Part shown: positions 1 through 64,000 of the stretch, piece after piece
Position numbering within the stretch: position 1 is the stretch's first letter
Layout of the letters: each line of letters begins with the position of its first letter
Source: Chroococcidiopsis thermalis PCC 7203
Lineage (GTDB): Bacteria; Cyanobacteriota; Cyanobacteriia; Cyanobacteriales; Chroococcidiopsidaceae
Assembly (NCBI RefSeq): GCF_000317125.1
Contig: NC_019695.1
Location: 1,848,336-1,912,335 of the forward strand
Direction: 5' to 3'
Length of the DNA: 64,000 nucleotides
Translations under genes and position numbers: made by a program
The notes under the pieces: model-generated
Told to the model about the DNA's origin: nothing
Seen by the model: the letters and a program-made list of their open reading frames with translations, nothing else
The model's database searches: none

Positions 1-688
1 GATCGAAGTCTCCTGGTGATACGTGACTCGAACCCCAACGCCAACCTAAAACCGTGGCGCGATCGCTTTTGACGACTGCGGCTTGATTTATTTGTGACTG
101 CCAAATCGCGATCGGTCTACTATTCACACCAGTAGGAATTACAACTCCTCCCTGCACCAAACCATCATTTCCGGCTGGCTCCAGCCAATCTTTACTATTA
201 CCCTGTAAGGTTTGTAAGTTATTGGGAGCATCTAGAGGAAATCCCCAGTACGCGCCTAAAAGCGAACTCAAGAGCTGGCGTACCCCCGGCTGACTCGTAC
301 TTCCAACAGCACCACTGGCTATGACTTTACCACCTCGGCTCATCCATGCTTCTAAGGCAAGTGCTTGGTTAAAGTCAATATTCTCTACGTTAGGTAGAAA
401 GATAACAGAGCGATCGCTCAAATCGCTGGCATTTTTGACAGCAGCTAAATCGACGACGCAATAATTGACTCCTGCTGCTTGCAAGCGCGCAGAAATATCC
501 ATCCACTGAGCTGCATTATCATCGCTTTTAACTACAGCTAAAACTGCGGGTTCTTCTGCGGCTGTAGCAGGTAAATAGAAGGCAAGAGGCAAAAGTAGAG
601 ACGTTACTAGCGTCTCTATTAAAAAATTCACAGACCTAGCCCTTACCAGGGTTGGTAAGAAAGCAAAAATATCAAAATTTTTAGACAT
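1..688 (-). CDS. Partial secreted protein, possibly N-terminal part of a cyanobacterial GHL10-type glycoside hydrolase
   Basis: The frame is open from the window edge to an ATG at 688, giving about 229 codons with the C-terminus missing. The start overlaps the stop of the radical-SAM gene by one base (TAATG), so the two are probably translationally coupled. Residues 20-44 are hydrophobic and end in PATAAEEP, which looks like a Sec signal peptide. The following part alternates predicted strands and helices (AVVKSDD, VIFLPNVENIDF, WMSRGGKVIASGAVG), like the amidotransferase-like domain placed ahead of family-10-like glycosidase domains in cyanobacterial proteins. That assignment is an inference, because no catalytic part is in the window. 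A small palindrome (595-617) is read through as coding sequence inside the signal region. Confidence 0.55.
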   Translation of the reverse strand, partial: MSKNFDIFAFLPTLVRARSVNFLIETLVTSLLLPLAFYLPATAAEEPAVLAVVKSDDNAAQWMDISARLQAAGVNYCVVDLAAVKNASDLSDRSVIFLPNVENIDFNQALALEAWMSRGGKVIASGAVGSTSQPGVRQLLSSLLGAYWGFPLDAPNNLQTLQGNSKDWLEPAGNDGLVQGGVVIPTGVNSRPIAIWQSQINQAAVVKSDRATVLGWRWGSSHVSPGDFD

Positions 689-2025
689 TACTTAATACAA
701 GTATCGATGAGTTCCTCAACTCCCCTGACTGGGAGAATTGGGATATTTAATTTATGAGATAACTCTTCTATTGTCATATCATCCAAAAAACAGTTTTCGC
801 CATACTTCAGCATCACGGCAGGCAGTATGACCGCGTTACCTAAGTCTTTACCACATAACCCTTCTAATAAATCTTGTCCTGTGAGTAATCCGGTGACAGA
901 AATTTTTTGTCCCCAATAGTGACTACACAGAGCTACCATATCTATCCGCAGCCCATTTACTTGATTTAACTGTTGTAAAATTGGTTGAAACGCTTTTTCT
1001 ACGGCATTACCAACAACCCAGATAAATCGGCGTGATGGCTCGACTTGCAGCGGAAGATGTTTGGCTGCACTAGCAAAATGTTTTAAAAATAGGCGAATTG
1101 AACCCACACCGTTATCGATTTGAGGATAATCTTCATAATGAGATTGCGGTGGTAAATCCTCCCCTGCAACCAAAAACCACTCGTCTGCTAACCAGGCAAA
1201 GTTAGTGCCTAACTGCTGGCGAAATTTCTGCTGCAAGGCTTTGACTTGGGCTATGACTTCGGCTGCTTTTTCTGGAGTCACTGGAATTAACTCATCTTCA
1301 TCTGGACGAAACCGTGTCAAGCCTACTGGTACGACAGCAACAGAAGTAACTGCTGGTACTTCCCCAGGATCGCCAAGATAAAATTTTGCTAAATCGAGCA
1401 ACGTTCTTTCCAGATGTATGCCATCGTTAATCCCAGGACAAACAACAACTTGAGCGTGAATTTGCAGTCTTCGTTCTCGAAACCATTCAATCTGCTCTAA
1501 AATTTGAGCGGCTCTAGGATTTTTTAGCAGCCGCACCCTAACTTCAGGTTCGGTAGCGTGAACTGAGACATACAAAGGAGACAGGCGCATTTGTTCGATT
1601 CGCTGCCATTCCTTTTGGGTGAGGTTTGTCAGTGTCAGGTATGAGCCGTAAAGAAAGCTAAGGCGATAGTCATCATCCTTTAGGTATAAACTCTGTCGCT
1701 TACCTGGAGGTTGCTGGTCGATAAAACAGAACGGACAGCGATTGTTACACTGAATTAACCCATCGAACAGGGCTGTCTCAAACTCTAGTCCTAAATCTTC
1801 GTCGTAGTCTTTCTCAATTTCAACCGTATGAGTTTTACCTGCTGCATCTAAGACATCCAGTTGCAGCACTTCATCAGCACACAAAAACTGATAATCGATT
1901 AAGTCACGCGGACGAGTATCGTTGATGGATACGATCGCATCTCCTGGTTCAAAGCCAATCTCAGCAGCGATGGAATCTGGTAAAACCTTGGAAATGCGGG
2001 CAGGACGAATAGTGATGTCACTCAT
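688..2025 (-). CDS. PDZ-containing radical-SAM-like FeS protein (TIGR03279/DUF512 family)
   Basis: This 445-residue protein starts with a PDZ-like segment (residues 5-60, with the turn GFEPGDAIVSIND). A cysteine cluster CNNRCPFC (C93, C97, C100) follows, with the CX3CX2C spacing of radical-SAM iron-sulfur sites, and the C-terminal part is of DUF512 type. The family is described as a cyanobacterial FeS oxidoreductase of unknown reaction. I chose the ATG at 2025 (MSDITIRPAR). The frame stays open up to 2154, but that extension is made only of LPQLPG-like repeats and spacer sequence. The stop overlaps the start of the downstream secreted-protein gene. Confidence 0.85.
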   Translation of the reverse strand: MSDITIRPARISKVLPDSIAAEIGFEPGDAIVSINDTRPRDLIDYQFLCADEVLQLDVLDAAGKTHTVEIEKDYDEDLGLEFETALFDGLIQCNNRCPFCFIDQQPPGKRQSLYLKDDDYRLSFLYGSYLTLTNLTQKEWQRIEQMRLSPLYVSVHATEPEVRVRLLKNPRAAQILEQIEWFRERRLQIHAQVVVCPGINDGIHLERTLLDLAKFYLGDPGEVPAVTSVAVVPVGLTRFRPDEDELIPVTPEKAAEVIAQVKALQQKFRQQLGTNFAWLADEWFLVAGEDLPPQSHYEDYPQIDNGVGSIRLFLKHFASAAKHLPLQVEPSRRFIWVVGNAVEKAFQPILQQLNQVNGLRIDMVALCSHYWGQKISVTGLLTGQDLLEGLCGKDLGNAVILPAVMLKYGENCFLDDMTIEELSHKLNIPILPVRGVEELIDTCIK

Positions 2026-2185
2026 GACTAGCGAGAGGGCGATCGCCGTTTGGCTATTAGCTACTCTAAAATTGTCGCTTATATGAGGGAGCAGGGGAGA
2101 AGAGAGCTGAGGGAGCCCAGGGAGCTGAGGGAGCCCAGGGAGCTGAGGGAGCAAGAACCATCAACCATCAACCATCAACCAACAA

Positions 2186-3148
2186 CTAAACATTAGATAA
2201 CACTCCAAATCCGATCGCAGCTAGAATCGCTGCACCAAAGATGAGTCGATACCAAACAAAGATCCAGGTATCCTGAGTTTGGAGAAAACGTAACAACCAA
2301 GCGATCGCGAAGTAGGAAAAAATGGCAGATGAAACGACTGCGACAATCAAGTTTAGAATTCCCGCGTTCTCTAGTCCGGCTTCTAAAGCATCTTTCAATT
2401 CGACCAGACCTGAGATTGCAATGGCAGGAATACTAAGTAAAAATGAAAATCTAGCGGCTTTGGCTCGCTCTAATCCCAGAAATAGTCCGGCTGTCAGTGT
2501 AGAACCAGAACGAGATACGCCTGGAAATAAGGCAAGTGTCTGAGCCAGCCCCATTAATATGCCATCTTTAACTGTAGGTTCGTTAAATTTGCGCTTGCGC
2601 TTGCCAAAAATCTCTGCCAGCCCTAACAAACAAGCCATGACGATTGAATACACCGCGATCGCTGCTAAGCTGCGTAAGGGCGATTTGTCATAGCCAGGAT
2701 AAAAGATTTTGATTAGCAAACCAAAAAATACGATGGGAATCGTACCTAAGACAATACCTAATGCCGTGCCAAATTCTCTGGAATCATAATCTGAGTTAGC
2801 GATCGCCTTAGCGGTTCCGGTGACGATTTGCGCTAAGTCTTTCCAGAAGTACCATAGCACTGCGGCAAGACTACCGAGTTGAATCACGGCAGTATAAGCA
2901 ACGCCAGGATCTCCCCATCCCAGTACGACTGGCACAACTTTCAAATGCGCCGTACTGCTGATTGGTAAAAACTCTGTCAACCCTTGGATGATTCCTAAAC
3001 CGAAGGATTGCCACAAATTCATTCCAGATCCCTCTACGGCTATATTGGGCTGCACGCCGAGAACCTTAATAGGTACAGCAATTACTGCTGCACAAGCAGC
3101 TACACCTACCATCAGAAGTTTAAGCATTTGACGTTTTAATAAAGCCAT
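2186..3148 (-). CDS. uppP: Undecaprenyl-diphosphatase UppP (BacA)
   Basis: UppP removes a phosphate from undecaprenyl diphosphate at the plasma membrane, recycling the lipid carrier of peptidoglycan synthesis. The 320-residue protein is strongly hydrophobic and carries both family signatures: GLTEFLPISSTAHL near residues 56-69 and FPGVSRSGST near 208-217, which hold the catalytic Glu, Ser and Arg residues. An N-terminal extension of about 40 residues with an extra hydrophobic stretch precedes the usual start (around M43, MNLWQSFGLG). Such extensions are common in cyanobacteria, so I keep the first ATG but am not certain of it. uppS, which makes the same carrier, lies at the other end of the window. 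Confidence 0.92.
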   Translation of the reverse strand: MALLKRQMLKLLMVGVAACAAVIAVPIKVLGVQPNIAVEGSGMNLWQSFGLGIIQGLTEFLPISSTAHLKVVPVVLGWGDPGVAYTAVIQLGSLAAVLWYFWKDLAQIVTGTAKAIANSDYDSREFGTALGIVLGTIPIVFFGLLIKIFYPGYDKSPLRSLAAIAVYSIVMACLLGLAEIFGKRKRKFNEPTVKDGILMGLAQTLALFPGVSRSGSTLTAGLFLGLERAKAARFSFLLSIPAIAISGLVELKDALEAGLENAGILNLIVAVVSSAIFSYFAIAWLLRFLQTQDTWIFVWYRLIFGAAILAAIGFGVLSNV

Positions 3149-3553
3149 AGAAATTTAAGGGCTAAGGGGTAGGAGGACAAGGTAGACAAGGGAGACAAGG
3201 GGGAACAAGGAAGCAATTCTAGTTCCACCAGCCACCAGCCACTAGTCGCTGTCAACCGTTAACTGTCAACCAACAAACTATACTTTTTCTCGCTACAGCA
3301 TACCCGCAAACCGCAAATGAGGGGAGGGGTAACTAGAACTTAGAGCGATCGCGTTCACGCTAAATCCAAGATGGTATTTTAACTTGCGATTTACTCAAAA
3401 TCAGAGCAAAAAATCAAGTTGTGAATTTTCTCCGACTTTTGGGAGTACTCTAAATACAACTATTTCTCAGTAAGTTATTGCAGGTGCTTGGGTTATTGCC
3501 GGTTTGCTCTCCTGACTCGTCAAATTCCTAAAACTATTTCTCACTTATATACT
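3149..3553. other. Repeat-bearing spacer left of the IS element
   Basis: There is no credible gene here. The uppP-proximal part (about 3165-3270) is made of tandem short repeats of the GGGACAAGG, CCACCAGCCACTAG and GTCAACTGTCAACC types seen throughout this genome. The rest is AT-rich and probably contains the uppP promoter on the minus strand. Confidence 0.6.
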
Positions 3554-4717
3554 TATATAGCGAGTCTAAACAAGTTATGAACAAAATTGGAGATAAGTAG
3601 GTAGAATGAAGCTCTAGATGTCAGAGGCTGATGAAAACTAGCGTGAATCCGACTTCTCTAACCAAAACACAACAAATTCAACTCTTAAAAGATTTCATTC
3701 AAAGTCACCCAAATGAAAAAGAGATGAGAAGAGCTTTAGCTGTGAAGCTAGCTATGGAAGGTTATGTATATCGACAAATTAGCCAAATCTTAGAAGTTTC
3801 TGTAGGATTTATTAGCAAATGGAAACAAGCTTTCGAGTCTGGTGGATTAGCTGCGTTAAGGTCTTCGTATCAAGGAGGAAAAGGTTACTTAACTCAAATT
3901 GAAAGGCAAGCGGTAATTCAGTGGCTGGTCGAACAAAAAACTTGGGATATTTCAGACTTAGAGGTGTATCTAATCGAGCAGTACGATATAGTTTTTCAAT
4001 CGCGACAAAGTTATTATCAACTGTTGAAAGAAGCGCGAATTACGTGGCAAAAAGGAGAACAAACCAGTCCACGTCAAGACCCAGAAGCGATCTCAAAAAA
4101 AACCGAGAAATTGCCGAGTTACTAGAGAAGTATCGACCCCAGATTGAAGCTGAAGAGCTAGTTGTGTATATCATAGATGAATGTCATCTTCTCTGGAACG
4201 ATCTGGTTGGCTATCTTTGGAACTTTCGTAAAAAATCCTTTAAAAATCCCAATCCCTCAATCCCAAGGAACGGCAAACTTATTATGGTGCGCTAGAGCTA
4301 TTTACTCAAGAGTTTTACTTTGGTTCCTGAGCCAACAGCAAATGGAGAACTAACAGTAGAATTCGTCAAAAAATACTAGGTAAACATCCACAAGCCAGAA
4401 TTTTATTAATTTGGGATGGAGCCTCTTATCATCGAGGGCAAGTAATGAGGGATTTTCTCACCGAACAAAATGAAGGGCTTCTTCCTGAAAATTGGCAAAT
4501 TACTTGTGTCCGATTTGCCCCTTATGCCCCTCAAGAGAATCCGGTCGAAGCTATTTGGTTACAACTGAAAACTCTCCTGAGAAGATTTTATCGTTTTGGA
4601 AAAAGTTTTAAGAGCGTCAAACGTTTATTTCAGCTTTTTGTTGACTTAAAACTCTTTAATCTTCCAAATTTTAGCAACTACGATGCTTTTTCACGATTCG
4701 CTTAGACTCGCTATATA
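3554..4717 (+). mobile_element. IS630-family insertion sequence, decayed
   Basis: A perfect 16-bp inverted repeat (TATATAGCGAGTCTAA at 3554-3569 and its complement at 4702-4717) bounds a 1.16 kb segment filled by a broken transposase. TA dinucleotides at both outer ends agree with the TA target-site duplication of IS630/Tc1 elements. The transposase stop codon lies inside the right repeat, which is typical of compact IS elements. The terminal repeats are intact while the gene is not, so the element can no longer make its own enzyme but could be mobilised by a related transposase. Confidence 0.85.
3631..4705 (+). pseudogene. IS630-family transposase, frameshifted
   Basis: The first frame (3631-4125) encodes a helix-turn-helix domain (AMEGYVYRQISQILEVS, residues 46-62) and the linker to the catalytic domain. 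At the A8 run 4095-4102 the homology moves to the -1 frame (LLEKYRPQIEAEELVVYIIDECH), which carries the first Asp of the DDE triad. Some IS630 members use programmed frameshifting at such runs, so this first shift may be functional. Further shifts follow: near 4250 (then KERQTYYGALELFTQEFY), near 4320 (then VPEPTANGELTVEFVKK) and near 4365 (then GKHPQARILLIWDGASYH). The last segment (4445-4705) ends with the final catalytic Glu region (PYAPQENPVEAIW). At least three shifts have no slippery site, so this is a pseudogene. Confidence 0.88.
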
Positions 4718-4775
4718 TTGATCAGCCAATTCAGAAAGAGACTATTCGCAAAATGGCTACTTACCTAAATAAAAC

Positions 4776-6425
4776 TCAACGAACTGATACTGTTGCAGGT
4801 TCTAAAGCGGCTACTAACTTCACGTCAAATTCTGTTTCAAACAACGCCTTTTTATAATCCAAACTCCACAATTCTAAAGCACAATCATCATTAGGTTGAG
4901 ACGGAGTTAGATACAAGTAAAATTCTTTTGAATCTGCATGGCGATCGCAGCGCACGCGCTTCACTGCACCAATTTGACGGCGATCTAAAGCCACGGCTAA
5001 CCGGAGAAAAGCGCTTAAATGATTGATAATTTGCCGATCGCGTTTGCTGGGTAAACTGCGATAGGAATCATGCTTTTTCTTAGGGTTACTTTTCCGGTGA
5101 TAGCGGGCAATATTGGCAATAATTTCAATTTCTGTTTCGGTGTATCCTAATAATTCACCGTGTCGAATCAAGTAGTATGAATGTTTATGATGGGCAGAAT
5201 GACTAATAAAGTGTCCGCAATTGTGTAACATTGCCGCTGCCCACAGCAATTCTTGTTCTTCTAAACCCCATTGATGTAAAATTTCCTGGGTTTGGTTAAA
5301 CAAACTCATGGCAAAAGAAGCCACGCGATCGCTATGTTCTAAATTTACTTGGTATTTCTGCGCTGTTTTAATCACGCTCCGTTGCCGGATCGAACTTTGA
5401 TAGCGCAAACGATCTTCAATTAAACCGTGAGTCAGCATCCAGTCTACAATGATGCCTTCTCGCAGCGATCGCTCGCACACTACCAATGTCTCAGCTTCTA
5501 GCAGCGTCATCGCCTCTTGTAAAATTGTCGCCCCTGCTAATATAATCTCCGAACGGCGATCGTTCATCCCTGGAATTGCTGCCCGTTCGCTGTAATTTAG
5601 CTTCCGCAGGCGATCGACTAATTGCCGCAATTCCCTCAGACTAAATTCATACCCAGTCAAGGGAGACGGTACTGTACCCGTTTTTTCTCTAGCAATAATT
5701 GTTGCTACCGTTTCAATCGTGCCAGAAGTTCCCACTAAGCGGAAAATTTCCCCTGGCTGTAAGTGTGCGTGCAAGTCTTCCGCCGCACGTTCTAACATTC
5801 CCTGCACGTAGGCTTGAAGATATTGATATTCGCTGTTAGTAATCGGATCTGTAGTGACGAATTCCGAGGTAAGTCTGACAGCTCCAATTTTGTTACTACT
5901 GAGAGAACGTGGTTCGTGGCTATCTCCCAAAATGATTTCTGTTGAACCACCACCAATGTCGATAATGGCATGGGGTTGGTTGTTAAATTCCATTCCCGAT
6001 AGTACGCCGAGATAAATGCGACGTGCTTCTTCATACCCAGAAATTAAGTCAACATTTAAGCCGATTTCTTCTTTGACTTGATGTAAAAACTCGCGTCCGT
6101 TGGGTGCTTCGCGGACAGCGCTCGTCGCTACAGCAATAATAGAATGAGCGTTGCAGCTCTTGGCAATGTCTTGAAAACGGCGTAACGTAGAGATCGCCCT
6201 TGCCATCACCTCTGGTTTCAATTCTCCCGTTTCTGGGTTGCGATCGCCTAACCTGACAGTTTCTTTTTCTCTAGTAATGATGGTAAAAGCTGGCAGTTTC
6301 GGCTCTATACTGACTACTACCATATGCAGAGAGTTTGTCCCCATGTCGATCGCCGCGAGGATCTGTGCTTGCTCTACAATTTGAGCGGGAATACTCTGCC
6401 AGCTAGTGAAAACAGAATCAACCAT
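4776..6425 (-). CDS. ppx: Exopolyphosphatase (Ppx/GppA family)
   Basis: This enzyme hydrolyses terminal phosphate from inorganic polyphosphate or pppGpp in the cytoplasm. The 549-residue protein has the actin-fold phosphate loops AAIDMGTNSLHMVV (about residues 24-37) and IDIGGGSTEIILG (about 155-167). The C-terminal HD-like helical region contains AAMLHNCGHFISHSAHHKHSYYLI, as in long bacterial Ppx proteins. The length is normal. It stands alone on the minus strand, divergent from the prenyltransferase gene. Ppx and GppA activities cannot be told apart from sequence. Confidence 0.9.
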   Translation of the reverse strand: MVDSVFTSWQSIPAQIVEQAQILAAIDMGTNSLHMVVVSIEPKLPAFTIITREKETVRLGDRNPETGELKPEVMARAISTLRRFQDIAKSCNAHSIIAVATSAVREAPNGREFLHQVKEEIGLNVDLISGYEEARRIYLGVLSGMEFNNQPHAIIDIGGGSTEIILGDSHEPRSLSSNKIGAVRLTSEFVTTDPITNSEYQYLQAYVQGMLERAAEDLHAHLQPGEIFRLVGTSGTIETVATIIAREKTGTVPSPLTGYEFSLRELRQLVDRLRKLNYSERAAIPGMNDRRSEIILAGATILQEAMTLLEAETLVVCERSLREGIIVDWMLTHGLIEDRLRYQSSIRQRSVIKTAQKYQVNLEHSDRVASFAMSLFNQTQEILHQWGLEEQELLWAAAMLHNCGHFISHSAHHKHSYYLIRHGELLGYTETEIEIIANIARYHRKSNPKKKHDSYRSLPSKRDRQIINHLSAFLRLAVALDRRQIGAVKRVRCDRHADSKEFYLYLTPSQPNDDCALELWSLDYKKALFETEFDVKLVAALEPATVSVR

Positions 6426-6569
6426 CTAGATTTACTGGTAATTAACGGCAAGGACTGAACGGCAATTATTGAGATGAAGTTATTGAGTTTTTTCTACCCA
6501 AACTTCACGCTATTCTAATTAGGGAAAAAGATACGAACCATTACATCTGCCTATAGTTACCATTTTTCC

Positions 6570-7457
6570 ATGAATACGATCGCACCACAACAGAGTTCCG
6601 AACCAACCTGGTTGAAAATTATCCGGCTGTTACGTTGGGATAAGCCAGAAGGACGTTTAATTTTAATGATTCCCGCTCTGTGGGCGGTGTTTTTAGCAGC
6701 TAGAGCGACTCCACCCTTACTACTAGTAGGAGTCATTGTCTTAGGTACTTTTGCCACCAGTGCTGCTGGGTGTGTAGCGAACGATCTTTGGGATCGAGAT
6801 ATCGATCCGCAAGTGGAAAGGACTCGCAATCGTCCTCTTGCTTCCCGCGCTTTATCTATCCGAGTAGGAATTGTAGTTGGTTTAATTGCTTTAGTTTGTG
6901 CTTTTATTTTGTCTTTATATTTAAACCAATTATCCTTTTGGCTGTGTGTCGCCGCCGTACCCGTTATTTTGCTTTATCCAGGGGCAAAGCGAGTGTTCCC
7001 CGTCCCTCAGTTGGTGTTATCTATTGCCTGGGGTTTTGGCGTATTAATTAGCTGGAGTGCTGTTACGGGAAGTTTAGATAAGGCAACTTGGTTGCTATGG
7101 GGTGCAACTTTATGCTGGACGCTAGGATTTGATACAGTTTATGCCATGAGCGATCGCGAGGATGACAAGCGCATTGGCGTGAATTCCAGCGCTTTATTTT
7201 TCGGTAAATACGCCCCAGAAGCGATCGCAGTTTTCTTTGCTGGTACTGTGTTTTTACTCGGTTGGCTAGGTGTCGTCATGCACCTACGTCTAGGTTTTTG
7301 GATTACTTTAGTCTTGGCTGCATCTGGCTGGATTTGGCAGTATACTCGGTTGCGCGATCCGCAGTTACCAAATCCTGCTTACGGAGAAATGTTTCGTCAG
7401 AATGTTTGGTTGGGTTTTCTGTTATTAGGGGGAATGATTGCCGGAATTTTGATTTGA
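6570..7457 (+). CDS. ubiA: UbiA-family 4-hydroxybenzoate polyprenyltransferase (plastoquinone pathway)
   Basis: The protein transfers a polyprenyl chain (in cyanobacteria solanesyl) to 4-hydroxybenzoate at the membrane, the committed step of plastoquinone synthesis. It has 295 residues and about eight hydrophobic helices. The two Asp-rich prenyl-diphosphate binding motifs are visible: NDLWDRDIDPQVERTRNRP (about residues 72-90) and SDREDDKRIG (about 193-202). The substrate comes from similarity to the cyanobacterial Slr0926 group and is an inference; other UbiA enzymes share these motifs. It is divergent from ppx. Confidence 0.88.
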   Translation: MNTIAPQQSSEPTWLKIIRLLRWDKPEGRLILMIPALWAVFLAARATPPLLLVGVIVLGTFATSAAGCVANDLWDRDIDPQVERTRNRPLASRALSIRVGIVVGLIALVCAFILSLYLNQLSFWLCVAAVPVILLYPGAKRVFPVPQLVLSIAWGFGVLISWSAVTGSLDKATWLLWGATLCWTLGFDTVYAMSDREDDKRIGVNSSALFFGKYAPEAIAVFFAGTVFLLGWLGVVMHLRLGFWITLVLAASGWIWQYTRLRDPQLPNPAYGEMFRQNVWLGFLLLGGMIAGILI

Positions 7458-7480
7458 TCGCCCCATGTGCAACCGCTCTA

Positions 7481-7564
7481 CTGCCCCCTTTTTAAGGGGG
7501 TTGGGGGATCGCAGTACTACGCCACTTACGAAAGATCTCCCCTAGCCCCCCTTGAAAAAGGGAG
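7481..7564. repeat. Large GC-rich imperfect palindrome (dispersed repeat)
   Basis: The left arm 7481-7510 (core AAGGGGGTTGGGGGATC) is complementary, with a few mismatches, to the right arm 7534-7564. The element fills the gap between the convergent prenyltransferase and Uma2 genes. A related single arm occurs at 26371-26402. It could act as a bidirectional terminator, but there is no good T-run, so I treat it as a small dispersed element. Confidence 0.75.
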
Positions 7565-7574
7565 GAACAAAAAA

Positions 7575-8153
7575 TTATTGACTTGTGGTGAAAGTGACAT
7601 CTTCATAAAGTGCTTCTAAGGTTGACTCAAAACCAATACTATCGAGCCGAAATGTTGTCTGCTGTGGCGTGTAAGACTGCAATACCCATAACCCTTGTTC
7701 GTTACGTCGGAAGCACTCAACTCGCTGCCGTTTGGTGTTAATTAATACGTATTCGCGTAGGCTTTCTAGTTCCTGATAATCAACAAATTTGTCACCGCGA
7801 TCGAAGGCTTCAGTAAAATCGGACAAGACTTCGACAATCAGACTAGGAAAACACTTGTAAGTAGAGGTTTCGCGATCGCGCGGATCGCAAGTCACCATGA
7901 CATCGGGATAGTAGAATCGATTCAGCGATTCAATCCGTGCTTTCATGTCAGCAATATAGACACGGCAACCGGAACCTCGAACATGGCTGCGAAGAAGCGT
8001 AGCAATGTTAAGGGCAATGGTAACGTGGGGATCGCTTGCCCCAGCCATAGCGAAGACTTGCCCATCAATGTATTCGTGCTTGATGTTGCTCGCATCCTCC
8101 AGTTGGAGGTATTCGTCGGGGGTGAGGTAGGACTGTTGAGGGGAAGCAATCAT
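7575..8153 (-). CDS. Uma2-family (DUF820) putative endonuclease
   Basis: This 192-residue protein belongs to the PD-(D/E)XK-fold family that is greatly expanded in cyanobacteria. Family marks are YLTPDEYLQLED (residues 9-20), KHEYIDGQVFAMAG (about 25-38), YYPDVMVTCDPRD with the catalytic Asp (about 86-98), and SLIVEVLSDFTEAFDRGDK with the E-x-L/V part of the active site (about 104-122). The biological role is unknown; such genes often sit singly near repeats, as here. Confidence 0.85.
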   Translation of the reverse strand: MIASPQQSYLTPDEYLQLEDASNIKHEYIDGQVFAMAGASDPHVTIALNIATLLRSHVRGSGCRVYIADMKARIESLNRFYYPDVMVTCDPRDRETSTYKCFPSLIVEVLSDFTEAFDRGDKFVDYQELESLREYVLINTKRQRVECFRRNEQGLWVLQSYTPQQTTFRLDSIGFESTLEALYEDVTFTTSQ

Positions 8154-8525
8154 AGCTAGAATCTTAAGGATGGAATCGTGTCATTCGCAAGCAGTTTGCC
8201 TTGGTATTTTAAGATTCTACGTCAGCTTTGGAGTGCTAGGACGTGGAAATAGAATTGCTTACTTGGGTGGAGCTGTTTTGATTTAGTTATGCTGCGATCG
8301 CAATAGCTTAAATTGAAGTTAAAATATCCGCGATCGCTTTTACCGAAATAACATAAGGGGATGAATTTGTGACGCTATTTGATGAAATGTCACAGAAAAA
8401 CTACAGATAAATTTTAATATCTTCATCCTGTTTTTAAAAGTGATTCAGAGATATTTAATGTATTGAATGAGCGTCTAGAATTAAGGCATCTAAATGAGTG
8501 TTGAGTATTCTTCCTAAGACACTTT
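8154..8525. other. AT-rich spacer between divergent genes
   Basis: No gene is seen. The stretch is AT-rich with a few HIP1 octamers and must hold the promoters of the Uma2 gene (minus) and of the 289-residue protein (plus). I see no clear operator or RNA element. Confidence 0.5.
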
Positions 8526-9395
8526 ATGGTAGACACCTATGATTTATTGACTCAGTGGGCATCTGAGGGTAATGAGGTCGTTGACTCTTATCTTGATTTG
8601 ACATCTCAGTTTTTACTAGAAAAACCATCTATTGATCCAAGAACTCAGTGGATACTTCGCTATTTGACTGTAAGTTGCAATCAAACCACTAACAGTACAT
8701 TTCTACTTATTGCCAATGCTCAACTTTGGGATGCTGAAATTCTGTTACGTTCAGTAATCGAAGGAACCATTAAGTACATTTACTTGTGTTTAGGAGATGA
8801 GAACGACTACATATCTAAGTCAGAGGAATACTTGTTACATCTCCCTAACATAGGCGAGATCAAGCACCAACAAAGAATACGCTCATTCCTCCAGAATGTA
8901 GATAATCCGACATCAGATGAATACGCAATACTTAGAGAAACCTTGATTGAAGAGGCTGAGTTAGCTGAACTTTACAATAACTATCCTCGCGAAAATAGAA
9001 AACAGCTTGAGCAGAGATGGGCGTTTAACGAAATTGCCAACATCTTAACTAGAGATGATATTGGTCTTAAAAACTTTGATGCTCTTCGATACCTATTGTC
9101 TTACACTTATGGCATTGGAAGCCATCTAGCCCACCAAGATGCTACAGGGTTAAAGCTTATCCACAATAGATTACAGAAAACTTTTGAAGATGCAAGATCA
9201 GATGAATTAGCACATGCGTCTCGCCAGATAAATGATCTGCTAATGATGGCTTTTTTTCGCTCAGCTATGACATACCATTTACATCATGCGGATATCAAGC
9301 CGATTATGAATTTATTTGAGTCTCATCAGCAGTTTATTAATACGATGGCGAAGGTGCGGAAAGATTGGTGGAAGAAATATACAGAGCAGTCGTGA
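8526..9395 (+). CDS. Unknown helical protein, DUF5677-like
   Basis: This 289-residue soluble protein appears all-helical. The segment ILRYLTVSCNQTTNSTFLLI followed by AEILLRSVIEGTIKYIYL (about residues 43-83) and the late YGIGSHLAHQDATG with conserved His residues resemble DUF5677 proteins, which are found in accessory and defence-like settings; no activity is established. No strong ribosome site precedes the ATG. Base composition is lower in GC than that of neighbouring housekeeping genes, suggesting acquisition. It is followed by an attC-like palindrome and a toxin-antitoxin-like pair. Confidence 0.7.
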   Translation: MVDTYDLLTQWASEGNEVVDSYLDLTSQFLLEKPSIDPRTQWILRYLTVSCNQTTNSTFLLIANAQLWDAEILLRSVIEGTIKYIYLCLGDENDYISKSEEYLLHLPNIGEIKHQQRIRSFLQNVDNPTSDEYAILRETLIEEAELAELYNNYPRENRKQLEQRWAFNEIANILTRDDIGLKNFDALRYLLSYTYGIGSHLAHQDATGLKLIHNRLQKTFEDARSDELAHASRQINDLLMMAFFRSAMTYHLHHADIKPIMNLFESHQQFINTMAKVRKDWWKKYTEQS

Positions 9396-9440
9396 ACTGC
9401 TGTATGCGCTGACAATCCTATATAGCTAAGGCTTAAAGCC

Positions 9441-9530
9441 GTCTAACAACGCCCATGCACACCGACCGCCGAGAGTTGATTGGCTATGAGGCAGAGGTTA
9501 TCTGCGGCGAGTGATGGGCACCGTTCAGCC
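9441..9530. repeat. Imperfect palindrome resembling a degraded integron attC site
   Basis: GTCTAAC at 9441-9447 fits the R'' consensus. AACGCCCAT near 9447-9455 pairs with ATGGGC(AC)CGTT near 9514-9524, and CCGCC with GGCG closer in, around a central spacer that includes GCAGAGGTTATCTGC. The right-hand core (CGTTCAGC) departs from GTTRRRY, and no integrase gene is in the window. It may equally be an ordinary dispersed palindrome. Confidence 0.3.
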
Positions 9531-9634
9531 CCAAGTCCTCGGTGGGTGGTAACAGCAACTTAAAGCTTATCTGTTAGCATCTTGAGCCAAGATAGCGGGA
9601 CAATATTTTGAAGTTTATGGTAGTGTAACCGTCA

Positions 9635-9982
9635 CTAAATATATCGAACCTGATTTTGCATCTCGTCCGAGGTAATTTGATTGAGAATGGCGAGTAATCT
9701 TTGTGCGATCTCTTGCGGAGAACGGCGAACTGCAAAAATTACTCCGTAGTGTGTCTGTCCCAAATCAAAATATTTCTGTATGAGTTCCTCAAAATCAGTT
9801 CTGTTGTGAGTAACCAGAGTTCTTGCTTGACTTATAGCATAGGCAAGCTGCTCTGCATCAGTTGCGTGAAGTTGCCCGGCATCTCGTGTAGTAATGACAT
9901 CAAAGCCTCTTGCATGAAGCAAGTCAGCTACCAATACATTAACATCTTCATCCAAATACAGACAAATAAATATGCGACTCAC
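9635..9982 (-). CDS. DUF5615 PIN-like protein (putative toxin)
   Basis: This 115-residue protein has the PIN-like layout of DUF5615: an early Asp cluster (LYLDEDVNVLVADLL, residues 8-22), a central Thr-Arg-Asp (ITTRDAGQLHATDAEQLAYA) and LVTHNRTDFEEL (about 57-68). These acidic residues would form the nuclease site. Its ATG overlaps the stop of the upstream DUF433 gene by four bases (ATGA at 9979-9982), the usual organisation of this pair. Toxic activity is inferred from the family and has not been shown. Confidence 0.85.
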   Translation of the reverse strand: MSRIFICLYLDEDVNVLVADLLHARGFDVITTRDAGQLHATDAEQLAYAISQARTLVTHNRTDFEELIQKYFDLGQTHYGVIFAVRRSPQEIAQRLLAILNQITSDEMQNQVRYI

Positions 9983-10260
9983 AAATCTATAACTAATGGA
10001 TCGATCAATTCGTCAGGAATGCGGTTTTTTTCAATATATTGATTAATTTCGTCTTGATGGTCGCTGTAGTAAGTTAATGCTCCAAAGATTTGCCCCAATG
10101 TTAGGTGCGGCATCCCTTTGGGAATTTCCTCTGGTGCAATACCCATGCGCCAAGTTTCAACGATTGCTCTGACGGGTGTACGAGTTCCTCGGATGATAGG
10201 TTCTCCATGTAGAATCTCATCATCTCGAACAACATAAAGATATTCCGTTGCTTGAACCAT
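9979..10260 (-). CDS. DUF433 protein (putative antitoxin)
   Basis: The 93-residue protein shows the DUF433 signature IIRGTRTPVRAIVETWRMG (about residues 22-40), a helix-turn-helix-like motif, followed by EEIPKGMPHLTLGQIFGALTYY. DUF433 proteins accompany DUF5615 PIN-like proteins as a VapBC-like module, with the antitoxin first. It would bind and neutralise the downstream product and probably repress its own promoter in the 10261-10367 spacer. Confidence 0.85.
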   Translation of the reverse strand: MVQATEYLYVVRDDEILHGEPIIRGTRTPVRAIVETWRMGIAPEEIPKGMPHLTLGQIFGALTYYSDHQDEINQYIEKNRIPDELIDPLVIDL

Positions 10261-10367
10261 GCTAACCTCTTAAGTCGGCTATTGTTTGATTGTATCGTTT
10301 AGATCAATTGTCTCAGTGCATCAGACGGTATCACAACCCCAATGCTCGATCGCCGAAAAGTTGCCTT

Positions 10368-12170
10368 TCACAACCTTTTATTCTTACTTTCCTGCCAAGA
10401 ACCACCCAAACCTTGTAAGACTCCCCTGCCAATTAAACCAATTGTTTTTCCTACAACTTGGGTCAAAACAAAAATCACTCCTTTACCTACAAACGATACT
10501 ACTGCTTGTAGGCGAGGTGCGATCGCATCTCGTAATTCGAGAGCTAAAGTTACGATTAAAGGAATTCCTGAAAGTTGTGTTAGTTCGCGATCGCGAGGCG
10601 CGTAAATTGATATTTTGGCAATTCCACGCGGGGCTAGCAATAACAATTCATAGCGGCTTTCAAAAACCTGGCGAGGTTCTTCAAAATATGTTCTAGCCCG
10701 ATATTTCCACGATAAATTATTCCTGAATCGCTCTATCTCCCTTGTGGAAATTAAACGGCGATCGTAATAACTTTGTTTGATAACTTCTAGTTCGGCAAAT
10801 TGATTCAAAAGTGGCTGTACGACAGCATTTGCAACTTGAATTATCAAATTCTGTAGAATTATTTCCGCTCTTTCCTTCGCCTCCAAACTTTCAGCCGCAA
10901 AGGAAGTATTATCGATAACTAAAGGTGTAGCAAATAGTAGATAGGAAAATAAATCGCTGACGAGAGGAATTTTATCTAAAATTGCTGTTTGTACGACAAT
11001 TTCAGCTTGTAACAAACTATTGACAAAATCTACAGTAATTCCCCCCACTAACAAAGTAGAGTATCTACCAAAAAAATCTATAGTTGTTGCTTGCCACAAA
11101 TCTCGTAAAATAGTGGCTTGCATTACCGGAAGGCGATCGCTCTGGACTTGAGAAAAGCGTAAATCTGCTAAGATATCCTCTATTTTCTGAAGAATTAAGT
11201 GCAATAGTTCTCGTTTCTTATCTTCTCGAAAAATGTCAATTTCTAAGGGAATAGAAGTCAAATTCTCTAGACTAAATTCTAATCTTTCCCGCGTTGAAGT
11301 AAATATTGTTGTTGGTTGTTGGGGAGCCGGGAGTCGGGAGTCGGGAGTCGGGAGGAGCGAGGAGCGAGGAGCGAGGAGTAAGTTTTCTGTCTGTCTCCCT
11401 TGTCTCCCTTCGCCCCCTAATCCCCACTCCCTTCGGTCGCGGGAACCCCGACCCCCTTGTCTCCCTTGTCTCCCTTGTCCCCCCTGTCTTCCTTGTCCTT
11501 CCTCATTCCCTACCGCTAACAACCGATCGACAACCCACCGCGCTGCTAATAATTCTCGCCTTTGTCCTGCCAACATAGCGCGATCGAGTGTAGGGAGTCC
11601 AGGTTCTTGCAGCCTTGCTGTGACTTGCGCCAAATTACCGTCTATTTGTTGCAAACCCGATTGGCGCAGACGATCGCGGGTTCCGATGAAAAACCATTGG
11701 AAGGGCGGGTTTGTCTGTATTGTCGATCGGCTTCCAGACACATCTGATAAACCCACCCCTACAATTTTGGACTCCCAATAAGATCGCCCTGCTACCAATT
11801 CTCGAATTATATGAATTATTTCCTCTGCGGCAATTCCTTTATGGCAAAATCCCTCTACACCCGCTCGTCTTGCTGCGGCGAGTTGACTGGGTTCGGGGTG
11901 GCAAGTCAGTATGAGGATCGGCAGGTTGGGATATTGAGTTTTGATTTGCTGACATAGTTGCCATCCCATGACAGAGGAATCAGACAATCTCAGCTCGACG
12001 ATCGCTGCATCTATTCCTATTGCTGATACATTCTGCAAGCCAGCCTGACTATCGGCTGCTTCTGCTGCTACTCGTATATGTGGATCTTGCTCTAAAACGA
12101 CCCTCAAACCCGTGCGGTAGATAGAGTCTGGATCGATTATTAGTAGGTTAATAGGGCGATCGCTCATCAT
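10368..12170 (-). CDS. Response regulator receiver with DUF3685 output region
   Basis: Residues 1-125 form a receiver domain (LLIIDPDSIYRTGLRVVLEQ, an Asp in IDAAIVELRLSD, LILTCHPE, and GFCHKG for the conserved Lys). The phospho-acceptor position reads E-L-R rather than the usual D-x-R/K, so phosphorylation is doubtful. The rest (about residues 290-600) matches the cyanobacterial DUF3685 region of unknown function. Between them, residues about 220-287 are an Arg/Gly/Gln-rich block encoded by spacer-type repeats (11308-11512). It stands alone on the minus strand. The start could be the first or second Met. Confidence 0.8.
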   Translation of the reverse strand: MMSDRPINLLIIDPDSIYRTGLRVVLEQDPHIRVAAEAADSQAGLQNVSAIGIDAAIVELRLSDSSVMGWQLCQQIKTQYPNLPILILTCHPEPSQLAAARRAGVEGFCHKGIAAEEIIHIIRELVAGRSYWESKIVGVGLSDVSGSRSTIQTNPPFQWFFIGTRDRLRQSGLQQIDGNLAQVTARLQEPGLPTLDRAMLAGQRRELLAARWVVDRLLAVGNEEGQGRQGGQGRQGRQGGRGSRDRREWGLGGEGRQGRQTENLLLAPRSSLLPTPDSRLPAPQQPTTIFTSTRERLEFSLENLTSIPLEIDIFREDKKRELLHLILQKIEDILADLRFSQVQSDRLPVMQATILRDLWQATTIDFFGRYSTLLVGGITVDFVNSLLQAEIVVQTAILDKIPLVSDLFSYLLFATPLVIDNTSFAAESLEAKERAEIILQNLIIQVANAVVQPLLNQFAELEVIKQSYYDRRLISTREIERFRNNLSWKYRARTYFEEPRQVFESRYELLLLAPRGIAKISIYAPRDRELTQLSGIPLIVTLALELRDAIAPRLQAVVSFVGKGVIFVLTQVVGKTIGLIGRGVLQGLGGSWQESKNKRL

Positions 12171-12221
12171 GCGTTATTTGGCTGCTTCCATGCAGAGCGT
12201 ACCGCAAATTGTTGTTTTTTG

Positions 12222-12656
12222 TTACTGCCTGTAGCCGTAAAAATTAATGCTATAGTCAGTAATTTTTACACCTGTCCTGGCTTCAACCTCCCGCAGCAAG
12301 CTTTCTGGCAATTCCACCTCAACATCAAGAATTTGAGCGGTATCCAGACAGTTGATGTGGCTGTGGGAGTCGCTGATATTACCGTACAGGCGACCGTCAG
12401 CACGCTCGATGCATTCTATAATACCCTGGGATGACAGCGCTTCTAAGTTTTGGTACACCGAGGTGTGTCCGATGTCTTTACCTTGCTGGTTGAGGCGATC
12501 GTAAATTTCTCTTGCCGATAAGTGTTCTTTAGCCTGCCATAGTAACTCTAGTATAAAACGACGCTGGCGGCTGACGCGCATACCTAAGTGCTGACACCGT
12601 TCTAAAGCATCTTCTAGAGATCGAATTGGTTTTACTGCTGCCGCTTCTTGTTGCAT
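12222..12656 (-). CDS. perR: Fur-family regulator, FurC/PerR-like
   Basis: The 144-residue protein has the Fur winged helix (ALERCQHLGMRVSRQRRFIL, then HLSAREIYDRL and GHTSVYQNLEAL) and the dimerisation part with HSHINCLDTAQILDV. The paired CXXC motifs of structural-zinc Fur proteins are missing. Overall it looks most like the cyanobacterial FurC/PerR group, which responds to peroxide. The exact paralogue is an inference from remembered sequence and not from a search. No clear Fur-type operator is visible upstream. Confidence 0.82.
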   Translation of the reverse strand: MQQEAAAVKPIRSLEDALERCQHLGMRVSRQRRFILELLWQAKEHLSAREIYDRLNQQGKDIGHTSVYQNLEALSSQGIIECIERADGRLYGNISDSHSHINCLDTAQILDVEVELPESLLREVEARTGVKITDYSINFYGYRQ

Positions 12657-13056
12657 ATCCGCATCTTTGAGCTAAATTTATGTAGCTTAACTACCCATGT
12701 CAATGAGTGATGATTTTATCTTCTATTTAGTTTCAAACACTGAGTCTTCTTTGAATTTGTACTAAGAGCTTCAGGTTAATACGTTTAATCCCATACCGTT
12801 GCTAATGACGTTTCGCTTTTGTTTGTAAAATTACAACCTGCATAAAACTGTACGAGACTTAACAATTAACTGTCGAGTTCTTAGTTACTTATATGAACTC
12901 ATTACAAGTTTAATCTATTTTGGATGTAAACGTCTATCTGTTATCAGTGACTAGTGGCTGGTGGCTAGTGGCTAGACAAGAATCTAGTTCCGCAGCGCCA
13001 AAGCGCCACTTCCCAACAACCAACAACCAACAACAAATGACCAATGACCCATGACA
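12657..13056. other. Spacer with tandem repeats upstream of the Fur-family gene
   Basis: The half next to the regulator is AT-rich and should carry its promoter. The half next to obg (about 12946-13050) consists of tandem CTAGTGG-type repeats and CCAACAACCAA and ATGACCAATGACC repeats. No gene or RNA is seen. Confidence 0.5.
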
Positions 13057-14061
13057 CTATTTAGCAGTATTGAGTTCGTCGAGCATAGACCAGACTTGTT
13101 GCATCAGTGCGTCCAATCCTTGACGGGTGACAGCTGAGATTGTTAAGACTTGCATTCCAGTCCGATCTTCTAACTGTTGAACGATCGCCTTTACCGTGGC
13201 TTCATCTACTGCATCGACTTTATTGAGAGCTAAGATTTGAGGACGTTCTGCTAGTCCGCGATCGTAGGCAATTAATTCTTGCTGGATAATTTGGTAGTCA
13301 GACAAAGGCTGTTCGCTACTAACGTCAACTAAATGGAGTAATAACCGAGTGCGTTCGATGTGACGTAAAAATTCGTGTCCTAACCCAGCTCCTTCATGCG
13401 CTCCCTCAATTAACCCAGGAATATCAGCAAATACAGTTCCGTCACCCGTTGGCTTGCGGACGACTCCTAAATTCGGTACTAGGGTGGTGAAAGGATAGTC
13501 GGCGATTTTCGGTTTAGCAGCAGATAAAGCAGAAATGAGAGTTGATTTTCCGGCATTAGGTAGTCCAATAATGCCAACTTCTGCCAACAGTTTTAACTCT
13601 AAGCGCAATAGTTTGTGTTCTCCAGGCAATCCTGGTAGGGCATACTCTGGAGCGCGGTTGCGGTTACTTAAGAAATATTTATTACCCAGTCCTCCCTTAC
13701 CACCTTCAGCCACACACAAAACTTGACCTGAAAGGACGAGATCGCCGATAATTTCTCCAGTTTCCCGATCGTAGACAACCGTACCGCAGGGAACCTCAAG
13801 ATATAGGTCTTCGCCTGCGCCTCCCGTGCAGTTATTCGGTCCACCACGTTCGCCATTTTTGGCTTTAAAACTGCGGGCGTACTGAAAATCTAGCAAAGTT
13901 TGCAGATTTTCCATTGCTACTAAGAACACAGAACCGCCTTTACCACCATTTCCGCCAGCAGGTCCGCCAGCAGGTACGTACTTTTCTCGGCGGAAGGCGA
14001 CGATTCCATCGCCACCTTTACCAGCTAGCACTTCAATTTCCGCGCGATCGATAAATTGCAT
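13057..14061 (-). CDS. obgE: Obg-family GTPase
   Basis: Obg is a GTPase that acts in late 50S ribosome assembly and stress signalling. Residues 1-158 form the glycine-rich Obg fold ([31 protein letters not shown]). The G domain follows, with GLPNAGKST (G1), a [22 protein letters not shown]-type switch II and NKVD (G4). At 334 residues it lacks the C-terminal OCT extension, as usual in cyanobacteria. The upstream spacer has TCATTTGTC repeats. Confidence 0.95.
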
Positions 14062-14117
14062 GATTGGTTATTTGTCATTGGTCATTTGTCATTTGTCGCA
14101 TCTATGACTAATGACTC

Positions 14118-14786
14118 TTAAATATATTCTGAAACATCTTCGCCACAGTCATCTGCCAAGTAGGACAAGGCACGGAAGCGCAAGCCTACTAGTTGTTCGT
14201 ATAGTGGGTTGAGCTTGCATAAAGGGGGAATGTGGACGACTTTATGACCGAAGAGTTTGATATCTCGTTCAAAAGGACATTGGGGAGGTATCATTTTACA
14301 TAAAAAATGGGCAACTTTGGGATCGTGGATTTCTAACCCATCGAGCCAGTCGCGCACGGGGTGGAGTACATCTATATGAGGATGAGAACCTAACTCATCT
14401 TGCGGGCGATCGCCGCGATCGCATAGAGTATGACGCAGGGAGACAAGTACGTTATCTTGTAGACCGAGGGCGTGGCAGAACTGATGTAACAGATCGTCTT
14501 CGGGGGTAGAGTAAGTACCATCGGCGATCGCCACCATGACAGCTGTGCGTAAAAAGTTTTCTGCCATGTTCTGGTTTTGTCCCAGCGCCGCAGCAAGTTC
14601 CTCTACTGTAATTGGTGTCATGGCACTTAGTTTGTCTGTGGGTTTTAATTCTCCTAGTGCCAGAGTCGGAATGAGTTCTCGTTCGTGTGCCTCAAAATCA
14701 CCATCTGCCCAGGCTACTGCCAGTAAACCGCGCAGCCAAGCTTCAATTTGCTCTTGCGTATTTGGAGAAATTGCCAGATTTGTCAT
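14118..14786 (-). CDS. TerB-like plus Mo-dependent nitrogenase C-terminal domain protein
   Basis: Residues 10-130 look like a TerB-type acidic helical domain (LLAVAWADGDFEAHERELI and MVAIADGTYSTPEDDLLHQFC, a duplicated pattern). Residues 140-222 match the Mo-nitro_C family (LHPVRDWLDGLEIHDPKVAH, FLCKMIPPQCPFERDI, LCKLNPLYEQLVGLRFRALSYLAD) with conserved Cys at CKMIPPQCPFE. Despite the domain name, no nitrogenase gene is nearby and the family is widespread in cyanobacteria. The function is unknown. It is divergent from the small transporter gene. Confidence 0.8.
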   Translation of the reverse strand: MTNLAISPNTQEQIEAWLRGLLAVAWADGDFEAHERELIPTLALGELKPTDKLSAMTPITVEELAAALGQNQNMAENFLRTAVMVAIADGTYSTPEDDLLHQFCHALGLQDNVLVSLRHTLCDRGDRPQDELGSHPHIDVLHPVRDWLDGLEIHDPKVAHFLCKMIPPQCPFERDIKLFGHKVVHIPPLCKLNPLYEQLVGLRFRALSYLADDCGEDVSEYI

Positions 14787-14896
14787 AAAGTTTCTACCTA
14801 CAAATTTGCCAAAACATGCCGAAACAATATTAGCGTTAGCGAGAGCCTCGCTAGCGTAAACTAGTAAACCGAATTAATTGCCACAAGGATTGTTGC

Positions 14897-15265
14897 GTGA
14901 CTTTATCAGAATTCGGATTGTTCTTAATTTCGATCCTAGCGAGTGTAGCTGGGCAATGGTTACTCAAAACAGGCGCATTAAAGTTAGGAAAAGTTAATGC
15001 CACTAATATGGTTAGCCATTTACTCGGAATCCTCAGCACTCCAGAACTGCTAGTAGGATTGGCTTGCTATGGCATGGGAGCATTCTTCTACATTCTGGTA
15101 TTGACGAGAGTAAACCTAAGTGTTGCTGGTCCCGCTGCTTCCCTGTCCTATGTTTTCTCAGTCATATTGGGTTATTTTGTCTTTCGAGAGTCAATTCCTT
15201 TAAATCAAATCATTGCTTTAGGATTTATCGTTGCTGGAGTCATACTATTGGTATGGCGAAAGTAG
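14897..15265 (+). CDS. Small EamA/SMR-like membrane transporter
   Basis: This 122-residue protein has four hydrophobic helices and a C-terminal basic residue pair. Sequence marks are GQWLLKTGALKLG in helix 1 and LSVAGPAASLSYVFSVILGYFVFRE in helices 3-4, the pattern of small EamA-fold transporters. It starts with GTG and the substrate is unknown. It is divergent from the Mo-nitro_C-domain gene. Confidence 0.75.
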   Translation: MTLSEFGLFLISILASVAGQWLLKTGALKLGKVNATNMVSHLLGILSTPELLVGLACYGMGAFFYILVLTRVNLSVAGPAASLSYVFSVILGYFVFRESIPLNQIIALGFIVAGVILLVWRK

Positions 15266-15631
15266 AGACTGAGGGATTCGGAATTGAGAATTCAGAATTA
15301 TTAACCTCTTGTCTTTCGTTTCATGTCTGCGATCGCGCATTGCTCTGCTGTACGGAAAGGTTGTAACCACACAATTCTTGGCGATCGCACGGAGAGCTGC
15401 AAAATACTCGTCCCTACAATCCTGACAACTGATAACTTCGTACAGACGTTACATGTAACGTCTGTACGCTGACAACTGAATCACCGATCTCTGCTGCCAA
15501 ATTAAAACAATATAAATTTCGTTGTGCAGTTAGGCAAGAGCAACTTAATATCCTTACGGGGGGATTGTGCGTATAAATAAAATTAGGCTAAATTCGATCG
15601 CATGTTTTATTGTAGAAGTGTAGGCTAGCTA
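15266..15631. other. Spacer with a long palindrome
   Basis: The stretch holds HIP1 octamers, GACAACTGATAAC repeats and a perfect palindrome at 15439-15468 built around ACGTTACATGTAACGT. The palindrome could fold into a hairpin after the transporter gene but lacks a T-run. No gene is seen. Confidence 0.6.
15439..15468. repeat. Palindromic small dispersed repeat, ACGTTACATGTAACGT family
   Basis: This is a perfect 30-bp palindrome with outer arms CGTACAG/CTGTACG. The outer flank differs from the other copies (GTAGAG/CTCTAC) but changes on both sides together, so pairing is kept. Such compensated change suggests selection or a mechanism acting on the hairpin. Confidence 0.85.
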
Positions 15632-16369
15632 ATGTTGACACAAGCTTGGAATTCAACTGCTGATAGCGCAGTCGCATTATTACTACACTATATTTTCGAC
15701 CTGGGTGGTCATAATGCTCGCGAATTAGTCGAACGCTGGCTGAGGTTTTATCCGGCGAACTGGGTGCGCTTGGCAGCAATCGAAGCTCTTTACCAAGGTC
15801 GTTACAAGGCAGTCTCCGTCGAGCAAATCTTAAGTATCTGGCAGCGGCGAGGTCAGATTCAACCTCATTTCAATTGCGAGTTTGAGCGACTTGTCTGCGG
15901 CAACATTCAACCGCGCTTGAGCGCCCAGCCAAGCTACCCGCTATTACCCGAAGTTCATTATCGTCCAATCGCGATCGCACCTGTTACACCACTGAATCGT
16001 GGCGATCGCCGAACCAGTGAAGCGAGAACGGATACCACTTCTACTCAACCCAGGCAACTGAATGATGTTGCTCGTCACCTTCATAAAATTAGAGCTAACG
16101 CCAGTCATAAACGATCGGCTGCGGTTGCAGTCGTAGAGATTGCTCCTAATGCTACTCCTGCAACTGCTGAAAAACGTCAGGCATCAGATCGAGAGAGTCA
16201 GCGCGATCGTCATGAATCCGATCTAAAGCGCCATCATCCTTTACCAAGTAGTGCTTCACCTAAATCGAGCGGTAGTTTCCACCAGCCACCAATTCGTCAA
16301 TTTAACCCAGGAACTACAAAAGCTTCTGATTTTTGTACTAAACTCAAAGCAATTTCTCAGTATCACTAA
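15632..16369 (+). CDS. Unknown cyanobacterial protein with disordered tail
   Basis: Residues 1-90 (SAVALLLHYIFDLGGHNARE, ELVERWLRFYPANWVRLAAIEALYQGRYKAVS) look like a compact helical domain. The remainder to residue 245 is rich in Ser, Thr, Arg, His and Pro and is probably disordered. I do not recognise a named domain; proteins with this N-terminal motif are, to my knowledge, restricted to cyanobacteria. The Trp-Val-Arg-Leu-Ala-Ala pattern hints at HEAT-like helices. Confidence 0.7.
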   Translation: MLTQAWNSTADSAVALLLHYIFDLGGHNARELVERWLRFYPANWVRLAAIEALYQGRYKAVSVEQILSIWQRRGQIQPHFNCEFERLVCGNIQPRLSAQPSYPLLPEVHYRPIAIAPVTPLNRGDRRTSEARTDTTSTQPRQLNDVARHLHKIRANASHKRSAAVAVVEIAPNATPATAEKRQASDRESQRDRHESDLKRHHPLPSSASPKSSGSFHQPPIRQFNPGTTKASDFCTKLKAISQYH

Positions 16370-16479
16370 TAGCAGGGAGCAGGGAGCAGAGAAAGAAATA
16401 TGGCTCCTAAGTTCTGACTTGGAGACTTCTCTCCCCTCTTCTTTGTCTCCCTCAGCTCTCTTTCCCGTTCCCTCAAAAA

Positions 16480-17040
16480 TTAGCTTGCATTAAAAGCTTC
16501 TACTGCTTGTGCAGATGGCTGCACTCCGCCCATGCGAATTTCAGAGGTAAAGGAAGCCATGCTGAAGCCACCAAACCGCTTTAAGACGCTAACTCGCATC
16601 CGTAAATTAGGGCTAGCAAACCACAGTCTCTCTTCGGAAAACATGGTTTCGTACTCAGTAATTAGAGTCAGTGCTTTATCGCCGCCCATCATGTAACGTC
16701 CGGCAACAGGGGCTTTTTCAGCATAACCCATTTCCCGTAACAGCTTACCTTGGTTGGGATTGTCGGCATCAGGGACAGAAACCAGCACGGTAGAGCCAGT
16801 GTGTTTTTCTTCATCCCATTCCATCGTTCCATTCCAGCTGACTCGCGCCCCGCACGTTGCCAAGCCAGGTTCGATTCCATATTGTTCGCAAAGTTTCATG
16901 ACCTCTGGGCAATCCAACGCCAGCGTTTCAATTACAATATCCGATTTGCCATCCTCAGCTTGTTTAAAGGCAAGGTGGTGACTGGTGCGATGGGAAAACC
17001 ATTTACCAGCACTCAGCTCAAAAAACTCTTGAATATTCAT
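16480..17040 (-). CDS. cpcS: Phycobiliprotein chromophore lyase, CpcS/CpeS family
   Basis: CpcS/CpeS lyases attach phycocyanobilin or related bilins to a beta-subunit Cys (and to allophycocyanin) during phycobilisome assembly. The 186-residue protein starts [20 protein letters not shown] and holds family blocks [31 protein letters not shown] and [18 protein letters not shown], consistent with the ten-stranded lipocalin-like barrel. The partner lyase and the exact substrate cannot be read from sequence. The HEAT-repeat gene upstream on the same strand may also belong to phycobilisome metabolism. Confidence 0.9.
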
Positions 17041-17165
17041 GCAGCTACAATCCTAAAGCAACAGTTCTTAAAATTTCTCTTAATTTAGACTAACAAGAAT
17101 AGGGTATGGGGTTTGGGGTAAGTTGATTCGGAATTCGGAATTCCGAATTCCGAATTCCGAATTCC

Positions 17166-17834
17166 CTAGTTTTCGCCCAAGCGTTGCAGTGAAATTCTGG
17201 CGGCTTCAGCGACTTGAAAATGATTGTCTTTTTCCATGTATTTAAGGGCGGAAACACTTTTAGGACTGGGAAGGTTGCCTAATGCTTCTGCTAGACGCTG
17301 TCTTACCAGCCAATCTTCCGCTTGAGCAAAGCGAAGAATTGGCTCGATCGCTTCTAAGTCTCTAATTTCGCCAATTGCCGCGATCGCTGCCTGTTGTATG
17401 ACTATTTCATCACTATCTAAGGCTTGTAGCAAGACTTGCCGAGCGCGATGATCTTTGAGGTTGCCCAGCGATACTGCTGCACTAAAGCGGACTAGCCATT
17501 CTGTATCTTCATAGAAAGCCCGAATTAATGGTTCAACTCCACGCGGGTCGCCCAAATACCCTAACGCGCCAGCGGCATCAGCGCGAATGCCGTAGTCTGC
17601 GTCGGTTTCTAGCAAGCGCACTAAAATTGGATAGCATTCGTCTGTATGCTTTATACCTAGAGCAAATACAGCCATCGAGCGAATTTGCAAAATCTCATCA
17701 TCGAGGACTTTTTTAATCAAAGGTACGGCTTCAACAGCTGGGACGTGACGCAGCTGGGCTAAAGCCACCATGCGATCGCGACTATTGGGGCTGTCTAGCT
17801 GAGCAGAAATTTCCTCTGTGCTAGGATGAGCCAT
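17166..17834 (-). CDS. HEAT-repeat protein of the bilin lyase/NblB type
   Basis: The 222-residue protein consists of about six PBS-lyase-type HEAT repeats (for example IKKVLDDEILQIRSMAVFAL, LLETDADYGIRADAAGALGYLG and DTEWLVRFSAAVSLGNLKD). This fold is shared by the CpcE/CpcF bilin lyases and by NblB, a chromophore-detaching factor in phycobilisome breakdown; size and composition favour an NblB-like protein. I chose the ATG at 17834 (MAHPSTEE), preceded by AAGGTGG. The longer frame to 18005 is read from a dispersed repeat. It lies just upstream of cpcS on the same strand. Confidence 0.8.
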   Translation of the reverse strand: MAHPSTEEISAQLDSPNSRDRMVALAQLRHVPAVEAVPLIKKVLDDEILQIRSMAVFALGIKHTDECYPILVRLLETDADYGIRADAAGALGYLGDPRGVEPLIRAFYEDTEWLVRFSAAVSLGNLKDHRARQVLLQALDSDEIVIQQAAIAAIGEIRDLEAIEPILRFAQAEDWLVRQRLAEALGNLPSPKSVSALKYMEKDNHFQVAEAARISLQRLGEN

Positions 17835-17965
17835 GAATTTAGAACCACCTTTTACAATCTTCTCTAGTCTAGAATTATCATTCTTTGAGCCTATAAATAA
17901 ATTCTTCCAATAGAAGTAATTGAAATGGTAATTGGTAATAGGTAGTTGGCTCGACCTTGGTTTGT

Positions 17966-17998
17966 CTTTGCGCCTCTGCGTCTTTGCGCGACATAAAA
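17966..17998. repeat. Dispersed repeat CGCAAAGACGCAGAGGCG (minus orientation)
   Basis: The core appears as its complement near 17968-17992 and continues into GCGACAT. Further copies lie at about 26252-26278, 26523-26552 and 60188-60220. Copies are about 30 bp and occur outside genes, sometimes extending false start frames. Confidence 0.8.
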
Positions 17999-18031
17999 AA
18001 ATCAATTACCAAAACCAGTCAAATTCCCCTA

Positions 18032-18081
18032 TAAAAAGCTATCCGCTCTTACTAGGGATCTTGCGATCGAAGTAAGAGCGG
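18032..18081 (-). terminator. Intrinsic terminator-like hairpin
   Basis: The 10-bp perfect arms CCGCTCTTAC/GTAAGAGCGG (18072-18081 and 18043-18052) are followed on the minus strand by ATAGCTTTTT. The T-run begins a few bases after the stem, so efficiency is uncertain. Confidence 0.6.
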
Positions 18082-18180
18082 TCTAGTTGGGTCTTCAGAT
18101 TGAAACCTGACTGCCGGAAGGAACTCCAAACCAGCCTGGGTCTTTGAGTTATCTCAGTCTCAAAAAGACTAAGGCTAACT

Positions 18181-18252
18181 TTAGAGAACGGCTCCGGCGC
18201 GCAGCCGGCTAGCTTCAACCTGATGACCCATGCATTTACTACTTTCTATCAT
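18181..18252 (-). CDS. Possible 23-residue peptide
   Basis: The ORF begins MIESSKCMGH and ends SRLRAGAVL, with one Cys. It is preceded at ideal spacing by AAGGAGGTGAT. It is neither a membrane helix nor a signal peptide and matches no small photosystem subunit I know. Part of the coding sequence (CCGGC-TGCGC-GCCGG) can also form a hairpin, so it may act as a leader peptide rather than a product. Only the very strong ribosome site supports expression. Confidence 0.4.
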   Translation of the reverse strand: MIESSKCMGHQVEASRLRAGAVL

Positions 18253-18396
18253 GGGCATCACCTCCTTGTTGCCTAAGCGGTCTTAGTCTCAAGAGGTCAG
18301 AGCGTTTAGCCCTGCCGTCGTTTGCTTTACTTACGATAACACACGATTTGCGTTTTGCGTGAAATCCAGTTATCAGTTGTCAGTTGTCGTAGGGGA

Positions 18397-18439
18397 GGAC
18401 AGTTGTGTGCGGGGGTATCCCCCGTTGAGCAAACTGTCC
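18397..18439. repeat. Long hairpin in spacer
   Basis: GGACAGTT...AAACTGTCC encloses an inner palindrome GCGGGGGTATCCCCCG. It lies among GTCAGTTGTC repeats and looks like a small dispersed element. A further shared segment (AACGCTGCGCTACACTCC-like) at about 18535-18560 recurs near 50150. Confidence 0.6.
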
Positions 18440-18622
18440 GTGCGGGTGCGCGCCAGCAGATTCACGGGCTTTAGCCATAATCTTTGGTCAAAACCCGCCC
18501 GTCCAGTTGTCAGTTATCGTCAACTGTCTTCATGGAGTGTAGCGCAGCGTTTACCGTCAACTATTCACCTTCTTCATAATTTAGCGATCGCCAAAACAAG
18601 ATTTGATTAAGCAGAGCAATTT

Positions 18623-18886
18623 ATGATACTTTTCATTATCCGTAGGGGAATGCTTTCAGCAGAATCGAAGCACGACTTATTGATTATGCTGGCAGCAAAA
18701 CCCAAGCCTAAACTTTCTACCCTTCTATTTTTTATTGCCTTCAGCTTGGCTGTACCAGCATTTTTTAATCTCAAAGTTTGTCTTCCTCCAGCAATGTTTT
18801 GCTTTCTGCTAGGAAGCTTAGTAGAGGGAGTCGAAGTTGTAGCAGACAAGAATCAGAAGCATCGAGATAAAAGATTCAAAGCGTAG
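18623..18886 (+). CDS. Doubtful small membrane protein
   Basis: An 87-codon frame contains one or two hydrophobic segments (LSTLLFFIAFSLAVPAFF and PPAMFCFLLGSLVEG) followed by a charged tail. There is no good ribosome site at any of its starts. It lies in the repeat-rich spacer beyond psbD. It could be a genuine small membrane protein starting at an internal Met, or chance. Confidence 0.3.
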   Translation: MILFIIRRGMLSAESKHDLLIMLAAKPKPKLSTLLFFIAFSLAVPAFFNLKVCLPPAMFCFLLGSLVEGVEVVADKNQKHRDKRFKA

Positions 18887-18911
18887 TCGATCTCATCAAA
18901 ATGCAAAGCAC

Positions 18912-18940
18912 AAAAAAGCCTCCACTAAGTTGTGGAGGCT
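18912..18940 (-). terminator. Intrinsic terminator of psbD
   Basis: On the minus strand the arms AGCCTCCAC and GTGGAGGCT (18932-18940 and 18917-18925) enclose a short loop and are followed directly by TTTTTTG. It is about 95 bases past the psbD stop and shows that psbD here ends its own transcript, with no psbC behind it. Confidence 0.9.
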
Positions 18941-19035
18941 GTAGTTTATAAAAGGAAGAAAGTCAACATCCTATCGCAACCCATAGATTGCTGAGCATCA
19001 AGTCGAGAGGTTCGTAAAAACTTCTCTTGACAAGA

Positions 19036-20094
19036 TTAGAGTGCGTTACCGCGAGGTAGTACTTCCTCAGGGAACTCGAAGTTTTCGTGGGGTTGGTCTT
19101 GAGGAGCCATCCAAGCACGGATGCCCTCGTTAAGCAGAATGTTCTTGGTGTAGAAAGTCTCGAACTCGGGGTCTTCTGCTGCCCGCAGCTCTTGAGAGAC
19201 GAAGTCGTATGCCCGCAGGTTCACCGCCAAGCCGACGACTCCCACTGCACTCATCCACAGTCCAGTTACAGGCACGAACAACATGAAAAAGTGCAACCAG
19301 CGCTTGTTGGAAAAGGCAATCCCGAAAATCTGCGACCAGAAACGGTTTGCCGTCACCATCGAATAGGTCTCTTCCGATTGAGTCGGGTTGAAAGCGGGGA
19401 AGGTGTTGGAGCTATCGCCGTCTTCAAACAGGGTGTTTTCCACCGTCGCCCCGTGAATCGCGCACAACAGCGCTCCACCTAGTACTCCCGCTACTCCCAT
19501 CATGTGGAACGGGTTGAGCGTCCAGTTATGGAACCCTTGGAAGAACAGCAAGAAGCGGAAAATTGCCGCGACTCCAAATGAAGGTGCAAAAAACCAGCCG
19601 GACTGTCCTAAGGGGTAGAGCAAGAAGACGCTGACAAACACCGCAATTGGTCCAGTGAATGCTAATGCGTTGTATGGTCTGATGCCGACCAAGCGAGCAA
19701 TTTCTAGCTGCCGCAGGCAGAATCCAATCAGCGCAAATGCTCCGTGTAAGGCGACAAATGCCCACAAGCCGCCGAGTTGACACCAGCGCGTGAAGTCCCA
19801 GTTCGCTTCTGGTCCCCACAAGAACAGCAATGAGTGTCCCATGCTGTTGGCTGGGGTCGATACGGCTACGGTTAAGAAGTTGGCTCCTTCTAGGTAACTG
19901 CTAGCAATCCCGTGGGTGTACCACGAGGTGACGAATGTGGTTCCGGTCAGCCATCCACCTAGTGCTAGGTAGGCGCAGGGGAATAATAATAGCCCCGACC
20001 AGCCGACGAATACAAATCTATCGCGCTTGAGCCAGTCGTCGAGAACGTCAAACCATCCTCTTTGACTCGGTGCGCGTCCTACTGCGATTGTCAT
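19036..20094 (-). CDS. psbD: Photosystem II D2 protein
   Basis: D2 pairs with D1 to form the photosystem II reaction centre in the thylakoid membrane. All key residues are present in the 352-residue protein: Y160 (tyrosine D), H189, H197 (special-pair ligand), H117, Q129, N142, H214 and H268 (iron ligands) and W253 (QA pocket). The gene stands alone with its own terminator instead of overlapping psbC, like the second psbD copy of many cyanobacteria. Several positions differ from the D2 sequences I remember ([32 protein letters not shown]), so it may be a diverged paralogue. Confidence 0.96.
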
Positions 20095-20399
20095 GAGGAC
20101 AAATCTCCAAATCTTCTTATGATTACTTTTTCGCGAGCTTTACGCCCAACTTTAAAAGCGTTTACTTTCACGTTAGGCAGAAAGTAGACCGAGTTGTAAA
20201 CTCACTTTACGAATCTTAACTCACTCTAATTATTATTTGTACAACTGACTGGTAAATTGCAACAACCCAATTGAATGAATTCGATCGCGAGATTGCCGGT
20301 TTTTTTCTGTCTCTAGCAAGATGGAACGCCTATTTAAACCCGTCTAAGGGCGTATCATTTGGAAAACATGATTGGATAATTTTATTAATTTTCTTCAAC
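20095..20399. other. psbD 5' region and spacer
   Basis: The minus-strand promoter and leader of psbD must lie here. GGAG occurs about ten bases before the ATG. The rest is AT-rich with one HIP1 octamer. I cannot mark a promoter with confidence. Confidence 0.5.
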
Positions 20400-21578
20400 T
20401 TATAAGTTTTTCCTTGCTTCAGTTGCCGCATCTGTCACACTTAGATCTTCCATTTCTGAGAAACGTTTGGTTGAAGTCATACCATCCACCTCAGCATCTG
20501 CATCGACATCATCAGCAAAAGGATTGTGGAAGAAAGACCCCGTTTGGGGTGGTAGAGTTGGATCGAGAACAATTTCTGCCAAACTTTTTGCGACTCCAGT
20601 TAGGGGAATGGCGAGAATCACACCTAAAAATCCGCCTAATTGCGCCCCCAGTAATAGAGAGATGAAAATAGCCACGGGCGATAAACCCGTCAGATTGCCC
20701 ATAATCCGAGGTGCAACTAAATTATCTTTGATTTGTTGCAGGGCAACTGCGATCGCCAAAACCTGAAGCGCAAGCCACCAGTCGATAAAAGCAACCACGA
20801 TCGCGACCGTACCAATACCTAAAGTCGCACCAATAAAAGGAATAACTTCTGTTAAGCCAATAAAAACGGCGAATAAGAGGAAAAACGGCACTCGCAGTGT
20901 TGAAAAAGCGATGGTGAGCGTGACAGCCATAAATAACCCTAGCAAAAGCTGTCCTGAGACAAAGCGCTGGAGATTGCGTTGCAAGGCAGCAGTTAAGCCA
21001 GAGCGAATTTGAGGCGAGAGGATACTCGTCAAACTATTCCACACCCGTTCCCCGTCAATCAGCATGTAGAAGGAGAGGACTAAAATTAGAATTGCGTCCA
21101 AAAACCAATTAAACGTACCGATCGCCAAGCCTAGACTTTTAACTGCGATCGCTTCAGCCTGGGTTTGCAGCCGATCCAATAACAGCGATACAAGCAACTG
21201 GACATCAAAGGGTAAGTTATATTGAGCGCTCCAGGCTTGAAAAGTATTTAATTGTTCCTGAGCCGAATCGACAATGGTTGGTAAGTTATTCACCAACTGC
21301 CGCGCTTGGTTAAATACAAGCGGTACTACAGTCAACGCGACAATCGCAAAGACAAATCCCGCTCCCAAGTAGACGAGTCCAGCTGCTAACGTGCGGGGTA
21401 AAAAAGTTTGCAATCCAGCTACGGCATAGTTAAGCAAAAAGGCAATTAGAGCGGCGCTAATGACAATACTTAATAATTCGCCCACATAACCCAAGGCTCG
21501 AAGCGTCACCGACACTGAAACCAAGATTAGCAGCCAAGTGATCAGAAATTGTTGAATCGGTAAAAAGGCGCGGTTCAT
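20400..21578 (-). CDS. AI-2E-family membrane permease (copy 1)
   Basis: The 392-residue protein has the eight-helix layout of the PF01594 family: two N-terminal helices, a soluble stretch with RQLVNNLPTIVDSAQEQL, and the conserved FGLTEVIPFIGATLG-like and GLSPVAIFISLLLGAQLGGFLG blocks near residues 240-330. Members include AI-2 exporters and Na+/H+ antiporters; the substrate here is unknown. The next gene upstream on the same strand is a paralogue with the same layout, suggesting a tandem duplication. The last 60 residues are hydrophilic and Asp-rich. Confidence 0.88.
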   Translation of the reverse strand: MNRAFLPIQQFLITWLLILVSVSVTLRALGYVGELLSIVISAALIAFLLNYAVAGLQTFLPRTLAAGLVYLGAGFVFAIVALTVVPLVFNQARQLVNNLPTIVDSAQEQLNTFQAWSAQYNLPFDVQLLVSLLLDRLQTQAEAIAVKSLGLAIGTFNWFLDAILILVLSFYMLIDGERVWNSLTSILSPQIRSGLTAALQRNLQRFVSGQLLLGLFMAVTLTIAFSTLRVPFFLLFAVFIGLTEVIPFIGATLGIGTVAIVVAFIDWWLALQVLAIAVALQQIKDNLVAPRIMGNLTGLSPVAIFISLLLGAQLGGFLGVILAIPLTGVAKSLAEIVLDPTLPPQTGSFFHNPFADDVDADAEVDGMTSTKRFSEMEDLSVTDAATEARKNL

Positions 21579-21593
21579 CGTTAGTGAGTGGTG

Positions 21594-21624
<31 letters not shown>

Positions 21625-21655
21625 AGTAGATAGGGTGTGGGGTGTGCGTGGTGAG

Positions 21656-22789
21656 TCAATTTTCTCCCTCAGCTCCCTCAACTCCCCCAGCTCCCTCAGC
21701 TCTCTTTCCCCTGCTCCCTTTAAAATGTAATGTCTCTGCGGGATTTAAAGCATCTTCTGACACGGGGAGGAAAAGATCGAAAAGATTTTTCAAACAACTC
21801 GCGATCGGAACGGCTGTGATTAAACCCAGTAATCCCCCAATTTTAGTCCCTACTGCCAAAGCTATTAGCACTCCAATCGGGCTTAAGCCTGTAAAACTAC
21901 CCAATAACCGAGGAGCGATCGCTTGATCGATAATTTGGTCAACTACTACAGCTACCGCTAATGTTTTGGCTCCCAGCCAGAAGTCATGTACGGCGACTAA
22001 CAGTCCAACGAGGCTGAAACTTAAAACGTCTCCAAAGGGAATTAAAGTCATTGCGCCGATTCCTAAGCCGAATAGCAATCCGAAAGGGACTCCTAAAGCC
22101 ACAAATGCTAAAGTCATGGCTGTACCGACTAGTGCAGCTAGTGCCACCTGACCGATCAGATAATTTTGAAAGTTTTGCTGAAGCGATCGCTGTAGTGGAA
22201 TACTCCAGCGAGATGGTAAACGTCCAAAAACACCACGCCAAAGCCGTTCGCCGTCCAATAAGAGGTAAAACGTTAGCACGACGGTTAAAATTGCCTCGGA
22301 AACGCTATCAATCGTGCCAATAATTAGCATTACTAGTTCTTCGCCTAGAAACTGTAATTCATCTGGGAGGCGATCGCTCACTTGTGTGGTTAAATGAGTC
22401 AGATCGAAAGGTAACTGCTGCGTTTCTACCCAGGTGTCTATCATTTTTAGCTTTGCCGTTCCAGCGTCAATCCATTGCGGTAGTAGTCTCGCACCTTCGC
22501 TTAACTCTTCTACAAGTAGCGGAATTAAGGTAATACCTAAAGCTATCGATGTGACTAAGGCTATGAGAAAGACTAAGAATACTGCATATTGGCGTTGTAC
22601 TTGGCGCTGTTGAAGCCACTGCACGGGGTAATTCAGAATGAAAGCTAATACCGCTGCTAAGCCGAATATGGCGATCAGAGGTTGAAAATACTGAAAAACT
22701 AGGAGTGCCAGCCATCCATTAAATACAAGTAAGGGGAATGGCAGAGCGATCGCCAACCATTGCCACAATTTATTTTTGGAACCATTCAT
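21656..22789 (-). CDS. AI-2E-family membrane permease (copy 2)
   Basis: This 377-residue paralogue of the neighbouring gene shares the same blocks (VVLTFYLLLDGERLWRGV, GIGAMTLIPFGDVLSFSL and FTGLSPIGVLIALAVGTKIGG). Up to about residue 355 it is a normal family member. The C-terminal stretch GKRAEGAGGVEGAEGEN is encoded by GAGCTGAGGGAGC-type spacer repeats (21660-21716), so the original stop has been lost or displaced. The two permeases may form hetero-oligomers; that is speculation. Confidence 0.87.
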   Translation of the reverse strand: MNGSKNKLWQWLAIALPFPLLVFNGWLALLVFQYFQPLIAIFGLAAVLAFILNYPVQWLQQRQVQRQYAVFLVFLIALVTSIALGITLIPLLVEELSEGARLLPQWIDAGTAKLKMIDTWVETQQLPFDLTHLTTQVSDRLPDELQFLGEELVMLIIGTIDSVSEAILTVVLTFYLLLDGERLWRGVFGRLPSRWSIPLQRSLQQNFQNYLIGQVALAALVGTAMTLAFVALGVPFGLLFGLGIGAMTLIPFGDVLSFSLVGLLVAVHDFWLGAKTLAVAVVVDQIIDQAIAPRLLGSFTGLSPIGVLIALAVGTKIGGLLGLITAVPIASCLKNLFDLFLPVSEDALNPAETLHFKGSRGKRAEGAGGVEGAEGEN

Positions 22790-22928
22790 ACCCTTTCACA
22801 CCTAGCATCAGCCTGCGATCGATTTTCGCTCAAAAGATGCAATGCTCACCTCTTTCTTGCGATTCCATCAGGTAGTTCAGTTGCAAAGGTTAAGATGAGA
22901 GCAGCTTAGTCACGATGTTGAAGGTAAG

Positions 22929-23198
22929 ATGTTCACGATCGACTTGACAATCAAAAATACAGCCTTTCCGGTGTCAGTACAACGGAAGGAAACTGCGGAT
23001 GCAGAAGCAGCATACAATCAAGTTCTGGCAGCAATGCGCAGTGGAAATCCAGAAATTATCGAATTGACGTGCGATCGCCAGCCAGAAAAGAAAGTCGCCG
23101 TCCGTACCAGCGAAATTTCTGGGGTGCAGATCTCGCAAAAAGACAGCACGGCTGCTGGCAAAACCCCTGGCTTTTTTGCCTTTACCGAATCTAAATAA
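22929..23198 (+). CDS. UPF0367 conserved cyanobacterial protein
   Basis: The 89-residue protein begins MFTIDLTIKNTAFPVSVQRK and contains KKVAVRTSEISGVQISQKD, matching the small UPF0367 family restricted to cyanobacteria and plastid relatives. No function is known. It is co-directional with the ATPase gene, whose start lies about 15 bases after its stop, so they probably share a transcript. Confidence 0.85.
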   Translation: MFTIDLTIKNTAFPVSVQRKETADAEAAYNQVLAAMRSGNPEIIELTCDRQPEKKVAVRTSEISGVQISQKDSTAAGKTPGFFAFTESK

Positions 23199-23213
23199 CT
23201 AGCTGGGGTGTCA

Positions 23214-23882
23214 ATGGCTGAATCTGCCATTCAAGTTCGGGATTTGTGCTTTAGTTGGTCTAGCGGAGAACAAGTTTTTCAATCTCTCTCTTTAGAAGTA
23301 CCAAAGGGAGAGTTTTGGATGTTGTTGGGAGTCAACGGTAGCGGTAAGTCTACTTTACTGCGGTTGTTAGCAGACTTGTTAACACCTCAGTCCGGTCAAA
23401 TTGGCATCGTGCATCCAGTTGGCTTTGTCTTCCAAAATCCCGATCACCAACTCGTAATGCCCACTGTGGGGGCTGACGTGGCTTTTGGGTTGGTGGAAGA
23501 AAAACTCTCCATCTCCCAAGTCCGTCAGCGAGTCACAGAAGCGCTGGCTGCGGTAAATTTATTAGAACTACAGCGTCGTCCGATTTATGCCCTGAGTGGA
23601 GGACAAAAGCAGCGCGTTGCTATTGCTGGGGCGATCGCCCGTCGTTGCGAAGTTCTGTTGCTTGACGAACCTACAGCCCTCCTCGATCCCGATAGTCAAC
23701 TCGATCTGGTGGCGCAGGTGCAAAATTTGGTGAAAAGTCGGGGAATGACAGCCCTTTGGGTGACGCATCGTCTCGACGAGTTGAACTATTGCGACGGTGC
23801 TTTTTTACTCGAACGCGGCTGTCTGATCGATCGGGGAGAACCAAAACGGTTGCGACAAAAACTGATGGAAGTCGCAGCATAG
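23214..23882 (+). CDS. ECF/cobalt-type ABC transporter ATP-binding protein
   Basis: The roughly 222-residue ATPase carries Walker A GVNGSGKST, a Q-loop FVFQNPDHQLVMPTV (the NPDHQ form typical of EcfA/CbiO), the signature LSGGQKQR, Walker B LLLDEPTALLD and the switch His in VTHRLDE. It would energise uptake of a vitamin or metal with a T-component such as the CbiQ/EcfT protein encoded at 34894-35874; the pairing is an inference. Either ATG 23214 or GTG 23208 could start it. A strong hairpin follows the stop. Confidence 0.9.
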   Translation: MAESAIQVRDLCFSWSSGEQVFQSLSLEVPKGEFWMLLGVNGSGKSTLLRLLADLLTPQSGQIGIVHPVGFVFQNPDHQLVMPTVGADVAFGLVEEKLSISQVRQRVTEALAAVNLLELQRRPIYALSGGQKQRVAIAGAIARRCEVLLLDEPTALLDPDSQLDLVAQVQNLVKSRGMTALWVTHRLDELNYCDGAFLLERGCLIDRGEPKRLRQKLMEVAA

Positions 23883-23887
23883 GACAC

Positions 23888-23918
23888 AGCAAGGGCTTGG
23901 CAGTGCCAAGCCCTTGCT
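23888..23918. terminator. Perfect hairpin after the ABC gene
   Basis: The 15-bp arms AGCAAGGGCTTGGCA and its complement are separated by one base and begin six bases after the stop. The T-run is weak (ATTTCC). It probably ends the UPF0367-ATPase transcript or blocks exonucleases. Confidence 0.7.
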
Positions 23919-24007
23919 ATTTCCCCCTGAGTGTCATGCGTGATACGCAAACAAAGATTAAAATTGTGAATAATAAATTTTATATTTAGTAACATTCACA
24001 GCGAACC

Positions 24008-24559
24008 ATGTCACCCCCTTCGACTCAACCTGTTTTGCTAGTAGACGGCTACAACATCATTGGCGCTTGGCAACACCTGAAAATAGCCCGCGATCGCGAC
24101 GGACTAGAGGCAGCGCGGTGGCAGTTGGCAGAAGCTTTAATTAGTTACAGTGCTTTTAAGGGATTAAGTACTCAAATTGTTTTTGACGCTCAGTATCAGC
24201 AGACTATTGGGACTCAAGAAGTCAAAACAGAAAATCTATCTGTATACTACACCAATTTCGGCGAAACGGCAGACACATATATAGAAAGAATCTGCGCGGC
24301 ATACTACAGGCAGTATTTAAACCGCTCGCTCTGTTCCCGTTTGATTGTTGCTACCTCCGATCGCGCTCAGCAACTAACTGTAATGGGTTACGGTGCGGAA
24401 TGGCTCTCAGCATTGCAACTGAGACAGGAAGTGGAGGCGGCTACGATGCGATCGCGCCGCAAACACAAACAAGCCAAACAATCATCAGGGAGATTTCTGG
24501 CTTCGGCGATCGACCCGAAAGCGCGGCAAAAGCTAGCTAAAATGCGTTTTGGCTTGTAA
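24008..24559 (+). CDS. NYN-domain YacP/Rae1-like ribonuclease
   Basis: The 183-residue protein has the PIN-like NYN fold: LLVDGYNIIGAW (residues 10-21) with the catalytic Asp, IVFDAQYQ (about 57-64), ETADTYIERIC (about 85-95) and LIVATSDRAQQ (about 112-122). Bacillus Rae1/YacP of this family cleaves mRNA on ribosomes; whether the cyanobacterial protein does so is unknown. A basic C-terminal tail (RSRRKHKQAKQ) could bind RNA. Confidence 0.87.
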   Translation: MSPPSTQPVLLVDGYNIIGAWQHLKIARDRDGLEAARWQLAEALISYSAFKGLSTQIVFDAQYQQTIGTQEVKTENLSVYYTNFGETADTYIERICAAYYRQYLNRSLCSRLIVATSDRAQQLTVMGYGAEWLSALQLRQEVEAATMRSRRKHKQAKQSSGRFLASAIDPKARQKLAKMRFGL

Positions 24560-24646
24560 ATTTGGTGCGACAGAAAATAAAGTCTCAAAAAAATTAGTCA
24601 GGGACTTGCAAAACCTGTTTATAAGGGTTATTATAAATATTCGCAA

Positions 24647-24718
24647 TCCTCAGTAGCTCAGTGGTAGAGCGGTCGGCTGTTAACCGATTGGTCGTAAGTT
24701 CGAATCTTACCTGGGGAG
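24647..24718 (+). tRNA. trnN: tRNA-Asn (GTT)
   Basis: A complete cloverleaf is visible. The acceptor stem TCCTCAG pairs with CTGGGGA (one G-T pair), the D-arm is AGCTCAGTGGTAGAGC, the anticodon arm is CGGCTGTTAACCG with anticodon GTT, and the T-arm contains GTTCGAATC. CCA is not encoded. Confidence 0.97.
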
Positions 24719-24747
24719 TTAATCAAACTATTCTCGAAAAGTCTCAG

Positions 24748-24776
24748 CTGTTTCATCGAATTAAAACAGCTGACGG
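24748..24776. terminator. Possible terminator hairpin after tRNA-Asn
   Basis: CAGCTGTTT and AAACAGCTG arms enclose a ten-base loop. There is no T-run on the plus strand, so termination is uncertain. Confidence 0.4.
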
Positions 24777-24790
24777 AAAAGCGATCGGCG

Positions 24791-24827
24791 GCTAGACTAG
24801 ACGCAGCTGAGCATAGGAGAGTCTAGC
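24791..24827 (+). promoter_or_regulatory. Hairpin abutting the VWA start codon
   Basis: GCTAGACT (24791-24798) and AGTCTAGC (24820-24827) form a perfect 8-bp inverted repeat ending at the base before the ATG. The AGGAG ribosome site sits in the loop at the foot of the stem. The fold would hinder initiation and could act as a translational switch. The broken copy downstream has no such repeat. Confidence 0.5.
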
Positions 24828-25430
24828 ATGAAAGACCGCGACTACACTTTAATTATTGACAAAAGCGGCAGTATGTCCACTCCCGACCAACAAGGGGGTA
24901 AAAGTAGATGGGAAGTTGCTCAAGAGTCTACTTTAGCAGTGGCGCGAAAGTGCGAACAGTTCGATCCTGATGGTATTACCGTGTATGTTTTTTCCGGTAA
25001 ATTTAAGCGTTACGATGATGTAACTTCGGCGAAAGTCTCTCAAATTTTTTTGGAAAACGATCCGGTGGGGACGACGAATTTAGCATCTGTGCTGCAAGAT
25101 GCAACCAATAACTACTTTCAACGCAAAGCCAAAGGACAGACAAAACCAGAGGGAGAAACGATTGTCGTTGTCACCGATGGAGAACCAGACGATCGCCGTG
25201 CGGTGTTTGAAGTTATCATCAATGCTACCCGTCAAATGGAACGGGATGAAGAACTGGCTATTTCAATGATCCAAGTTGGTTCCGATCCGCAAGCCACCAA
25301 ATTTCTCCAAGCTTTAGACGATCAATTGCAGGGAGTTGGTGCTAAATTTGATATTTGCGACACGGTGACGTTGGACGATTTAGAAGATATGAGTCTAGCT
25401 GAAGTGCTATTAAACGCGATTGGTGATTGA
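24828..25430 (+). CDS. VWA-domain protein
   Basis: This 200-residue protein is essentially one von Willebrand A domain. The metal-binding MIDAS site is complete: DKSGSMS (DXSXS, residues 11-17), a Thr in the PVGTTNLAS segment (about 80-88) and VVTDGEPDD (about 115-123). Such stand-alone cytosolic VWA proteins in cyanobacteria resemble TerY-type stress proteins. The next intact gene is a Slr1339-type protein, a frequent neighbour, which suggests a stress-linked unit. Translation may be controlled by the hairpin before the start. Confidence 0.85.
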   Translation: MKDRDYTLIIDKSGSMSTPDQQGGKSRWEVAQESTLAVARKCEQFDPDGITVYVFSGKFKRYDDVTSAKVSQIFLENDPVGTTNLASVLQDATNNYFQRKAKGQTKPEGETIVVVTDGEPDDRRAVFEVIINATRQMERDEELAISMIQVGSDPQATKFLQALDDQLQGVGAKFDICDTVTLDDLEDMSLAEVLLNAIGD

Positions 25431-25480
25431 GCTAGAATGGCGATCGCAACTCGCTCAATCTAAAGGAAACCATTGTAGTC

Positions 25481-25825
25481 ATGCTGGAAAATCGGGATTA
25501 CACGTTAATTATTGATAAAAGTGGCAAGCATGGCTACGCCAGATCGAAAAGGTGGTAAAAGCCGTTGGATAGCAGCACAGGAATCTACTTTTGCTTTAGC
25601 GAGTAAATGCGAACAATTCGATCCTGACGGCATTACTATTTACTTGTTTTCGGGAAAATTCAAATGCTACGAGAACGTGACGGTGAGTAAAGTTACGCAA
25701 ATATTTCAGGAAAACGATCCATCGGGTAGTATGGATTTAGCAGCAGTTTTGAAACACGCTACAGATGATTACTTCGATCGCAAAGCTGCCAAACAAACTA
25801 AACCTAATAGTGAGACAATGCCATT
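25481..25825 (+). pseudogene. Broken second copy of the VWA gene
   Basis: From the ATG at 25481 the frame reads MLENRDYTLIIDKSGK, closely matching the upstream gene. An extra base near 25525 (GGCAAGCATG against GGCAGTATG) then shifts it. The homology resumes as ATPDRKGGKSRWIAAQES and continues to about residue 110 (KQTKPNSET), where it stops; the half with VTDGEPDD is deleted. It arose by tandem duplication followed by frameshift and truncation. The deletion joins almost directly to the next gene. Confidence 0.88.
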
Positions 25826-25843
25826 AAAGATTAAAGAACACCT

Positions 25844-26221
25844 ATGGATGAGATCGATCGCCTCTTATCTCAACTCAAGACAGAAAATGAGCAGCCGCAA
25901 CCTGCAAAACCCAATCCTCAACCACCAGCAGCAGCTCAATCGAATGGTGCGATCGATCGCTTATTAGAACAGGTAAAATCTGACTACGATCGCCAGGATA
26001 GAGAACAAGAAGAAATTAGACAAGCACAATTAAAAGCCGAACAACTGAAACAGCAGCAAATTCAGCAGCAAAAGCGAGAAGCGTTGAAACAAACAGCTCA
26101 AAAGTGGCTGAAAGAATTAGATCCGTTTTCTCCTGAAGGATTGTGGTTTGAACGATTTGCTGAAAAATACGAATCAAAATTAGCAGCAGCGATTGATTAT
26201 TTGCTGGAGAATCCAGGATAA
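25844..26221 (+). CDS. Slr1339-family (salt-stress-associated) protein
   Basis: The 125-residue protein has two copies of an IDRLLxQxK motif (residues 3-12 and 36-45), a Gln-rich coiled-coil stretch (about 50-85), and the terminal block WLKELDPFSPEGLWFERFAE, followed by KYESKLAAAIDYL. This matches small cyanobacterial proteins named after Synechocystis Slr1339. No biochemical role is known. Genes of this family often follow VWA genes, as here, so a shared stress function is plausible. Confidence 0.78.
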   Translation: MDEIDRLLSQLKTENEQPQPAKPNPQPPAAAQSNGAIDRLLEQVKSDYDRQDREQEEIRQAQLKAEQLKQQQIQQQKREALKQTAQKWLKELDPFSPEGLWFERFAEKYESKLAAAIDYLLENPG

Positions 26222-26572
26222 AATTTTTATTTGGAAAAGCTTTATTTAAAATGTCGCGCAAAGACGCAGAGGCGTAAAGCGAATTTATTATACCTCGACG
26301 CGATCGCATCATCATTACATTTGAATTGTTGATACGTCAACTCGTACCATTCCGATCTGACTGCGCCACGGAAGATCCCCCCAACCCCCCTTAACAAGGG
26401 GGCTATGAGCGACCGATTTAGTGCAAGGATAAATAGAATTGGTATCGATACACGAGCATATCCTTGAAACAAAACGCGATCGCCAGAAATAGCAAAAGCT
26501 CATCCGCCACTATCTTATTCCCTTTGCGCCTCTGCGTCTTTGCGTGACAAAATCAATTGCGATCGCCCTTCC
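26222..26572. other. Repeat cluster between Slr1339-like gene and remnant
   Basis: Two copies of the CGCAAAGACGCAGAGGCG repeat (about 26252-26278 direct and 26523-26552 inverted) flank a segment with a GGGGGTTGGGGGATC-type arm (26371-26402). The inverted arrangement could allow a large fold or recombination. No gene is seen. Confidence 0.6.
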
Positions 26573-26830
26573 CCAAGCATGGGATCATAGAGAATTGTTA
26601 GAAGCAGAAAACTATGCCTTGTTGCTAGATATATTGTTGAATTCTCTGCCTCAGCCATGCCAGCTGAACCGCAGACGCACTATCCGCTGTGTTTAACAGG
26701 TAAACGTGCCTGTCCGCCAGAGGACTGCGGTGGAGTTTGGGGTTATGCAGAATTTTTAGAGGCAATTCAAGATCCACCAGAAGCCTTTTACCTAGACCAA
26801 GTAAATCAACAGTTAAAGCGGATTCGGTGA
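26573..26830 (+). pseudogene. Remnant of a plasmid pRiA4b ORF-3-like protein
   Basis: The frame from the ATG at 26657 gives 57 residues, including THYPLCLTGKRACPPEDCGG followed by VWGYAEFLEAIQDP. These are the hallmark of pRiA4b ORF-3 family proteins with their Cys-rich motif. Just upstream, in another frame, AWDHRELLEAENYALLLDIL continues the homology, so a frameshift lies near 26655. The segment after QDP is deleted before PEAFYLDQVNQQL. Most of the gene is lost. Confidence 0.8.
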
Positions 26831-26870
26831 AACGGCTAAGTCAACAATTTTGACTTTTAACTTTTGACTT

Positions 26871-29540
26871 TTATTCTTCTTCGAGTACTTCGTTAACTGG
26901 GAAACGATCCATCAGTTGAATTGCCCGATAAGCATTGCGACGTAAAGATTCTGACAAAAATGGAACGTGAGGAATTTGAGAGAGTAAATCTAACGTTCGG
27001 CGCAGCAATCTGACGACATCACCTTCATCTAAACTCGTATTAGCACATAAGTCCGTCCATTCTACGCCTAGCGACCACTGCTCGATTAAAGCTACTAAAT
27101 CGTATTCCAACCAAATTGGAATTGTGACGTTATAGCGCCGCTGTAATTGAAATAACTGTCGCCGAATCGGACGGATACTCGCCAAGGCAATATCGACTTC
27201 TTCTGATAAGAGATAGCGTACCCAACTATCGGGGCGGGGTGTTTCCGTGACTAGCGCCGCGATCGCCGCAGCAAGGTGATGGGGAGCGAGATTGTCTAAT
27301 TCGCCACTGGCAAGGGCTAAACCCAACCACAGTTCGTTATCTCCTCTGACAGCAGCAGCAACTTTGCCTAAGTTGGTTGGCGTAAGATCGTCCAAAGCCC
27401 CAAATCGCTGCAAAATTTCCATTAAGTGCAGAAATTCTTCCCAGTGACGGTGCGCGTAACGTTCTAACTCTGCCTGTCTTTCCTCGATTTCCGTTTGCAG
27501 TTGAGCAATTCTAGTCTTGCGTTTGAGAATACTGGCGGGATTGCCTAGATGATGCAAAGGATGGGCTGTTAGTTGCTCTTGTACGGCAATAACTCGGTGT
27601 TGTTGTTCTAGAACCTCCGGTGCAGCGTGCCACGGAGGTAGGTCGGGAATTTGTGCCGCAATTGTTGCTGTTTCTTCATTCCCTTTACGCGCTTGCCCTG
27701 GTTTGAGGGGCATTTCTACAGGAGGCATCAGATGTTCGGGAATATCTAATCGAGCAAATTCGGCAAATAAATCTGCTATATCGCTACTAGCTGCTACGTA
27801 CCAGCGATTATCTCGACCCAAACAAATAAAATAAGGTGCTTGTCCCGAACCAGGAATTTTCGCTACCAACACCGCTGGGATGGGCGTTGATGTTTGGACA
27901 TGCTTGCCGCGCAAACTCAATAACGTACCCGACATGGCAAAATTAATCGTCAGGCTCAATTGCTCTATTCGTGCCTCTAATGCCTGTTCTTCCAGTACCT
28001 TCAAGAGTTGGCGTTCGACTTTGAGCCGTTGTCGCAATTTCTCATAATGATTTAACCGATCCTCATCGACCGACTGCATTTGAGTTTGCAAGTCGGCAAG
28101 TCGATCTTCCATCTCGGCGATCGCATCGTATTGGGGTTTCAAATACAATGTGGCGAGATACTGCCCAAAACTACGCTCGATCAGCTCTTTCGCTTCTGCT
28201 AAATTATGAATTTGCAGTAGATTTAACACCATGCCGTAGCTGGGAGCAAACTGACTCATTAGCGGGTCTGGTTTAGCAGTGGCTAGATATACAGCTTCTT
28301 TCGCGCCTTCAAATGGCGTTTGCAAAGTGACGACGTGACCGAGCTTATCCATACCTCGCCGTCCGGCGCGTCCTGCCATTTGCAAGAATTCGGAAGGATT
28401 GAGCAGGCGGTGTCCGCGATCTGTACGTTTGGATAAGGTAGAAATTACTGTCGTCCGCGCTGGCATATTAATTCCTGCCGCTAGGGTTTCAGTCGCGAAG
28501 ACAACTTTAATTAAACCCTGCTGAAACAATTCTTCTACTAACCCCTTCCAGGCTGGTAATATACCCGCGTGGTGAGCGGCAATACCGCGATAGAGAGGTT
28601 CTACTTGTCCGACACGTCCTGCATCTGGGTTGCGGCGCAAAAATTCATCAATTTGGATTTTGAGTTGAGCCGCTTCTTCTAAATTAACTAGCGTTACGCC
28701 TGCTAGTTCCTCGACGGCTTTATCGCAACCGCGACGGCTGAAAATAAAGTAAATGGCTGGTAGCATATCTCTAGAGTAGAGATGCCCCACGGTGTCAATT
28801 AACTTAGGAGTTTCCGGTCTGGGTCCTTGCTTTCTGTCGCTACTACCCTTTTTCGGTCGCAGTCGCGGATTGATTTTTCCAGTCTTGGGATCGAGTAAAG
28901 GAAATATTCCTTTAGGATTGCCAAAATAAAATTCGAGCGGAACGGGACGAAATTCAGAATAGATTAGCTCTGTGGGTCCATGAACGCGACAAATCCAATC
29001 TGTCAGTTGGTCGCTATTGGCGATCGTGGCTGAAAGTGCCACCAGTTGAATATCTGGCGGACAATAAATGATAGATTCTTCCCATACTGTCCCCCGCTGG
29101 CGATCGTTCATGTAATGGCATTCATCCAAAACCACCGCTTCTACACCTTCAAGGGATGTTCCCACTTCACCAATGGGAGTACCGTAGAGCATATTACGAA
29201 AAATTTCCGTAGTCATCACCAAGATTGGTGCATCACGGTTGATCGAAACATCGCCTGTTAACAATCCGACCAAATCTGCCCCAAAGCGATCGCGAAAGTC
29301 GCGTAATTTTTGATTCGATAGCGCTTTGAGCGGCGTAGTGTAAAAAACTCTCTTGCTTCTAGAGAGGGCGCGATAGATCGCGTATTCCCCAATTAAAGTT
29401 TTGCCAGAACCCGTAGGCGCACATACAACTACGGAGCGATTGGCATTCAGTGCCGCGATCGCCTGTCGTTGAAACTCATCCAGCTCAAACGGAAAGATAC
29501 TCTCTAGATTTAGGTCAGCTTGCAGTTGGGGAATTTTCAC
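26871..29540 (-). CDS. Ski2-like DExH-box RNA helicase with DSHCT domain
   Basis: The 889-residue protein is an ATP-dependent RNA helicase of the Ski2/Mtr4 type. It shows Walker A CAPTGSGKT (about residues 39-47), motif II DECHYM, motif III ALSAT, motif VI QMAGRAGRRGMDK, and a C-terminal DSHCT-like helical domain ending near VLEEE. Bacterial members are called HelY-like; in eukaryotes these helicases feed RNA to the exosome. The partner in cyanobacteria is unknown. The length is typical. Confidence 0.9.
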   Translation of the reverse strand: MKIPQLQADLNLESIFPFELDEFQRQAIAALNANRSVVVCAPTGSGKTLIGEYAIYRALSRSKRVFYTTPLKALSNQKLRDFRDRFGADLVGLLTGDVSINRDAPILVMTTEIFRNMLYGTPIGEVGTSLEGVEAVVLDECHYMNDRQRGTVWEESIIYCPPDIQLVALSATIANSDQLTDWICRVHGPTELIYSEFRPVPLEFYFGNPKGIFPLLDPKTGKINPRLRPKKGSSDRKQGPRPETPKLIDTVGHLYSRDMLPAIYFIFSRRGCDKAVEELAGVTLVNLEEAAQLKIQIDEFLRRNPDAGRVGQVEPLYRGIAAHHAGILPAWKGLVEELFQQGLIKVVFATETLAAGINMPARTTVISTLSKRTDRGHRLLNPSEFLQMAGRAGRRGMDKLGHVVTLQTPFEGAKEAVYLATAKPDPLMSQFAPSYGMVLNLLQIHNLAEAKELIERSFGQYLATLYLKPQYDAIAEMEDRLADLQTQMQSVDEDRLNHYEKLRQRLKVERQLLKVLEEQALEARIEQLSLTINFAMSGTLLSLRGKHVQTSTPIPAVLVAKIPGSGQAPYFICLGRDNRWYVAASSDIADLFAEFARLDIPEHLMPPVEMPLKPGQARKGNEETATIAAQIPDLPPWHAAPEVLEQQHRVIAVQEQLTAHPLHHLGNPASILKRKTRIAQLQTEIEERQAELERYAHRHWEEFLHLMEILQRFGALDDLTPTNLGKVAAAVRGDNELWLGLALASGELDNLAPHHLAAAIAALVTETPRPDSWVRYLLSEEVDIALASIRPIRRQLFQLQRRYNVTIPIWLEYDLVALIEQWSLGVEWTDLCANTSLDEGDVVRLLRRTLDLLSQIPHVPFLSESLRRNAYRAIQLMDRFPVNEVLEEE

Positions 29541-29685
29541 TCAATAATTTATGCAACACCCTTTATTAATAGAGTAACCAATCTTGGAAATTTAGGGAGC
29601 AGGGGAAAAGAGAGCTGAGGGAGATCGGGGGGACAAGGGGGACAAGGGAGAAATTAGTCATGCACCACGTACCACGCACCACTCT

Positions 29686-30531
29686 CTACTGATTCCCTAG
29701 TTCTCGCGAGCGCCTTGTTGCGGCAACTACGGCTTCAATTAGGGCAGAACGAAAGCCTGCTTTTTCTAAGGCTGATACTCCAGCAATTGTCGTTCCGCCG
29801 GGGCTGGTGACGCGGTCTTTTAATTCGGCTGGGTGAATGCTTGTTTCTTGTAACAGCTGCAACGTGCCTTTGACGGTTTGCTGGGCGAGTTGGTTAGCAA
29901 TATTTCGGGGTAAGCCTGCGGCTACGCCACCATCGGCTAATGCTTCTACTAAGATGGCTACATAAGCCGGACCCGAACCAGAAAGTCCCGTAACGGCATC
30001 CATTAGCGACTCTGAAACTTCTACGACTTCTCCTACTGCTGAAAAGAGTTGTAGGGCAATTTGTTTGTGAACGTCGCTGGCGCGATCTCCTAGAGCGGTC
30101 GCCGTCATACCTGCGCCAACTGTAGCAGGGGTATTGGGCATTGCCCGAATAACTGGTAAATGAGGAAAAGCCTTCTCTAGCTGCTGTAAGGTTACGCCTG
30201 CCATGATGGAAATTATCAACGGCAATTGTGTTGTAGTAGGGGCGCCCAGCTGTGCGCCCCTACTGGATACATCTGCCAAGTCTTGGCTAATTGCTGCAAA
30301 TACCTGCGGTTTTACTGCCAATACAACTGTATCTGCCGATAAGACTTTGGCATTTTCTGTTGTTACTTGAATGCCATATTGTTGCTGCAAAAAATTGCGA
30401 CGTGACGGCTGCGGATCGCTGGCTATGACTTCTAAAGGTTGATAAATTCGCCCACTAATAAGGCGGGATAAAATGGCTTCTCCCATTACCCCGCCACCAA
30501 TAATACCTAACTTAATTGACGATTTTTCCAT
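29686..30531 (-). CDS. proC: Pyrroline-5-carboxylate reductase
   Basis: ProC reduces 1-pyrroline-5-carboxylate to proline with NAD(P)H. The Rossmann motif KLGIIGGGVMGEAIL is at the N-terminus. The family signature runs from LKDRVTSPGGTTIAGVSALE near the C-terminus, and VIRAMPNTPATVGAGMTA lies in the middle. I prefer the ATG at 30531 (MEKSSIK); twelve more codons upstream (to 30567) are also open. Residues about 90-98 come from an in-frame copy of a dispersed palindrome (30236-30263). It lies next to sepF, with pipY and pipX further upstream, a cyanobacterial gene order. Confidence 0.93.
   Translation of the reverse strand: MEKSSIKLGIIGGGVMGEAILSRLISGRIYQPLEVIASDPQPSRRNFLQQQYGIQVTTENAKVLSADTVVLAVKPQVFAAISQDLADVSSRGAQLGAPTTTQLPLIISIMAGVTLQQLEKAFPHLPVIRAMPNTPATVGAGMTATALGDRASDVHKQIALQLFSAVGEVVEVSESLMDAVTGLSGSGPAYVAILVEALADGGVAAGLPRNIANQLAQQTVKGTLQLLQETSIHPAELKDRVTSPGGTTIAGVSALEKAGFRSALIEAVVAATRRSRELGNQ
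30236..30263. repeat. GGGCGCACAGCTGTGCGCCC-type palindrome inside proC
   Basis: This copy has one change (GCGCCCAGC) and is translated in frame as part of the loop before LIISIMAGVT. Intergenic copies lie at 44431-44458 and 61232-61259, with a variant at 43671-43699. Confidence 0.85.
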
Positions 30532-30665
30532 AGCGATCGGCTCATAGCTATCAGTCTGTTTTGTCATGTGTCATTTGTCGTTTGTCATTTGTATTTATTG
30601 ATGTTTGTAACCAATGACTCATGACTGATGACGTATTGACCGTCTAGGAGCTGAAGAACCGTATT

Positions 30666-31229
30666 TTAACCAGATTGAGCTATTCTAGTCGATTCAGCCG
30701 TCCATGCGGGTGCGGGTGCGCTCATGCGCTGGGGACGTGTAGGTACGGCTTGTGGGAGGTCGTGACCTAGAGTTCCTGGAGTTGTGACTTGAACGCATAG
30801 CGGTGTAAACAGGAAGATGCTTTCACCCACTCGCTCTTGGTGTCCGTCCATCGCGTAAGTTCCGCCAGCCACAAAATCCACAGCGCGCTGTGCTTGGTCT
30901 GGTTCCATCATTGTTAAATTTAACACCACCATCTTGCGATCGCGCAGAGCTTGAATGGCTTGTGGCATTTCCTCAAAGGAACGCGGCTCCATCAGAACTA
31001 CTTCGTAATTACCGTTCAATGCTCCATGCATATCAATTACATTCCCTTTACCACCTGCGTTAACTTGATTCCAACGACGCTGCTGGCGCGTTTCTTTTTC
31101 TGGTACAGGGGTAGGTTCGGGTGAGTATGCCTCATCCCCTGATTCTTCAATATCATCGAATTCGTCTTCGTATTCGTACTCTTCGTTAGTACCAACGAGC
31201 CAATGCTTCAGCTTAGAAAACGTACTCAC
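30666..31229 (-). CDS. sepF: Cell division protein SepF (Cdv2)
   Basis: SepF binds membranes and FtsZ and anchors the division ring. The conserved core (about residues 80-165) includes [40 protein letters not shown] and [21 protein letters not shown]. An acidic linker ([18 protein letters not shown]) precedes it and a Pro-rich tail follows. I chose the GTG at 31229 ([13 protein letters not shown]), which has GGGAG seven bases ahead; the frame is open to 31286 but that part has no family similarity. It lies between pipY and proC. Confidence 0.92.
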
Positions 31230-31597
31230 TTCACTCTCCCTTGCGTTACACGCTACAAATCTACTGGGAAAAACCGTTTCGAGCAACTACCAAATAAGCA
31301 ATGATTTAGGAAGTTGGCGTTCATGTTATCCGCCTTTTTGAGGTTTCACTGCGAATCTTAGCAATTCTTGAAATTTGATAAATCGCCTTTTTTGTAGTCA
31401 AATTTACAAGTTTCGGCTATTTCTCAGCTTGAATTTTGACTTCACAGTATACAGTTGTCAAGTCTATTTTTCGGAAATTTTTAATATTCACTTTGGTTTT
31501 TCTTCCAAAAGTTATTTGACATGCGAAATAATAAATTAGAAACTGAGGACTAAGAATTATCTGAGAAGTCAACCGATCTCTGGTCACTGGTCACTGG
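31230..31597. other. sepF-pipY spacer
   Basis: The AT-rich stretch contains the sepF leader and, near pipY (31578-31616), a tandem array of CACTGGT repeats that runs into the pipY stop region. No gene or RNA structure is evident. Confidence 0.5.
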
Positions 31598-32293
31598 TCA
31601 CTGGTCACTGGTCACTGCTCCCTGATAAACGCGATCGCCAAAAATTATCCGTCCTAAACGTACCATCGTTGCTCCAGCTTGGACGGCTAATTGGTAATCG
31701 TCAGACATTCCCATTGATAGCTGGTGCATTTGAAGATTAGACCAGTGTTGCTGCCGGATTTTGTCAGCCAAATCGCGAGTTTGCTCGAAGAAATTGAGAA
31801 TTTCGGCATCATTCAAATCTAAGGGTGGAATTGCCATCAAGCCTTCGATTTGCAGGTTGTGGCAGCGATTTAGTTCTGGTAAGCTGGCTAACAAGTCGGG
31901 AATAGTCCAACCGGACTTATTCGGATCGCTGAGAATTTTGACCTGCAAACACACTTGAGGACGGCAACATAACTCTTGTGCCAGTCGGTCTAGACGTTGA
32001 GCCAACTTTAAGCTATCGAGAGAATGAATCCATTGAAAAAGTTCTATAGCTCTTTTGGCTTTATTGCTTTGCAAACTACCAATCAAGTGCCAAGTGATAT
32101 CTGGTAAATCTTGTAACTGTTGCTGTTTGCTAGCGGCTTCTTGAATGCGACTTTCGCCAAAATCCCGAATTCCGGCTTGATATGCTACCCGCATCGCCTC
32201 TACGGATACCTGCTTGGTGACGGCGATTAGCCGGACGGTAGCTGGTAGTTGTTGACGGATAAGCGCAATACGTTCGGCAATCTGATTAGTCAT
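31598..32293 (-). CDS. pipY: YggS/PipY-type PLP-binding protein
   Basis: This 231-residue protein is of the alanine-racemase-barrel type that controls vitamin B6 and amino-acid balance. The PLP Lys lies in RLIAVTKQVSVEAM (about residues 21-34). The motifs DFGESRIQEA, WHLIGSLQSNKAKRAIE and LSMGMSDDYQLAVQAGATMVRLG are family marks. Its ATG overlaps the pipX stop, so the two are co-translated; PipX and PipY are functionally linked in cyanobacteria. The C-terminus runs into CACTGGT repeats. Confidence 0.94.
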   Translation of the reverse strand: MTNQIAERIALIRQQLPATVRLIAVTKQVSVEAMRVAYQAGIRDFGESRIQEAASKQQQLQDLPDITWHLIGSLQSNKAKRAIELFQWIHSLDSLKLAQRLDRLAQELCCRPQVCLQVKILSDPNKSGWTIPDLLASLPELNRCHNLQIEGLMAIPPLDLNDAEILNFFEQTRDLADKIRQQHWSNLQMHQLSMGMSDDYQLAVQAGATMVRLGRIIFGDRVYQGAVTSDQ

Positions 32294-32562
32294 TGGAAGG
32301 TGGCTTGCAAAGTCTTCTGTAATCGATCGTACTCCTGGTATTGACCGTTACGACGTAAGAACCGCAGTCGAGTCTCCAATAGTAAGCGAGCTTCAGAACG
32401 ACTCACTGGCTCGAATTTCATCCCTGAAGCTTCAATCGTCACTAAAAAAAACAAGCGCTGGGCGTAGAGGGTGGTGAAAAGTTCTTGATGTTCTTCCAAA
32501 AGGCAGATGCGGAATAACAACCCAAATGTAGGATGATTCAAATAATTTTCTGTATTCATCAA
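32290..32562 (-). CDS. pipX: NtcA co-activator PipX
   Basis: The 90-residue protein matches PipX, the small cyanobacterial factor that binds either PII or the nitrogen regulator NtcA. The N-terminal Tudor-like part includes YLNHPTFGLLFRICLLEEHQ and LFTTLYAQRLFFLV, and the C-terminal helices include SRSEARLLLETRLRFLRRNG. The stop overlaps the pipY start by four bases (ATGA). It is part of pipX-pipY with sepF and proC downstream. Confidence 0.95.
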   Translation of the reverse strand: MMNTENYLNHPTFGLLFRICLLEEHQELFTTLYAQRLFFLVTIEASGMKFEPVSRSEARLLLETRLRFLRRNGQYQEYDRLQKTLQATFQ

Positions 32563-32740
32563 CAGCGATCGCAGCTTAAAACATGTATTTTATGGCAGTG
32601 AGGTATATCGATTGTCTAAATTTGTAATTTGTATTTCATTATTCACAATTTGTTTTAAGTTTATTGAGATAATTTCTAAATTCTTCTGTCTTTATGTAGA
32701 ACTATAAAGTTGCTGACAGCGATCGCCTTGAGGATCGCTC

Positions 32741-33130
32741 CTAAGAACAGACGAGGATTGCCGTAGCGATCGCGTAATCTCCGTCATGGCTCAAACTCAA
32801 CTGCCACTGCAACTGTCCCCAAGAATCTACCATTGCTAACGCTCGTGCGTGTAGTTGCACGGTAGGAACGCCGCTCGGTTGACGGCAAATCTCAACGTCA
32901 GTGTAGCCTACGCCCAGCCAGCCAGTCCCCAAAGCTTTGACTACAGCTTCTTTCGCCGCCCATCTACCAGCTAGTTTATTCATCACATTACGACTAGGAG
33001 CATTTTGCTCGTAACGACAATCCAATAGCTCATTTGGCGTGTAGACGCGCTGCAAAAAGCGATCGCCAAATTGCCCTATTACCTTCTCAATTCGAGGAAT
33101 ATAAATAATATCCGTTCCTAACCGTAGCAT
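32741..33130 (-). CDS. acpS: Holo-acyl-carrier-protein synthase
   Basis: AcpS transfers phosphopantetheine from CoA to acyl carrier protein. The 129-residue protein has the metal-binding Asp in RLGTDIIYIPRIE (residues 3-15) and the central WAAKEAVVKALGTGW (about 58-72) with the catalytic Glu and Lys. LSLSHDGDYAIATAI closes the fold. It lies downstream of the pabB unit on the same strand. Confidence 0.94.
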   Translation of the reverse strand: MLRLGTDIIYIPRIEKVIGQFGDRFLQRVYTPNELLDCRYEQNAPSRNVMNKLAGRWAAKEAVVKALGTGWLGVGYTDVEICRQPSGVPTVQLHARALAMVDSWGQLQWQLSLSHDGDYAIATAILVCS

Positions 33131-33203
33131 CAGTTGTCAGTTGTCAGTGAAGAAAGGGAGTAGGGAGCAGGGGGAATTACTTGCGAATGCGCGACTTACG
33201 ACT

Positions 33204-34892
33204 TCATTCTTCTGTCCTTTTTAAGGCGATGATTTGGGCTTGAGCTTTGTGCAAGGACTCATACCATTCTCGCTCGGGGTCGCTGTCAGCAACGATCCCC
33301 GCTCCAACTTGTCCCCAAACTTGATTGCGGGAGTTGTGAATAGGGTGTGGGGTGTGGGGTGTGGGGTGTAGGGTGTGGGAAGTGTGGGAAGCGTCGGAGG
33401 ACACTCGAAGATTTTTTTCTCCCTCAGCTCTTTTCTCTCCCTCAGCCCCCTCAGCTCCCTCAGCTCCCTCAGCTCTCTTACTCTGCTCCCTACCATACAG
33501 CAGCGTCCGAATCAAAATATTTAAGTCTAAATTACCGCGCCAGTCTAAGTAACCGCAGGAACCGTAAAACAAGCTGCGGCGGACTGGCTCCAATTCTTCA
33601 ATAATTTCCATGCAACGGACTTTGGGACAGCCAGTAATTGTCCCCCCAGGAAACGCGGCGCGAATTAAATCGATCGCATTGTATTCTGGTTTAAGCGTGC
33701 CAGTAATATTACTCACAAGATGCATGACGTGACTGTATCGCTCGATCGCTAATAATTCATCGACGACGACAGAACCCCATTCGCAAACGCGCCCTAGATC
33801 GTTACGTTCCAAATCTACAAGCATGATATGTTCGGCAATTTCCTTTGTATTGCTTAACAACTCCTGAGCTAAATCGCAGTCTTGTGCAGGAGTGACTCCC
33901 CGCGATCGCGTACCTGCAATTGGTCTGGTTTGGACTTGACGATCGCGTAATTGTACTAATCTTTCTGGCGAACAGCTAATGACTGCTCCCCAAGGAGTCT
34001 GCCAATAACTAGCAAAGGGAGACGGATTAATTTGTTGCAGTGCTTGATAAATTTGCCAACTACTGGCGATCGTGCTGGTTTCAAATCGCAAAGAAAGATT
34101 TGCCTGAAAAATGTCTCCAGCTTGAATGTACTTTTTTGCTCGGCAGACAGCCGTTTCGTATTCTTCTTGGGTAGTGAGTAGTGAATGGGTAATTGGTAAT
34201 TGATAATTGGTAATTGGTTGTTGGTTGTTGGTTGTTGGTTTTGAATTTTGACTTTTAACTTTTAAATTTTCAAGTCGTTCTTGTAGCTCGTTTAGCTGCT
34301 GTGGTGCGGAGACAGCTAGCCACAATATTTGTTCTGAGTGGTCGAGAACGGCAAAACATTCAGGTTCGTACCAATAAGCTGTAGGAAATGGTAAGGGATC
34401 TGATTTTACATAGGGTAACTTTTCAATCTCCCAAGCCAGATCGTACCCCAACCAACCCAACCACCCTCCAGTGAAAGGGAGGGAGTCGGGAGTCGTAGGG
34501 GCGGGTTTAGGAAAAGATTCACGGCTTCCATCAATAGATTTTTGCTTCATACCCGCTCGTACAGGGGAGTCGGGGAATTTTGACTTTTGACTTTCGACTT
34601 TTGAATTTTGAATTGCTCCCTTACATTCCAATAGCTGCTGCAAGAATGGCAAAATCTCCCCGACGGGTGGTGTCCACAGTTGCGGCTGTCCGTCGATAAT
34701 GCGGGGTGTGCCAGCACAGATAGAGTAACGCGCCAGTTGAGAACGGTCTTGAGATATTGGAGCAGGACTCTCTAGTAGAGTTGCGATCGCGTCTGGATTA
34801 TCATCAGGGCGAAATAGGGCTGCAAATACTTCAGAACCGCTACGTTGTTCTAAAGGAAGCGATCGCCAATACCAAGGCTGCATGGGTTTCAT
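33204..34892 (-). CDS. pabB: Aminodeoxychorismate synthase component I (PabB-like) with repeat insertions
   Basis: The chorismate-binding core is intact: PFASYWQTPWGAVISCSPERL, TRPIAGTRSRGVTPAQD, VDLERNDLGRVCEWGSV, YSHVMHLVSNITG, AFPGGTITGCPKVRCMEII and GQVGAGIVADSDPEREW. This enzyme makes aminodeoxychorismate for folate, although the family also includes anthranilate synthase. Three in-frame blocks of spacer-type sequence interrupt it: residues about 93-137, 207-239 and 468-519. I chose the ATG at 34892, which follows GAGGTTTGAA; the ATG at 34904 is possible. The start adjoins the ecfT stop. Confidence 0.88.
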   Translation of the reverse strand: MKPMQPWYWRSLPLEQRSGSEVFAALFRPDDNPDAIATLLESPAPISQDRSQLARYSICAGTPRIIDGQPQLWTPPVGEILPFLQQLLECKGAIQNSKVESQKSKFPDSPVRAGMKQKSIDGSRESFPKPAPTTPDSLPFTGGWLGWLGYDLAWEIEKLPYVKSDPLPFPTAYWYEPECFAVLDHSEQILWLAVSAPQQLNELQERLENLKVKSQNSKPTTNNQQPITNYQLPITHSLLTTQEEYETAVCRAKKYIQAGDIFQANLSLRFETSTIASSWQIYQALQQINPSPFASYWQTPWGAVISCSPERLVQLRDRQVQTRPIAGTRSRGVTPAQDCDLAQELLSNTKEIAEHIMLVDLERNDLGRVCEWGSVVVDELLAIERYSHVMHLVSNITGTLKPEYNAIDLIRAAFPGGTITGCPKVRCMEIIEELEPVRRSLFYGSCGYLDWRGNLDLNILIRTLLYGREQSKRAEGAEGAEGAEGEKRAEGEKNLRVSSDASHTSHTLHPTPHTPHPIHNSRNQVWGQVGAGIVADSDPEREWYESLHKAQAQIIALKRTEE

Positions 34893-34893
34893 T

Positions 34894-35874
34894 TCAAACC
34901 TCATTACCCCAAGTTAGACGTATTCCCCAAAATGCAACCAAACACACCAAGGCAATCCAGTCTCTAGTAGTAAAACGCAGCTGATGCCATTGGACGCGAT
35001 GAGTATTCGGAGTGGTAAATCCTCTCACTGTCATCGCTTTAGCCATTTGCTCGGCTCTCAGAAGTAAGTTTTCTAACAATCGTTCTGCCACTACCATCCA
35101 CACCCGCAATGCTCCCTTGATGCCTAGCTTTTTCCAATTTATTGCCCGGGTTCGCACGGAACGAATCAGATTTTGCACTTCTTCCATCACCAGGGGAATA
35201 AATCGCAATGACAGCGTTAAAGTCAGCGCAATTTCAGTTACGGGCAATTTAAACCGTCGCAAAGGTAGCATCAAGCTTTCCAAACCTGCGGTAATTTCTT
35301 CTGGTGCGGTTGTGAGTAAATATAAATTCGTGCTGTAAATCAAAGTAAACAGGCTCGTACTCAAGCGTAATGCCAGCTCGACCGAGCGGCGCGTTACCGT
35401 AATTATCCAATATTGAAATAAAACGTATTGGTAGTTGGTAGTTGATTGACGATTGACAGTTGACGGTTGACGTTGTTCCCCTGGTTCCCCTTGTCCCCTC
35501 TGCTCCCGACTCCCTGCTCCCGCGTCAAACTCATTGCCTAAAACCAACATCTCACCCTGTTCGGCAGTTGGCAAGCGGGGTTGAGGATCTACGCCTAAAC
35601 CGTCAGGACTTACCGCGCCCAAAATTAAGACGAAAAATGACAACGTGAGCAGCCAACCCATTTGTTGTCGCCAAACTCGCCAGGGAATCCCTGCTGTTAA
35701 AGTAATCAAAATGAGTAAGATGACTAAACTTACTCGGTAGAGAGAGTTTGCCATAATTGGCGCTGCTAAAAAGCTGAGCAACCAAGCCAATTTCACCCTC
35801 GGATCGAGTCGATGCAGCCAAGCAATCGGTTGTTCTAGATATAACCCTATGGGTAGCGATCGCAGTAAGTCCAT
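34894..35874 (-). CDS. CbiQ/EcfT-family energy-coupling transmembrane protein
   Basis: The T-component of ECF transporters couples ATPases to substrate-binding proteins. This 326-residue protein starts with LHRLDPRVKLAWLLSFL and has the coupling-helix motifs with Ala-Arg-Gly-like cores (SVRTRAINWKKLG and KAMTVRGF) near residues 235 and 290. About five hydrophobic helices are visible. Residues about 115-148 (DAGAGSREQRGQGEPGEQRQ and on) are encoded by spacer repeats. The stop overlaps the pabB start region and der lies upstream. It may work with the ATPase encoded at 23214. Confidence 0.87.
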   Translation of the reverse strand: MDLLRSLPIGLYLEQPIAWLHRLDPRVKLAWLLSFLAAPIMANSLYRVSLVILLILITLTAGIPWRVWRQQMGWLLTLSFFVLILGAVSPDGLGVDPQPRLPTAEQGEMLVLGNEFDAGAGSREQRGQGEPGEQRQPSTVNRQSTTNYQYVLFQYWIITVTRRSVELALRLSTSLFTLIYSTNLYLLTTAPEEITAGLESLMLPLRRFKLPVTEIALTLTLSLRFIPLVMEEVQNLIRSVRTRAINWKKLGIKGALRVWMVVAERLLENLLLRAEQMAKAMTVRGFTTPNTHRVQWHQLRFTTRDWIALVCLVAFWGIRLTWGNEV

Positions 35875-35984
35875 TTCAACCAGGGAGCAGGTAGGGAGTA
35901 GGGGAGAAGAGGGCTGAGGGGGCTGAGGGGGCTGAGGGAGCTGAGGGGGAGAATTTAATTCCGAATTCCGAATTCCGAATTCTC

Positions 35985-37343
35985 CTACACGCGGGTAGCG
36001 CGATTTGAGCTTTTTTCTACGTCGCGGGCTTGTTTGCTACGCCAGAATAACCGAATCGGCGTGCCAGTATAACCTAGTTGTTGGCGAAATTGTCGCTCGA
36101 TGTATCGACGATAGTTGTCGTTGAAGCGCTTGGCATCGTTGACGAATAACGCGATCGCTGGAGGTTGAACGCTGACTTGCGTGCCATAATAAATTCTTCC
36201 TTGTCGTCCTTGGCGAGTTACTGGGGGAGAATGCCACCTCAAAGCCTCTTCAATTACTTCGTTGACAACTGCTGTAGAGACGCGACGCTTGTGAGATTCG
36301 GCGGCTCGGTTTACTAATTCTAAAATTTTTTCTACTCGTTGTCCGGTCGTGGCACTGACAAAAATTGCCTCTGCCCAGTCTAGAAACTGCATTCGCTCTC
36401 GCAGGTTTTTTTCGTAGTCGTAAATTGTGTATGTATCTTTTTCGATCGCATCCCACTTGTTCACGACCAGAACGCAAGCCCGTCCTTCTTCAACAATACG
36501 TCCGGCGAGTTTTTGATCTTGTTCGGTCACGCCGTCGAGCGCATCAATGACGAGTAAAACCACGTCAGCGCGGCGAATTGCCTTAAAAGCACGATTGATA
36601 CCAAAAAATTCGGGTCCGTATTCGACGTTTTTCTTTTTGCGAATTCCGGCTGTATCGATTAAGCGATAGGTTTGTCCTTGGTGTTCGACCACGGTATCGA
36701 TTGAATCGCGTGTCGTACCAGAAATTGGACTGACGATCGCTCGACTTTCGCCGACAAAAGCGTTCAACAAGCTAGATTTACCAACGTTCGGTCTACCGAC
36801 AATCGCTACAGCAATCTCATTTGTTGGAGTAATTTCTTCAGGTTGGGGTAAGTGGGCGATCAGTTGGTCTAACAAATCTCCCGTACCGTTGCCATGAATG
36901 CCAGAGACAGCATACGGTTCGCCTAGTCCTAGTTCCCAAAACTGCGCTGCCTGCATCAGACCTTGTTCGGGTGATTCACATTTATTGACAGCAAGTAGCA
37001 CGGGTAAGGATTGTTGCCGCAACCACGCCGCCACTTCCTCATCGGCTGGCAGTGGTCCGGTTTGACCGTCAACGACAAATAGCACTGCACTGGCTTCGCT
37101 CAAAGCTACCATGACCTGCTGTCGGATCAGGGGTAAAAATTCGGTGTCGTCGTCGAAGACCAAGCCGCCTGTATCGACTACCAAAAATTCGCGATCGCAC
37201 CAGTACGCAGGCATGTAAGTGCGATCGCGCGTCACGCCTGGTTCGTCATAGACAATCGCCTCCTGTACTCCAGCCAGGCGATTAGCAAGCGTAGATTTGC
37301 CCACGTTAGGGCGACCGACTATGGCAACAATTGGCAAAGGCAT
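35985..37343 (-). CDS. der: Ribosome-assembly GTPase Der (EngA)
   Basis: Der has two consecutive GTPase domains and acts in 50S maturation. GRPNVGKST (about residues 9-17) with NKCE marks the first, and GRPNVGKSS (about 184-192) with DTAGI and NKWD marks the second. A KH-like C-terminal domain follows ([20 protein letters not shown] and [11 protein letters not shown]). The length of 452 is normal. Downstream spacing to ecfT is filled by GAGCTGAGGGAGC and GAATTCCGAATTCC tandem repeats (35880-35985). Confidence 0.96.
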
Positions 37344-38219
37344 ATAAGTGGCTGAAGCATCAAACTTTCATTGTAGCGACTCTCTAGAGTTTCGATCGCA
37401 ACTTGAGTTGAAAGAGAATTTTTGGGCAAAATCTTTTTTTCGATTGAAATATTCTTTAAGTAAAGTAGTTTTTTTGACAAACTACTTAAACAAACTAAAT
37501 CAAATTCAGTTTTACGCGATCGCGGATTTCCTGTATTATTCCTTTAAACAAATGAGACAAAGCAGTAAAAATTGCCTCTTTCTAACTCTTGTTGGAACTT
37601 GGCTATCTTCTCGTGCTTTTGTTTCAAAAAAAGACAAAGTTTTTGCAAAGATTCAAGCTAAACGTGCAAAATTTGCACGAATAAAATATATGATTTGTCG
37701 GTATAAACTTTGTCAAAAAAATAGTTGAGTTTGACAATATGTCGTGTATATTGAGAAGATATTCGCGGATTAAAGTTATTTTCAGACTTAACCAAGGAAA
37801 TTGTCGAGTGGCTCTCGGCAAGCATTTGAACGTCAGATCTACCACAAATCAAAAGTAAACTTTAGGCTAATAGCAGTCATCAGAGTTTTTTGTCTTCATT
37901 TCAGGGCTGAAGTACAACAGACAAAACTAATTAGTTACAGAAAGTCAGCACAAAGGAGATCGACGCGATCGCAATTTAGTCTTAATTACGAGCTATTAGC
38001 TACTAGCTAATAGTGATATAGCAGTTCTAAATGATTTGTAAAGTATGCTTCTAGCCTGCCGCAGACTAGAAGCCTGCTCCGCTCATGAATCAAATAGGAC
38101 TGCTATAGAGAGGCGCGACATATCATCTTACTGCACCGATCTCCGATGGCTGACAACTTTGTATAGACGTTACATGTAACTGACAACTGACAACTGACAT
38201 CAGGAGGATACAAATTTAA
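37344..38219. other. 876-bp AT-rich spacer
   Basis: This is the largest gene-poor stretch. A 126-codon frame (37348-37728) is rich in Phe, Lys and Tyr, lacks a ribosome site and has no recognisable domain, so I do not call it. Near 38150-38185 there is a half copy of the ACGTTACATGTAAC palindrome and GACAACTGACAACTG repeats. A Shine-Dalgarno AGGAGG at 38202-38207 serves the next gene. Confidence 0.55.
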
Positions 38220-39746
38220 GTGATTCAGCACGAACTACTTAATTTACCTACCAAGAAATTTGGCACTGGGACGCTAATAGCCCAAGGCAGTGGTGTAGGT
38301 AGCTGGCAACTTCTGTCCTATCAAGTCCCGATTAACCCCGTCCATGCAGCATTATTACGAACGGGAAAAGTCTTTTTTTTCACTGGTTCGGGAAATAATC
38401 CCACGCGAATTAATTCGCCCTTCAACAGCGTGGTTTGGGATGTAAACAGCGGCACGTTTACCAGTCAATCACCACCAACAGATCCCTCTGGACTACCCAT
38501 CGATCTTTTCTGTGCCGGACAATCGTTTCGCGCTGACGGTCGCTTAATGATTGCAGGTGGAACTCTGCAATACGACCCTTTCTATGGAGCAACCGCTGCT
38601 TTTTTATTCGATCCGAGTAACGAGCAGCTGACAGCCATAGCCTCAATGAAGTACGGTCGCTGGTATCCTACAGTTTTAACGCTGGGCAACGGTCGAATTT
38701 TTGCCTTATCGGGGCTGGATGTGAATGGCAATCTAGCAATCAACCCAGAAATATATTCCAGCTCTTGGAGAGCGTTTTCTCAAGCTACCAGTCCTTTCGA
38801 GCTTTACGCCCATTTAATTTTGACCGCTACGGGGCAGGTTTTTTATACCGGAGGCTATTTTGCTTTTAACAATGGTGTTTCCGCTCGCCTGCTCACCTTA
38901 CCAGGAAACTTCAATCAAAGAATTACCGAAACACCCGTAGGTGCATTGCAACAGCCTGACTCTGGCGCTCAAGCTGCTAGCGTACTGCTTCCACCAGCTC
39001 AAGACCAACGAGTCATGGTGATTGGGGGAGGAAATCCCAATCAGGCAACTAATAGAGTCAGTATCATCAACTTAAACGCAACTAACCCTGCATATGCAGC
39101 TGCACCATCGCTCAATTTTGCTCGCAAGCACCACAACGCCGTAATTCTGCCCGATCGCACGGTTTTAGTTTGTAACGGTAGCGGATTTGATGAAGCAGGG
39201 AATGCTGCCACGCTGACCGCAGAGATCTACGACCCGATCGCCAATACTTGGACGCTGACAGCTCCAGCTAACCGAGTTCGCCTCTATCACTCCGTTGCCT
39301 TACTGCTACCAGATGGCAGAGTTGTCACCACAGGTGGTAATCCCAGGCGGTTAAATGAATGCGATAGCAATGGCAACCTTCCAGGCACGCCATCACTACC
39401 TTGTGAGGACAGGCAAATTGAAATTTACAGCCCGCCTTACATCTCGCAAACGCGACCGACAATTCAGAACGCACCCGCAGAAATCTCCCTGGGCAATACA
39501 TTCACAGTCACGACTCCCCAGGCACAGAACATCCAATGGGTCAGCTTAATTAGACCAATGGCAACAACCCACGGACTAGATACAGAACAACGGCTGGTAG
39601 ATTTGCCGATCGCCTCTAGAACCAGTACTTCCCTATCCGTGACTCTGACATCTAATCGCAATATTGCCCCTGCTGGCTGGTACATGTTGTTTGTCAGCAA
39701 TAACAGTCGCATACCTTCAGTAGCTAGATGGATAAGGGTTAGGTAA
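38220..39746 (+). CDS. Copper-radical oxidase (galactose/glyoxal oxidase type, DUF1929)
   Basis: The 508-residue protein has Kelch-like propeller repeats followed by a C-terminal DUF1929 domain. All residues needed for a Tyr-Cys copper-radical site are in place: C98 (DLFCAGQSF), Y149 (KYGRWYPT), Y356-H357 (RLYHSVALL) and H451 (ATTHGLDTEQR). It should oxidise a primary alcohol or aldehyde with release of H2O2; the substrate is unknown. The start is GTG after AGGAGG, with an in-frame stop just before it. No signal peptide is seen, which is odd for a family that is mostly secreted. Confidence 0.88.
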   Translation: MIQHELLNLPTKKFGTGTLIAQGSGVGSWQLLSYQVPINPVHAALLRTGKVFFFTGSGNNPTRINSPFNSVVWDVNSGTFTSQSPPTDPSGLPIDLFCAGQSFRADGRLMIAGGTLQYDPFYGATAAFLFDPSNEQLTAIASMKYGRWYPTVLTLGNGRIFALSGLDVNGNLAINPEIYSSSWRAFSQATSPFELYAHLILTATGQVFYTGGYFAFNNGVSARLLTLPGNFNQRITETPVGALQQPDSGAQAASVLLPPAQDQRVMVIGGGNPNQATNRVSIINLNATNPAYAAAPSLNFARKHHNAVILPDRTVLVCNGSGFDEAGNAATLTAEIYDPIANTWTLTAPANRVRLYHSVALLLPDGRVVTTGGNPRRLNECDSNGNLPGTPSLPCEDRQIEIYSPPYISQTRPTIQNAPAEISLGNTFTVTTPQAQNIQWVSLIRPMATTHGLDTEQRLVDLPIASRTSTSLSVTLTSNRNIAPAGWYMLFVSNNSRIPSVARWIRVR

Positions 39747-39866
39747 TCAGTTATCAGTGAACAGTTATTAGTGGTTAGTGACTAGTGATTAGTAACTGGA
39801 CTCAATTCTTGTCACCAGCCACTAGTCACTAGCCACCAGACACGCACCACGCACCACTTATTGCAT

Positions 39867-40784
39867 ATGGAAATCAGAATTTCTCGTCGTCGGTTTGGAC
39901 AATTGGCGATTGCCACAACTACAATTGCCGGATTTAGCTATTTAGCTAGCAAAACCTCGGCACAAACGCCAGGTTTGACGATCGCGGGCATTAGTTCTAG
40001 GGGAACTGTTATTACGCCAGATTCCAGTCGTACCGATGTTTCCAGTCCTTCTGTGGAGACGGGCGATGCCTCCGATACCTCTGATACATCCCAGCAAGTC
40101 ATTATTAGCTCGATTGACTTGCCAACAGGGAGAAGCCAGAGGGGAGTAACCTCTGCAATGCCCACGGATGAGAGTATCAGCGGTTTTGCTTACTTAATCG
40201 ACGGTACGCCTGTGGTTGCCATAACTCCCGCTAGAACCACTAGAAGGAAAGGCAGAAATCCGACACGTCTCAGCTTTCCTGGGATATCGCGTGCTGAGGT
40301 GACAGTTTCAGGACTCACACCCCAGCAAAGACTCGAAAGTTTAATGGTAACTCCAGATGGCGTGCTTCTCGGTTTGGTTGCAAATAAGAACGGTACGCCA
40401 CCTGTAAGACTGGTAGAAGTTAACCCCAATACAGGAACTTTTAATGTCAGACTCAGCCTACCATCTGACCAAAAATATAGTACCTTAGCAATCTGTCCCA
40501 ACGGCACGATCTATACAACTGCCGTTGCTAACGGTGCTACTACTCTCGTCAGAATTAATTTAGCGCAAGCTAGTGTCACGCCGTTAGTACAATTGCGGTT
40601 GAATAACAACTCTTGGGGTAATGGCTTGCAAAGCCTATTATGCAACAACGCTAACCAGCTGATTGCTTTTGGCGCACCGAGATACATACAACCAAATGCT
40701 CTTTATACTGTAGATTTAGGCAGTGGCGCTATGGCTAAACTGGTAGACTTTGATGCTGCTAGGGTGGCAATGCGGACTACATAG
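39867..40784 (+). CDS. Tat-exported protein of unknown function, propeller-like
   Basis: The N-terminus has a twin-arginine signal (SRRRFGQLAIATTTIAG) with a cleavage-like site after TSAQ. The body of about 270 residues contains repeated blocks (SLMVTPDGVLLGLVANKNG, STLAICPNGTIYTTAVANG) that look like blades of a beta-propeller. I do not recognise the family. It follows the copper-radical oxidase in the same direction, with about 120 bases of repeat-filled spacer between, so the two may be functionally linked. The ATG at 39867 is preferred over the TTG at 39861. Confidence 0.72.
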   Translation: MEIRISRRRFGQLAIATTTIAGFSYLASKTSAQTPGLTIAGISSRGTVITPDSSRTDVSSPSVETGDASDTSDTSQQVIISSIDLPTGRSQRGVTSAMPTDESISGFAYLIDGTPVVAITPARTTRRKGRNPTRLSFPGISRAEVTVSGLTPQQRLESLMVTPDGVLLGLVANKNGTPPVRLVEVNPNTGTFNVRLSLPSDQKYSTLAICPNGTIYTTAVANGATTLVRINLAQASVTPLVQLRLNNNSWGNGLQSLLCNNANQLIAFGAPRYIQPNALYTVDLGSGAMAKLVDFDAARVAMRTT

Positions 40785-40942
40785 GGTAATTGGTAATTGG
40801 TAGTTGGTAGTTGGTAATTGGTAATTGGTAGTTGTCCCCTGCTCCCTGATAACTGATAACTGATAACTGATAACTCTGTAGAGACGTTACATGTAACGTC
40901 TCTACACTGGTAACTGATAACTGACAACTGATTTGTTTGCTA
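40785..40942. repeat. Heptamer arrays and palindrome
   Basis: The spacer consists of GGTAATTGGTAGTTG tandem repeats (40791-40834), GATAACTGATAACT repeats, and a perfect palindrome of the ACGTTACATGTAACGT family at 40877-40906. Confidence 0.85.
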
Positions 40943-41686
40943 GTGAAAAAAAACGATTTAGAGTTTTACGATCGCAGTGCTGCCCAGTGGTGGCAACCTG
41001 ATGCTAAGATCTACGCCCTGCACCGCCTTAATCCCCTTCGCTTTCAGTATTTCGATCGCCATTTAACCAATTGGCAAGGGCTGAGAGTTCTGGATGTTGG
41101 TTGTGGTGGAGGGTTTTCTTGCGAATTTTTAGCTGCACGGGGTGCAAAGGTTTTTGGCATCGATCGCTCTCAGAGTTGTATTGCCGCAGCGAAAGCCCAT
41201 GCTGCAACTTCTGGATTCGAGATTGACTATCAGTGTGGATATGCCGAAGATCTGCCCTATGCCGATCGCTATTTTGATGTGGTTGTTTGTGTCGATGTCT
41301 TAGAACACGTCACGAATTGGCAACAAACTGTCATGGAAATTCATCGCGTCTTGCAGCCTGGAGGAACGTTTTGTTTTGACACGATAAACAGGACTGTGCA
41401 ATCGCAGTTGATGATGATTTGGTTTTTGGAGGGAGTCGTCAAAGCGATCGATCGCGGGATTCACGACTGGGAGAAATTCATCAAACCAGAGGAGTTAACG
41501 AGTTTGATGCAACAGCAGAGTTTTACGAATATTGACATTAAAGGCTTTAGCCTATTTGGAAGTTCACCCTGGGATGCGATCGCTACTTTCTGGCACTATA
41601 AGAGAACGGGTAGTTTGAGGGCAAGCATTACAGACAATACGTCAGTTATGTATATTGGCAAGGCAGAAAAAACAGCGCGATCGTAA
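40943..41686 (+). CDS. UbiG-like SAM-dependent methyltransferase
   Basis: The class I methyltransferase fold is clear: VLDVGCGGGFSCEFLAARG (motif I), GIDRSQSCIAAAKAHA, YAEDLPYADRYFDVVVCVDV and LEHVTNWQ, and RVLQPGGTFCFDT. The pattern and length (about 247) resemble UbiG, the O-methyltransferase of ubiquinone synthesis. Cyanobacteria make plastoquinone rather than ubiquinone, so the true substrate is open. I chose GTG 40943, giving a start like MKKNDLEFYDR; TTG 40937 is also open. Confidence 0.82.
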   Translation: MKKNDLEFYDRSAAQWWQPDAKIYALHRLNPLRFQYFDRHLTNWQGLRVLDVGCGGGFSCEFLAARGAKVFGIDRSQSCIAAAKAHAATSGFEIDYQCGYAEDLPYADRYFDVVVCVDVLEHVTNWQQTVMEIHRVLQPGGTFCFDTINRTVQSQLMMIWFLEGVVKAIDRGIHDWEKFIKPEELTSLMQQQSFTNIDIKGFSLFGSSPWDAIATFWHYKRTGSLRASITDNTSVMYIGKAEKTARS

Positions 41687-41854
41687 AAAACTGCTAAAGT
41701 CTAGCCCCGCGATCGCGTAGAGTGCGTCAAGATTGTAGGGGCAGGTCTACTTAAAATGTCTGTTCTGAGTAGAGTTTCTTCGTAAACCTGTCCGTACAAA
41801 AGTCAAAAGTCAAAAGTCAGAATGCTGGAACTTGAATTCAATCCGTGACAGCAT

Positions 41855-43414
41855 ATGACCGCAAACATTAATATGAAGCATTCTGTAGATATTGCGATCG
41901 TCGGCGCTGGGCATAATGGATTAGTAGCGGCATTACTACTTGCCCGTCAAGGATTGAACGTATTGGTTCTGGAAGAAAAACAGGCGATTGGTGGGGCTTG
42001 TCGGACAGAAACACCTTTTCGTACTGCACCCAACTTAGGTATTTCTACAGGCGCGTACTTATTGGGGTTAATGCCACCAGAACTACTAAAAATTTTAGAT
42101 ATCGATCTACCAACGATCCGGCGCGATCCTCACTATTTTGTCCCGACATTAGATCGGCGCTACCTGCTGTTTGGTTCCGATACAGCACAGATGCAGCAGC
42201 AGTTTACTGCCTTTTTTTCTGAGGCTGATTGGCAAGCAAATTTGGCATTGCAAGAAGAACTGGCACAGTTGAGAGAGGATATTGCCCCGACGTGGTTAGA
42301 GGAACCGCTATCGATAGAAGAGACAGCAGAAAAATACGTGCGATCGCATTTAAAATCTATATTTGTCGATCTGTGTCGCAAGTCTGTTGGCGAATATCTC
42401 GATCGCTTTGATTTTAAAAGCGATTTAGTTAAAGCAATGTATGCTGTCACCGATGGATTTACAGGGGTATTCGGTACTTGGGATACTCCAGGTACGGGGA
42501 TGAATTTTCTCGTCCATAATATGTGTCGCCTCCCCGGGAGTGATGGAACTTGGATGGTGGTACGAGGCGGAATGGGGACTGTGACTCATCGTCTGGCAGA
42601 GGCGGCGGTGAAAGCTGGGGCAAAAATTGAAACTGGGCGCGGCGTAGATAAAATTGTAGTATCTCAGAATGTAGCAACGGGTGTCGTGTTGCAGGATGGC
42701 ACTGAGATTACTGCTAAAACTGTCATTGTTAATGCCGATCCATTTCGGATGCGTCAACTTGTCGGTACGGAGAATTTTGCTGCCGACTACAACCGCAGGC
42801 TAGATAGTTACTTGCGAGATGGCACGACTTTTAAAGTCAATATGTGTTTGCGAGAACTGCCCCAGTTTACCTGTTTGCCTGAAAATCGGGGTCAGTACGG
42901 TACGACGATTCATTTATTACCGGACGAATCGGAAGTAATGATGCATCTGTATCAAGCTTTTGCGGATGTGGAAGCGGGAAGACTACCGGAATTTCCGACG
43001 ATTGAATGGTACATTCATACAACTCTCGATCCTTCTTTACAAGACGGGCAAGGGCATCATAATTCAGCTTTGTTCGTGCAGTGGGTTCCTTACGAATTAC
43101 AAGGAACAACTTGGGAAGAGGAGGAAGAGAATTATGTAAGACATTTGCTATCAATTTGCGATCGCTTTGCCCCTGGTACTTCCAATCTCGTTCAAGAAGT
43201 TTTTGCCCTCCATCCCCAGAGATTAGAACAGCATTTTGGTTTGACACGCGGACACATTCATCACGTCGATAATTCTTTTGGATTTAACGATCGCTTGCCA
43301 TATGCTACGCCGATTCAGGGTTTATACTCAGCTAGTGCAGGCTGTCACCCCGCAGGTTCGGTGATTGGTGCGGCAGGACACAATGCAGCAATGCGAGTCA
43401 TGCGCGATTTATAG
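41855..43414 (+). CDS. FAD-dependent oxidoreductase, phytoene-desaturase/PYROXD2-like
   Basis: The N-terminal dinucleotide-binding motif is IAIVGAGHNGLVAALLLARQ followed by VLVLEEKQAIGGACRTE. The C-terminal FAD motif is LYSASAGCHPAGSVIGAAGH near the end. Length 519 and the central VTDGFTGVFGTWDTPGTGMN fit the PYROXD2/CrtO-related group rather than classical CrtI. A carotenoid substrate is possible but not shown. The start may be M1 or M7 (MKHSVDIAIVG). Confidence 0.85.
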   Translation: MTANINMKHSVDIAIVGAGHNGLVAALLLARQGLNVLVLEEKQAIGGACRTETPFRTAPNLGISTGAYLLGLMPPELLKILDIDLPTIRRDPHYFVPTLDRRYLLFGSDTAQMQQQFTAFFSEADWQANLALQEELAQLREDIAPTWLEEPLSIEETAEKYVRSHLKSIFVDLCRKSVGEYLDRFDFKSDLVKAMYAVTDGFTGVFGTWDTPGTGMNFLVHNMCRLPGSDGTWMVVRGGMGTVTHRLAEAAVKAGAKIETGRGVDKIVVSQNVATGVVLQDGTEITAKTVIVNADPFRMRQLVGTENFAADYNRRLDSYLRDGTTFKVNMCLRELPQFTCLPENRGQYGTTIHLLPDESEVMMHLYQAFADVEAGRLPEFPTIEWYIHTTLDPSLQDGQGHHNSALFVQWVPYELQGTTWEEEEENYVRHLLSICDRFAPGTSNLVQEVFALHPQRLEQHFGLTRGHIHHVDNSFGFNDRLPYATPIQGLYSASAGCHPAGSVIGAAGHNAAMRVMRDL

Positions 43415-43847
43415 GTTACGATCTGCATTCTTCTCTCTTTTATACGGCAGTTAGACAAGCTAAATCAATTCAAGAACTGGCTACGACTTTGCAATGTTTT
43501 TTTATTGTTTTAAAGGCGATCGCTTATCCCGATCTATTTGTGTTAGCAGAGGTAATTCAGGAGGCGATCGAGTTATCTCCTGGGGTTGGGTTAAAGTTGG
43601 TGAGACAGAAAAATTCGATCGTGTTTTTTCCATCTGATAGCGGTTTTCGATTGGGTAAAACACACGATTTGTAGGGGCGCACAGAGAAAGCGCCCCTACA
43701 AATGTCACGCACGCAATCGAGAATTGCTATGATACTAAGGTGTTAGGTGAATAAGACTAATAACCAAAAAAACATTCTGTCTTCTGGCTCCTGTCTCCTA
43801 TCTTCTGCTTCGGTAAAATATAGTTTTGTCAAACGCTATTTAGAAAG
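43415..43847. other. Spacer with a possible gene fragment and a hairpin
   Basis: A frame ending at 43674 (from about 43440: TAVRQAKSIQELATTLQCFF, later VIQEAIELSPGVGLKLVRQ) reads like a piece of a real protein but has no proper start. It may be a remnant of a lost gene. A GGGGCGC/GCGCCCC hairpin (43671-43699) follows directly and includes its stop region. The rest is AT-rich. Confidence 0.4.
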
Positions 43848-44387
43848 ATGGTACTCACTTCAAACGATTTTAGCGGCTTACTCAACGAGCGTTTTTTTCG
43901 TAATTTCTTGCCAATTCCAGCTACTAGTAGTTTAGATTTGGGTGCAATAACACCAGACTTTCGATTGCCAGATATTACTAATGGTAGAGAAATTAAGCTT
44001 TCAGAATATCGGGGTAAGCAACCTCTCATTTTAGCTTTCACGCGCATTTTCACGGAAAAGCAATATTGTCCTTTTTGCTTCCCACATATTAAAGATGTAA
44101 ACGAGAAGTACGATCGCTTTCGCGATCGCGGAATTGAACTATTAATGATTACGAGTACTGATGAAAAACAAAGTCAGATCGTAGTCAGAGATTTAGGTTT
44201 AAGAATGCCGTTACTGAGCGATCCTAGCTGCAATGTATTTAGAGCATACAGCACGGGGCAAGCTCTAGGTGCGCCTTTGCCTGCTCAGTTTGTATTAGAT
44301 AAACAGGGCAGATTGCTTTACAAACACTTGTTTTCTTTCCTCGACCACAATGCCAGTGTAGAGCAAATGTTAGCAGTACTTGATTAG
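43848..44387 (+). CDS. AhpC/TSA-type peroxiredoxin-like protein
   Basis: The 179-residue protein has the thioredoxin-fold layout of the AhpC/TSA family (GAITPDFRLPDITNGREIKL, LILAFTRIFTEKQYCPFCFP, DRGIELLMITSTD, APLPAQFVLDKQGRLLYKHL). The active-site region reads CPFC (C74, C77) instead of the usual PxxxT/SxxC, so it may be a thiol-disulfide reductant rather than a peroxidase. It is convergent with dnaJ, and a strong palindrome lies between them. Confidence 0.8.
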   Translation: MVLTSNDFSGLLNERFFRNFLPIPATSSLDLGAITPDFRLPDITNGREIKLSEYRGKQPLILAFTRIFTEKQYCPFCFPHIKDVNEKYDRFRDRGIELLMITSTDEKQSQIVVRDLGLRMPLLSDPSCNVFRAYSTGQALGAPLPAQFVLDKQGRLLYKHLFSFLDHNASVEQMLAVLD

Positions 44388-44430
44388 ATTTTACTGCCAA
44401 TTTAATGTGGATTGTAAAATAGGAGCTAAA

Positions 44431-44458
44431 GTAGGGGCGCACAGCTGTGCGCCCCTAC
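44431..44458. repeat. GGGCGCACAGCTGTGCGCCC palindrome between convergent genes
   Basis: This is a perfect 28-bp palindrome placed 43 bases after the peroxiredoxin-like gene and 19 bases before the end of dnaJ. It could terminate both transcripts, although the flanks have only short T/A runs. Confidence 0.85.
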
Positions 44459-44477
44459 ATAATTTTGTAATACTAGT

Positions 44478-45530
44478 TTACAACCGTACTTGTGGCAAGC
44501 GATCGCGGGGATTAAAACTGCGACTACTGCGAATCTTTTCATAATACTCCCGCTCCGTACTGCTCAAATCTTTGGGTGGAACGATCGCAATTTTTACTAG
44601 CAAATCGGTGCGTCCACCTTTTGGTAGAGTCCAACCTTTACCGCGTAAACGTAGAGATTGACCGGAACGAACTCCAGCTGGAACATTAAGCTTGACAGAA
44701 CCATCGGGAGTAGGAACGTCAATTGCTGCACCAAGAACTGCTTCATCGGGAGTAATTGGCACTTCGCAGACGAGATTGTCGCCTTCAAACTTGAAGAAAG
44801 AGTGCGGTTGAATGTCCACTTTCAAGTATAAATCGCCTCGTTGCTGCGTAGCAGGATTAACTAAACCCTTACCCCGTACGCGAACGCGGCTACCAGGTTT
44901 TGCCCCTGGCGGAATGCGGACTTCAATAGTTTCACTCCCAACACTCAACCGTTTCTGTACGCCGTGAAACGCTTCTGATAAAGTGAGGGCGATCGCGGCT
45001 TCTCTGTCGGTGCTAGCTGCGGAACCGTCAAAACCAACAGTGGGATCGGTGAAGCCGTCAAAACCGCCCGTTCCAGACGATCTTCTTCCAGAAGTGGTAT
45101 AACTATATGTCTGACGAGTCCCACCAGTTCGTGCGCCAGGTGCGCCAGGTGTGCCAGGTGCGCCAGCACCACCAAAACGACCGAGCAGATCGTTGATAAA
45201 CTCATCAAAACTGCCGTATCTGCCAAACTCAAAATCGTCGAAACCAACATTAACCCCACCAGCACCAGCGCCACCAGGCGACCAAGCTTGTCCGGCTTGC
45301 TTCCAGTACTGACCGAATTGGTCGTATTTACGGCGCTTGTCTGGATCTGAAAGGACTTCGTAAGCTTCGTTAACTTCCTTGAATCGCGCCTCGGCTTGCT
45401 TGTTACCTGGGTTAACATCCGGGTGAAATTTACGGGCTAGCCTGCGAAAAGCCTGTTTAATTTCATCATTACTGGCAGTCTTGTTGACTCCCAAAATACT
45501 GTAATAGTCCTTAAAATCAGTAGCAGCCAT
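44478..45530 (-). CDS. dnaJ: DnaJ/CbpA-type Hsp40 co-chaperone
   Basis: The N-terminal J domain has the HPD motif ([10 protein letters not shown], about residues 34-43) that stimulates DnaK ATPase. A Gly-rich linker (about 80-150) follows, including a tandem [11 protein letters not shown] stretch, then the substrate-binding beta domains ([19 protein letters not shown]-like and [20 protein letters not shown]). The zinc-finger domain is missing, so it is of the CbpA/type II kind, 350 residues long. It lies alone on the minus strand downstream of aspS. Confidence 0.92.
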
Positions 45531-45750
45531 CTAGCTATCAGCCTCCTGAGTGCGATTCAACCTAATTTTATGTGTAGGGATAAGCCCACTAAGGCACTGT
45601 GTAGGCGACAAATCAGCACCTAGTAGGGATAGTTTCGGGTATATACATTCTGCCCTAAACTTAGCAAACGGTTACATTGAATCGAGTTCGGTTCTTGCTC
45701 AAGTCGCGATCGCAATTGCCCTACTAAGGGTTAGGGAGAAGACAAAGGGG

Positions 45751-45785
45751 AATTGTAGAGAGTTACATGTAACGTCTCTACAATT
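45751..45785. repeat. ACGTTACATGTAACGT-type palindrome at the aspS stop
   Basis: The arms extend to AATTGTAGAG on the left and CTCTACAATT on the right, with two bases missing on the left (GAGAGTTAC). The TAG stop of aspS (45778-45780) lies inside it. Confidence 0.8.
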
Positions 45786-47586
45786 CCCGACTCCCGACTC
45801 CCGCTTTTGGTTGATAAGTCGAAGCGACGTGTAATTCTTTCAACTGTTTTGCGTCCACTCCAGAGGGTGCGTCAGTTAATAGACAACGGGCTTGTTGTGT
45901 TTTTGGAAAGGCGATCGCATCCCGAATTGATTCTTCCCCGGCAAGTAACATCACCAAACGGTCTAATCCGTAGGCAATCCCGCCGTGGGGAGGAGTGCCG
46001 TATTCAAATGCTTCTAGGAGAAAGCCAAATTTGTTATAAGCTTCTTCTATCGACAAACCAATTGCGGCAAAGACCTGTTCTTGGACTTCCCGTTGATAAA
46101 TCCGTAAGCTTCCACCACCGACTTCAAAGCCGTTGAAGACTAAATCGTAAGCTTGGGCGCGGGCTGTTTTCAGGTCGTGCAGGTCGTCAGGATGGGGGGC
46201 TGTAAAGGGATGGTGTAACGCTTCTAGACGCTTTTCGTCGGCATTCCATTCAAACATGGGGAAATCTGTCACCCACAACAAATTGATTTTGCTGGGGTCG
46301 ATATGCCCCAATTCGCAGCCAATAACTTGTCGCAAGCGGTCTAGGGTTTTGTTAACTACATCTGTAACTCCAGCACCAAATAGTAATAAGTGTCCTGGTT
46401 CTGCCCCAGTGCGACTCAAGAGTTCTTGTTTTTGTTCGGGGCTGAGGTTGTCTTTAATTGCACCAATTGTGTCGATTTCTCCATCTTCACGGACGCGAAT
46501 ATAAGCAAGTCCTTTTGCACCTGCGCTTTCGGCTTCCTTAAATAAATCGCCGCCTGGTTTGATCCGCACGTTAGAAATGGCTTCATTGCCGTTGGGGATA
46601 GGCAGAATTTTGACAATCCCGCCAGATTTTACAGCACTAGAAAAGACTTTGAAGCCGGAGTCTTTGACGAGATCGGAAACATCGACTAATTCTAGGTCGA
46701 AGCGGGTGTCGGGTTTATCGCTACCGTAGCGTGCCATTGCTTCGGCGTAGGTGAGGCGAGGGAAAGGACGGGGTAGATCGATCCCTTTAACTGTCTGGAA
46801 AATATGACAAACTAAACTTTCGTTAAGCTCCAAAATTTCTTCTTGAGACATGAAACTCATTTCCATGTCTAGTTGGGTAAATTCTGGCTGACGATCTGCC
46901 CGTAAATCTTCATCGCGAAAGCAACGGGCAATTTGATAGTAGCGGTCAAACCCCGACACCATCAGTAATTGCTTGAATAGTTGCGGCGATTGTGGTAAAG
47001 CAAACCACTCACCCGGGTTGGCGCGACTGGGAACCAAGTAATCTCTCGCGCCTTCAGGGGTAGAACGGGTAAGAATGGGGGTTTCGATTTCAATAAAGCC
47101 TTGTGCGTCTTCTAGAAAACGGCGTATGGCTTTGATAACTTGGTGGCGGAGTTGCAGGTTGCGATTCATGCGATCGCGACGCAAATCTAAATATCGATAC
47201 TTGAGGCGCAATTCTTCCCGTACCGACTCGGTTTCAGCCGTACTGACTTGAAAGGGTAGCTGTTTGCTGACAGCGTTGAGCAACTCAATTTTATCGGCGT
47301 AGATTTCGACTTCCCCTGTCGGTAGCTTGGGGTTGAGAGATTCTGGAGGACGCTGGGTAACTCTACCCGTAATGCAGACCACATACTCGTTCCGCAGTGC
47401 TTCCGCTTGACGATATGAATCGGGAGTGCGTTGAGGATCGCTAACAATTTGGACGAGTCCCGTGCGATCGCGCAAATCCAAGAAAATCACTCCTCCGTGA
47501 TCGCGGCGACGGTCTACCCAACCATATAGGGTAACTGTTGCTCCAATATCTTCTGTGCGGAGGTCGCCGCAATAGTGGGTTCGCAT
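45778..47586 (-). CDS. aspS: Aspartyl-tRNA synthetase
   Basis: This class II synthetase charges tRNA-Asp. The N-terminal OB-fold is evident ([24 protein letters not shown]). Motif 2 ([20 protein letters not shown]), the GAD insertion and motif 3 ([21 protein letters not shown]) are present, and the protein is the usual length at 602 residues. After [10 protein letters not shown] the C-terminus ends in AGVGSREL, encoded by GGGAGTCGGGAGTCG repeat and finished by a stop within a palindrome, so the tail is recent. It may charge tRNA-Asn as well if no AsnRS exists; that cannot be judged here. Confidence 0.96.
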
Positions 47587-47763
47587 AACTATGGATTCAA
47601 ACTCAGGTTAGTAATGACAATGCTCAAAATTGACAAAGCCTTCCTATTATCTAGCATTCCGATCGGTCATTGGTCATTTATTATTGGTCATTTTTCACAC
47701 AAGTCAGAATAGCCCACGCATAAATTCGGGCGTAGGCGTACTGGCATATGGACACGGGCGCTG

Positions 47764-48309
47764 TTAATACACTGTAAAAGACTTAACCATTTGCTGTAGC
47801 TTTGGTGCGGCTTTTTGCCAACGCTGTTCCGTGGTGGAGGCGTTGAAAGTAAAGAGTTTGCCACGACTAACGGCAACACTAGCAAGATTGTGCCGTTGTT
47901 GCTGATTGGGTAACTTTACAGCATATTCTAGAATGTAGTAAGTTTTCCCGTTATAGTCTTGCTGCCCAGCATTGACTAATTCTGCTTCTCGTCCTGAATC
48001 AGGCGGTGCGATCGCGCTTTTGCCGAGTTTATAACCCACATCGCCAGGAGTTCCCAAATCGGCTAGGGTTTTGCCATCTGCTATGGAACCGATAACCACA
48101 GAAGCATTTTCTGTGGTTTCAATCAAATCGTGCAATACGATATCGGGACCGTCTGTCACTTTAACTGGAAGCCAGCCATTAGGGTACAAAAACTCATATC
48201 CATCAACGCTATCGACAAAGCTTTTGAGTCCAGCAGTTGATAGTACGCAACCCGATAGACTCAGCGCTATCAGTACTACAAGTAAAATCGATGCAATCCG
48301 TTTCAACAT
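47764..48309 (-). CDS. psbP: PsbP-like lipoprotein (CyanoP)
   Basis: CyanoP is a lumenal lipoprotein involved in photosystem II assembly. The signal ends in a lipobox (LIALSLSGC), so the mature protein would carry a lipid on Cys. The PsbP fold is recognised by FVDSVDGYEFLYPNGWLPVKV, VLHDLIETTENASVVIG and YYILEYAVKLPNQQQRHNLASVAV. I chose the ATG at 48309 (MLKRIAS); ten more codons upstream are open. It is divergent from the guanidine locus. Confidence 0.92.
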   Translation of the reverse strand: MLKRIASILLVVLIALSLSGCVLSTAGLKSFVDSVDGYEFLYPNGWLPVKVTDGPDIVLHDLIETTENASVVIGSIADGKTLADLGTPGDVGYKLGKSAIAPPDSGREAELVNAGQQDYNGKTYYILEYAVKLPNQQQRHNLASVAVSRGKLFTFNASTTEQRWQKAAPKLQQMVKSFTVY

Positions 48310-48635
48310 TTTAATAGTAAGTAGTGAGTGTGGGAACAAGTAGAGACGTTACATGTAACGTCTCTACACTGATAACTGACAACTGATTTGTATTGTCCCA
48401 TCCCAGTAACCTTCACGACTCCAGAAAGATAGCAGACAGTTATGTGATGAAATTTAGATATTTACTAAATTTAGTAACATTTAATACAGTTGTCTGATAC
48501 GGCGGTTGATAATGTCGCTATTAGCAGGTTGTATACAGCATTCAAATACTACAGAGAAGCAAACTCAAAAGTAAACAGAGTTTGCTTTCAATTAAGTATG
48601 GAATACCGCTAAAAGACAAGTATATAATACACAAG
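48310..48635. other. psbP-guanidine locus spacer with promoter
   Basis: The psbP side carries a palindrome of the ACGTTACATGTAACGT family (48341-48366) and GATAACTGACAACTG repeats. A TATAAT box at 48623-48628 lies about ten bases ahead of the conserved riboswitch sequence and is the likely -10 element. No clear -35 is seen. Confidence 0.6.
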
Positions 48636-48826
48636 CTTCTAGGGTTCCGGTTTGTAGCGTCTCAGCTTACGCTGTTAGCTCGCTTAGCAAATGCAGGTCC
48701 AAGAGAAGCAAACTGGCTATGCTAAAAATTTTCTGAGTTTTTAGTTGAGTAGCGAGTGACACGGAAGGAGAAAAGCCTGGGAGGAATATCAGTTGTGACG
48801 ACTGATGTTATACTCCTGGGCTTTTT
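48636..48826 (+). promoter_or_regulatory. Guanidine-I (ykkC) riboswitch with expression platform
   Basis: The conserved ykkC sequence blocks appear in order: CTTCTAGGGTTCCGG (48636-48650), GGTCCAAGAGAAGCAAACTG (about 48690-48710), and ACACGGAAGGAGAAAAGCC followed by TGGGAGG (48760-48784). The 3' block is also the 5' arm of an intrinsic terminator. Guanidine binding should hold the block in the aptamer, prevent the terminator and switch on the downstream guanidine hydrolase gene. This is by comparison with the known class; no measurement is available. Confidence 0.9.
48774..48826 (+). terminator. Riboswitch-controlled intrinsic terminator
   Basis: AGCCTGGGAG pairs with CTCCTGGGCT, and ATATCAGT with ACTGATGT inside, followed by CTTTTTGC. 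There is no plus-strand gene upstream, so its only role can be to stop the leader transcript when guanidine is absent. Confidence 0.88.
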
Positions 48827-48886
48827 GCATAATTAGCGACCTAATCTAGTTTGAAAAATTTTGAAAAATTAAGTGAGGGCGATCGC

Positions 48887-50089
48887 ATGACTCATAATTC
48901 TGAAAATCCTTTGTTTCAGAGTCCAGACAATAACAATCATCAACCCCCTACTGAAGCCCAACGCGCTTTAGAATTAGAAACACGACTGCCGATGACAGGA
49001 TGGCAGCAAGAGGTATCGAAAGGGATAGAATACGGATTAGAAGCAGCACAGAGTATCCGCGATCGCACGATTCCTACCTTTTCTCGTGGTGAGTTACCCC
49101 ACTACGCCGGAATTAATACTTTCCTCAAAGCCCCATACTTAGAAGATGTGCGTCAGGTAGGAAATTACGATGTGGCGATCGTTGGCGTTCCCCATGACTC
49201 CGGTACGACCTATCGCCCTGGAACCAGATTTGGACCTCAAGGTATTCGCCGCATTTCTGCTTTGTACACGCCTTATAACTTTGAGTTGGGTATCGATTTA
49301 CGCGAACAAATTACAATTTGCGATGTGGGAGATATCTTCACCATTCCCGCCAACAACGAAAAATCCTTCGATCAAATTTCTAAAGGCGTTGCCCATGTTT
49401 TCAGTTCGGGGGCATTTCCAATTATTCTGGGTGGCGATCACTCGATTGGTTTCCCCACGGTAAGGGGTGTATGTCGCCATTTAGGAGATAAAAAAGTTGG
49501 TATCATTCACTTCGATCGCCACGTAGACACCCAAGAAACCGATTTAGACGAACGGATGCATACTTGCCCGTGGTTTCACGCCACTAATATGAAAAATGCG
49601 CCAGCTAAGAATTTAGTCCAACTGGGCATTGGTGGTTGGCAAGTCCCAAGAAACGGGGTGAAAGTCTGTCGCGATCGTGCTACCAATATTCTCACAGTTA
49701 CAGATATCGTCGAAATGGGCTTAGACGCAGCCGCAGAATTTGCGATTCAAAGAGCAACAGACGGTACAGACTGCGTTTACATCAGTTTTGATATCGATTG
49801 TATAGATGCAGGATTTGTTCCTGGTACTGGCTGGCCCGAACCGGGCGGTTTGTTACCCCGCGAAGCCCTGTCACTACTGGGTAAAATCGTGCAAAAAGTC
49901 CCCGTTTGCGGTCTAGAAGTTGTGGAAGTATCGCCCCCTTACGACATCAGCGATATCACCTCTCTAATGGCAACCCGCGTAATTTGCGATACAATGGCGC
50001 ATCTTGTCCTATCGGGACAACTACCCCGCAAAGAGAAACCAGCTTACATTCATCCCGAATCCCAACCCGAACTTGTGGCTTGGACTTAG
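48887..50089 (+). CDS. gdmH: Guanidine hydrolase GdmH (ureohydrolase family)
   Basis: The protein belongs to the arginase/agmatinase superfamily and has its metal ligands: H185 (GGDHS), D210, H212 and D214 (HFDRHVDT), D302 and D304 (DIDCID). Position 211 is Arg where agmatinases usually have Ala. The extended N-terminus, the riboswitch and the hypA, hypB and transporter genes match the nickel-dependent guanidine hydrolase of Synechocystis (Sll1077), which converts guanidine to urea and ammonium. Start: ATG 48887, with GAGGG seven bases before it; an upstream TTG frame exists. Automatic annotation as agmatinase (SpeB) would be misleading. Confidence 0.9.
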   Translation: MTHNSENPLFQSPDNNNHQPPTEAQRALELETRLPMTGWQQEVSKGIEYGLEAAQSIRDRTIPTFSRGELPHYAGINTFLKAPYLEDVRQVGNYDVAIVGVPHDSGTTYRPGTRFGPQGIRRISALYTPYNFELGIDLREQITICDVGDIFTIPANNEKSFDQISKGVAHVFSSGAFPIILGGDHSIGFPTVRGVCRHLGDKKVGIIHFDRHVDTQETDLDERMHTCPWFHATNMKNAPAKNLVQLGIGGWQVPRNGVKVCRDRATNILTVTDIVEMGLDAAAEFAIQRATDGTDCVYISFDIDCIDAGFVPGTGWPEPGGLLPREALSLLGKIVQKVPVCGLEVVEVSPPYDISDITSLMATRVICDTMAHLVLSGQLPRKEKPAYIHPESQPELVAWT

Positions 50090-50265
50090 TTTGTCATTTG
50101 TCATTTGTCATTTGTCATTTGTCATTCGTCATTTGTCATTGGTAGTTGACGGTAAACGCTACACTCCGTGAAGACGGTTGATGGTTGACGGTTGTTTTTT
50201 GCTCCCTCAGCTCCCTCAGCCCCTCAGCTCTCTTTCCCCTGCTCTCTGCTCCCTACTCCCTCTCT

Positions 50266-50628
50266 ATGCACGAAACCGACATGACCAAAGCGCTGATTCT
50301 TACCGTGCGCGACTGGTGGGAAGCACAGCCAGAAAAACCCCAAATCTCCCGAATTCACCTAATTGTAGGTCGGTTTACCTGCGTAGAGCCTGCCAGTTTG
50401 GAATTTGCCTTTGAAGTTCAAACGCGCAATACCTTTCTTGCAGGGGCAACACTAGCAATTCAAGAAACACCCTTAATTGCCTTTTGCCATCATTGCCAAC
50501 AAGAATATCGTCCTGAAATTGGACTGCAATATGCTTGTCCGCAGTGTAAATCTCCTATGGAAGACATTCGCTCTGGACGAGAACTAAAAATCGATCGCAT
50601 TGAATATTCAAATAAGGATGAAGGGTAA
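50266..50628 (+). CDS. hypA: HypA-type nickel metallochaperone of the guanidine locus
   Basis: The 120-residue protein starts with the invariant MHE, whose His binds nickel, and has a zinc site with two CXXC motifs (CHHC and CPQC) near residues 73 and 94. HypA normally serves [NiFe]-hydrogenase or urease. Here, between gdmH and hypB, it probably supplies nickel to the guanidine hydrolase, as described for the Synechocystis cluster. The frame extends upstream into CTCCCTCAGC repeats, which are not coding. Confidence 0.9.
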   Translation: MHETDMTKALILTVRDWWEAQPEKPQISRIHLIVGRFTCVEPASLEFAFEVQTRNTFLAGATLAIQETPLIAFCHHCQQEYRPEIGLQYACPQCKSPMEDIRSGRELKIDRIEYSNKDEG

Positions 50629-50732
50629 TTGGTAATTGGTAATTGGTAGTTGCTCCCTTACCTCCCTTGTCTCCCCCCTCTCCCTTGTCTACCTTGTCTC
50701 CCTTGTCCTAACCACACCCCACACCCCTAGTT

Positions 50733-51434
50733 ATGCACCAAACATTTGACGCTGCCCTCGGGATTAATTTACTCCATGCCAATCAGGAAGGAGCTGACCA
50801 CAACCGCACCCATTTTGATGAGTGGGGAATTACCTGTTTCAATGTTATGAGTAGCCCTGGCGCTGGTAAAACAGTATTACTCGAAAAAACATTGGCAGCT
50901 TTAAAAGACGATCTCAAAATTGCTGTCATTGAAGGTGATATGACTACTGAATTGGATGCCGATCGCCTGCGTCAATACAATGTACCTGTAATCGCAATTA
51001 ATACTGGACGTTCTTGCCATTTAGACTCAAAAATGGTGGCAGGTGGCATTCATCAATTAGAACATCAATACAATCCTGCTGATTTCGATTTAGTCCTAGT
51101 AGAAAACGTTGGAAATTTAGTTTGTCCGGCTGAATTTGAAGTAGGCGAACACGCCAAAGTTGCTTTACTAAGTGTTACGGAAGGAGAAGATAAACCGCTG
51201 AAATATCCAATCATGTTTCGCGAAGCTGATTGCTTGCTCATTACCAAAATCGATTTAGCAATCCATTTAGATATGAACATTGACACAATAGTGGCAAATG
51301 TACGTCAAATTAACCCAAACGTGAAGATTATTCCCGTATCGGCGAAGACGGGAGAGGGTTTAGCAGTATGGTTTGAATGGGTGCGATCGCAAATTGCTAA
51401 AAAAGAGCTAGAGGTCAGTAGAATCAGAGATTAG
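50733..51434 (+). CDS. hypB: HypB-type GTPase nickel chaperone of the guanidine locus
   Basis: This SIMIBI-class GTPase has the P-loop SSPGAGKT (about residues 40-47), [21 protein letters not shown] with conserved Cys-His, [16 protein letters not shown] and NKxD-like TKID. The His-rich N-terminus of some HypB proteins is absent. It works with HypA to load nickel, here most likely into GdmH. A spacer of heptamer repeats (50629-50732) separates it from hypA. The upstream ORF is cotranscribed by orientation. Confidence 0.92.
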
Positions 51435-51685
51435 AAAAGAGAAAATATTAGTTTTTAAATCTAAAAATAGAAATTTTGGCATACTTAATATATGCCGAAG
51501 TTTCTGCTGTAACCGTCCAACTTTTTTAGAAAAATATTAAATAACTAAAAGCTTCAAATTCTCTAAAAAGTGTAGCAAAAGTAACGGATAAAAAAAACTT
51601 ACTCCGTTAGTCTAAAGCGTATTAGATTGTAAGATTTTTAGCTGAAAGATCGCGTCAGTAAATACACTTTTTAGTAGAAAAAGCA
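51435..51685. promoter_or_regulatory. Leader of the guanidine transporter operon
   Basis: Two short inverted repeats occur: GGCATA/TATGCC (51478-51496) and TAACGGA/TCCGTTA (about 51581-51608). A GTATTAGATTGTAA sequence at 51619-51632 is one base away from the NtcA consensus GTA-N8-TAC, with a TAAATA box at 51659. NtcA control would suit a nitrogen-scavenging transporter but is weakly supported. Confidence 0.35.
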
Positions 51686-52726
51686 ATGAAACTGCGATCG
51701 GTAATTCAATCAATTTTGCTTTTTGTCATCGGTCTGGCGATCGCAGCAGGTTGCACTAATCCCGCCGTTTATATTACCACTACCACCGATGTTGCTGCTT
51801 CTGGTGATGCTACTCCTAACGCTGCTAGCTTGGGATTCAGTGCGTGGCCTGGTTGGCTTCCTTGGCAAGTTACCCAAGAGCAAAAACTCTTTGAAGCAAA
51901 CAAAGCTTCAGTCAATTTGAAATGGTTTGACGGCTATTTAGAATCTATTAATGCTCTCACAACCGAACAAATTAATGCCAATAGCCAGACGCTCAACGAT
52001 ACAATCAGTGCCGTTTCCGGTGGTGCAGATAAAGTCGTCGTACTCGTTAACGACAACTCTACAGGTAACGATAAGGTCATCGTTCGCGAAGGTATCAATA
52101 CAATTGCCGATTTGAAAGGCAAAAAAGTTGCCGCAGAAGAAGGCGCTGTAGATCATTTCCTATTGTTATTAGAAATGAAAAAAGCAGGCATGAAACCAGA
52201 AGACATCCAATTTGTCCCCTTAGAAACAGGACAAGCCGCAGCCGCTTTTGTCGGTGGACAAGTAGATGCAGTTGCAGTGTTTGCACCATTTACCACTCAA
52301 GCCTTAAAGCGTCCTGGCAGTAAAGAACTCTTTAGTTCCAAAGAATTTCCTGGAGCAATTCCCGACCATCTAGTTGTCAGCCGTCAGTTTTTAGAAGCAA
52401 GTCCCGAAAAAGTGCAAGCAATGGTCGATTCCTGGTTCGCTACTCTCGATTACATGCAAAAAGAACCAGCCAAAGCAACAGAAATTATGGCAAAACGTGC
52501 CGGGGTTAGCGTTGCAGAATATGAAGAATACGCCAAAGGAACCAAGATATTTACTGTGGAAGAAAACCTCAAAGCCTTTCAACCAGGTAACAACATGACT
52601 TCGCTGATGTATGCAGCCGGAGAAATGACTAAATTTCTTGAAGAAGTCGGCTTAGCTAAACAAAAACCAGACCTAACTAAACTCTTCGACGATCGCTTTG
52701 TGAAAGCATACGCCAAGAAACAGTGA
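51686..52726 (+). CDS. ABC transporter substrate-binding lipoprotein (NMT1/SsuA type), guanidine locus
   Basis: The 346-residue protein has a lipoprotein signal (LFVIGLAIAAGC) and a type II periplasmic-binding fold (SLGFSAWPGWLPWQVTQEQK, VKWFDGYLE-like LKWFDGYLESINAL, IADLKGKKVAAEEGAVDHFL, VPLETGQAAAAFVGGQVDAV). The family takes up taurine, nitrate or similar small solutes. Its position after gdmH-hypA-hypB suggests guanidine or a guanidino compound as substrate, as proposed for the equivalent Synechocystis genes. Confidence 0.85.
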   Translation: MKLRSVIQSILLFVIGLAIAAGCTNPAVYITTTTDVAASGDATPNAASLGFSAWPGWLPWQVTQEQKLFEANKASVNLKWFDGYLESINALTTEQINANSQTLNDTISAVSGGADKVVVLVNDNSTGNDKVIVREGINTIADLKGKKVAAEEGAVDHFLLLLEMKKAGMKPEDIQFVPLETGQAAAAFVGGQVDAVAVFAPFTTQALKRPGSKELFSSKEFPGAIPDHLVVSRQFLEASPEKVQAMVDSWFATLDYMQKEPAKATEIMAKRAGVSVAEYEEYAKGTKIFTVEENLKAFQPGNNMTSLMYAAGEMTKFLEEVGLAKQKPDLTKLFDDRFVKAYAKKQ

Positions 52727-52850
52727 CCAGTTATCAGTTAGCAGTTCTCAGTGAAGAAAGGGTGTAGAGAAGCGGTAGTTGGTAGTTGGTAGTTGGTAGT
52801 TGTTCCTGAAGTTCCTGAAACTTCCTTGTCCCAATTTGTAATTTTTCAAT

Positions 52851-53690
52851 ATGAACACAGGCTCGATGCGTCCCCCATCTAATCCAAAAACGCTTAGCCC
52901 GACGGTTTTTTGGCGGTTGGCTGAAGATATTCCCAGACCATTAAACACCTTACTAGTTGCGACTTCTATCGGATTACCGTTGCTGATTTGGTGGCTGGTG
53001 ACAACATTTGGTAGCGTAGACCCCAAGTTTCTACCCTCGCCTGCTAAGGTACTCGAAGCATTTGGGCGATTGTGGAGGACTCGCGAACTGCTGAAGGATA
53101 CTGTAGCAAGTCTCTGGCGAGTGGGCGTAGGGTTTTTGCTAGCAGTCGTGTTGTCGATTCCAGTTGGGGTGTTGATGGGCAGTTTTGCGAGTATTCGTGC
53201 CTTATTAGAACCATTATTTGGTTTGATGCGCTACATGCCCGCGCCTGCTTTCATTCCTTTGCTCATTCTCTATTTAGGAATTGGAGAAGAACCGAAAATC
53301 ACTTTAATTTTCATCGGCGTGTTTTTCTTCAACTCCTTAATGGTGATGGATACGGTCAAGTTTGTATCAAAAGATTTGATTGAAGCTGCCTATACTTTAG
53401 GTGGCGATCGCTGGCAGACACTAACTCAAGTTATTTTTCCTCACGTTTTGCCAGGAATCATTGATGCTTGTCGAATTAACCTTGCAGCCGCATGGCAATT
53501 AGTCATTGTTTCAGAACTAATTGCTGCAACCGAAGGTTTGGGACGTAGAATCAGCGTCGCGGGTCGATTCCTCAGAACTGATGAAATTTTTGTCGGCTTA
53601 ATTGTCATTGGAATTATCGGACTCACTTTTGACCTCTTATTTCAATGGCTCCTGCGCGTTTCTTGTAAGTGGGCAAGTCAGAAGAGATGA
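52851..53690 (+). CDS. ABC transporter permease, guanidine locus
   Basis: The 279-residue BPD-type inner-membrane permease has about six hydrophobic helices. The coupling motif is EAAYTLGGDRWQTLTQVIFPHVLPGI (in part EAAYTLGGDRWQ), which contacts the ATPase. It belongs to the SsuC/TauC/NrtB group. The start may be M1 or M6 (MRPPSNPK). It is followed after about 95 bases of repeats by its ATPase. Confidence 0.9.
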   Translation: MNTGSMRPPSNPKTLSPTVFWRLAEDIPRPLNTLLVATSIGLPLLIWWLVTTFGSVDPKFLPSPAKVLEAFGRLWRTRELLKDTVASLWRVGVGFLLAVVLSIPVGVLMGSFASIRALLEPLFGLMRYMPAPAFIPLLILYLGIGEEPKITLIFIGVFFFNSLMVMDTVKFVSKDLIEAAYTLGGDRWQTLTQVIFPHVLPGIIDACRINLAAAWQLVIVSELIAATEGLGRRISVAGRFLRTDEIFVGLIVIGIIGLTFDLLFQWLLRVSCKWASQKR

Positions 53691-53787
53691 ATTAGTGGTT
53701 AGTGACTGGCGACTAGTAACTAGATAAAGAATCCAGCCACTAGCCACCAGTCACTAGCTACTCACCAACTACCAATTACCAATTACC

Positions 53788-54564
53788 ATGTATCTACAAA
53801 TCACCAAACTCCATAAAAATTTCGAGACAAAATCGGGAACGTTGGCAGTCCTCAAAGACATTAATATGTCAATCGAGCGGGGTGAATTTATCTGTGCTGT
53901 GGGTGCATCGGGTTCGGGTAAGTCTACTCTACTGCGCCAGATTGCCGGACTCGATTTGCCAACAGCGGGAGAAGTGAAAATCGATGGCGTGCGCGTTCAA
54001 GGACCAGGACCAGATCGGGGTATGGTGTTTCAGCACTACACGCTTTACCCTTGGATGAACGTACAGGAAAATGCTGAATTTGGACTCAAACTTCAAGGCT
54101 GGTCAAAACGGGAACGGCGAGAACGAGCCAGCTACTACCTCAGCGTAGTTGGACTGACTAAGTTTGCCAAATCTCTACCCAAGGAGTTATCTGGTGGAAT
54201 GAAACAACGGGTAGCGATCGCCCGCGCTCTCGCCTCGGAACCTAAAGTATTACTGATGGACGAACCTTTTGGTGCTTTAGATATTCACACTAAAGAGTCC
54301 ATGCATGAATTCATGCTGGATCTGTGGCAGCGTACCAACATCACCATTTTCACGATCACCCACGATGTGGAAGAAGCTGTCTTCCTCTCGAATCGGATCT
54401 ACGCTCTCGGCGCTCGTCCTGGTACGGTAAGAAAAGAGATTTCAATTAAACTCCCCGAACGCACCCACACCGTCAAGCGTCATTCTATATTCCACGACTA
54501 CTGCGACGAATTGATGGATTTACTCCGGGGACACTCACAGGAAGCCCTGGCTGTGGCTTCTTAA
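53788..54564 (+). CDS. ABC transporter ATP-binding protein, guanidine locus
   Basis: The 258-residue ATPase is of the SsuB/TauB/NrtD type: Walker A GASGSGKST (about residues 41-49), Q-loop MVFQHYTLYPWMNV, signature LSGGMKQR, Walker B LLMDEPFGALD and switch TITHDVEEA. It completes the transporter with the two preceding genes. Its stop overlaps the end of the convergent VOC gene by four bases. Confidence 0.92.
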   Translation: MYLQITKLHKNFETKSGTLAVLKDINMSIERGEFICAVGASGSGKSTLLRQIAGLDLPTAGEVKIDGVRVQGPGPDRGMVFQHYTLYPWMNVQENAEFGLKLQGWSKRERRERASYYLSVVGLTKFAKSLPKELSGGMKQRVAIARALASEPKVLLMDEPFGALDIHTKESMHEFMLDLWQRTNITIFTITHDVEEAVFLSNRIYALGARPGTVRKEISIKLPERTHTVKRHSIFHDYCDELMDLLRGHSQEALAVAS

Positions 54565-54905
54565 GCGGGTTGAAGTAAACTGAGTAAATGTCCGTCAGGA
54601 GTCCGCATGGCGGCGACTTTTCCAAAAGAAGGTTCTCGGACGCGCCCTTCGAGTTTAGCGCCCATATTTTCTAGATTGGCGATCGCCCCATAAACATCGT
54701 CTACATGAAAGCTCAAAATCGGAGAATTCCCCGTGTGCGCTTGACTCTCCGCAGCATGTAGCGCGATCGTCGTACCATCAGCATCTAATTCTGCCCATCC
54801 AGGGCTTGCCATTTTTACTTTTAGTCCTAATCCTTCTTGATAAAACTTCACCGTTGCTAGAACGTCCGTCACCATCAACATGACGTGCTTAAACTGTGCT
54901 GTCAT
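54561..54905 (-). CDS. VOC-superfamily (glyoxalase/bleomycin-resistance-like) protein
   Basis: This 114-residue protein has two beta-alpha-beta-beta-beta modules: FKHVMLMVTDVLATVKFYQE with the metal His, and LSFHVDDVYGAIANLENMGA followed by AAMRTPDGHLLSLLQP. Such single-domain VOC proteins dimerise. The substrate is unknown. It runs opposite to the transporter genes and overlaps their end, so it is probably unrelated to guanidine use. Confidence 0.85.
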   Translation of the reverse strand: MTAQFKHVMLMVTDVLATVKFYQEGLGLKVKMASPGWAELDADGTTIALHAAESQAHTGNSPILSFHVDDVYGAIANLENMGAKLEGRVREPSFGKVAAMRTPDGHLLSLLQPA

Positions 54906-55278
54906 GAAATTCCCTCGATAAAGTTAGTTCCTTATCGATCTTGCAACATTTAAATGTATAAATGTTGGTTGATGGTTATTGGTTGACCGATCGCTTTGTA
55001 GAGACGTTACATGTAACGTCTCTACACTGATAGCTGACAAATCCTATTAATTCTCGTTAAGGCTGCTCGTCTGGTTGTGCAAGGTTTTAGCATCACAACT
55101 TTGGGGATGAGTATCCGACAAGTTTAGATGATGTCAGAACTGATATGAAAAATAAAGATTTACTTTTCCTCTACTTGACTCGATCTATTTTTGCGACTCT
55201 ACCCGATAAAATACTGTAATGACTTGCAGTAGATAGGAATCTTTAGCAACAAATTACTTGTAATTGCAGAGACAATAC
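54906..55278. other. Spacer between divergent VOC and exbB genes
   Basis: It holds a perfect palindrome of the ACGTTACATGTAACGT family (54997-55026) with AAATGTATAAATGTT and GTTGATGGTT repeats on its left. The exbB side is AT-rich and should hold its promoter. No gene is seen. Confidence 0.6.
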
Positions 55279-55929
55279 ATGCTATTCAACAGACTGTTCA
55301 CCGCAGGCGGCGTGGTTATGTGGCCCCTGCTCGGATTTTCCATCTTAGCGATCGCCCTAATTATCGAGCGGGCAATTTTTTGGGTACGGATAAATAAGCG
55401 CCAGCGTCGCGTCATCCGTGAGGTATTAAACCTCTACCGTTTAGAAAATGTCGTCACCGCGATCGAAAGGCTGAAGCAAAATGCTGACTTGCCTATGGCA
55501 CGCATATTTCTCGCTGCCTTAGAACTCGAACGCCCCACACCTGAAGAGTTTCGCCTTGCCCTAGAAAGTGAAGCACAAGCAGAAATTCCTGTCTTGAAGC
55601 GATTTAACACTATCTTTGAGACGATCATTAGCATTGCACCCTTATTAGGTCTACTCGGTACGGTTTTGGGTTTGATTGCCTCCTTCGCGTCCCTCAACAT
55701 TGCCAATGTTGGGGCTAGCCAAACCGCTGGAGTCACGGGTGGGATCAGCGAAGCGTTGGTTTCAACAGCTTCCGGCTTGGTAGTCGCTATCTTTACGCTG
55801 CTATTTGCCAATACATTTCGAGGATTGTACGTGCGGCAAATGGCATCAATTCAAGAGTATGGCGGTCAGCTAGAACTACTCTATCGTCGTCTTTACGAAC
55901 GGGGAGAAACTTATGCGTCTGCAAGATGA
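55279..55929 (+). CDS. exbB: ExbB/TolQ-family proton channel protein
   Basis: ExbB with ExbD uses the proton gradient to energise TonB-dependent outer-membrane transport. The 216-residue protein has three hydrophobic helices and the family block PLLGLLGTVLGLIASFASLN followed by GGISEALVSTASGLVVAI. I prefer the ATG at 55279 (MLFNRLFTAGG); a TTG at 55264 is also open. It overlaps exbD by 17 bases. A TonB-dependent receptor gene lies 1.3 kb downstream. Confidence 0.93.
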   Translation: MLFNRLFTAGGVVMWPLLGFSILAIALIIERAIFWVRINKRQRRVIREVLNLYRLENVVTAIERLKQNADLPMARIFLAALELERPTPEEFRLALESEAQAEIPVLKRFNTIFETIISIAPLLGLLGTVLGLIASFASLNIANVGASQTAGVTGGISEALVSTASGLVVAIFTLLFANTFRGLYVRQMASIQEYGGQLELLYRRLYERGETYASAR

Positions 55930-56314
55930 GCCAGAAATTCAAGCACAGATTAACATCGTGCCGATGATTGACGTAATCTTCGCGATTTTGACATTTTTTA
56001 TCATGTCAACCTTATTTCTCACTCGTTCTGAGGGGTTGTCAGTCAACTTACCCCAGTCACAATCAGCTCAAACGCAACCAAAAGCACCCATTACAATCAC
56101 AATTGATGCCAAAGGTCAACTCGCTGTCAATCGCAAGCCGACTCAACTCCAAGCACTCAATGGAGAATTACGACAGCTAGCACAGCCAAACCAAGAGGCA
56201 CTCGTGATAGTCAATGCCGATAAATCAGTCAACCACGGACAAGTTGTATCCGTGATGGATGTGGTGAGGCAATTACCAAACGCAAGACTGGCGATCGCCA
56301 CGCAGAGAGAATAA
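55913..56314 (+). CDS. exbD: ExbD/TolR-family protein
   Basis: The 133-residue protein has one N-terminal helix with the essential Asp (INIVPMIDVIFAILTFFIM, D at about residue 20) and a periplasmic domain (ITIDAKGQLAVNRKPTQ, VNADKSVNHGQVVSVMDVV). It is co-translated with exbB through the overlap. Confidence 0.93.
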   Translation: MRLQDEPEIQAQINIVPMIDVIFAILTFFIMSTLFLTRSEGLSVNLPQSQSAQTQPKAPITITIDAKGQLAVNRKPTQLQALNGELRQLAQPNQEALVIVNADKSVNHGQVVSVMDVVRQLPNARLAIATQRE

Positions 56315-56317
56315 CAG

Positions 56318-56347
56318 TGTAGAGACGTTACATGTAACGTCTCTACA
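56318..56347. repeat. ACGTTACATGTAACGT palindrome between convergent genes
   Basis: This perfect 30-bp palindrome fills the 44-base gap between the ends of exbD and the DUF3574 gene, so it may act as a bidirectional terminator or simply tolerate insertion there. Confidence 0.85.
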
Positions 56348-56358
56348 CCGATCGCCGA

Positions 56359-56817
56359 TTAAAAACTAACTCTTGCGGGTACGTCTGTAACGCGCAAAAC
56401 CGATTCTTGTTGAAATTTTGACTTATAAGCGTCGATAATTTCCTGAATGGATCTTTCTCGTTCTGGAGTACTGACATAGAGCAAGATTAAAACTTTAGAA
56501 TCTTCTCTAGCTAGAATTCCAGCACTGTTAAGAAACTGACCGTAAGCATCTACTACTGTTAATCCATCGGGAAAACGAGGTGTCACTTCAGTATCTACAA
56601 ACTTTTGCCATTGTTCTTCCGTGACTTCTCCTCCTCCGGGTTGCGATCGCCCAAAATACAACTCTTCTCTAACGTATGCTTCGCTGTTGGTAGTAGTTTC
56701 TGCTGCTGGGGTTTGAGCGCTAACTTGATGTATGTAGCTAACTGAACCTGTTAACAACAAGCCAGACAGAAAAAACGCACCTAGAATTTTGCGTCTGGTA
56801 AGTAAGGTAATATTCAT
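56359..56817 (-). CDS. DUF3574 secreted protein
   Basis: The about 152-residue protein has an N-terminal export signal (LTRRKILGAFFLSGLLLTGS, Tat-like, ending near VSAQTPA) and the DUF3574 body (YVREELYFGRSQPGGGEVTE, WQKFVDTEVTPRFPDGLTVV, KVLILLYVSTPERERSI). No function is known. I prefer ATG 56817 (MNITLLTRR). It is divergent from the TonB-dependent receptor and may share regulation through the palindrome at 56916-56940. Confidence 0.85.
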   Translation of the reverse strand: MNITLLTRRKILGAFFLSGLLLTGSVSYIHQVSAQTPAAETTTNSEAYVREELYFGRSQPGGGEVTEEQWQKFVDTEVTPRFPDGLTVVDAYGQFLNSAGILAREDSKVLILLYVSTPERERSIQEIIDAYKSKFQQESVLRVTDVPARVSF

Positions 56818-56915
56818 TTCTATCCTCAATTTGTTGAATTAGTCCGACGATCTATTTGTAATGGCTGCTAACTAATACTTCAGATATACGCCTTAAGTTT
56901 TAGATATATATAAAC

Positions 56916-56940
56916 TTTTTGTAATAACGTATTACAAAAA
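56916..56940. promoter_or_regulatory. Perfect palindrome, candidate operator
   Basis: The arms TTTTTGTAAT and ATTACAAAAA flank AACGT. The inner TGTAAT-N5-ATTACA has the size and symmetry of a dimeric repressor site. It is not the NtcA consensus (spacing 9 rather than 8). No regulator is assigned. Confidence 0.5.
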
Positions 56941-57147
56941 TTAGTCTTTGTTTTTTCTCGATCGCCTACACTTATCTTTTTACTGAAGCTGACGTTATTT
57001 GTCTTTACCAATGACGAATGACCAATGACAAAGTATGACAGCTTGTCTTTTGACTAAATTCAACTGCGATCGCCATGATTGGTATAAGTGCAAACGCACT
57101 TTGTCCGTAAAAACAACAAGCAAATTAGAGGAATGTTTCAACCACGC

Positions 57148-57200
57148 GGCTAAATATCAAGCCTGCATGTATGTTTGTGTGCGTTTAGCCGATATTTTTT
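57148..57200 (+). terminator. Terminator-like hairpin in the receptor leader
   Basis: GGCTAAA and TTTAGCC arms enclose a 29-base loop and are followed by GATATTTTTT. It could attenuate transcription into the receptor gene, or end an unseen short RNA. The long loop lowers confidence. Confidence 0.4.
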
Positions 57201-57268
57201 GATAAATGCGATCGCCTCAGACATAACTGAAACTATAAGAAAAGCATGAGAGTGGCAAATTGAGGAAG

Positions 57269-59398
57269 ATGGGACTGAAAATTTTGTTATTGCCTACAGT
57301 ATTGTTGAGTTTAACCGTAGGCTCTGCTGCACTCGCAAATGAACTAGAAGATAGAAAAAAAAATGCGATCGCGCTAAAGCTGAAACTGCATCGAGCGAGA
57401 AGTAATTCACAACCAAAACTACCACGCTTGAGCCAACGAGAAAAGTTTTCTACTGATGCTATATGGTTAACGCAACGAGCGTCACCAACAATAGATGTGG
57501 CACAATCAATATCTTCTGAAGTAGAAGAACCTGCTATTGAGGACACTGATGAACTTTATATCGAGGTTGAAGGAAAAAGAGAGACAATTCCTGAAACATC
57601 AAGTCCCGTCTACATCATTCCTAAAGAAGAAATTGAGAAACAACGTCCGAATAGTGTTGCAGAAATTTTACGCAATCTACCAGGATTTGCAATTAATGAT
57701 GCAGGTTTTGGCGCAGATATTCATACGGGAACATATTATCGAGGAAGCTCGATCAACCAGTCAGTTTTCTTACTCAATGGTAGACCGATCGGGTCTAATG
57801 TTAACACTTACCACGGCGCTACCGATCTAAATAGTATTCCTGTAGAGTCTATCGAACGAGTAGAATTATCGAGTGGTACGAGTTCTACTTTATATGGTTC
57901 GCAAGCGTTTGGCGGAGTTGTCAATATTGTTACTAAGCAAGGCTCTGAGATTCCCCAGCTCAACGGTTTAGTAGAATACGGTTCTTATGACCAAGATAAC
58001 TATCGTATTAGTTATGGTGGCAGTGGTGGGAATTTAAAATATAGTCTTGGTTTTGAACAATACGATGCTGAGAACAATTATCGCGTCCCTGAAGGAGCAG
58101 CAAATCGAGATTCAGATGGACGTTTATTTAACGGTGATACTGCAACTAGTAACTACTTTGGTAGCCTCAGTCTCGATCTCAATTCTCGCAATACTCTCAG
58201 TTTAGATGCATATAAAATTAGCAGTCGTCGCGGTTTGTTGTACTTTGGTTTTCCCCTGCAAAGAGATCGCTTAGACCACGATGTTTTTAACATTGGTTTA
58301 TCTTGGAAAACTCTGCTAGGCAATGGAAAAGATTCCGTTCTTAGAGCTACAGTCGCCTACAATCAAGATTATTTCAATACCTACGGTCCTACACAAAACA
58401 TTTTTTATCGTACGGGAACGCTCAATTCTCAAGCTGTAACTGCAAGATTAGAACACGATTGGAAAATTAACACTAGTAATAATTTACGCTGGGGCATAGA
58501 TGTCAAAAATGACTTTTTAAATGGTGATGTTTTAAGTACGGCTCCGAATAGAGTCAACTTAAATGAAGAAGAAGAAAGAGAAAGATTTCAAACTGCATTA
58601 TTTGCTTTAAACACCTGGAAAATTACCAATAATTTTCAAGCCGATCTAGGATTGAGACAAAATTTTACTAGCGAGTTTGGTAGTTATTTAAATCCTAGCG
58701 TTGGGCTACGATGGGCAATGAGTCCAGGTGTAGCTTTACGGGGAAGTTGGGCATCAGTACAGCGCGATCCTGGTATCGATCAACTGTACGTTTACGACAC
58801 GGTACATAATTGGTTGCCAAACCCAGATCTAGAACCAGAAGTAGGTTCTTCATGGACAGCAGGAGTTGATGTCAAATTTGCCGAGAATTTAACCGGACAG
58901 TTTACTTATTTCGGCAGTAGCTTAACAGATCGCTTGGGCATTCAAGCAGGTCGGTGGACGAACATTGGATTAGTTAATACTAATGGTTTAGAAGCAGCAT
59001 TGAAATGGCAAATTAATCCGCAGTGGTCAACTTTTCTCAACTATACTTATACCGATGCAAAAATTAAGTCTGGAATTGAAGAAGGATTACAGCTTGGTTT
59101 AGTTCCCTATTCCGTAGGACAAATCGGTTTAGGTTATCAATCGGGAGGATGGGAAGTTAATTTATTTGCCAGCTATTATAGTGGAGCGCGACGAGCTTTT
59201 TTTAATAACCCGGGTGATAGCAATACCGATTTCTCTCCCTCTTGGTTGAGTCTAGATTTAGGGGCGCGAATCCCAATTACAAGCAACTTGGGATTAACAG
59301 TCTATCTAGAAAATTTAGCAGATCGCGCCTATGAAAAATCCAATCGAATCTACGAACCTGGTTTAACCTATCGGATTGGTATTTCTTCTAATTTCTAG
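57269..59398 (+). CDS. TonB-dependent outer-membrane receptor
   Basis: This roughly 709-residue protein imports a large ligand such as a siderophore or cobalamin across the outer membrane. A signal peptide (LLLPTVLLSLTVGSAALA) is followed by a linker, a TonB-box-like segment (DELYIEVEGKRE), the plug (VAEILRNLPGFAINDAG, VFLLNGRPIGSNVNTYHG, IERVELSSGTSSTLYGSQAF, GGVVNIVTK) and a beta-barrel ending in Phe (ISSNF). The ligand cannot be told. ATG 57269 follows GAGGAAG; TTG 57260 is also open. exbB and exbD are nearby. Confidence 0.92.
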   Translation: MGLKILLLPTVLLSLTVGSAALANELEDRKKNAIALKLKLHRARSNSQPKLPRLSQREKFSTDAIWLTQRASPTIDVAQSISSEVEEPAIEDTDELYIEVEGKRETIPETSSPVYIIPKEEIEKQRPNSVAEILRNLPGFAINDAGFGADIHTGTYYRGSSINQSVFLLNGRPIGSNVNTYHGATDLNSIPVESIERVELSSGTSSTLYGSQAFGGVVNIVTKQGSEIPQLNGLVEYGSYDQDNYRISYGGSGGNLKYSLGFEQYDAENNYRVPEGAANRDSDGRLFNGDTATSNYFGSLSLDLNSRNTLSLDAYKISSRRGLLYFGFPLQRDRLDHDVFNIGLSWKTLLGNGKDSVLRATVAYNQDYFNTYGPTQNIFYRTGTLNSQAVTARLEHDWKINTSNNLRWGIDVKNDFLNGDVLSTAPNRVNLNEEEERERFQTALFALNTWKITNNFQADLGLRQNFTSEFGSYLNPSVGLRWAMSPGVALRGSWASVQRDPGIDQLYVYDTVHNWLPNPDLEPEVGSSWTAGVDVKFAENLTGQFTYFGSSLTDRLGIQAGRWTNIGLVNTNGLEAALKWQINPQWSTFLNYTYTDAKIKSGIEEGLQLGLVPYSVGQIGLGYQSGGWEVNLFASYYSGARRAFFNNPGDSNTDFSPSWLSLDLGARIPITSNLGLTVYLENLADRAYEKSNRIYEPGLTYRIGISSNF

Positions 59399-59436
59399 TC
59401 GTTGTAGAGTAGTGGGCAATGCCCACCGCTCAAAAA

Positions 59437-60183
59437 TTAGGAAGCAATCTGACCAAAACGACGATCGCGGTTTTGATAAGCGAGTAAAGCTTGATGAAAG
59501 GCACTGCGATCGAAGTCAGGCCACAAAATATCTGTAAAATAAATTTCTGTATATGCCATTTGCCACAATAAAAAATTACTCAATCGCATTTCTCCACTAG
59601 TACGAATTAATAAATCTGGATGAGAAGTTCCAGCAGTGTAAAGATATTTCTCAATTGAGTTTTCATTAATCTCGTCAATCTCAATCTCTTGCTGTTGAAT
59701 TTGTAAAGCAATTTGCCGACAAACTTGAGCAATCTCTTTGCGGCTACCGTAATTAACAGCTACAGTAAAGTGAATAGCTGTGTTATGGATTGTGTAAGCG
59801 ATCGCTCGTTCTATTTCTCTTTGCAAAGACTGAGGTAAGACTGACAAATCTCCAATAAAAGAAATTCGTACTCCTTCTTTTTGCATTTGAGTTAATTCGC
59901 GTTGTAATAGTCGCTCAAACAGTAACATGAGAAAATCGACTTCTTGTATAGGTCGTCGCCAATTCTCGGTCGAAAAAGCATAAGCTGTTAGTGCTTCAAT
60001 TCCCCAATCTTTACAGCAGCGAAGTAGTTCTTTTAAAACTTTTGCTCCTTGACGATGCCCAGCAACACGCGGTAATCCTTTTTTGGTAGCCCAGCGTCCG
60101 TTACCATCCATAATTACAGCAATGTGTTTGGGTAATTTTTGCGGATCGAGAGCGGTAGGTAATTCAGATTGTATAGAGTTCAT
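59437..60183 (-). CDS. uppS: Isoprenyl transferase UppS (undecaprenyl diphosphate synthase)
   Basis: UppS condenses farnesyl diphosphate with eight isopentenyl diphosphates to make the peptidoglycan lipid carrier. The signature [19 protein letters not shown] holds the catalytic Asp, [12 protein letters not shown] follows, and the C-terminal motif is [19 protein letters not shown] with YTEIYFTD. I chose the ATG at 60183 (MNSIQSELP). The frame is open to 60240, but that part is a read-through of the CGCAAAGACGCAGAGGCG repeat. Confidence 0.95.
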
Positions 60184-60596
60184 AGATATAATGTCGCGCA
60201 AAGACGCAGAGGCGCAAAGAAAATTGTCAGTTTCTGCCAAGCTTTATTTCAGGTTGTTGATTCCTGCATTAATTTACATAATCTACTGTGTGATTCCTGA
60301 GAAGTGAGATTGTTTCAATCTAGGAAATGTAGATACACCTACTGATACGAGCTTGAGAATCAAGGAGAATATCCCGGCTCTGTTTCTCATAGTTTAGGAG
60401 TAAAAAAAATAGTTGTCAGTCGGTTACAGTCGGTAAACCTAAGTCGGGGAAGTCGGAAAAGTCGGAACTCAAATGCACAGTTAAGCGACTAAGGACATAA
60501 TTGCGATCGCCACGTAGTAGACGGGAAAAATAAGATTATTAAGGCTAATGCACCTACCACACTTTTAAACGCACAAATTTGAATGCATGAATCTCA
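60184..60596. other. Spacer between divergent uppS and GNAT genes
   Basis: It begins with a copy of the CGCAAAGACGCAGAGGCG repeat (60188-60220) directly before uppS. A GTCGG-spaced repeat (AAGTCGGGGAAGTCGGAAAA, about 60440-60460) lies in the middle. No gene or RNA is recognised. Confidence 0.5.
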
Positions 60597-61205
60597 ATGC
60601 AAGAAACATCCCCAGTAGAAATATCTATTCGTCAGGCTCGTACTAGCGATCGCGATCGAATCATCCAGTTGCATAGTCAGTCAATTCAGCAACTTTGTAC
60701 GGCTGATTATAACCCTGCACAAATTCAAGCTCTGCTAGAAGATAAAAAAGTGTATGGAACACAATCGTGGGGTGATGTTGTCTTAGTAGCAGAGTATGGC
60801 GAAGAAATTGTAGGGTTTTCGGCTTTGATGCAGGGTACGGTAAGTGCAATGTACGTCCATCCAAAATGGACTCGACAAGGTATTGGTAGACGTTTGTTAC
60901 AGACGATTGAACGAGAAGCTATATTTCGGCGATGGCAATGGTTATTTGTGAAAGCTTCTATTACGGCTGTACCTTTTTATCAAGCTTGCGGCTATCAAAT
61001 TCTACATCCCACTCAAATGATGGTTGCTCGTAGAGAGTGGGTTCCTTGTGTTGATATGCAAAAGCAATTAGTGGCAACAATTAGCCAACAGCAATTGCCT
61101 TCTCGACAAGCAGAGACTTGTTGGCAAATCGTGCAATCATGTTTAGTTGGTTTAATTGTATTAGTCGCGATCGCGAAGATGATGCAATGGTTTTTACCTC
61201 GATAG
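60597..61205 (+). CDS. GNAT-family acetyltransferase with C-terminal membrane helix
   Basis: The acetyl-CoA binding motif is AMYVHPKWTRQGIGRRLLQT (about residues 84-103), with the R/Q-x-x-G-x-G loop. The N-terminal part (IRQARTSDRDRIIQLHSQSI) and VPFYQACGYQ complete the GNAT fold. After residue 165 there is a linker and a single membrane helix (SCLVGLIVLVAIAKMMQWFL), which is unusual and would tether the enzyme to a membrane. The substrate is unknown. Confidence 0.85.
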   Translation: MQETSPVEISIRQARTSDRDRIIQLHSQSIQQLCTADYNPAQIQALLEDKKVYGTQSWGDVVLVAEYGEEIVGFSALMQGTVSAMYVHPKWTRQGIGRRLLQTIEREAIFRRWQWLFVKASITAVPFYQACGYQILHPTQMMVARREWVPCVDMQKQLVATISQQQLPSRQAETCWQIVQSCLVGLIVLVAIAKMMQWFLPR

Positions 61206-61231
61206 CGATCGCATTTGATTACAATATATTT

Positions 61232-61259
61232 GTAGGGGCGCACAGCTGTGCGCCCCTAC
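61232..61259. repeat. GGGCGCACAGCTGTGCGCCC palindrome between convergent genes
   Basis: This perfect copy sits in the gap between the GNAT gene and the convergent unknown gene, the same setting as the copy at 44431. A bidirectional terminator role is possible. Confidence 0.85.
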
Positions 61260-61292
61260 TTTTATCTGTTCTGGTTTCATTGCTGTCTCCTT

Positions 61293-61868
61293 TCATCTAG
61301 CCGGATTGTCAGGAAATGCCTCTTCTAGATCTTCTACTGAAGTTGGAATGCGATCGATAAAAGGTAAACTAGCTCCTTGTAAACCCCGTTTAATCCGTTC
61401 TGGAGTTTCAGGAAAAATGATAAATAGCGGATAAATGCTATTCGCTCCTTCACTAAAAATGTGTTGATTAGGAAGAGGCATAATCCACTCGTATTCTTTA
61501 TTTAATAACACTTGGGTTTGTCGCCAGCGTCCTAAGAAATCGGAAAAATCTTCATTGGGACGATAAATAAATAGAAAAATTTCTACTCCAGTTTTAATTT
61601 TCCACTCTGGATCGCACATGAGAAAAGCGATATCACAGGGTAACAGAGTCGTTTCTGTAACTTTGATTGCTTGACGTTCTTTACTAGTTGATGTAGAGTT
61701 TCGCAGCCGAATTATAGGTAGAGGAATCGGAATGACACTTTCATAAGGACGGCGCAAACTTGGAAGCATTTCTAAATAGGGACGATGCTGCTTCAGTAAG
61801 GCGATCGCTGCTAGGCGATCGCTATACTCTGCCAAGCACTCTTCATAACAAGCTTTTTTAATACTCAT
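61293..61868 (-). CDS. Unknown cyanobacterial protein
   Basis: This 191-residue soluble protein (SIKKACYEECLAEYSDRLAA at the start, VEIFLFIYRPNEDFSDFLG in the middle, YPLFIIFPETPERIKRGLQG near the end) has no domain I recognise. The alternation of hydrophobic strands suggests an alpha/beta fold. It lies just downstream of pilC on the same strand, separated by about 65 bases. No reason for a pilus role is seen beyond position. Confidence 0.7.
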   Translation of the reverse strand: MSIKKACYEECLAEYSDRLAAIALLKQHRPYLEMLPSLRRPYESVIPIPLPIIRLRNSTSTSKERQAIKVTETTLLPCDIAFLMCDPEWKIKTGVEIFLFIYRPNEDFSDFLGRWRQTQVLLNKEYEWIMPLPNQHIFSEGANSIYPLFIIFPETPERIKRGLQGASLPFIDRIPTSVEDLEEAFPDNPAR

Positions 61869-61932
61869 AATTTATTCGATAGATAGTTAGTAGTTAATGG
61901 TCAAGAGAGGTCGCTAACTACTAACGATTCGC

Positions 61933-63162
61933 TTAACCCAACTTTTCAAATACCTTGAACATGGGTAGGTACATCGAGAGAAGAATTCCCCCAACCATAC
62001 CACCTAAAACTACAATCATAATTGGTTCAATAATACTAGTGAGGGCTTTAACAGCTTGCTCGACTTCATCTTCATAGAAATCAGCAACCTTCATTAACAT
62101 ACTATCCAGTTCACCCGTTTCCTCGCCAATACTAATCATCTGAATTGCCATCACGGGAAAAACTCGTTCTTTTTGTAATGCTAAACTAATCATTCCTCCT
62201 TGCTGAATCTCTTTACGCGCTGCATCTACAGCATTAGCAATTATCTGATTGCCAGCCGTATCGCGAACGATTTCCAGAGCAGTTAAAATTGGTACTCCTG
62301 AACGAGTCAAAGCACCAAAAGTACGACTGAAAAGGGCTACAGACGATTTTTGAATTAAGTCACCAAACAATGGAACTTTCAGAGAAATTCGGTCAATGGT
62401 CTCCCGACCCAGCCGAGTTTTGTAATACTGTCGATAAACAAAACTACCACCAATAAAAACTACTACAGGAATTATCGCACTTGGACTTCTAAGAACTGCG
62501 CTGATCCACAACATAAATTTGGTCAGTTCTGGTAATTCTACTCCTAATTGCTTAAAAATATCAGCAAAAATAGGTATGAGAAATATAGTCATACCAAGAA
62601 AAATTAGTACGGCTATAATTCCAACTGCAATAGGATAGGTTAAAGCAGATTTAATTTGGTTTTGTAGTCGAGCGCGATCTTCCAACAACTTAGATAATCG
62701 GTTCATGACTTCATCAAGAACACCACCGACCTCTCCAGCTTGTACCATACTGACATACATGTAATCGAAACAACCTGGGTGTTTCCGCATTGCTTCAGAC
62801 AAATTCATTCCCTGCTGTACATCAGAACTAATGTCAATTAAAGCTCCTTTCAGTTTTGGGTTAGTACACTGTTCCGCCATTACACCCAGGCTTCTTACAA
62901 TGGCTACACCTGCGTTAATTAGAGCAGCAAACTGACGAGAAAAAACAGCTTTATCTTTAACAGATACCTTTGCAAGAGCTGCTTGGAGCGGTGCTAAGCT
63001 GAGATTACCACTCAACTTAAATTCTTCTGCTTGTTTTAGTTCTTGAATAAAAAGACCTTTCGATCTCAAACTAGAACGTGCTGCTGCTATTGTGTCAGCA
63101 ACAACTTTTTCTTTTTTAGCGTTTCCTTTCGCATCACGAACGCGAGCAACAAATGTAGGCAT
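61933..63162 (-). CDS. pilC: Type IV pilus inner-membrane platform protein PilC
   Basis: The 409-residue protein has two T2SSF domains (FSRQFAALINAGVAIVRSLG with MVQAGEVGGVLDEVMNRLS, and FSRTFGALTRSGVPILTALE with MISIGEETGELDSMLMKVAD), each followed by membrane helices. It anchors the pilus motor. The start PTFVARVRDAKGN is typical. It is downstream of pilT with about 85 bases between, the usual pilB-pilT-pilC order of cyanobacteria. Confidence 0.95.
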   Translation of the reverse strand: MPTFVARVRDAKGNAKKEKVVADTIAAARSSLRSKGLFIQELKQAEEFKLSGNLSLAPLQAALAKVSVKDKAVFSRQFAALINAGVAIVRSLGVMAEQCTNPKLKGALIDISSDVQQGMNLSEAMRKHPGCFDYMYVSMVQAGEVGGVLDEVMNRLSKLLEDRARLQNQIKSALTYPIAVGIIAVLIFLGMTIFLIPIFADIFKQLGVELPELTKFMLWISAVLRSPSAIIPVVVFIGGSFVYRQYYKTRLGRETIDRISLKVPLFGDLIQKSSVALFSRTFGALTRSGVPILTALEIVRDTAGNQIIANAVDAARKEIQQGGMISLALQKERVFPVMAIQMISIGEETGELDSMLMKVADFYEDEVEQAVKALTSIIEPIMIVVLGGMVGGILLSMYLPMFKVFEKLG

Positions 63163-63247
63163 GTCTTGGATCTTTTAGGAGATAGAGAATATGGAAGTTG
63201 TAGAGATACAAACTATATATCTCTACAGATGATTTTCTAAGAATTAG

Positions 63248-64000
63248 TTAATGCATAGAAGTACCTGCTCTCATACCAGCTTTTGCACCGACTCCTGGAG
63301 TATTACCAATCAAGCGCTGTAATTCATCTGGCTTAGATGTTTTAGACATTGCTGCTTCAAACGAAATTAGACCAGTTTTATACTGATCTGCTAAAACTTT
63401 TTCCAATGTTTGCATACTCAAATTTCCTCCAGTTTGAATTGCCGAGTAAATTTGAGCTGTTTTTCCTTCACGAATTAAGTTAGAGATAGCAGGGGTAACA
63501 ATCATAATTTCCTGAGCCATAACCCGACCGTATTCGCCTGGTTTAGGGTTCTTTTTAGATACGAGAGTTTGACTGAATACTGCCACAAGTGAGTTAGATA
63601 ACTGGACGCGAATTTGTTGCTGTTGTTCTGGAGGAAATACATCTACCATCCGGTCAACAGTTTGAGCCGCAGAACTCGTGTGTAGTGTACCAAATACTAA
63701 GTGTCCTGTTTCCGCTGCCGAAATCGCTAACTGAATTGTTTCTAGGTCACGCATTTCGCCTACCAGAATTACATCTGGATCTTCCCGTAAAGCTGCTCTA
63801 AGAGCATTAGCAAAACTCTTTGTATCTTCTCCAACTTGACGCTGATGGATCACACTCTTGATTGGTTCGTAGACAAACTCAATCGGATCTTCAACTGTGA
63901 TAATGTGTTCCGCCCGCGTTGTATTAATATTATTAATCATGGACGCTAGGGTAGTAGACTTACCCGATCCAGTTGGTCCCGTTACCAAGACTAATCCTCG
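63248..64000 (-). CDS. pilT: Pilus retraction ATPase PilT (N-terminus cut by window edge)
   Basis: PilT powers retraction of type IV pili and thus twitching and phototaxis. The visible 250 residues begin just before Walker A (VTGPTGSGKSTTLASMIN) and include the Asp box (TVEDPIEFVYE), Walker B (DPDVILVGEMRDLETIQLA), the His box (GHLVFGTLHTSSAAQTVDRM) and the C-terminal helices with LIREGKTAQIYSAIQTG. The frame is open to the end of the window, so the N-terminal PAS-like domain lies outside. It is followed by pilC. Confidence 0.95.
   Translation of the reverse strand, partial: RGLVLVTGPTGSGKSTTLASMINNINTTRAEHIITVEDPIEFVYEPIKSVIHQRQVGEDTKSFANALRAALREDPDVILVGEMRDLETIQLAISAAETGHLVFGTLHTSSAAQTVDRMVDVFPPEQQQQIRVQLSNSLVAVFSQTLVSKKNPKPGEYGRVMAQEIMIVTPAISNLIREGKTAQIYSAIQTGGNLSMQTLEKVLADQYKTGLISFEAAMSKTSKPDELQRLIGNTPGVGAKAGMRAGTSMH

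Follow-up and report, generated by a model that had tools for sequence, protein, structure and literature searches.

The window analysed here, a 64,000-nucleotide stretch of the Chroococcidiopsis thermalis PCC 7203 genome, carries on its minus strand a short structured element with psbD upstream (19036-20094) and genes for a HEAT-repeat protein and a CpeS/CpcS-type protein downstream. The position of an extended -10 promoter motif (TG-T-TATCGT, 18333-18341), conserved among relatives, points to a transcript of ~290 nt running from about 18326 to 18033; the coordinates in the earlier note on this DNA stop about 20 nt short of this promoter. Inspection by eye picks out a hairpin in the 5' UTR (CAGGGC-UAAAC-GCUCUG, 18298-18314) whose arms differ in sequence yet stay complementary in most Nostocales and Chroococcidiopsis-type relatives. 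Next comes the Shine-Dalgarno (SD) sequence AAGGAGGUGAU at 18267-18257, which together with the start codon we refer to as segment A. The earlier note had singled out this locus for an 11-base anti-SD match in front of a 23-codon ORF, and both are indeed found there on the minus strand: the 11-nt match, AAGGAGGTGAT as DNA, occurs once in the window against 0.02 copies expected by chance, whilst the ORF (18252-18181, ATG at 18252-18250) encodes the peptide MIESSKCMGHQVEASRLRAGAVL and ends in TAA.

The second half of the ORF contains segment B (18229-18192), the 5' arm of a long helix whose 3' arm, segment C (CUUCCGGCAGUCAGGUUUCAAUCUGAAGACCC, 18120-18089), lies downstream of the stop codon. A stem-loop formed by CTTAGTCT and AGACTGAG follows the stop codon (18173-18153); it is variable, being present in most relatives and missing from 2 of 43 aligned loci (L019 and L026), and is dispensable. 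The terminator-like hairpin that the earlier note placed after the ORF lies at 18086-18033, with conserved flanks (CUA-GA-CCGC...GCGG-A-UAG) and a U run. The folding energy of the 299-nt region is unusually low (z = -5.5), with none of 200 shuffles reaching it. Short repeat units (ACAACTGACAACTG) occupy positions 18360-18560, between psbD and the element, and a dispersed repeat of ~39 nt (CGCGCAAAGACGCAGAGGCGCAAAGAC..., 17962-18000, minus strand) with at least four more genome copies lies just 3' of it. The element itself is single-copy in its own genome, the other short matches being to this repeat.

The element is present across the Cyanobacteriia. A DNA search recovered it in 57 of 60 relatives spanning more than 40 genera, and this is the least biased count since the search required neither the SD nor the ORF. 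Scanning GTDB genomes with a 20-nt pattern gave 116 loci, nearly all cyanobacterial; as the pattern contains the SD and start codon, their conservation within this set is circular. A covariance model of the element, made from 43 diverse alignment rows, matched 123 of 386 genomes in a sample of the phylum, with one match per genome, and a query taken from one weak match located a version encoding 17 amino acids in 93 of 151 Cyanobiaceae (picocyanobacteria). Only noise-level matches, in 4 of 60 genomes, were seen in the non-photosynthetic order of G126, and no match to the element was found in the viral contigs, phages and plasmids searched. Outside the cyanobacteria, four Chloroflexota loci (L139, L052, L042 and L055, scoring 40, 34, 21 and 19 bits, respectively) show the plan of the element, with a 15-amino acid ORF, a hairpin in which the ORF pairs with the region downstream, a sigma-70-like promoter and a terminator. 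Homology of these loci to the cyanobacterial element is likely, not proven, the model scores being partly circular because the loci were found with the pattern that contains the SD and start codon. Two further loci from the same scan, L088 and L106, resemble chance matches and were set aside.

Several features point to translation of the ORF. Amongst 157 distinct ORFs from outside the picocyanobacteria, 147 encode 23 amino acids, eight 24, one 25 and one 17; these length changes are of whole codons and the in-frame stop is kept, including where one codon has been inserted. The stop is TAA in 110 cases and TAG in 47, with TGA found in L188 and in picocyanobacteria. All 157 begin with ATG, although the search demanded ATG in part of the set, whilst many picocyanobacteria have GTG in its place. 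The GGAGGUGAUG portion of the SD shows no variation in the 43-row alignment. We predict translation from the retention of the SD, start codon, frame and stop, from length changes in whole codons and from the replacement of ATG by GTG. The variation within the ORF is only mildly coding-like (entropies of 0.33, 0.44 and 0.50 at the three codon positions), and AGT AGT, CTG and GGT codons barely vary even where synonymous change is possible. Much of the ORF is therefore conserved in its nucleotides more than in its amino acids, and the peptide, which on inspection is polar with no membrane stretch, may matter less than the RNA. We conclude that the ORF is likely to be translated and that the RNA itself is probably also under strong selection. 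Codons 4 and 5 are serine codons, nearly always AGT AGT in most relatives; by our estimate, the leading edge of an elongating ribosome would run into the long helix at roughly this point.

Covariation supports a fold comprising the B:C helix and the terminator. In the 43 sequences, 98.0% of B:C cells are paired and 11 pairs show two-sided changes; both partners have changed in 77 cells, compared with 22 in shuffles and no more than nine when the register is slid. The clearest covarying pair (columns 83-229) takes five pair types and lies within the codon of a free residue. The terminator stem covaries as well, with 98.4% of cells paired and both partners changed in 56 of them, against 14 in shuffles. 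The two helices occupy separate alignment columns and coexist. The base of the terminator keeps an asymmetric internal loop in which GA faces A, and this loop recurs in picocyanobacteria. The pairs that close the internal loop differ between the 43-row alignment and the picocyanobacterial loci L202-L231. Such a conserved loop goes beyond the needs of a plain terminator. Pairing of a 5' CCGYUU motif with the 3' arm of the terminator was also considered: on reading the alignment it is possible in 40 of 43 rows, but the other three have CCA and there is no covariation, and we rejected it.

Segment B also has a second potential partner. Within the ORF, CAUGGG-U-CAUC is the complement of the start region GAUGCCCAUG, and in fold computations lacking segment C this A:B pairing appears in 42 of 43 sequences, leaving the start codon only 0.04 unpaired on average. 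When C is included, B:C forms in 41 of 43, A:B is gone in most and the start codon is 0.58 unpaired on average. The hiding of the start codon depends on the ORF sequence: with codon-shuffled ORFs and no C, openness is 0.51 rather than 0.04. A:B is nearly invariant and so unable to show covariation, but codon 7 bears upon it. This codon encodes at least ten different residues and yet has C (63/69) or T (6/69) as its third base, a restriction required for pairing with the G of AUG and not for B:C. In the Chloroflexales, A and B could by sequence form 13 contiguous pairs with a different sequence. Folding does not predict A:B for picocyanobacteria, two of the four Chloroflexota copies (L042 and L055) or some deep lineages, and the switch may therefore not be the ancestral function. 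On these computations, an A:B/B:C switch would belong to most, not all, members.

The genetic surroundings bear on whether the element acts on a neighbouring gene. A TGnTATnnT-like motif is found upstream in 58 of 69 non-redundant relatives (26% being expected in shuffled upstream regions), at a nearly fixed distance from the SD (median 73 nt, quartiles 71-75). The earlier note had proposed a leader-peptide attenuator and, from the HEAT-repeat and cpcS genes, a link to phycobiliproteins. Those neighbours are found downstream only in the genus of the window. In the Nostocales, psbD is commonly upstream, with pterin-4a-carbinolamine dehydratase (PCD), an OprB/SLH porin and cysteine synthase downstream; many unicellular forms have CbiA upstream and a porin downstream, and others QueA upstream (QueA and cysteine synthase were identified by sequence reading). 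Assemblies often end about 300 nt upstream of the element, which we attribute to duplication of psbD. Across most cyanobacteria PCD and OprB porin genes lie downstream, in many genomes next on the same strand, as regulation of a downstream gene in cis would need. However, the neighbour varies by lineage, and in L185, L191, L194, L197 and L200 the next gene lies 10-80 nt away on the opposite strand, which speaks strongly against any general leader role and takes away the phycobiliprotein link. Nor was a pairing found that would exclude the terminator. The alternative pairings described in the earlier note both exist in the window, but the one preceding the ORF, GAGACTAAG with CTTAGTCT, shows no conservation (its longest helix averages 5.0 bp, against 4.9 bp with partners re-dealt among sequences), whilst the post-stop stem is the variable one described above. 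The ORF contains no run of regulatory codons either, the codon table showing only the AGT AGT pair, and we regard attenuation as very improbable. From its sequence, the element appears to be a stand-alone, single-copy gene with its own promoter and terminator. In this respect the earlier note is supported: conservation, covariation, a conserved reading frame, promoter and terminator all agree with a small peptide gene on a structured transcript that has a strong ribosome site.

Amongst other readings of such a gene, the most serious is a mainly trans-acting sRNA in which the ORF serves to bring ribosomes that open B:C and free the conserved 3' arm for target mRNAs, the peptide being a by-product. 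The nucleotide-level conservation of the ORF exceeds codon-type variation, as this would predict, and the 17- and 15-amino acid versions drop C-terminal residues and keep B:C. What stays unpaired and conserved in the full fold, however, is the ribosome binding site and first codons, with no free seed in C, and we think this reading unlikely, if worth keeping in mind. Another reading has a structured RNA whose ORF is not translated and whose SD-like motif binds 16S rRNA or a protein. It would fit the very strong 11-nt match and the conserved nucleotides, but is made very improbable by the retention of ATG or GTG, of spacing, of an in-frame stop and of whole-codon length changes. In its timing the computed folding resembles that of type I toxin mRNAs such as hok and tisB, in which the nascent fold keeps the start region covered for as long as the 3' part is missing. 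An mRNA of this kind, with translation delayed by metastable folding and an antisense antitoxin, is nonetheless extremely improbable here: the peptide is polar and not a hydrophobic toxin, the gene is single-copy and vertically conserved with no phage or plasmid match, and no conserved antisense promoter was seen by eye.

With moderate confidence, we favour an explanation in which an autonomous single-copy gene gives rise to a structured small mRNA of ~290 nt that may be a dual-function RNA and that controls by its folding when the 23-amino acid peptide is translated. In the nascent RNA, A would pair with B in the middle of the ORF and hide the start codon; once C has been made, B:C would form and expose the ribosome binding site. 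As exposure would follow only after synthesis of C, we propose that a molecule has to be complete before its translation starts. To read the ORF, a ribosome has to open B:C, and we propose that this couples translation of the ORF to the condition of the 3' arm. The timing of translation is what the folding model suggests; the output may be the peptide, the 3' arm once freed, or the two together. Small autonomous transcripts that combine a structured RNA with a short-peptide mRNA, such as SgrS/SgrT, SR1/SR1P and RNAIII, offer a likeness in working only: in the present element the ORF itself supplies an arm of the main helix, and shared sequence is not expected.

The earlier note's statement that no element like this had been described is probably wrong. 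The Synechocystis 6803 sRNA ncl0160 has homologues in 83 cyanobacterial strains and a likely peptide of 23-25 amino acids, its ORFs starting with ATG, rarely GTG, behind a ribosome binding site and ending in TAA (47), TAG (34) or TGA (2) (PMC4734099). The present element shares the ORF of 23-25 codons, the ATG or GTG start with a ribosome binding site, the ranking of stop codons and the occurrence in heterocystous and other strains. Matching the two descriptions, we consider it very probable that the element is the Nostoc/Synechocystis ncl0160; transcription would then be supported too, since it entered into that study's selection. The published account, from a homologue set that excluded the marine Prochlorococcus/Synechococcus lineage, describes how the gene is conserved, shows a predicted fold and a logo of the peptide, and inferred translation independently; its main text reports neither an A:B/B:C switch nor a test for covariation, and gives no promoter, synteny or Chloroflexota relatives (PMC4734099). 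A limited literature search found no published function for ncl0160. Yfr6, or Downstream-peptide (glutamine-II, RF01704), is also a cyanobacterial RNA, of ~240 nt, with a short central ORF (PMC1242208, PMC2864571), but that ORF encodes 33 amino acids and conservation is confined to a motif in the 5' UTR. None of the 4227 families of Rfam 15, RF01704 included, gave a covariance-model match to the element at the gathering threshold or even at E ≤ 10, and we take Yfr6 to be a different element. The element is thus probably already catalogued as ncl0160 and yet absent from Rfam, whilst earlier descriptions cover neither its predicted folding switch nor what the RNA is for.

Few single-copy RNA genes are kept across nearly all cyanobacteria, and a model comprising promoter, ORF, helices and switch turns a decade-old catalogue entry into a case testable directly in Synechocystis or Nostoc. 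The possible Chloroflexota relatives would move its origin far back. More tentatively, the element may be an ancient single-copy RNA gene of the Cyanobacteriia and some Chloroflexota in which the ORF is an arm of a three-way switch, letting the RNA report on, or set the timing of, its own translation; it would then represent a class of autonomous, translation-gated riboregulators outside Rfam. Amongst the individual contigs, the metagenome-assembled L136 has the SD and start codon of the element joined in frame to a porin-like protein (about 1580-1640, minus strand), in what looks like recombination or misassembly, and L148, from a record titled Candidatus Gracilibacteria, has the cyanobacterial element and is probably a mis-binned contig.

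What the first reader, a model, noticed from the sequence alone, without database searches (positions are those of the whole stretch)
48636..54564. Complete guanidine-sensing, uptake and hydrolysis locus
A guanidine-I riboswitch, a ureohydrolase, hypA, hypB and a three-gene ABC transporter lie in one direction. Order and content match the nickel-dependent guanidine hydrolase cluster of Synechocystis. Default annotation would give agmatinase and hydrogenase maturation genes, hiding the real role: scavenging nitrogen from guanidine. The transporter's substrate is still an inference.
Basis: partly seen in the sequence, partly recalled or inferred. Interest (0 to 1): 0.7.

Follow-up and report, generated by a model that had tools for sequence, protein, structure and literature searches.

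The report
Riboswitch-controlled guanidine import and hydrolysis operon
This cyanobacterial locus is a faithful copy of the already described operon that senses guanidine, imports it and splits it into urea and ammonia with a nickel enzyme; the less expected part is a candidate nitrogen-starvation promoter in front of it, of a kind that many relatives also carry.

Summary
The finding is confirmed and its interpretation supported. Window 48628-54564 (+) holds a Guanidine-I (ykkC) riboswitch with a terminator, gdmH, hypA, hypB and a three-gene ABC transporter. GdmH is 87.7% identical to Synechocystis Sll1077, keeps the published guanidinase residues (T97/W305 = T108/W316), and groups with Sll1077 and the Nitrospira guanidinase, apart from the genome's own agmatinase. 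The riboswitch is real (E 1.8e-10) but falls 1.7 bits under Rfam's cut-off, probably because of two long loops. The six-gene order is in print for Synechocystis and marine Synechococcus: a new member of a known kind.

Added here. (1) The transporter's guanidine link no longer rests on gdmH alone: 59 of 60 sampled genomes with this permease subfamily carry GdmH or a Guanidine-I riboswitch, and it also sits under such riboswitches without gdmH. (2) An NtcA-type promoter (48474-48515) precedes the riboswitch; the box recurs in 47 of 65 scored relatives against 2.6 expected (but 1 of 7 in one set), suggesting an AND gate of nitrogen need and guanidine. (3) Some relatives have a sodium:solute symporter in the ABC transporter's place. 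I did not find the last two in papers I could read; two key papers were not held.

The parts
48474..48515 (+). Candidate NtcA-activated promoter: GTA-N8-TAC-N22-TAATGT
   Evidence: Only exact match in the 64 kb window, but 28 of 100 shuffles also give one or more (mean 0.33); the support comes from relatives: box within 300 nt before the aptamer in 47 of 65 scored, 2.6 expected
48623..48628 (+). TATAAT, possible second -10 element directly before the aptamer
   Evidence: Sequence; no -35 recognised; untested
48628..48785 (+). Guanidine-I (ykkC) riboswitch aptamer with two enlarged loops
   Evidence: RF00442 61.3 bits, E 1.8e-10, gathering score 63
48775..48826 (+). Intrinsic terminator overlapping the 3' side of the aptamer: GCCTGGGAG / CTCCTGGGC then TTTTT
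   Evidence: Sequence, fold, same arrangement in 60 of 69 relatives scored
48887..50089 (+). gdmH, nickel-dependent guanidine hydrolase (by relation), 400 aa
   Evidence: Best PDB match 7esr/7oi1 at 789 bits, then 9fek at 591, next family 175 bits; T108 and W316; trees
50266..50628 (+). hypA/ghaA, nickel metallochaperone, 120 aa
   Evidence: TIGR00100 over cut-off; one of two HypA genes in the genome, the other lying 0.6 kb after NiFe-hydrogenase matches
50733..51434 (+). hypB/ghaB, nickel-insertion GTPase, 233 aa
   Evidence: TIGR00073 over cut-off
51686..52726 (+). ABC transporter substrate-binding protein, probable lipoprotein (IAAGC near the N terminus), 346 aa
   Evidence: TIGR01728 over cut-off; distant sequence relation to sulfonate-, nitrate- and taurine-binding proteins
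52851..53690 (+). ABC transporter permease, 279 aa, class A of two classes
   Evidence: PF00528; class A/B split; 59 of 60 genomes with this subfamily have GdmH or a Guanidine-I riboswitch
53788..54564 (+). ABC transporter ATPase, 258 aa
   Evidence: PF00005

Best explanation
This is a gdmH operon for using guanidine as a nitrogen source. Transcription starts under nitrogen limitation from an NtcA-type promoter and stops at the leader terminator unless guanidine binds the aptamer and holds the sequence that would otherwise form the 5' arm of the terminator. Read-through makes a guanidine importer (SBP, permease, ATPase), the guanidinase GdmH and its own nickel-loading pair HypA/HypB. GdmH splits guanidine into ammonia and urea; urease elsewhere in the genome releases the rest. 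Shown here by sequence: riboswitch, terminator overlap, GdmH identity with its specificity residues, a HypA separate from the hydrogenase-linked one, a urease gene, gene order. Taken from published work on relatives: enzyme reaction, nickel dependence, riboswitch ligand. Inferred: NtcA control, one transcript through all six genes (spacers 97-251 bp), transporter substrate.
For: Riboswitch; terminator overlap; GdmH 87.7% identical to Synechocystis GdmH and 67.4% to Nitrospira guanidinase, T and W residues kept in 80 of 80 named relatives, trees with 99% SH-aLRT; separate agmatinase scoring 294.8 vs cut-off 174.3, urease, second HypA beside NiFe-hydrogenase matches; six-gene order in 44 of 80 relatives, counting one with a split permease hit; 53 of 58 GdmH genomes carry a Guanidine-I riboswitch somewhere in the genome; permease subfamily with GdmH or the riboswitch in 59 of 60 genomes; NtcA box enrichment. 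Literature passages.
Against: The riboswitch is under Rfam's gathering score. The NtcA box lies 165 nt before the aptamer core, farther than in most relatives (median 109 over 49 boxes, 6 of 49 farther); one exact hit in 64 kb is itself weak (0.33 expected); and a set of 7 gdmH-linked loci of two families had the box in only 1. The spacer before the SBP is 251 bp, so the transporter could have its own promoter. No expression, binding or enzyme data for this organism.
Confidence: 0.93

Rival explanations
1. The ureohydrolase is a true agmatinase of polyamine synthesis and hypA/hypB serve a hydrogenase, as default annotation would suggest.
For: TIGR01230 agmatinase score 173.0, only 1.3 bits under its cut-off; hypA and hypB over their hydrogenase-maturation cut-offs.
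Against: The genome has another ureohydrolase far over the agmatinase cut-off (294.8) and NiFe-hydrogenase matches with a HypA of their own nearby. The window protein has Thr108/Trp316; the four other ureohydrolases aligned have Ser or Thr, and Thr. It groups with guanidinases.
Confidence: 0.02
2. The ABC transporter imports another compound (for example taurine, a sulfonate or nitrate) and lies here by coincidence.
For: SBP falls in the SsuA family over its cut-off and its four PDB matches are named sulfonate-, nitrate- or taurine-binding; the 251-bp spacer.
Against: Orthologues sit behind Guanidine-I riboswitches without gdmH, alone or before guanidine-carboxylase-type genes; 59 of 60 genomes with the permease have GdmH or the riboswitch.
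Confidence: 0.05
3. The operon mainly detoxifies guanidine, with nitrogen scavenging secondary.
For: Sll1077 mitigates guanidine toxicity, and co-expressing it stabilises a guanidine-producing Synechococcus 7942 (PMC8390497, passages).
Against: An importer gene set in the operon, a urease in the genome and a starvation-type promoter box fit scavenging better.
Confidence: 0.1

Closest known systems
Synechocystis PCC 6803 gdmH operon sll1077-1082 (gdmH, ghaA, ghaB, ABC importer)
   Same: Guanidine-I riboswitch, same six genes in the same order (passages); GdmH 87.7% identical over 374 residues
   Different: The aptamer here scores under Rfam's cut-off. Transporter class, promoter and aptamer loops of Synechocystis could not be compared: that genome was not fetched.
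Marine Synechococcus/Prochlorococcus guanidinase cluster (Syn-eCAG_001 / Pro-eCAG_004)
   Same: Riboswitch, speB2, hypA, hypB, Tau-like ABC transporter (PMC10119275, passages)
   Different: Most of those Synechococcus/Cyanobium genomes add a Rieske Fe-S protein gene downstream; here the next gene is a glyoxalase-family gene on the other strand
Nitrospira inopinata guanidinase locus
   Same: Riboswitch-controlled guanidinase with the same two specificity residues (67.4% identity; PMC11410670, passages)
   Different: An APC permease in the region in place of an ABC transporter, and no nickel chaperones found in the genome
Guanidine carboxylase operons with ABC importer
   Same: Guanidine riboswitch plus an ABC importer; in three unnamed cyanobacterial genomes the importer is of the window's class
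   Different: Guanidine is broken down by carboxylase, deaminase and allophanate hydrolase (PMC12186494) and not by GdmH

Membership tests
GdmH guanidine hydrolase | Groups with Sll1077 and not with agmatinases | tested here: met
   Clade with 7esr and 9fek, 99% SH-aLRT in two quick trees
GdmH guanidine hydrolase | Thr97 and Trp305 (Synechocystis numbering) | tested here: met
   T108 and W316 align to them; residues named in PMC11410670 (passages)
GdmH guanidine hydrolase | Nickel-dependent hydrolysis of guanidine to urea and ammonia | not testable with these tools
   Needs an enzyme assay
Guanidine-I riboswitch (RF00442) | Significant full-length match to the covariance model | tested here: met
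   61.3 bits, E 1.8e-10, model 1-107
Guanidine-I riboswitch (RF00442) | Score at or above Rfam's gathering score of 63 | tested here: not met
   1.7 bits short. This is a curated reporting threshold, not a biological feature
Guanidine-I riboswitch (RF00442) | Transcription control by an overlapping terminator | tested here: met
   GCCTGGGAG / CTCCTGGGC plus T5; by sequence only
GhaA/GhaB nickel-loading pair | HypA and HypB genes next to gdmH | tested here: met
   TIGR00100 and TIGR00073 over cut-off
Guanidine ABC importer | Transports guanidine | not testable with these tools
   Only association:
Agmatinase (TIGR01230) | Score at or over the equivalog cut-off of 174.3 | tested here: not met
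   173.0, while the genome's other ureohydrolase scores 294.8
NtcA-activated promoter | GTA-N8-TAC about 22 nt before a TAN3T -10 element | tested here: met
   48474-48515; the consensus is recalled, not taken from a call; binding by NtcA not tested

The most novel reading that the evidence does not exclude
In many cyanobacteria the guanidine operon is an AND gate: an NtcA promoter that needs nitrogen limitation feeds a guanidine riboswitch, so cells spend on guanidine only when they lack nitrogen and guanidine is there. The import module behind it is exchangeable: two ABC classes, or a sodium:solute symporter subfamily that I did not find linked to guanidine in the papers I could search.
Probability: 0.5. 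Interest if true: 0.5.

Novelty: new member of a known kind. Interest (0 to 1): 0.32.

Why it matters
Automatic annotation would give this locus agmatinase-like, hydrogenase-maturation and sulfonate-transport names, and the default Rfam cut-off drops the riboswitch, so the guanidine role would be lost in such a genome. The comparative data make three points testable: that this ABC subfamily is a guanidine importer, that an SSS symporter can stand in for it, and that nitrogen status and guanidine are both read before the operon is made.

Tried and rejected
Agmatinase reading: rejected. Sulfonate/taurine/nitrate transporter reading: kept as a low rival. The simple promoter and terminator scan found fewer sites than its shuffles and did not list the leader terminator, probably because its hairpin is outside that scan's loop rule; not used. 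A relaxed anchor scan gave a poor match in L016 that I do not count as a clear riboswitch. In the first tree the row G270_paralog was probably the wrong reading frame (I took the longest ORF) and fell inside the GdmH clade; the second tree used the frames, and it fell outside. The careful tree search was not finished; both trees are quick ones with very long branches to the outgroups, so only the GdmH clade is used from them.

Rows dropped before counts. One search uses lists made. Left out: four permease rows at 43-44% identity (second hits in G368, G308, G062 and the only hit in G360); GdmH fragments in G125 and G177; nine genomes with only weak 29-34% ureohydrolase rows; and the 60 riboswitch genomes of family f31, which lie outside the window's class and have no GdmH orthologue. 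With f31 kept in, 67 and not 7 of the 326 permease-negative genomes would carry a guanidine marker. The A/B class comparison left out the permeases of G085 and G241 (71% to the window).

NtcA box. Named loci: 65 of 80 scored, the 15 without a strict riboswitch match left out; shuffles there were order-1 Markov resamplings. Of ten gdmH loci without a riboswitch, 3 have a box within 500 nt. Unnamed gdmH loci: 29 given, 25 scored, 22 with the box; a set of 7 from families f25 and f4, also gdmH-linked by the coordinates and partly overlapping the former, gave 1 of 7; f31 gave 3 of 19 scored of 23 given. An earlier one-strand version gave 10 of 10, 0 of 3 and 2 of 12 and is replaced. Riboswitches apart from gdmH: 9 of 16.

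Literature limits. Nelson 2017, Funck 2022, Sinn 2021, Itzenhauser 2025 and Giner-Lamia 2017 were not held and are known here only as listed in other papers. Absence of the SSS link rests on (0 papers; 2 papers, not opened; 0; 357 papers with two of three terms, 20 listed; not opened for this). Absence of the NtcA link rests (13 papers) and on passages in 6 of these 13.
Full report
Observation. The window contains, on the + strand, a Guanidine-I riboswitch (48628-48785), gdmH (48887-50089), hypA (50266-50628), hypB (50733-51434), and an ABC transporter made of a substrate-binding protein (51686-52726), a permease (52851-53690) and an ATPase (53788-54564). The default Rfam scan of the whole window reports only a tRNA, because the riboswitch scores 61.3 bits against a gathering score of 63; a scan of 601 bases gives it E 1.8e-10 over the full model. 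It is the only Guanidine-I match in the genome. Two loops hold 30 nt where the model has 4, which probably costs the score; the same two stretches vary widely in length among relatives. In a sample of 386 genomes of the phylum, 118 of the 121 with a match were over the cut-off, and the window's genome is one of the three that were not.

Switch anatomy. The 3' end of the aptamer, GCCTGGGAG (48775-48783), is also the 5' arm of a terminator hairpin closed by CTCCTGGGC (48813-48821) and five T. The leader folds better than 199 of 200 shuffles. The same overlap was found in 60 of the 69 relatives scored, with 7 negative and 2 where the motif was not found. Guanidine binding should therefore prevent termination; this riboswitch class is described as permitting transcription only with guanidine (PMC11410670, passages).

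Enzyme. The best solved structures are the Synechocystis guanidinase 7esr/7oi1 (789 bits) and the Nitrospira guanidinase 9fek (591 bits); the next family scores 175 bits. Identities are 87.7% and 67.4%. The two residues named for guanidine specificity, T97 and W305 in Synechocystis (PMC11410670), are T108 and W316 here; proclavaminate amidinohydrolase, guanidinobutyrase and E. coli SpeB have Ser and Thr, and the genome's own second ureohydrolase has Thr and Thr. All 80 named relatives keep the pair: 76 by a strict motif, and 4 that miss that motif only by Ser to Cys three residues before the Thr. Two quick trees put the window protein, Sll1077 and 9fek in one clade at 99% SH-aLRT, without the genome's second ureohydrolase, which scores 294.8 bits against the agmatinase model with cut-off 174.3.

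Genome context. The genome (6.69 Mb, 3 contigs) has a urease, and NiFe-hydrogenase matches at C1:2034497-2035753 followed at C1:2036362 by another HypA. So the HypA next to gdmH is an additional copy, as expected for a dedicated nickel-loading pair (GhaA/GhaB in PMC10094980, passages).

Relatives. Of 80 named loci, 43 have gdmH-hypA-hypB-sbp-perm-atp in that order and 1 more has it with a split permease hit; 23 have only gdmH-hypA-hypB on the forward strand, some cut by contig ends, and one of these (L086) has the transporter genes divergently upstream. A strict riboswitch motif lies upstream in 65 of 80, and in 3 more by a relaxed scan, plus one doubtful case, L016. Ten loci scanned by Rfam at the gathering score had none (a sub-threshold copy like the window's would be missed there), and L013 has only 393 nt upstream, 23 of them N. 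In the 386-genome sample 58 genomes have GdmH, 53 of them with a Guanidine-I riboswitch.

Transporter. In the loci compared, the transporters fall in two classes. Class A (the window's) has permeases at least 73% identical among themselves and at most 71% identical to class B: 24 class A loci besides the window (17 with gdmH, 7 without) and 33 class B. Class A is not tied to gdmH. It sits behind its own Guanidine-I riboswitch with no gdmH or carboxylase gene in the fetched stretch in L152, L156, L159 and L162, and before carboxylase-type operons in L155, L163 and L164. There, model matches identify both UAAP genes and the urea/guanidine-carboxylase-type gene in L155 and one UAAP gene in L163; the rest are similar by eye. 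Of 60 genomes with this permease subfamily, 59 have GdmH or a Guanidine-I riboswitch, the exception being G229. That separates the transporter's guanidine link from the enzyme's. A review already calls the Synechocystis transporter a guanidine importer (PMC12186494, passages).

Transporter exchange. In G170 an orthologue stands alone behind its own Guanidine-I riboswitch. Six of 386 genomes have this symporter; all six have GdmH, and five of the six lack the ABC permease, against 2 of the other 52 GdmH genomes. In G159 and G215 the symporter is elsewhere, without a riboswitch motif. Comammox have an APC permease in the same genomic region as their guanidinase (PMC11410670), so swaps of the importer are plausible.

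Promoter. Window 48474-48515 reads GTA-N8-TAC-N22-TAATGT, the form I recall for NtcA-activated promoters. It is the only exact match in 64 kb, where 0.33 are expected and 28 of 100 shuffles have at least one, so alone it is weak. Among 65 named relatives with a strict riboswitch, 47 have GTA-N8-TAC within 300 nt before the aptamer core; resampled sequences give 2.6 (sd 1.5, largest 7 in 300 rounds), and 16 also have a -10 element at N20-24 against 0.28 expected. Elsewhere in the same loci 80 of 2458 windows have the box, and other spacings give 0 to 11 of 65. Unnamed gdmH loci: 22 of 25 scored. Against it: 1 of 7 in a set of gdmH-linked loci from two families, 3 of 10 gdmH loci that lack the riboswitch, and 9 of 16 for riboswitches apart from gdmH. 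Family f31, outside the class, has 3 of 19. In Synechocystis the operon falls when ammonium is in excess, though that paper ties the effect to Slr1821 and not to NtcA (PMC10094980, passages). The reading is an AND gate: nitrogen need starts the transcript, guanidine lets it pass.

Verdict. The finding is correct and already explained by published work on Synechocystis, marine Synechococcus and Nitrospira. This genome adds a member whose aptamer the default Rfam scan misses. The promoter and the symporter are the parts worth a follow-up; whether Giner-Lamia 2017 or Itzenhauser 2025 already report either I could not check.

Noticed in passing
L046:9655-11157, L050:8221-9708, L087:9297-10753, L161:323-1822, L192-L194: Sodium:solute symporter subfamily in the place of the ABC transporter after hypB, or alone behind a Guanidine-I riboswitch (L161).
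   Followed up: yes
L155, L163, L164: Guanidine-I riboswitch before an ABC importer of the window's class, then UAAP-type genes and a carboxylase-type gene; a second riboswitch before the latter genes was located in L155 only.
   Followed up: partly
L027:9440-10996, L045:9745-11337: Extra gene between hypB and the SBP: a protein with weak SBP-family similarity and a C-terminal OmpA domain, possibly an envelope-anchored binder.
   Followed up: partly
L167-L169 and other f31 genomes: Sixty roughly 2 Mb genomes of a family outside the window's class carry a Guanidine-I riboswitch; in the three loci read it lies next to a gene of about 105 aa, SugE-type SMR exporter by model match in two of them.
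   Followed up: partly
L059:7001-8206: gdmH with no hypA, hypB or transporter hit and no Rfam-level riboswitch in the 15 kb held.
   Followed up: no
G332:C38, G177:C1:2651189, G125:C1:2923467, G119, G368: Split, partial or stop-interrupted gdmH copies: repeated loss, or assembly errors.
   Followed up: no
window 50090-50265, 50629-50732, 52727-52850, 53691-53787: Spacers inside the operon hold short repeated words (such as tgtcatt, ttggtaattgg) seen by eye.
   Followed up: no
window 54561-54905 (-) and 47764-48339 (-): Flanking genes on the other strand: a glyoxalase-family protein, overlapping the end of the ATPase gene by 4 bases, and PsbP.
   Followed up: partly
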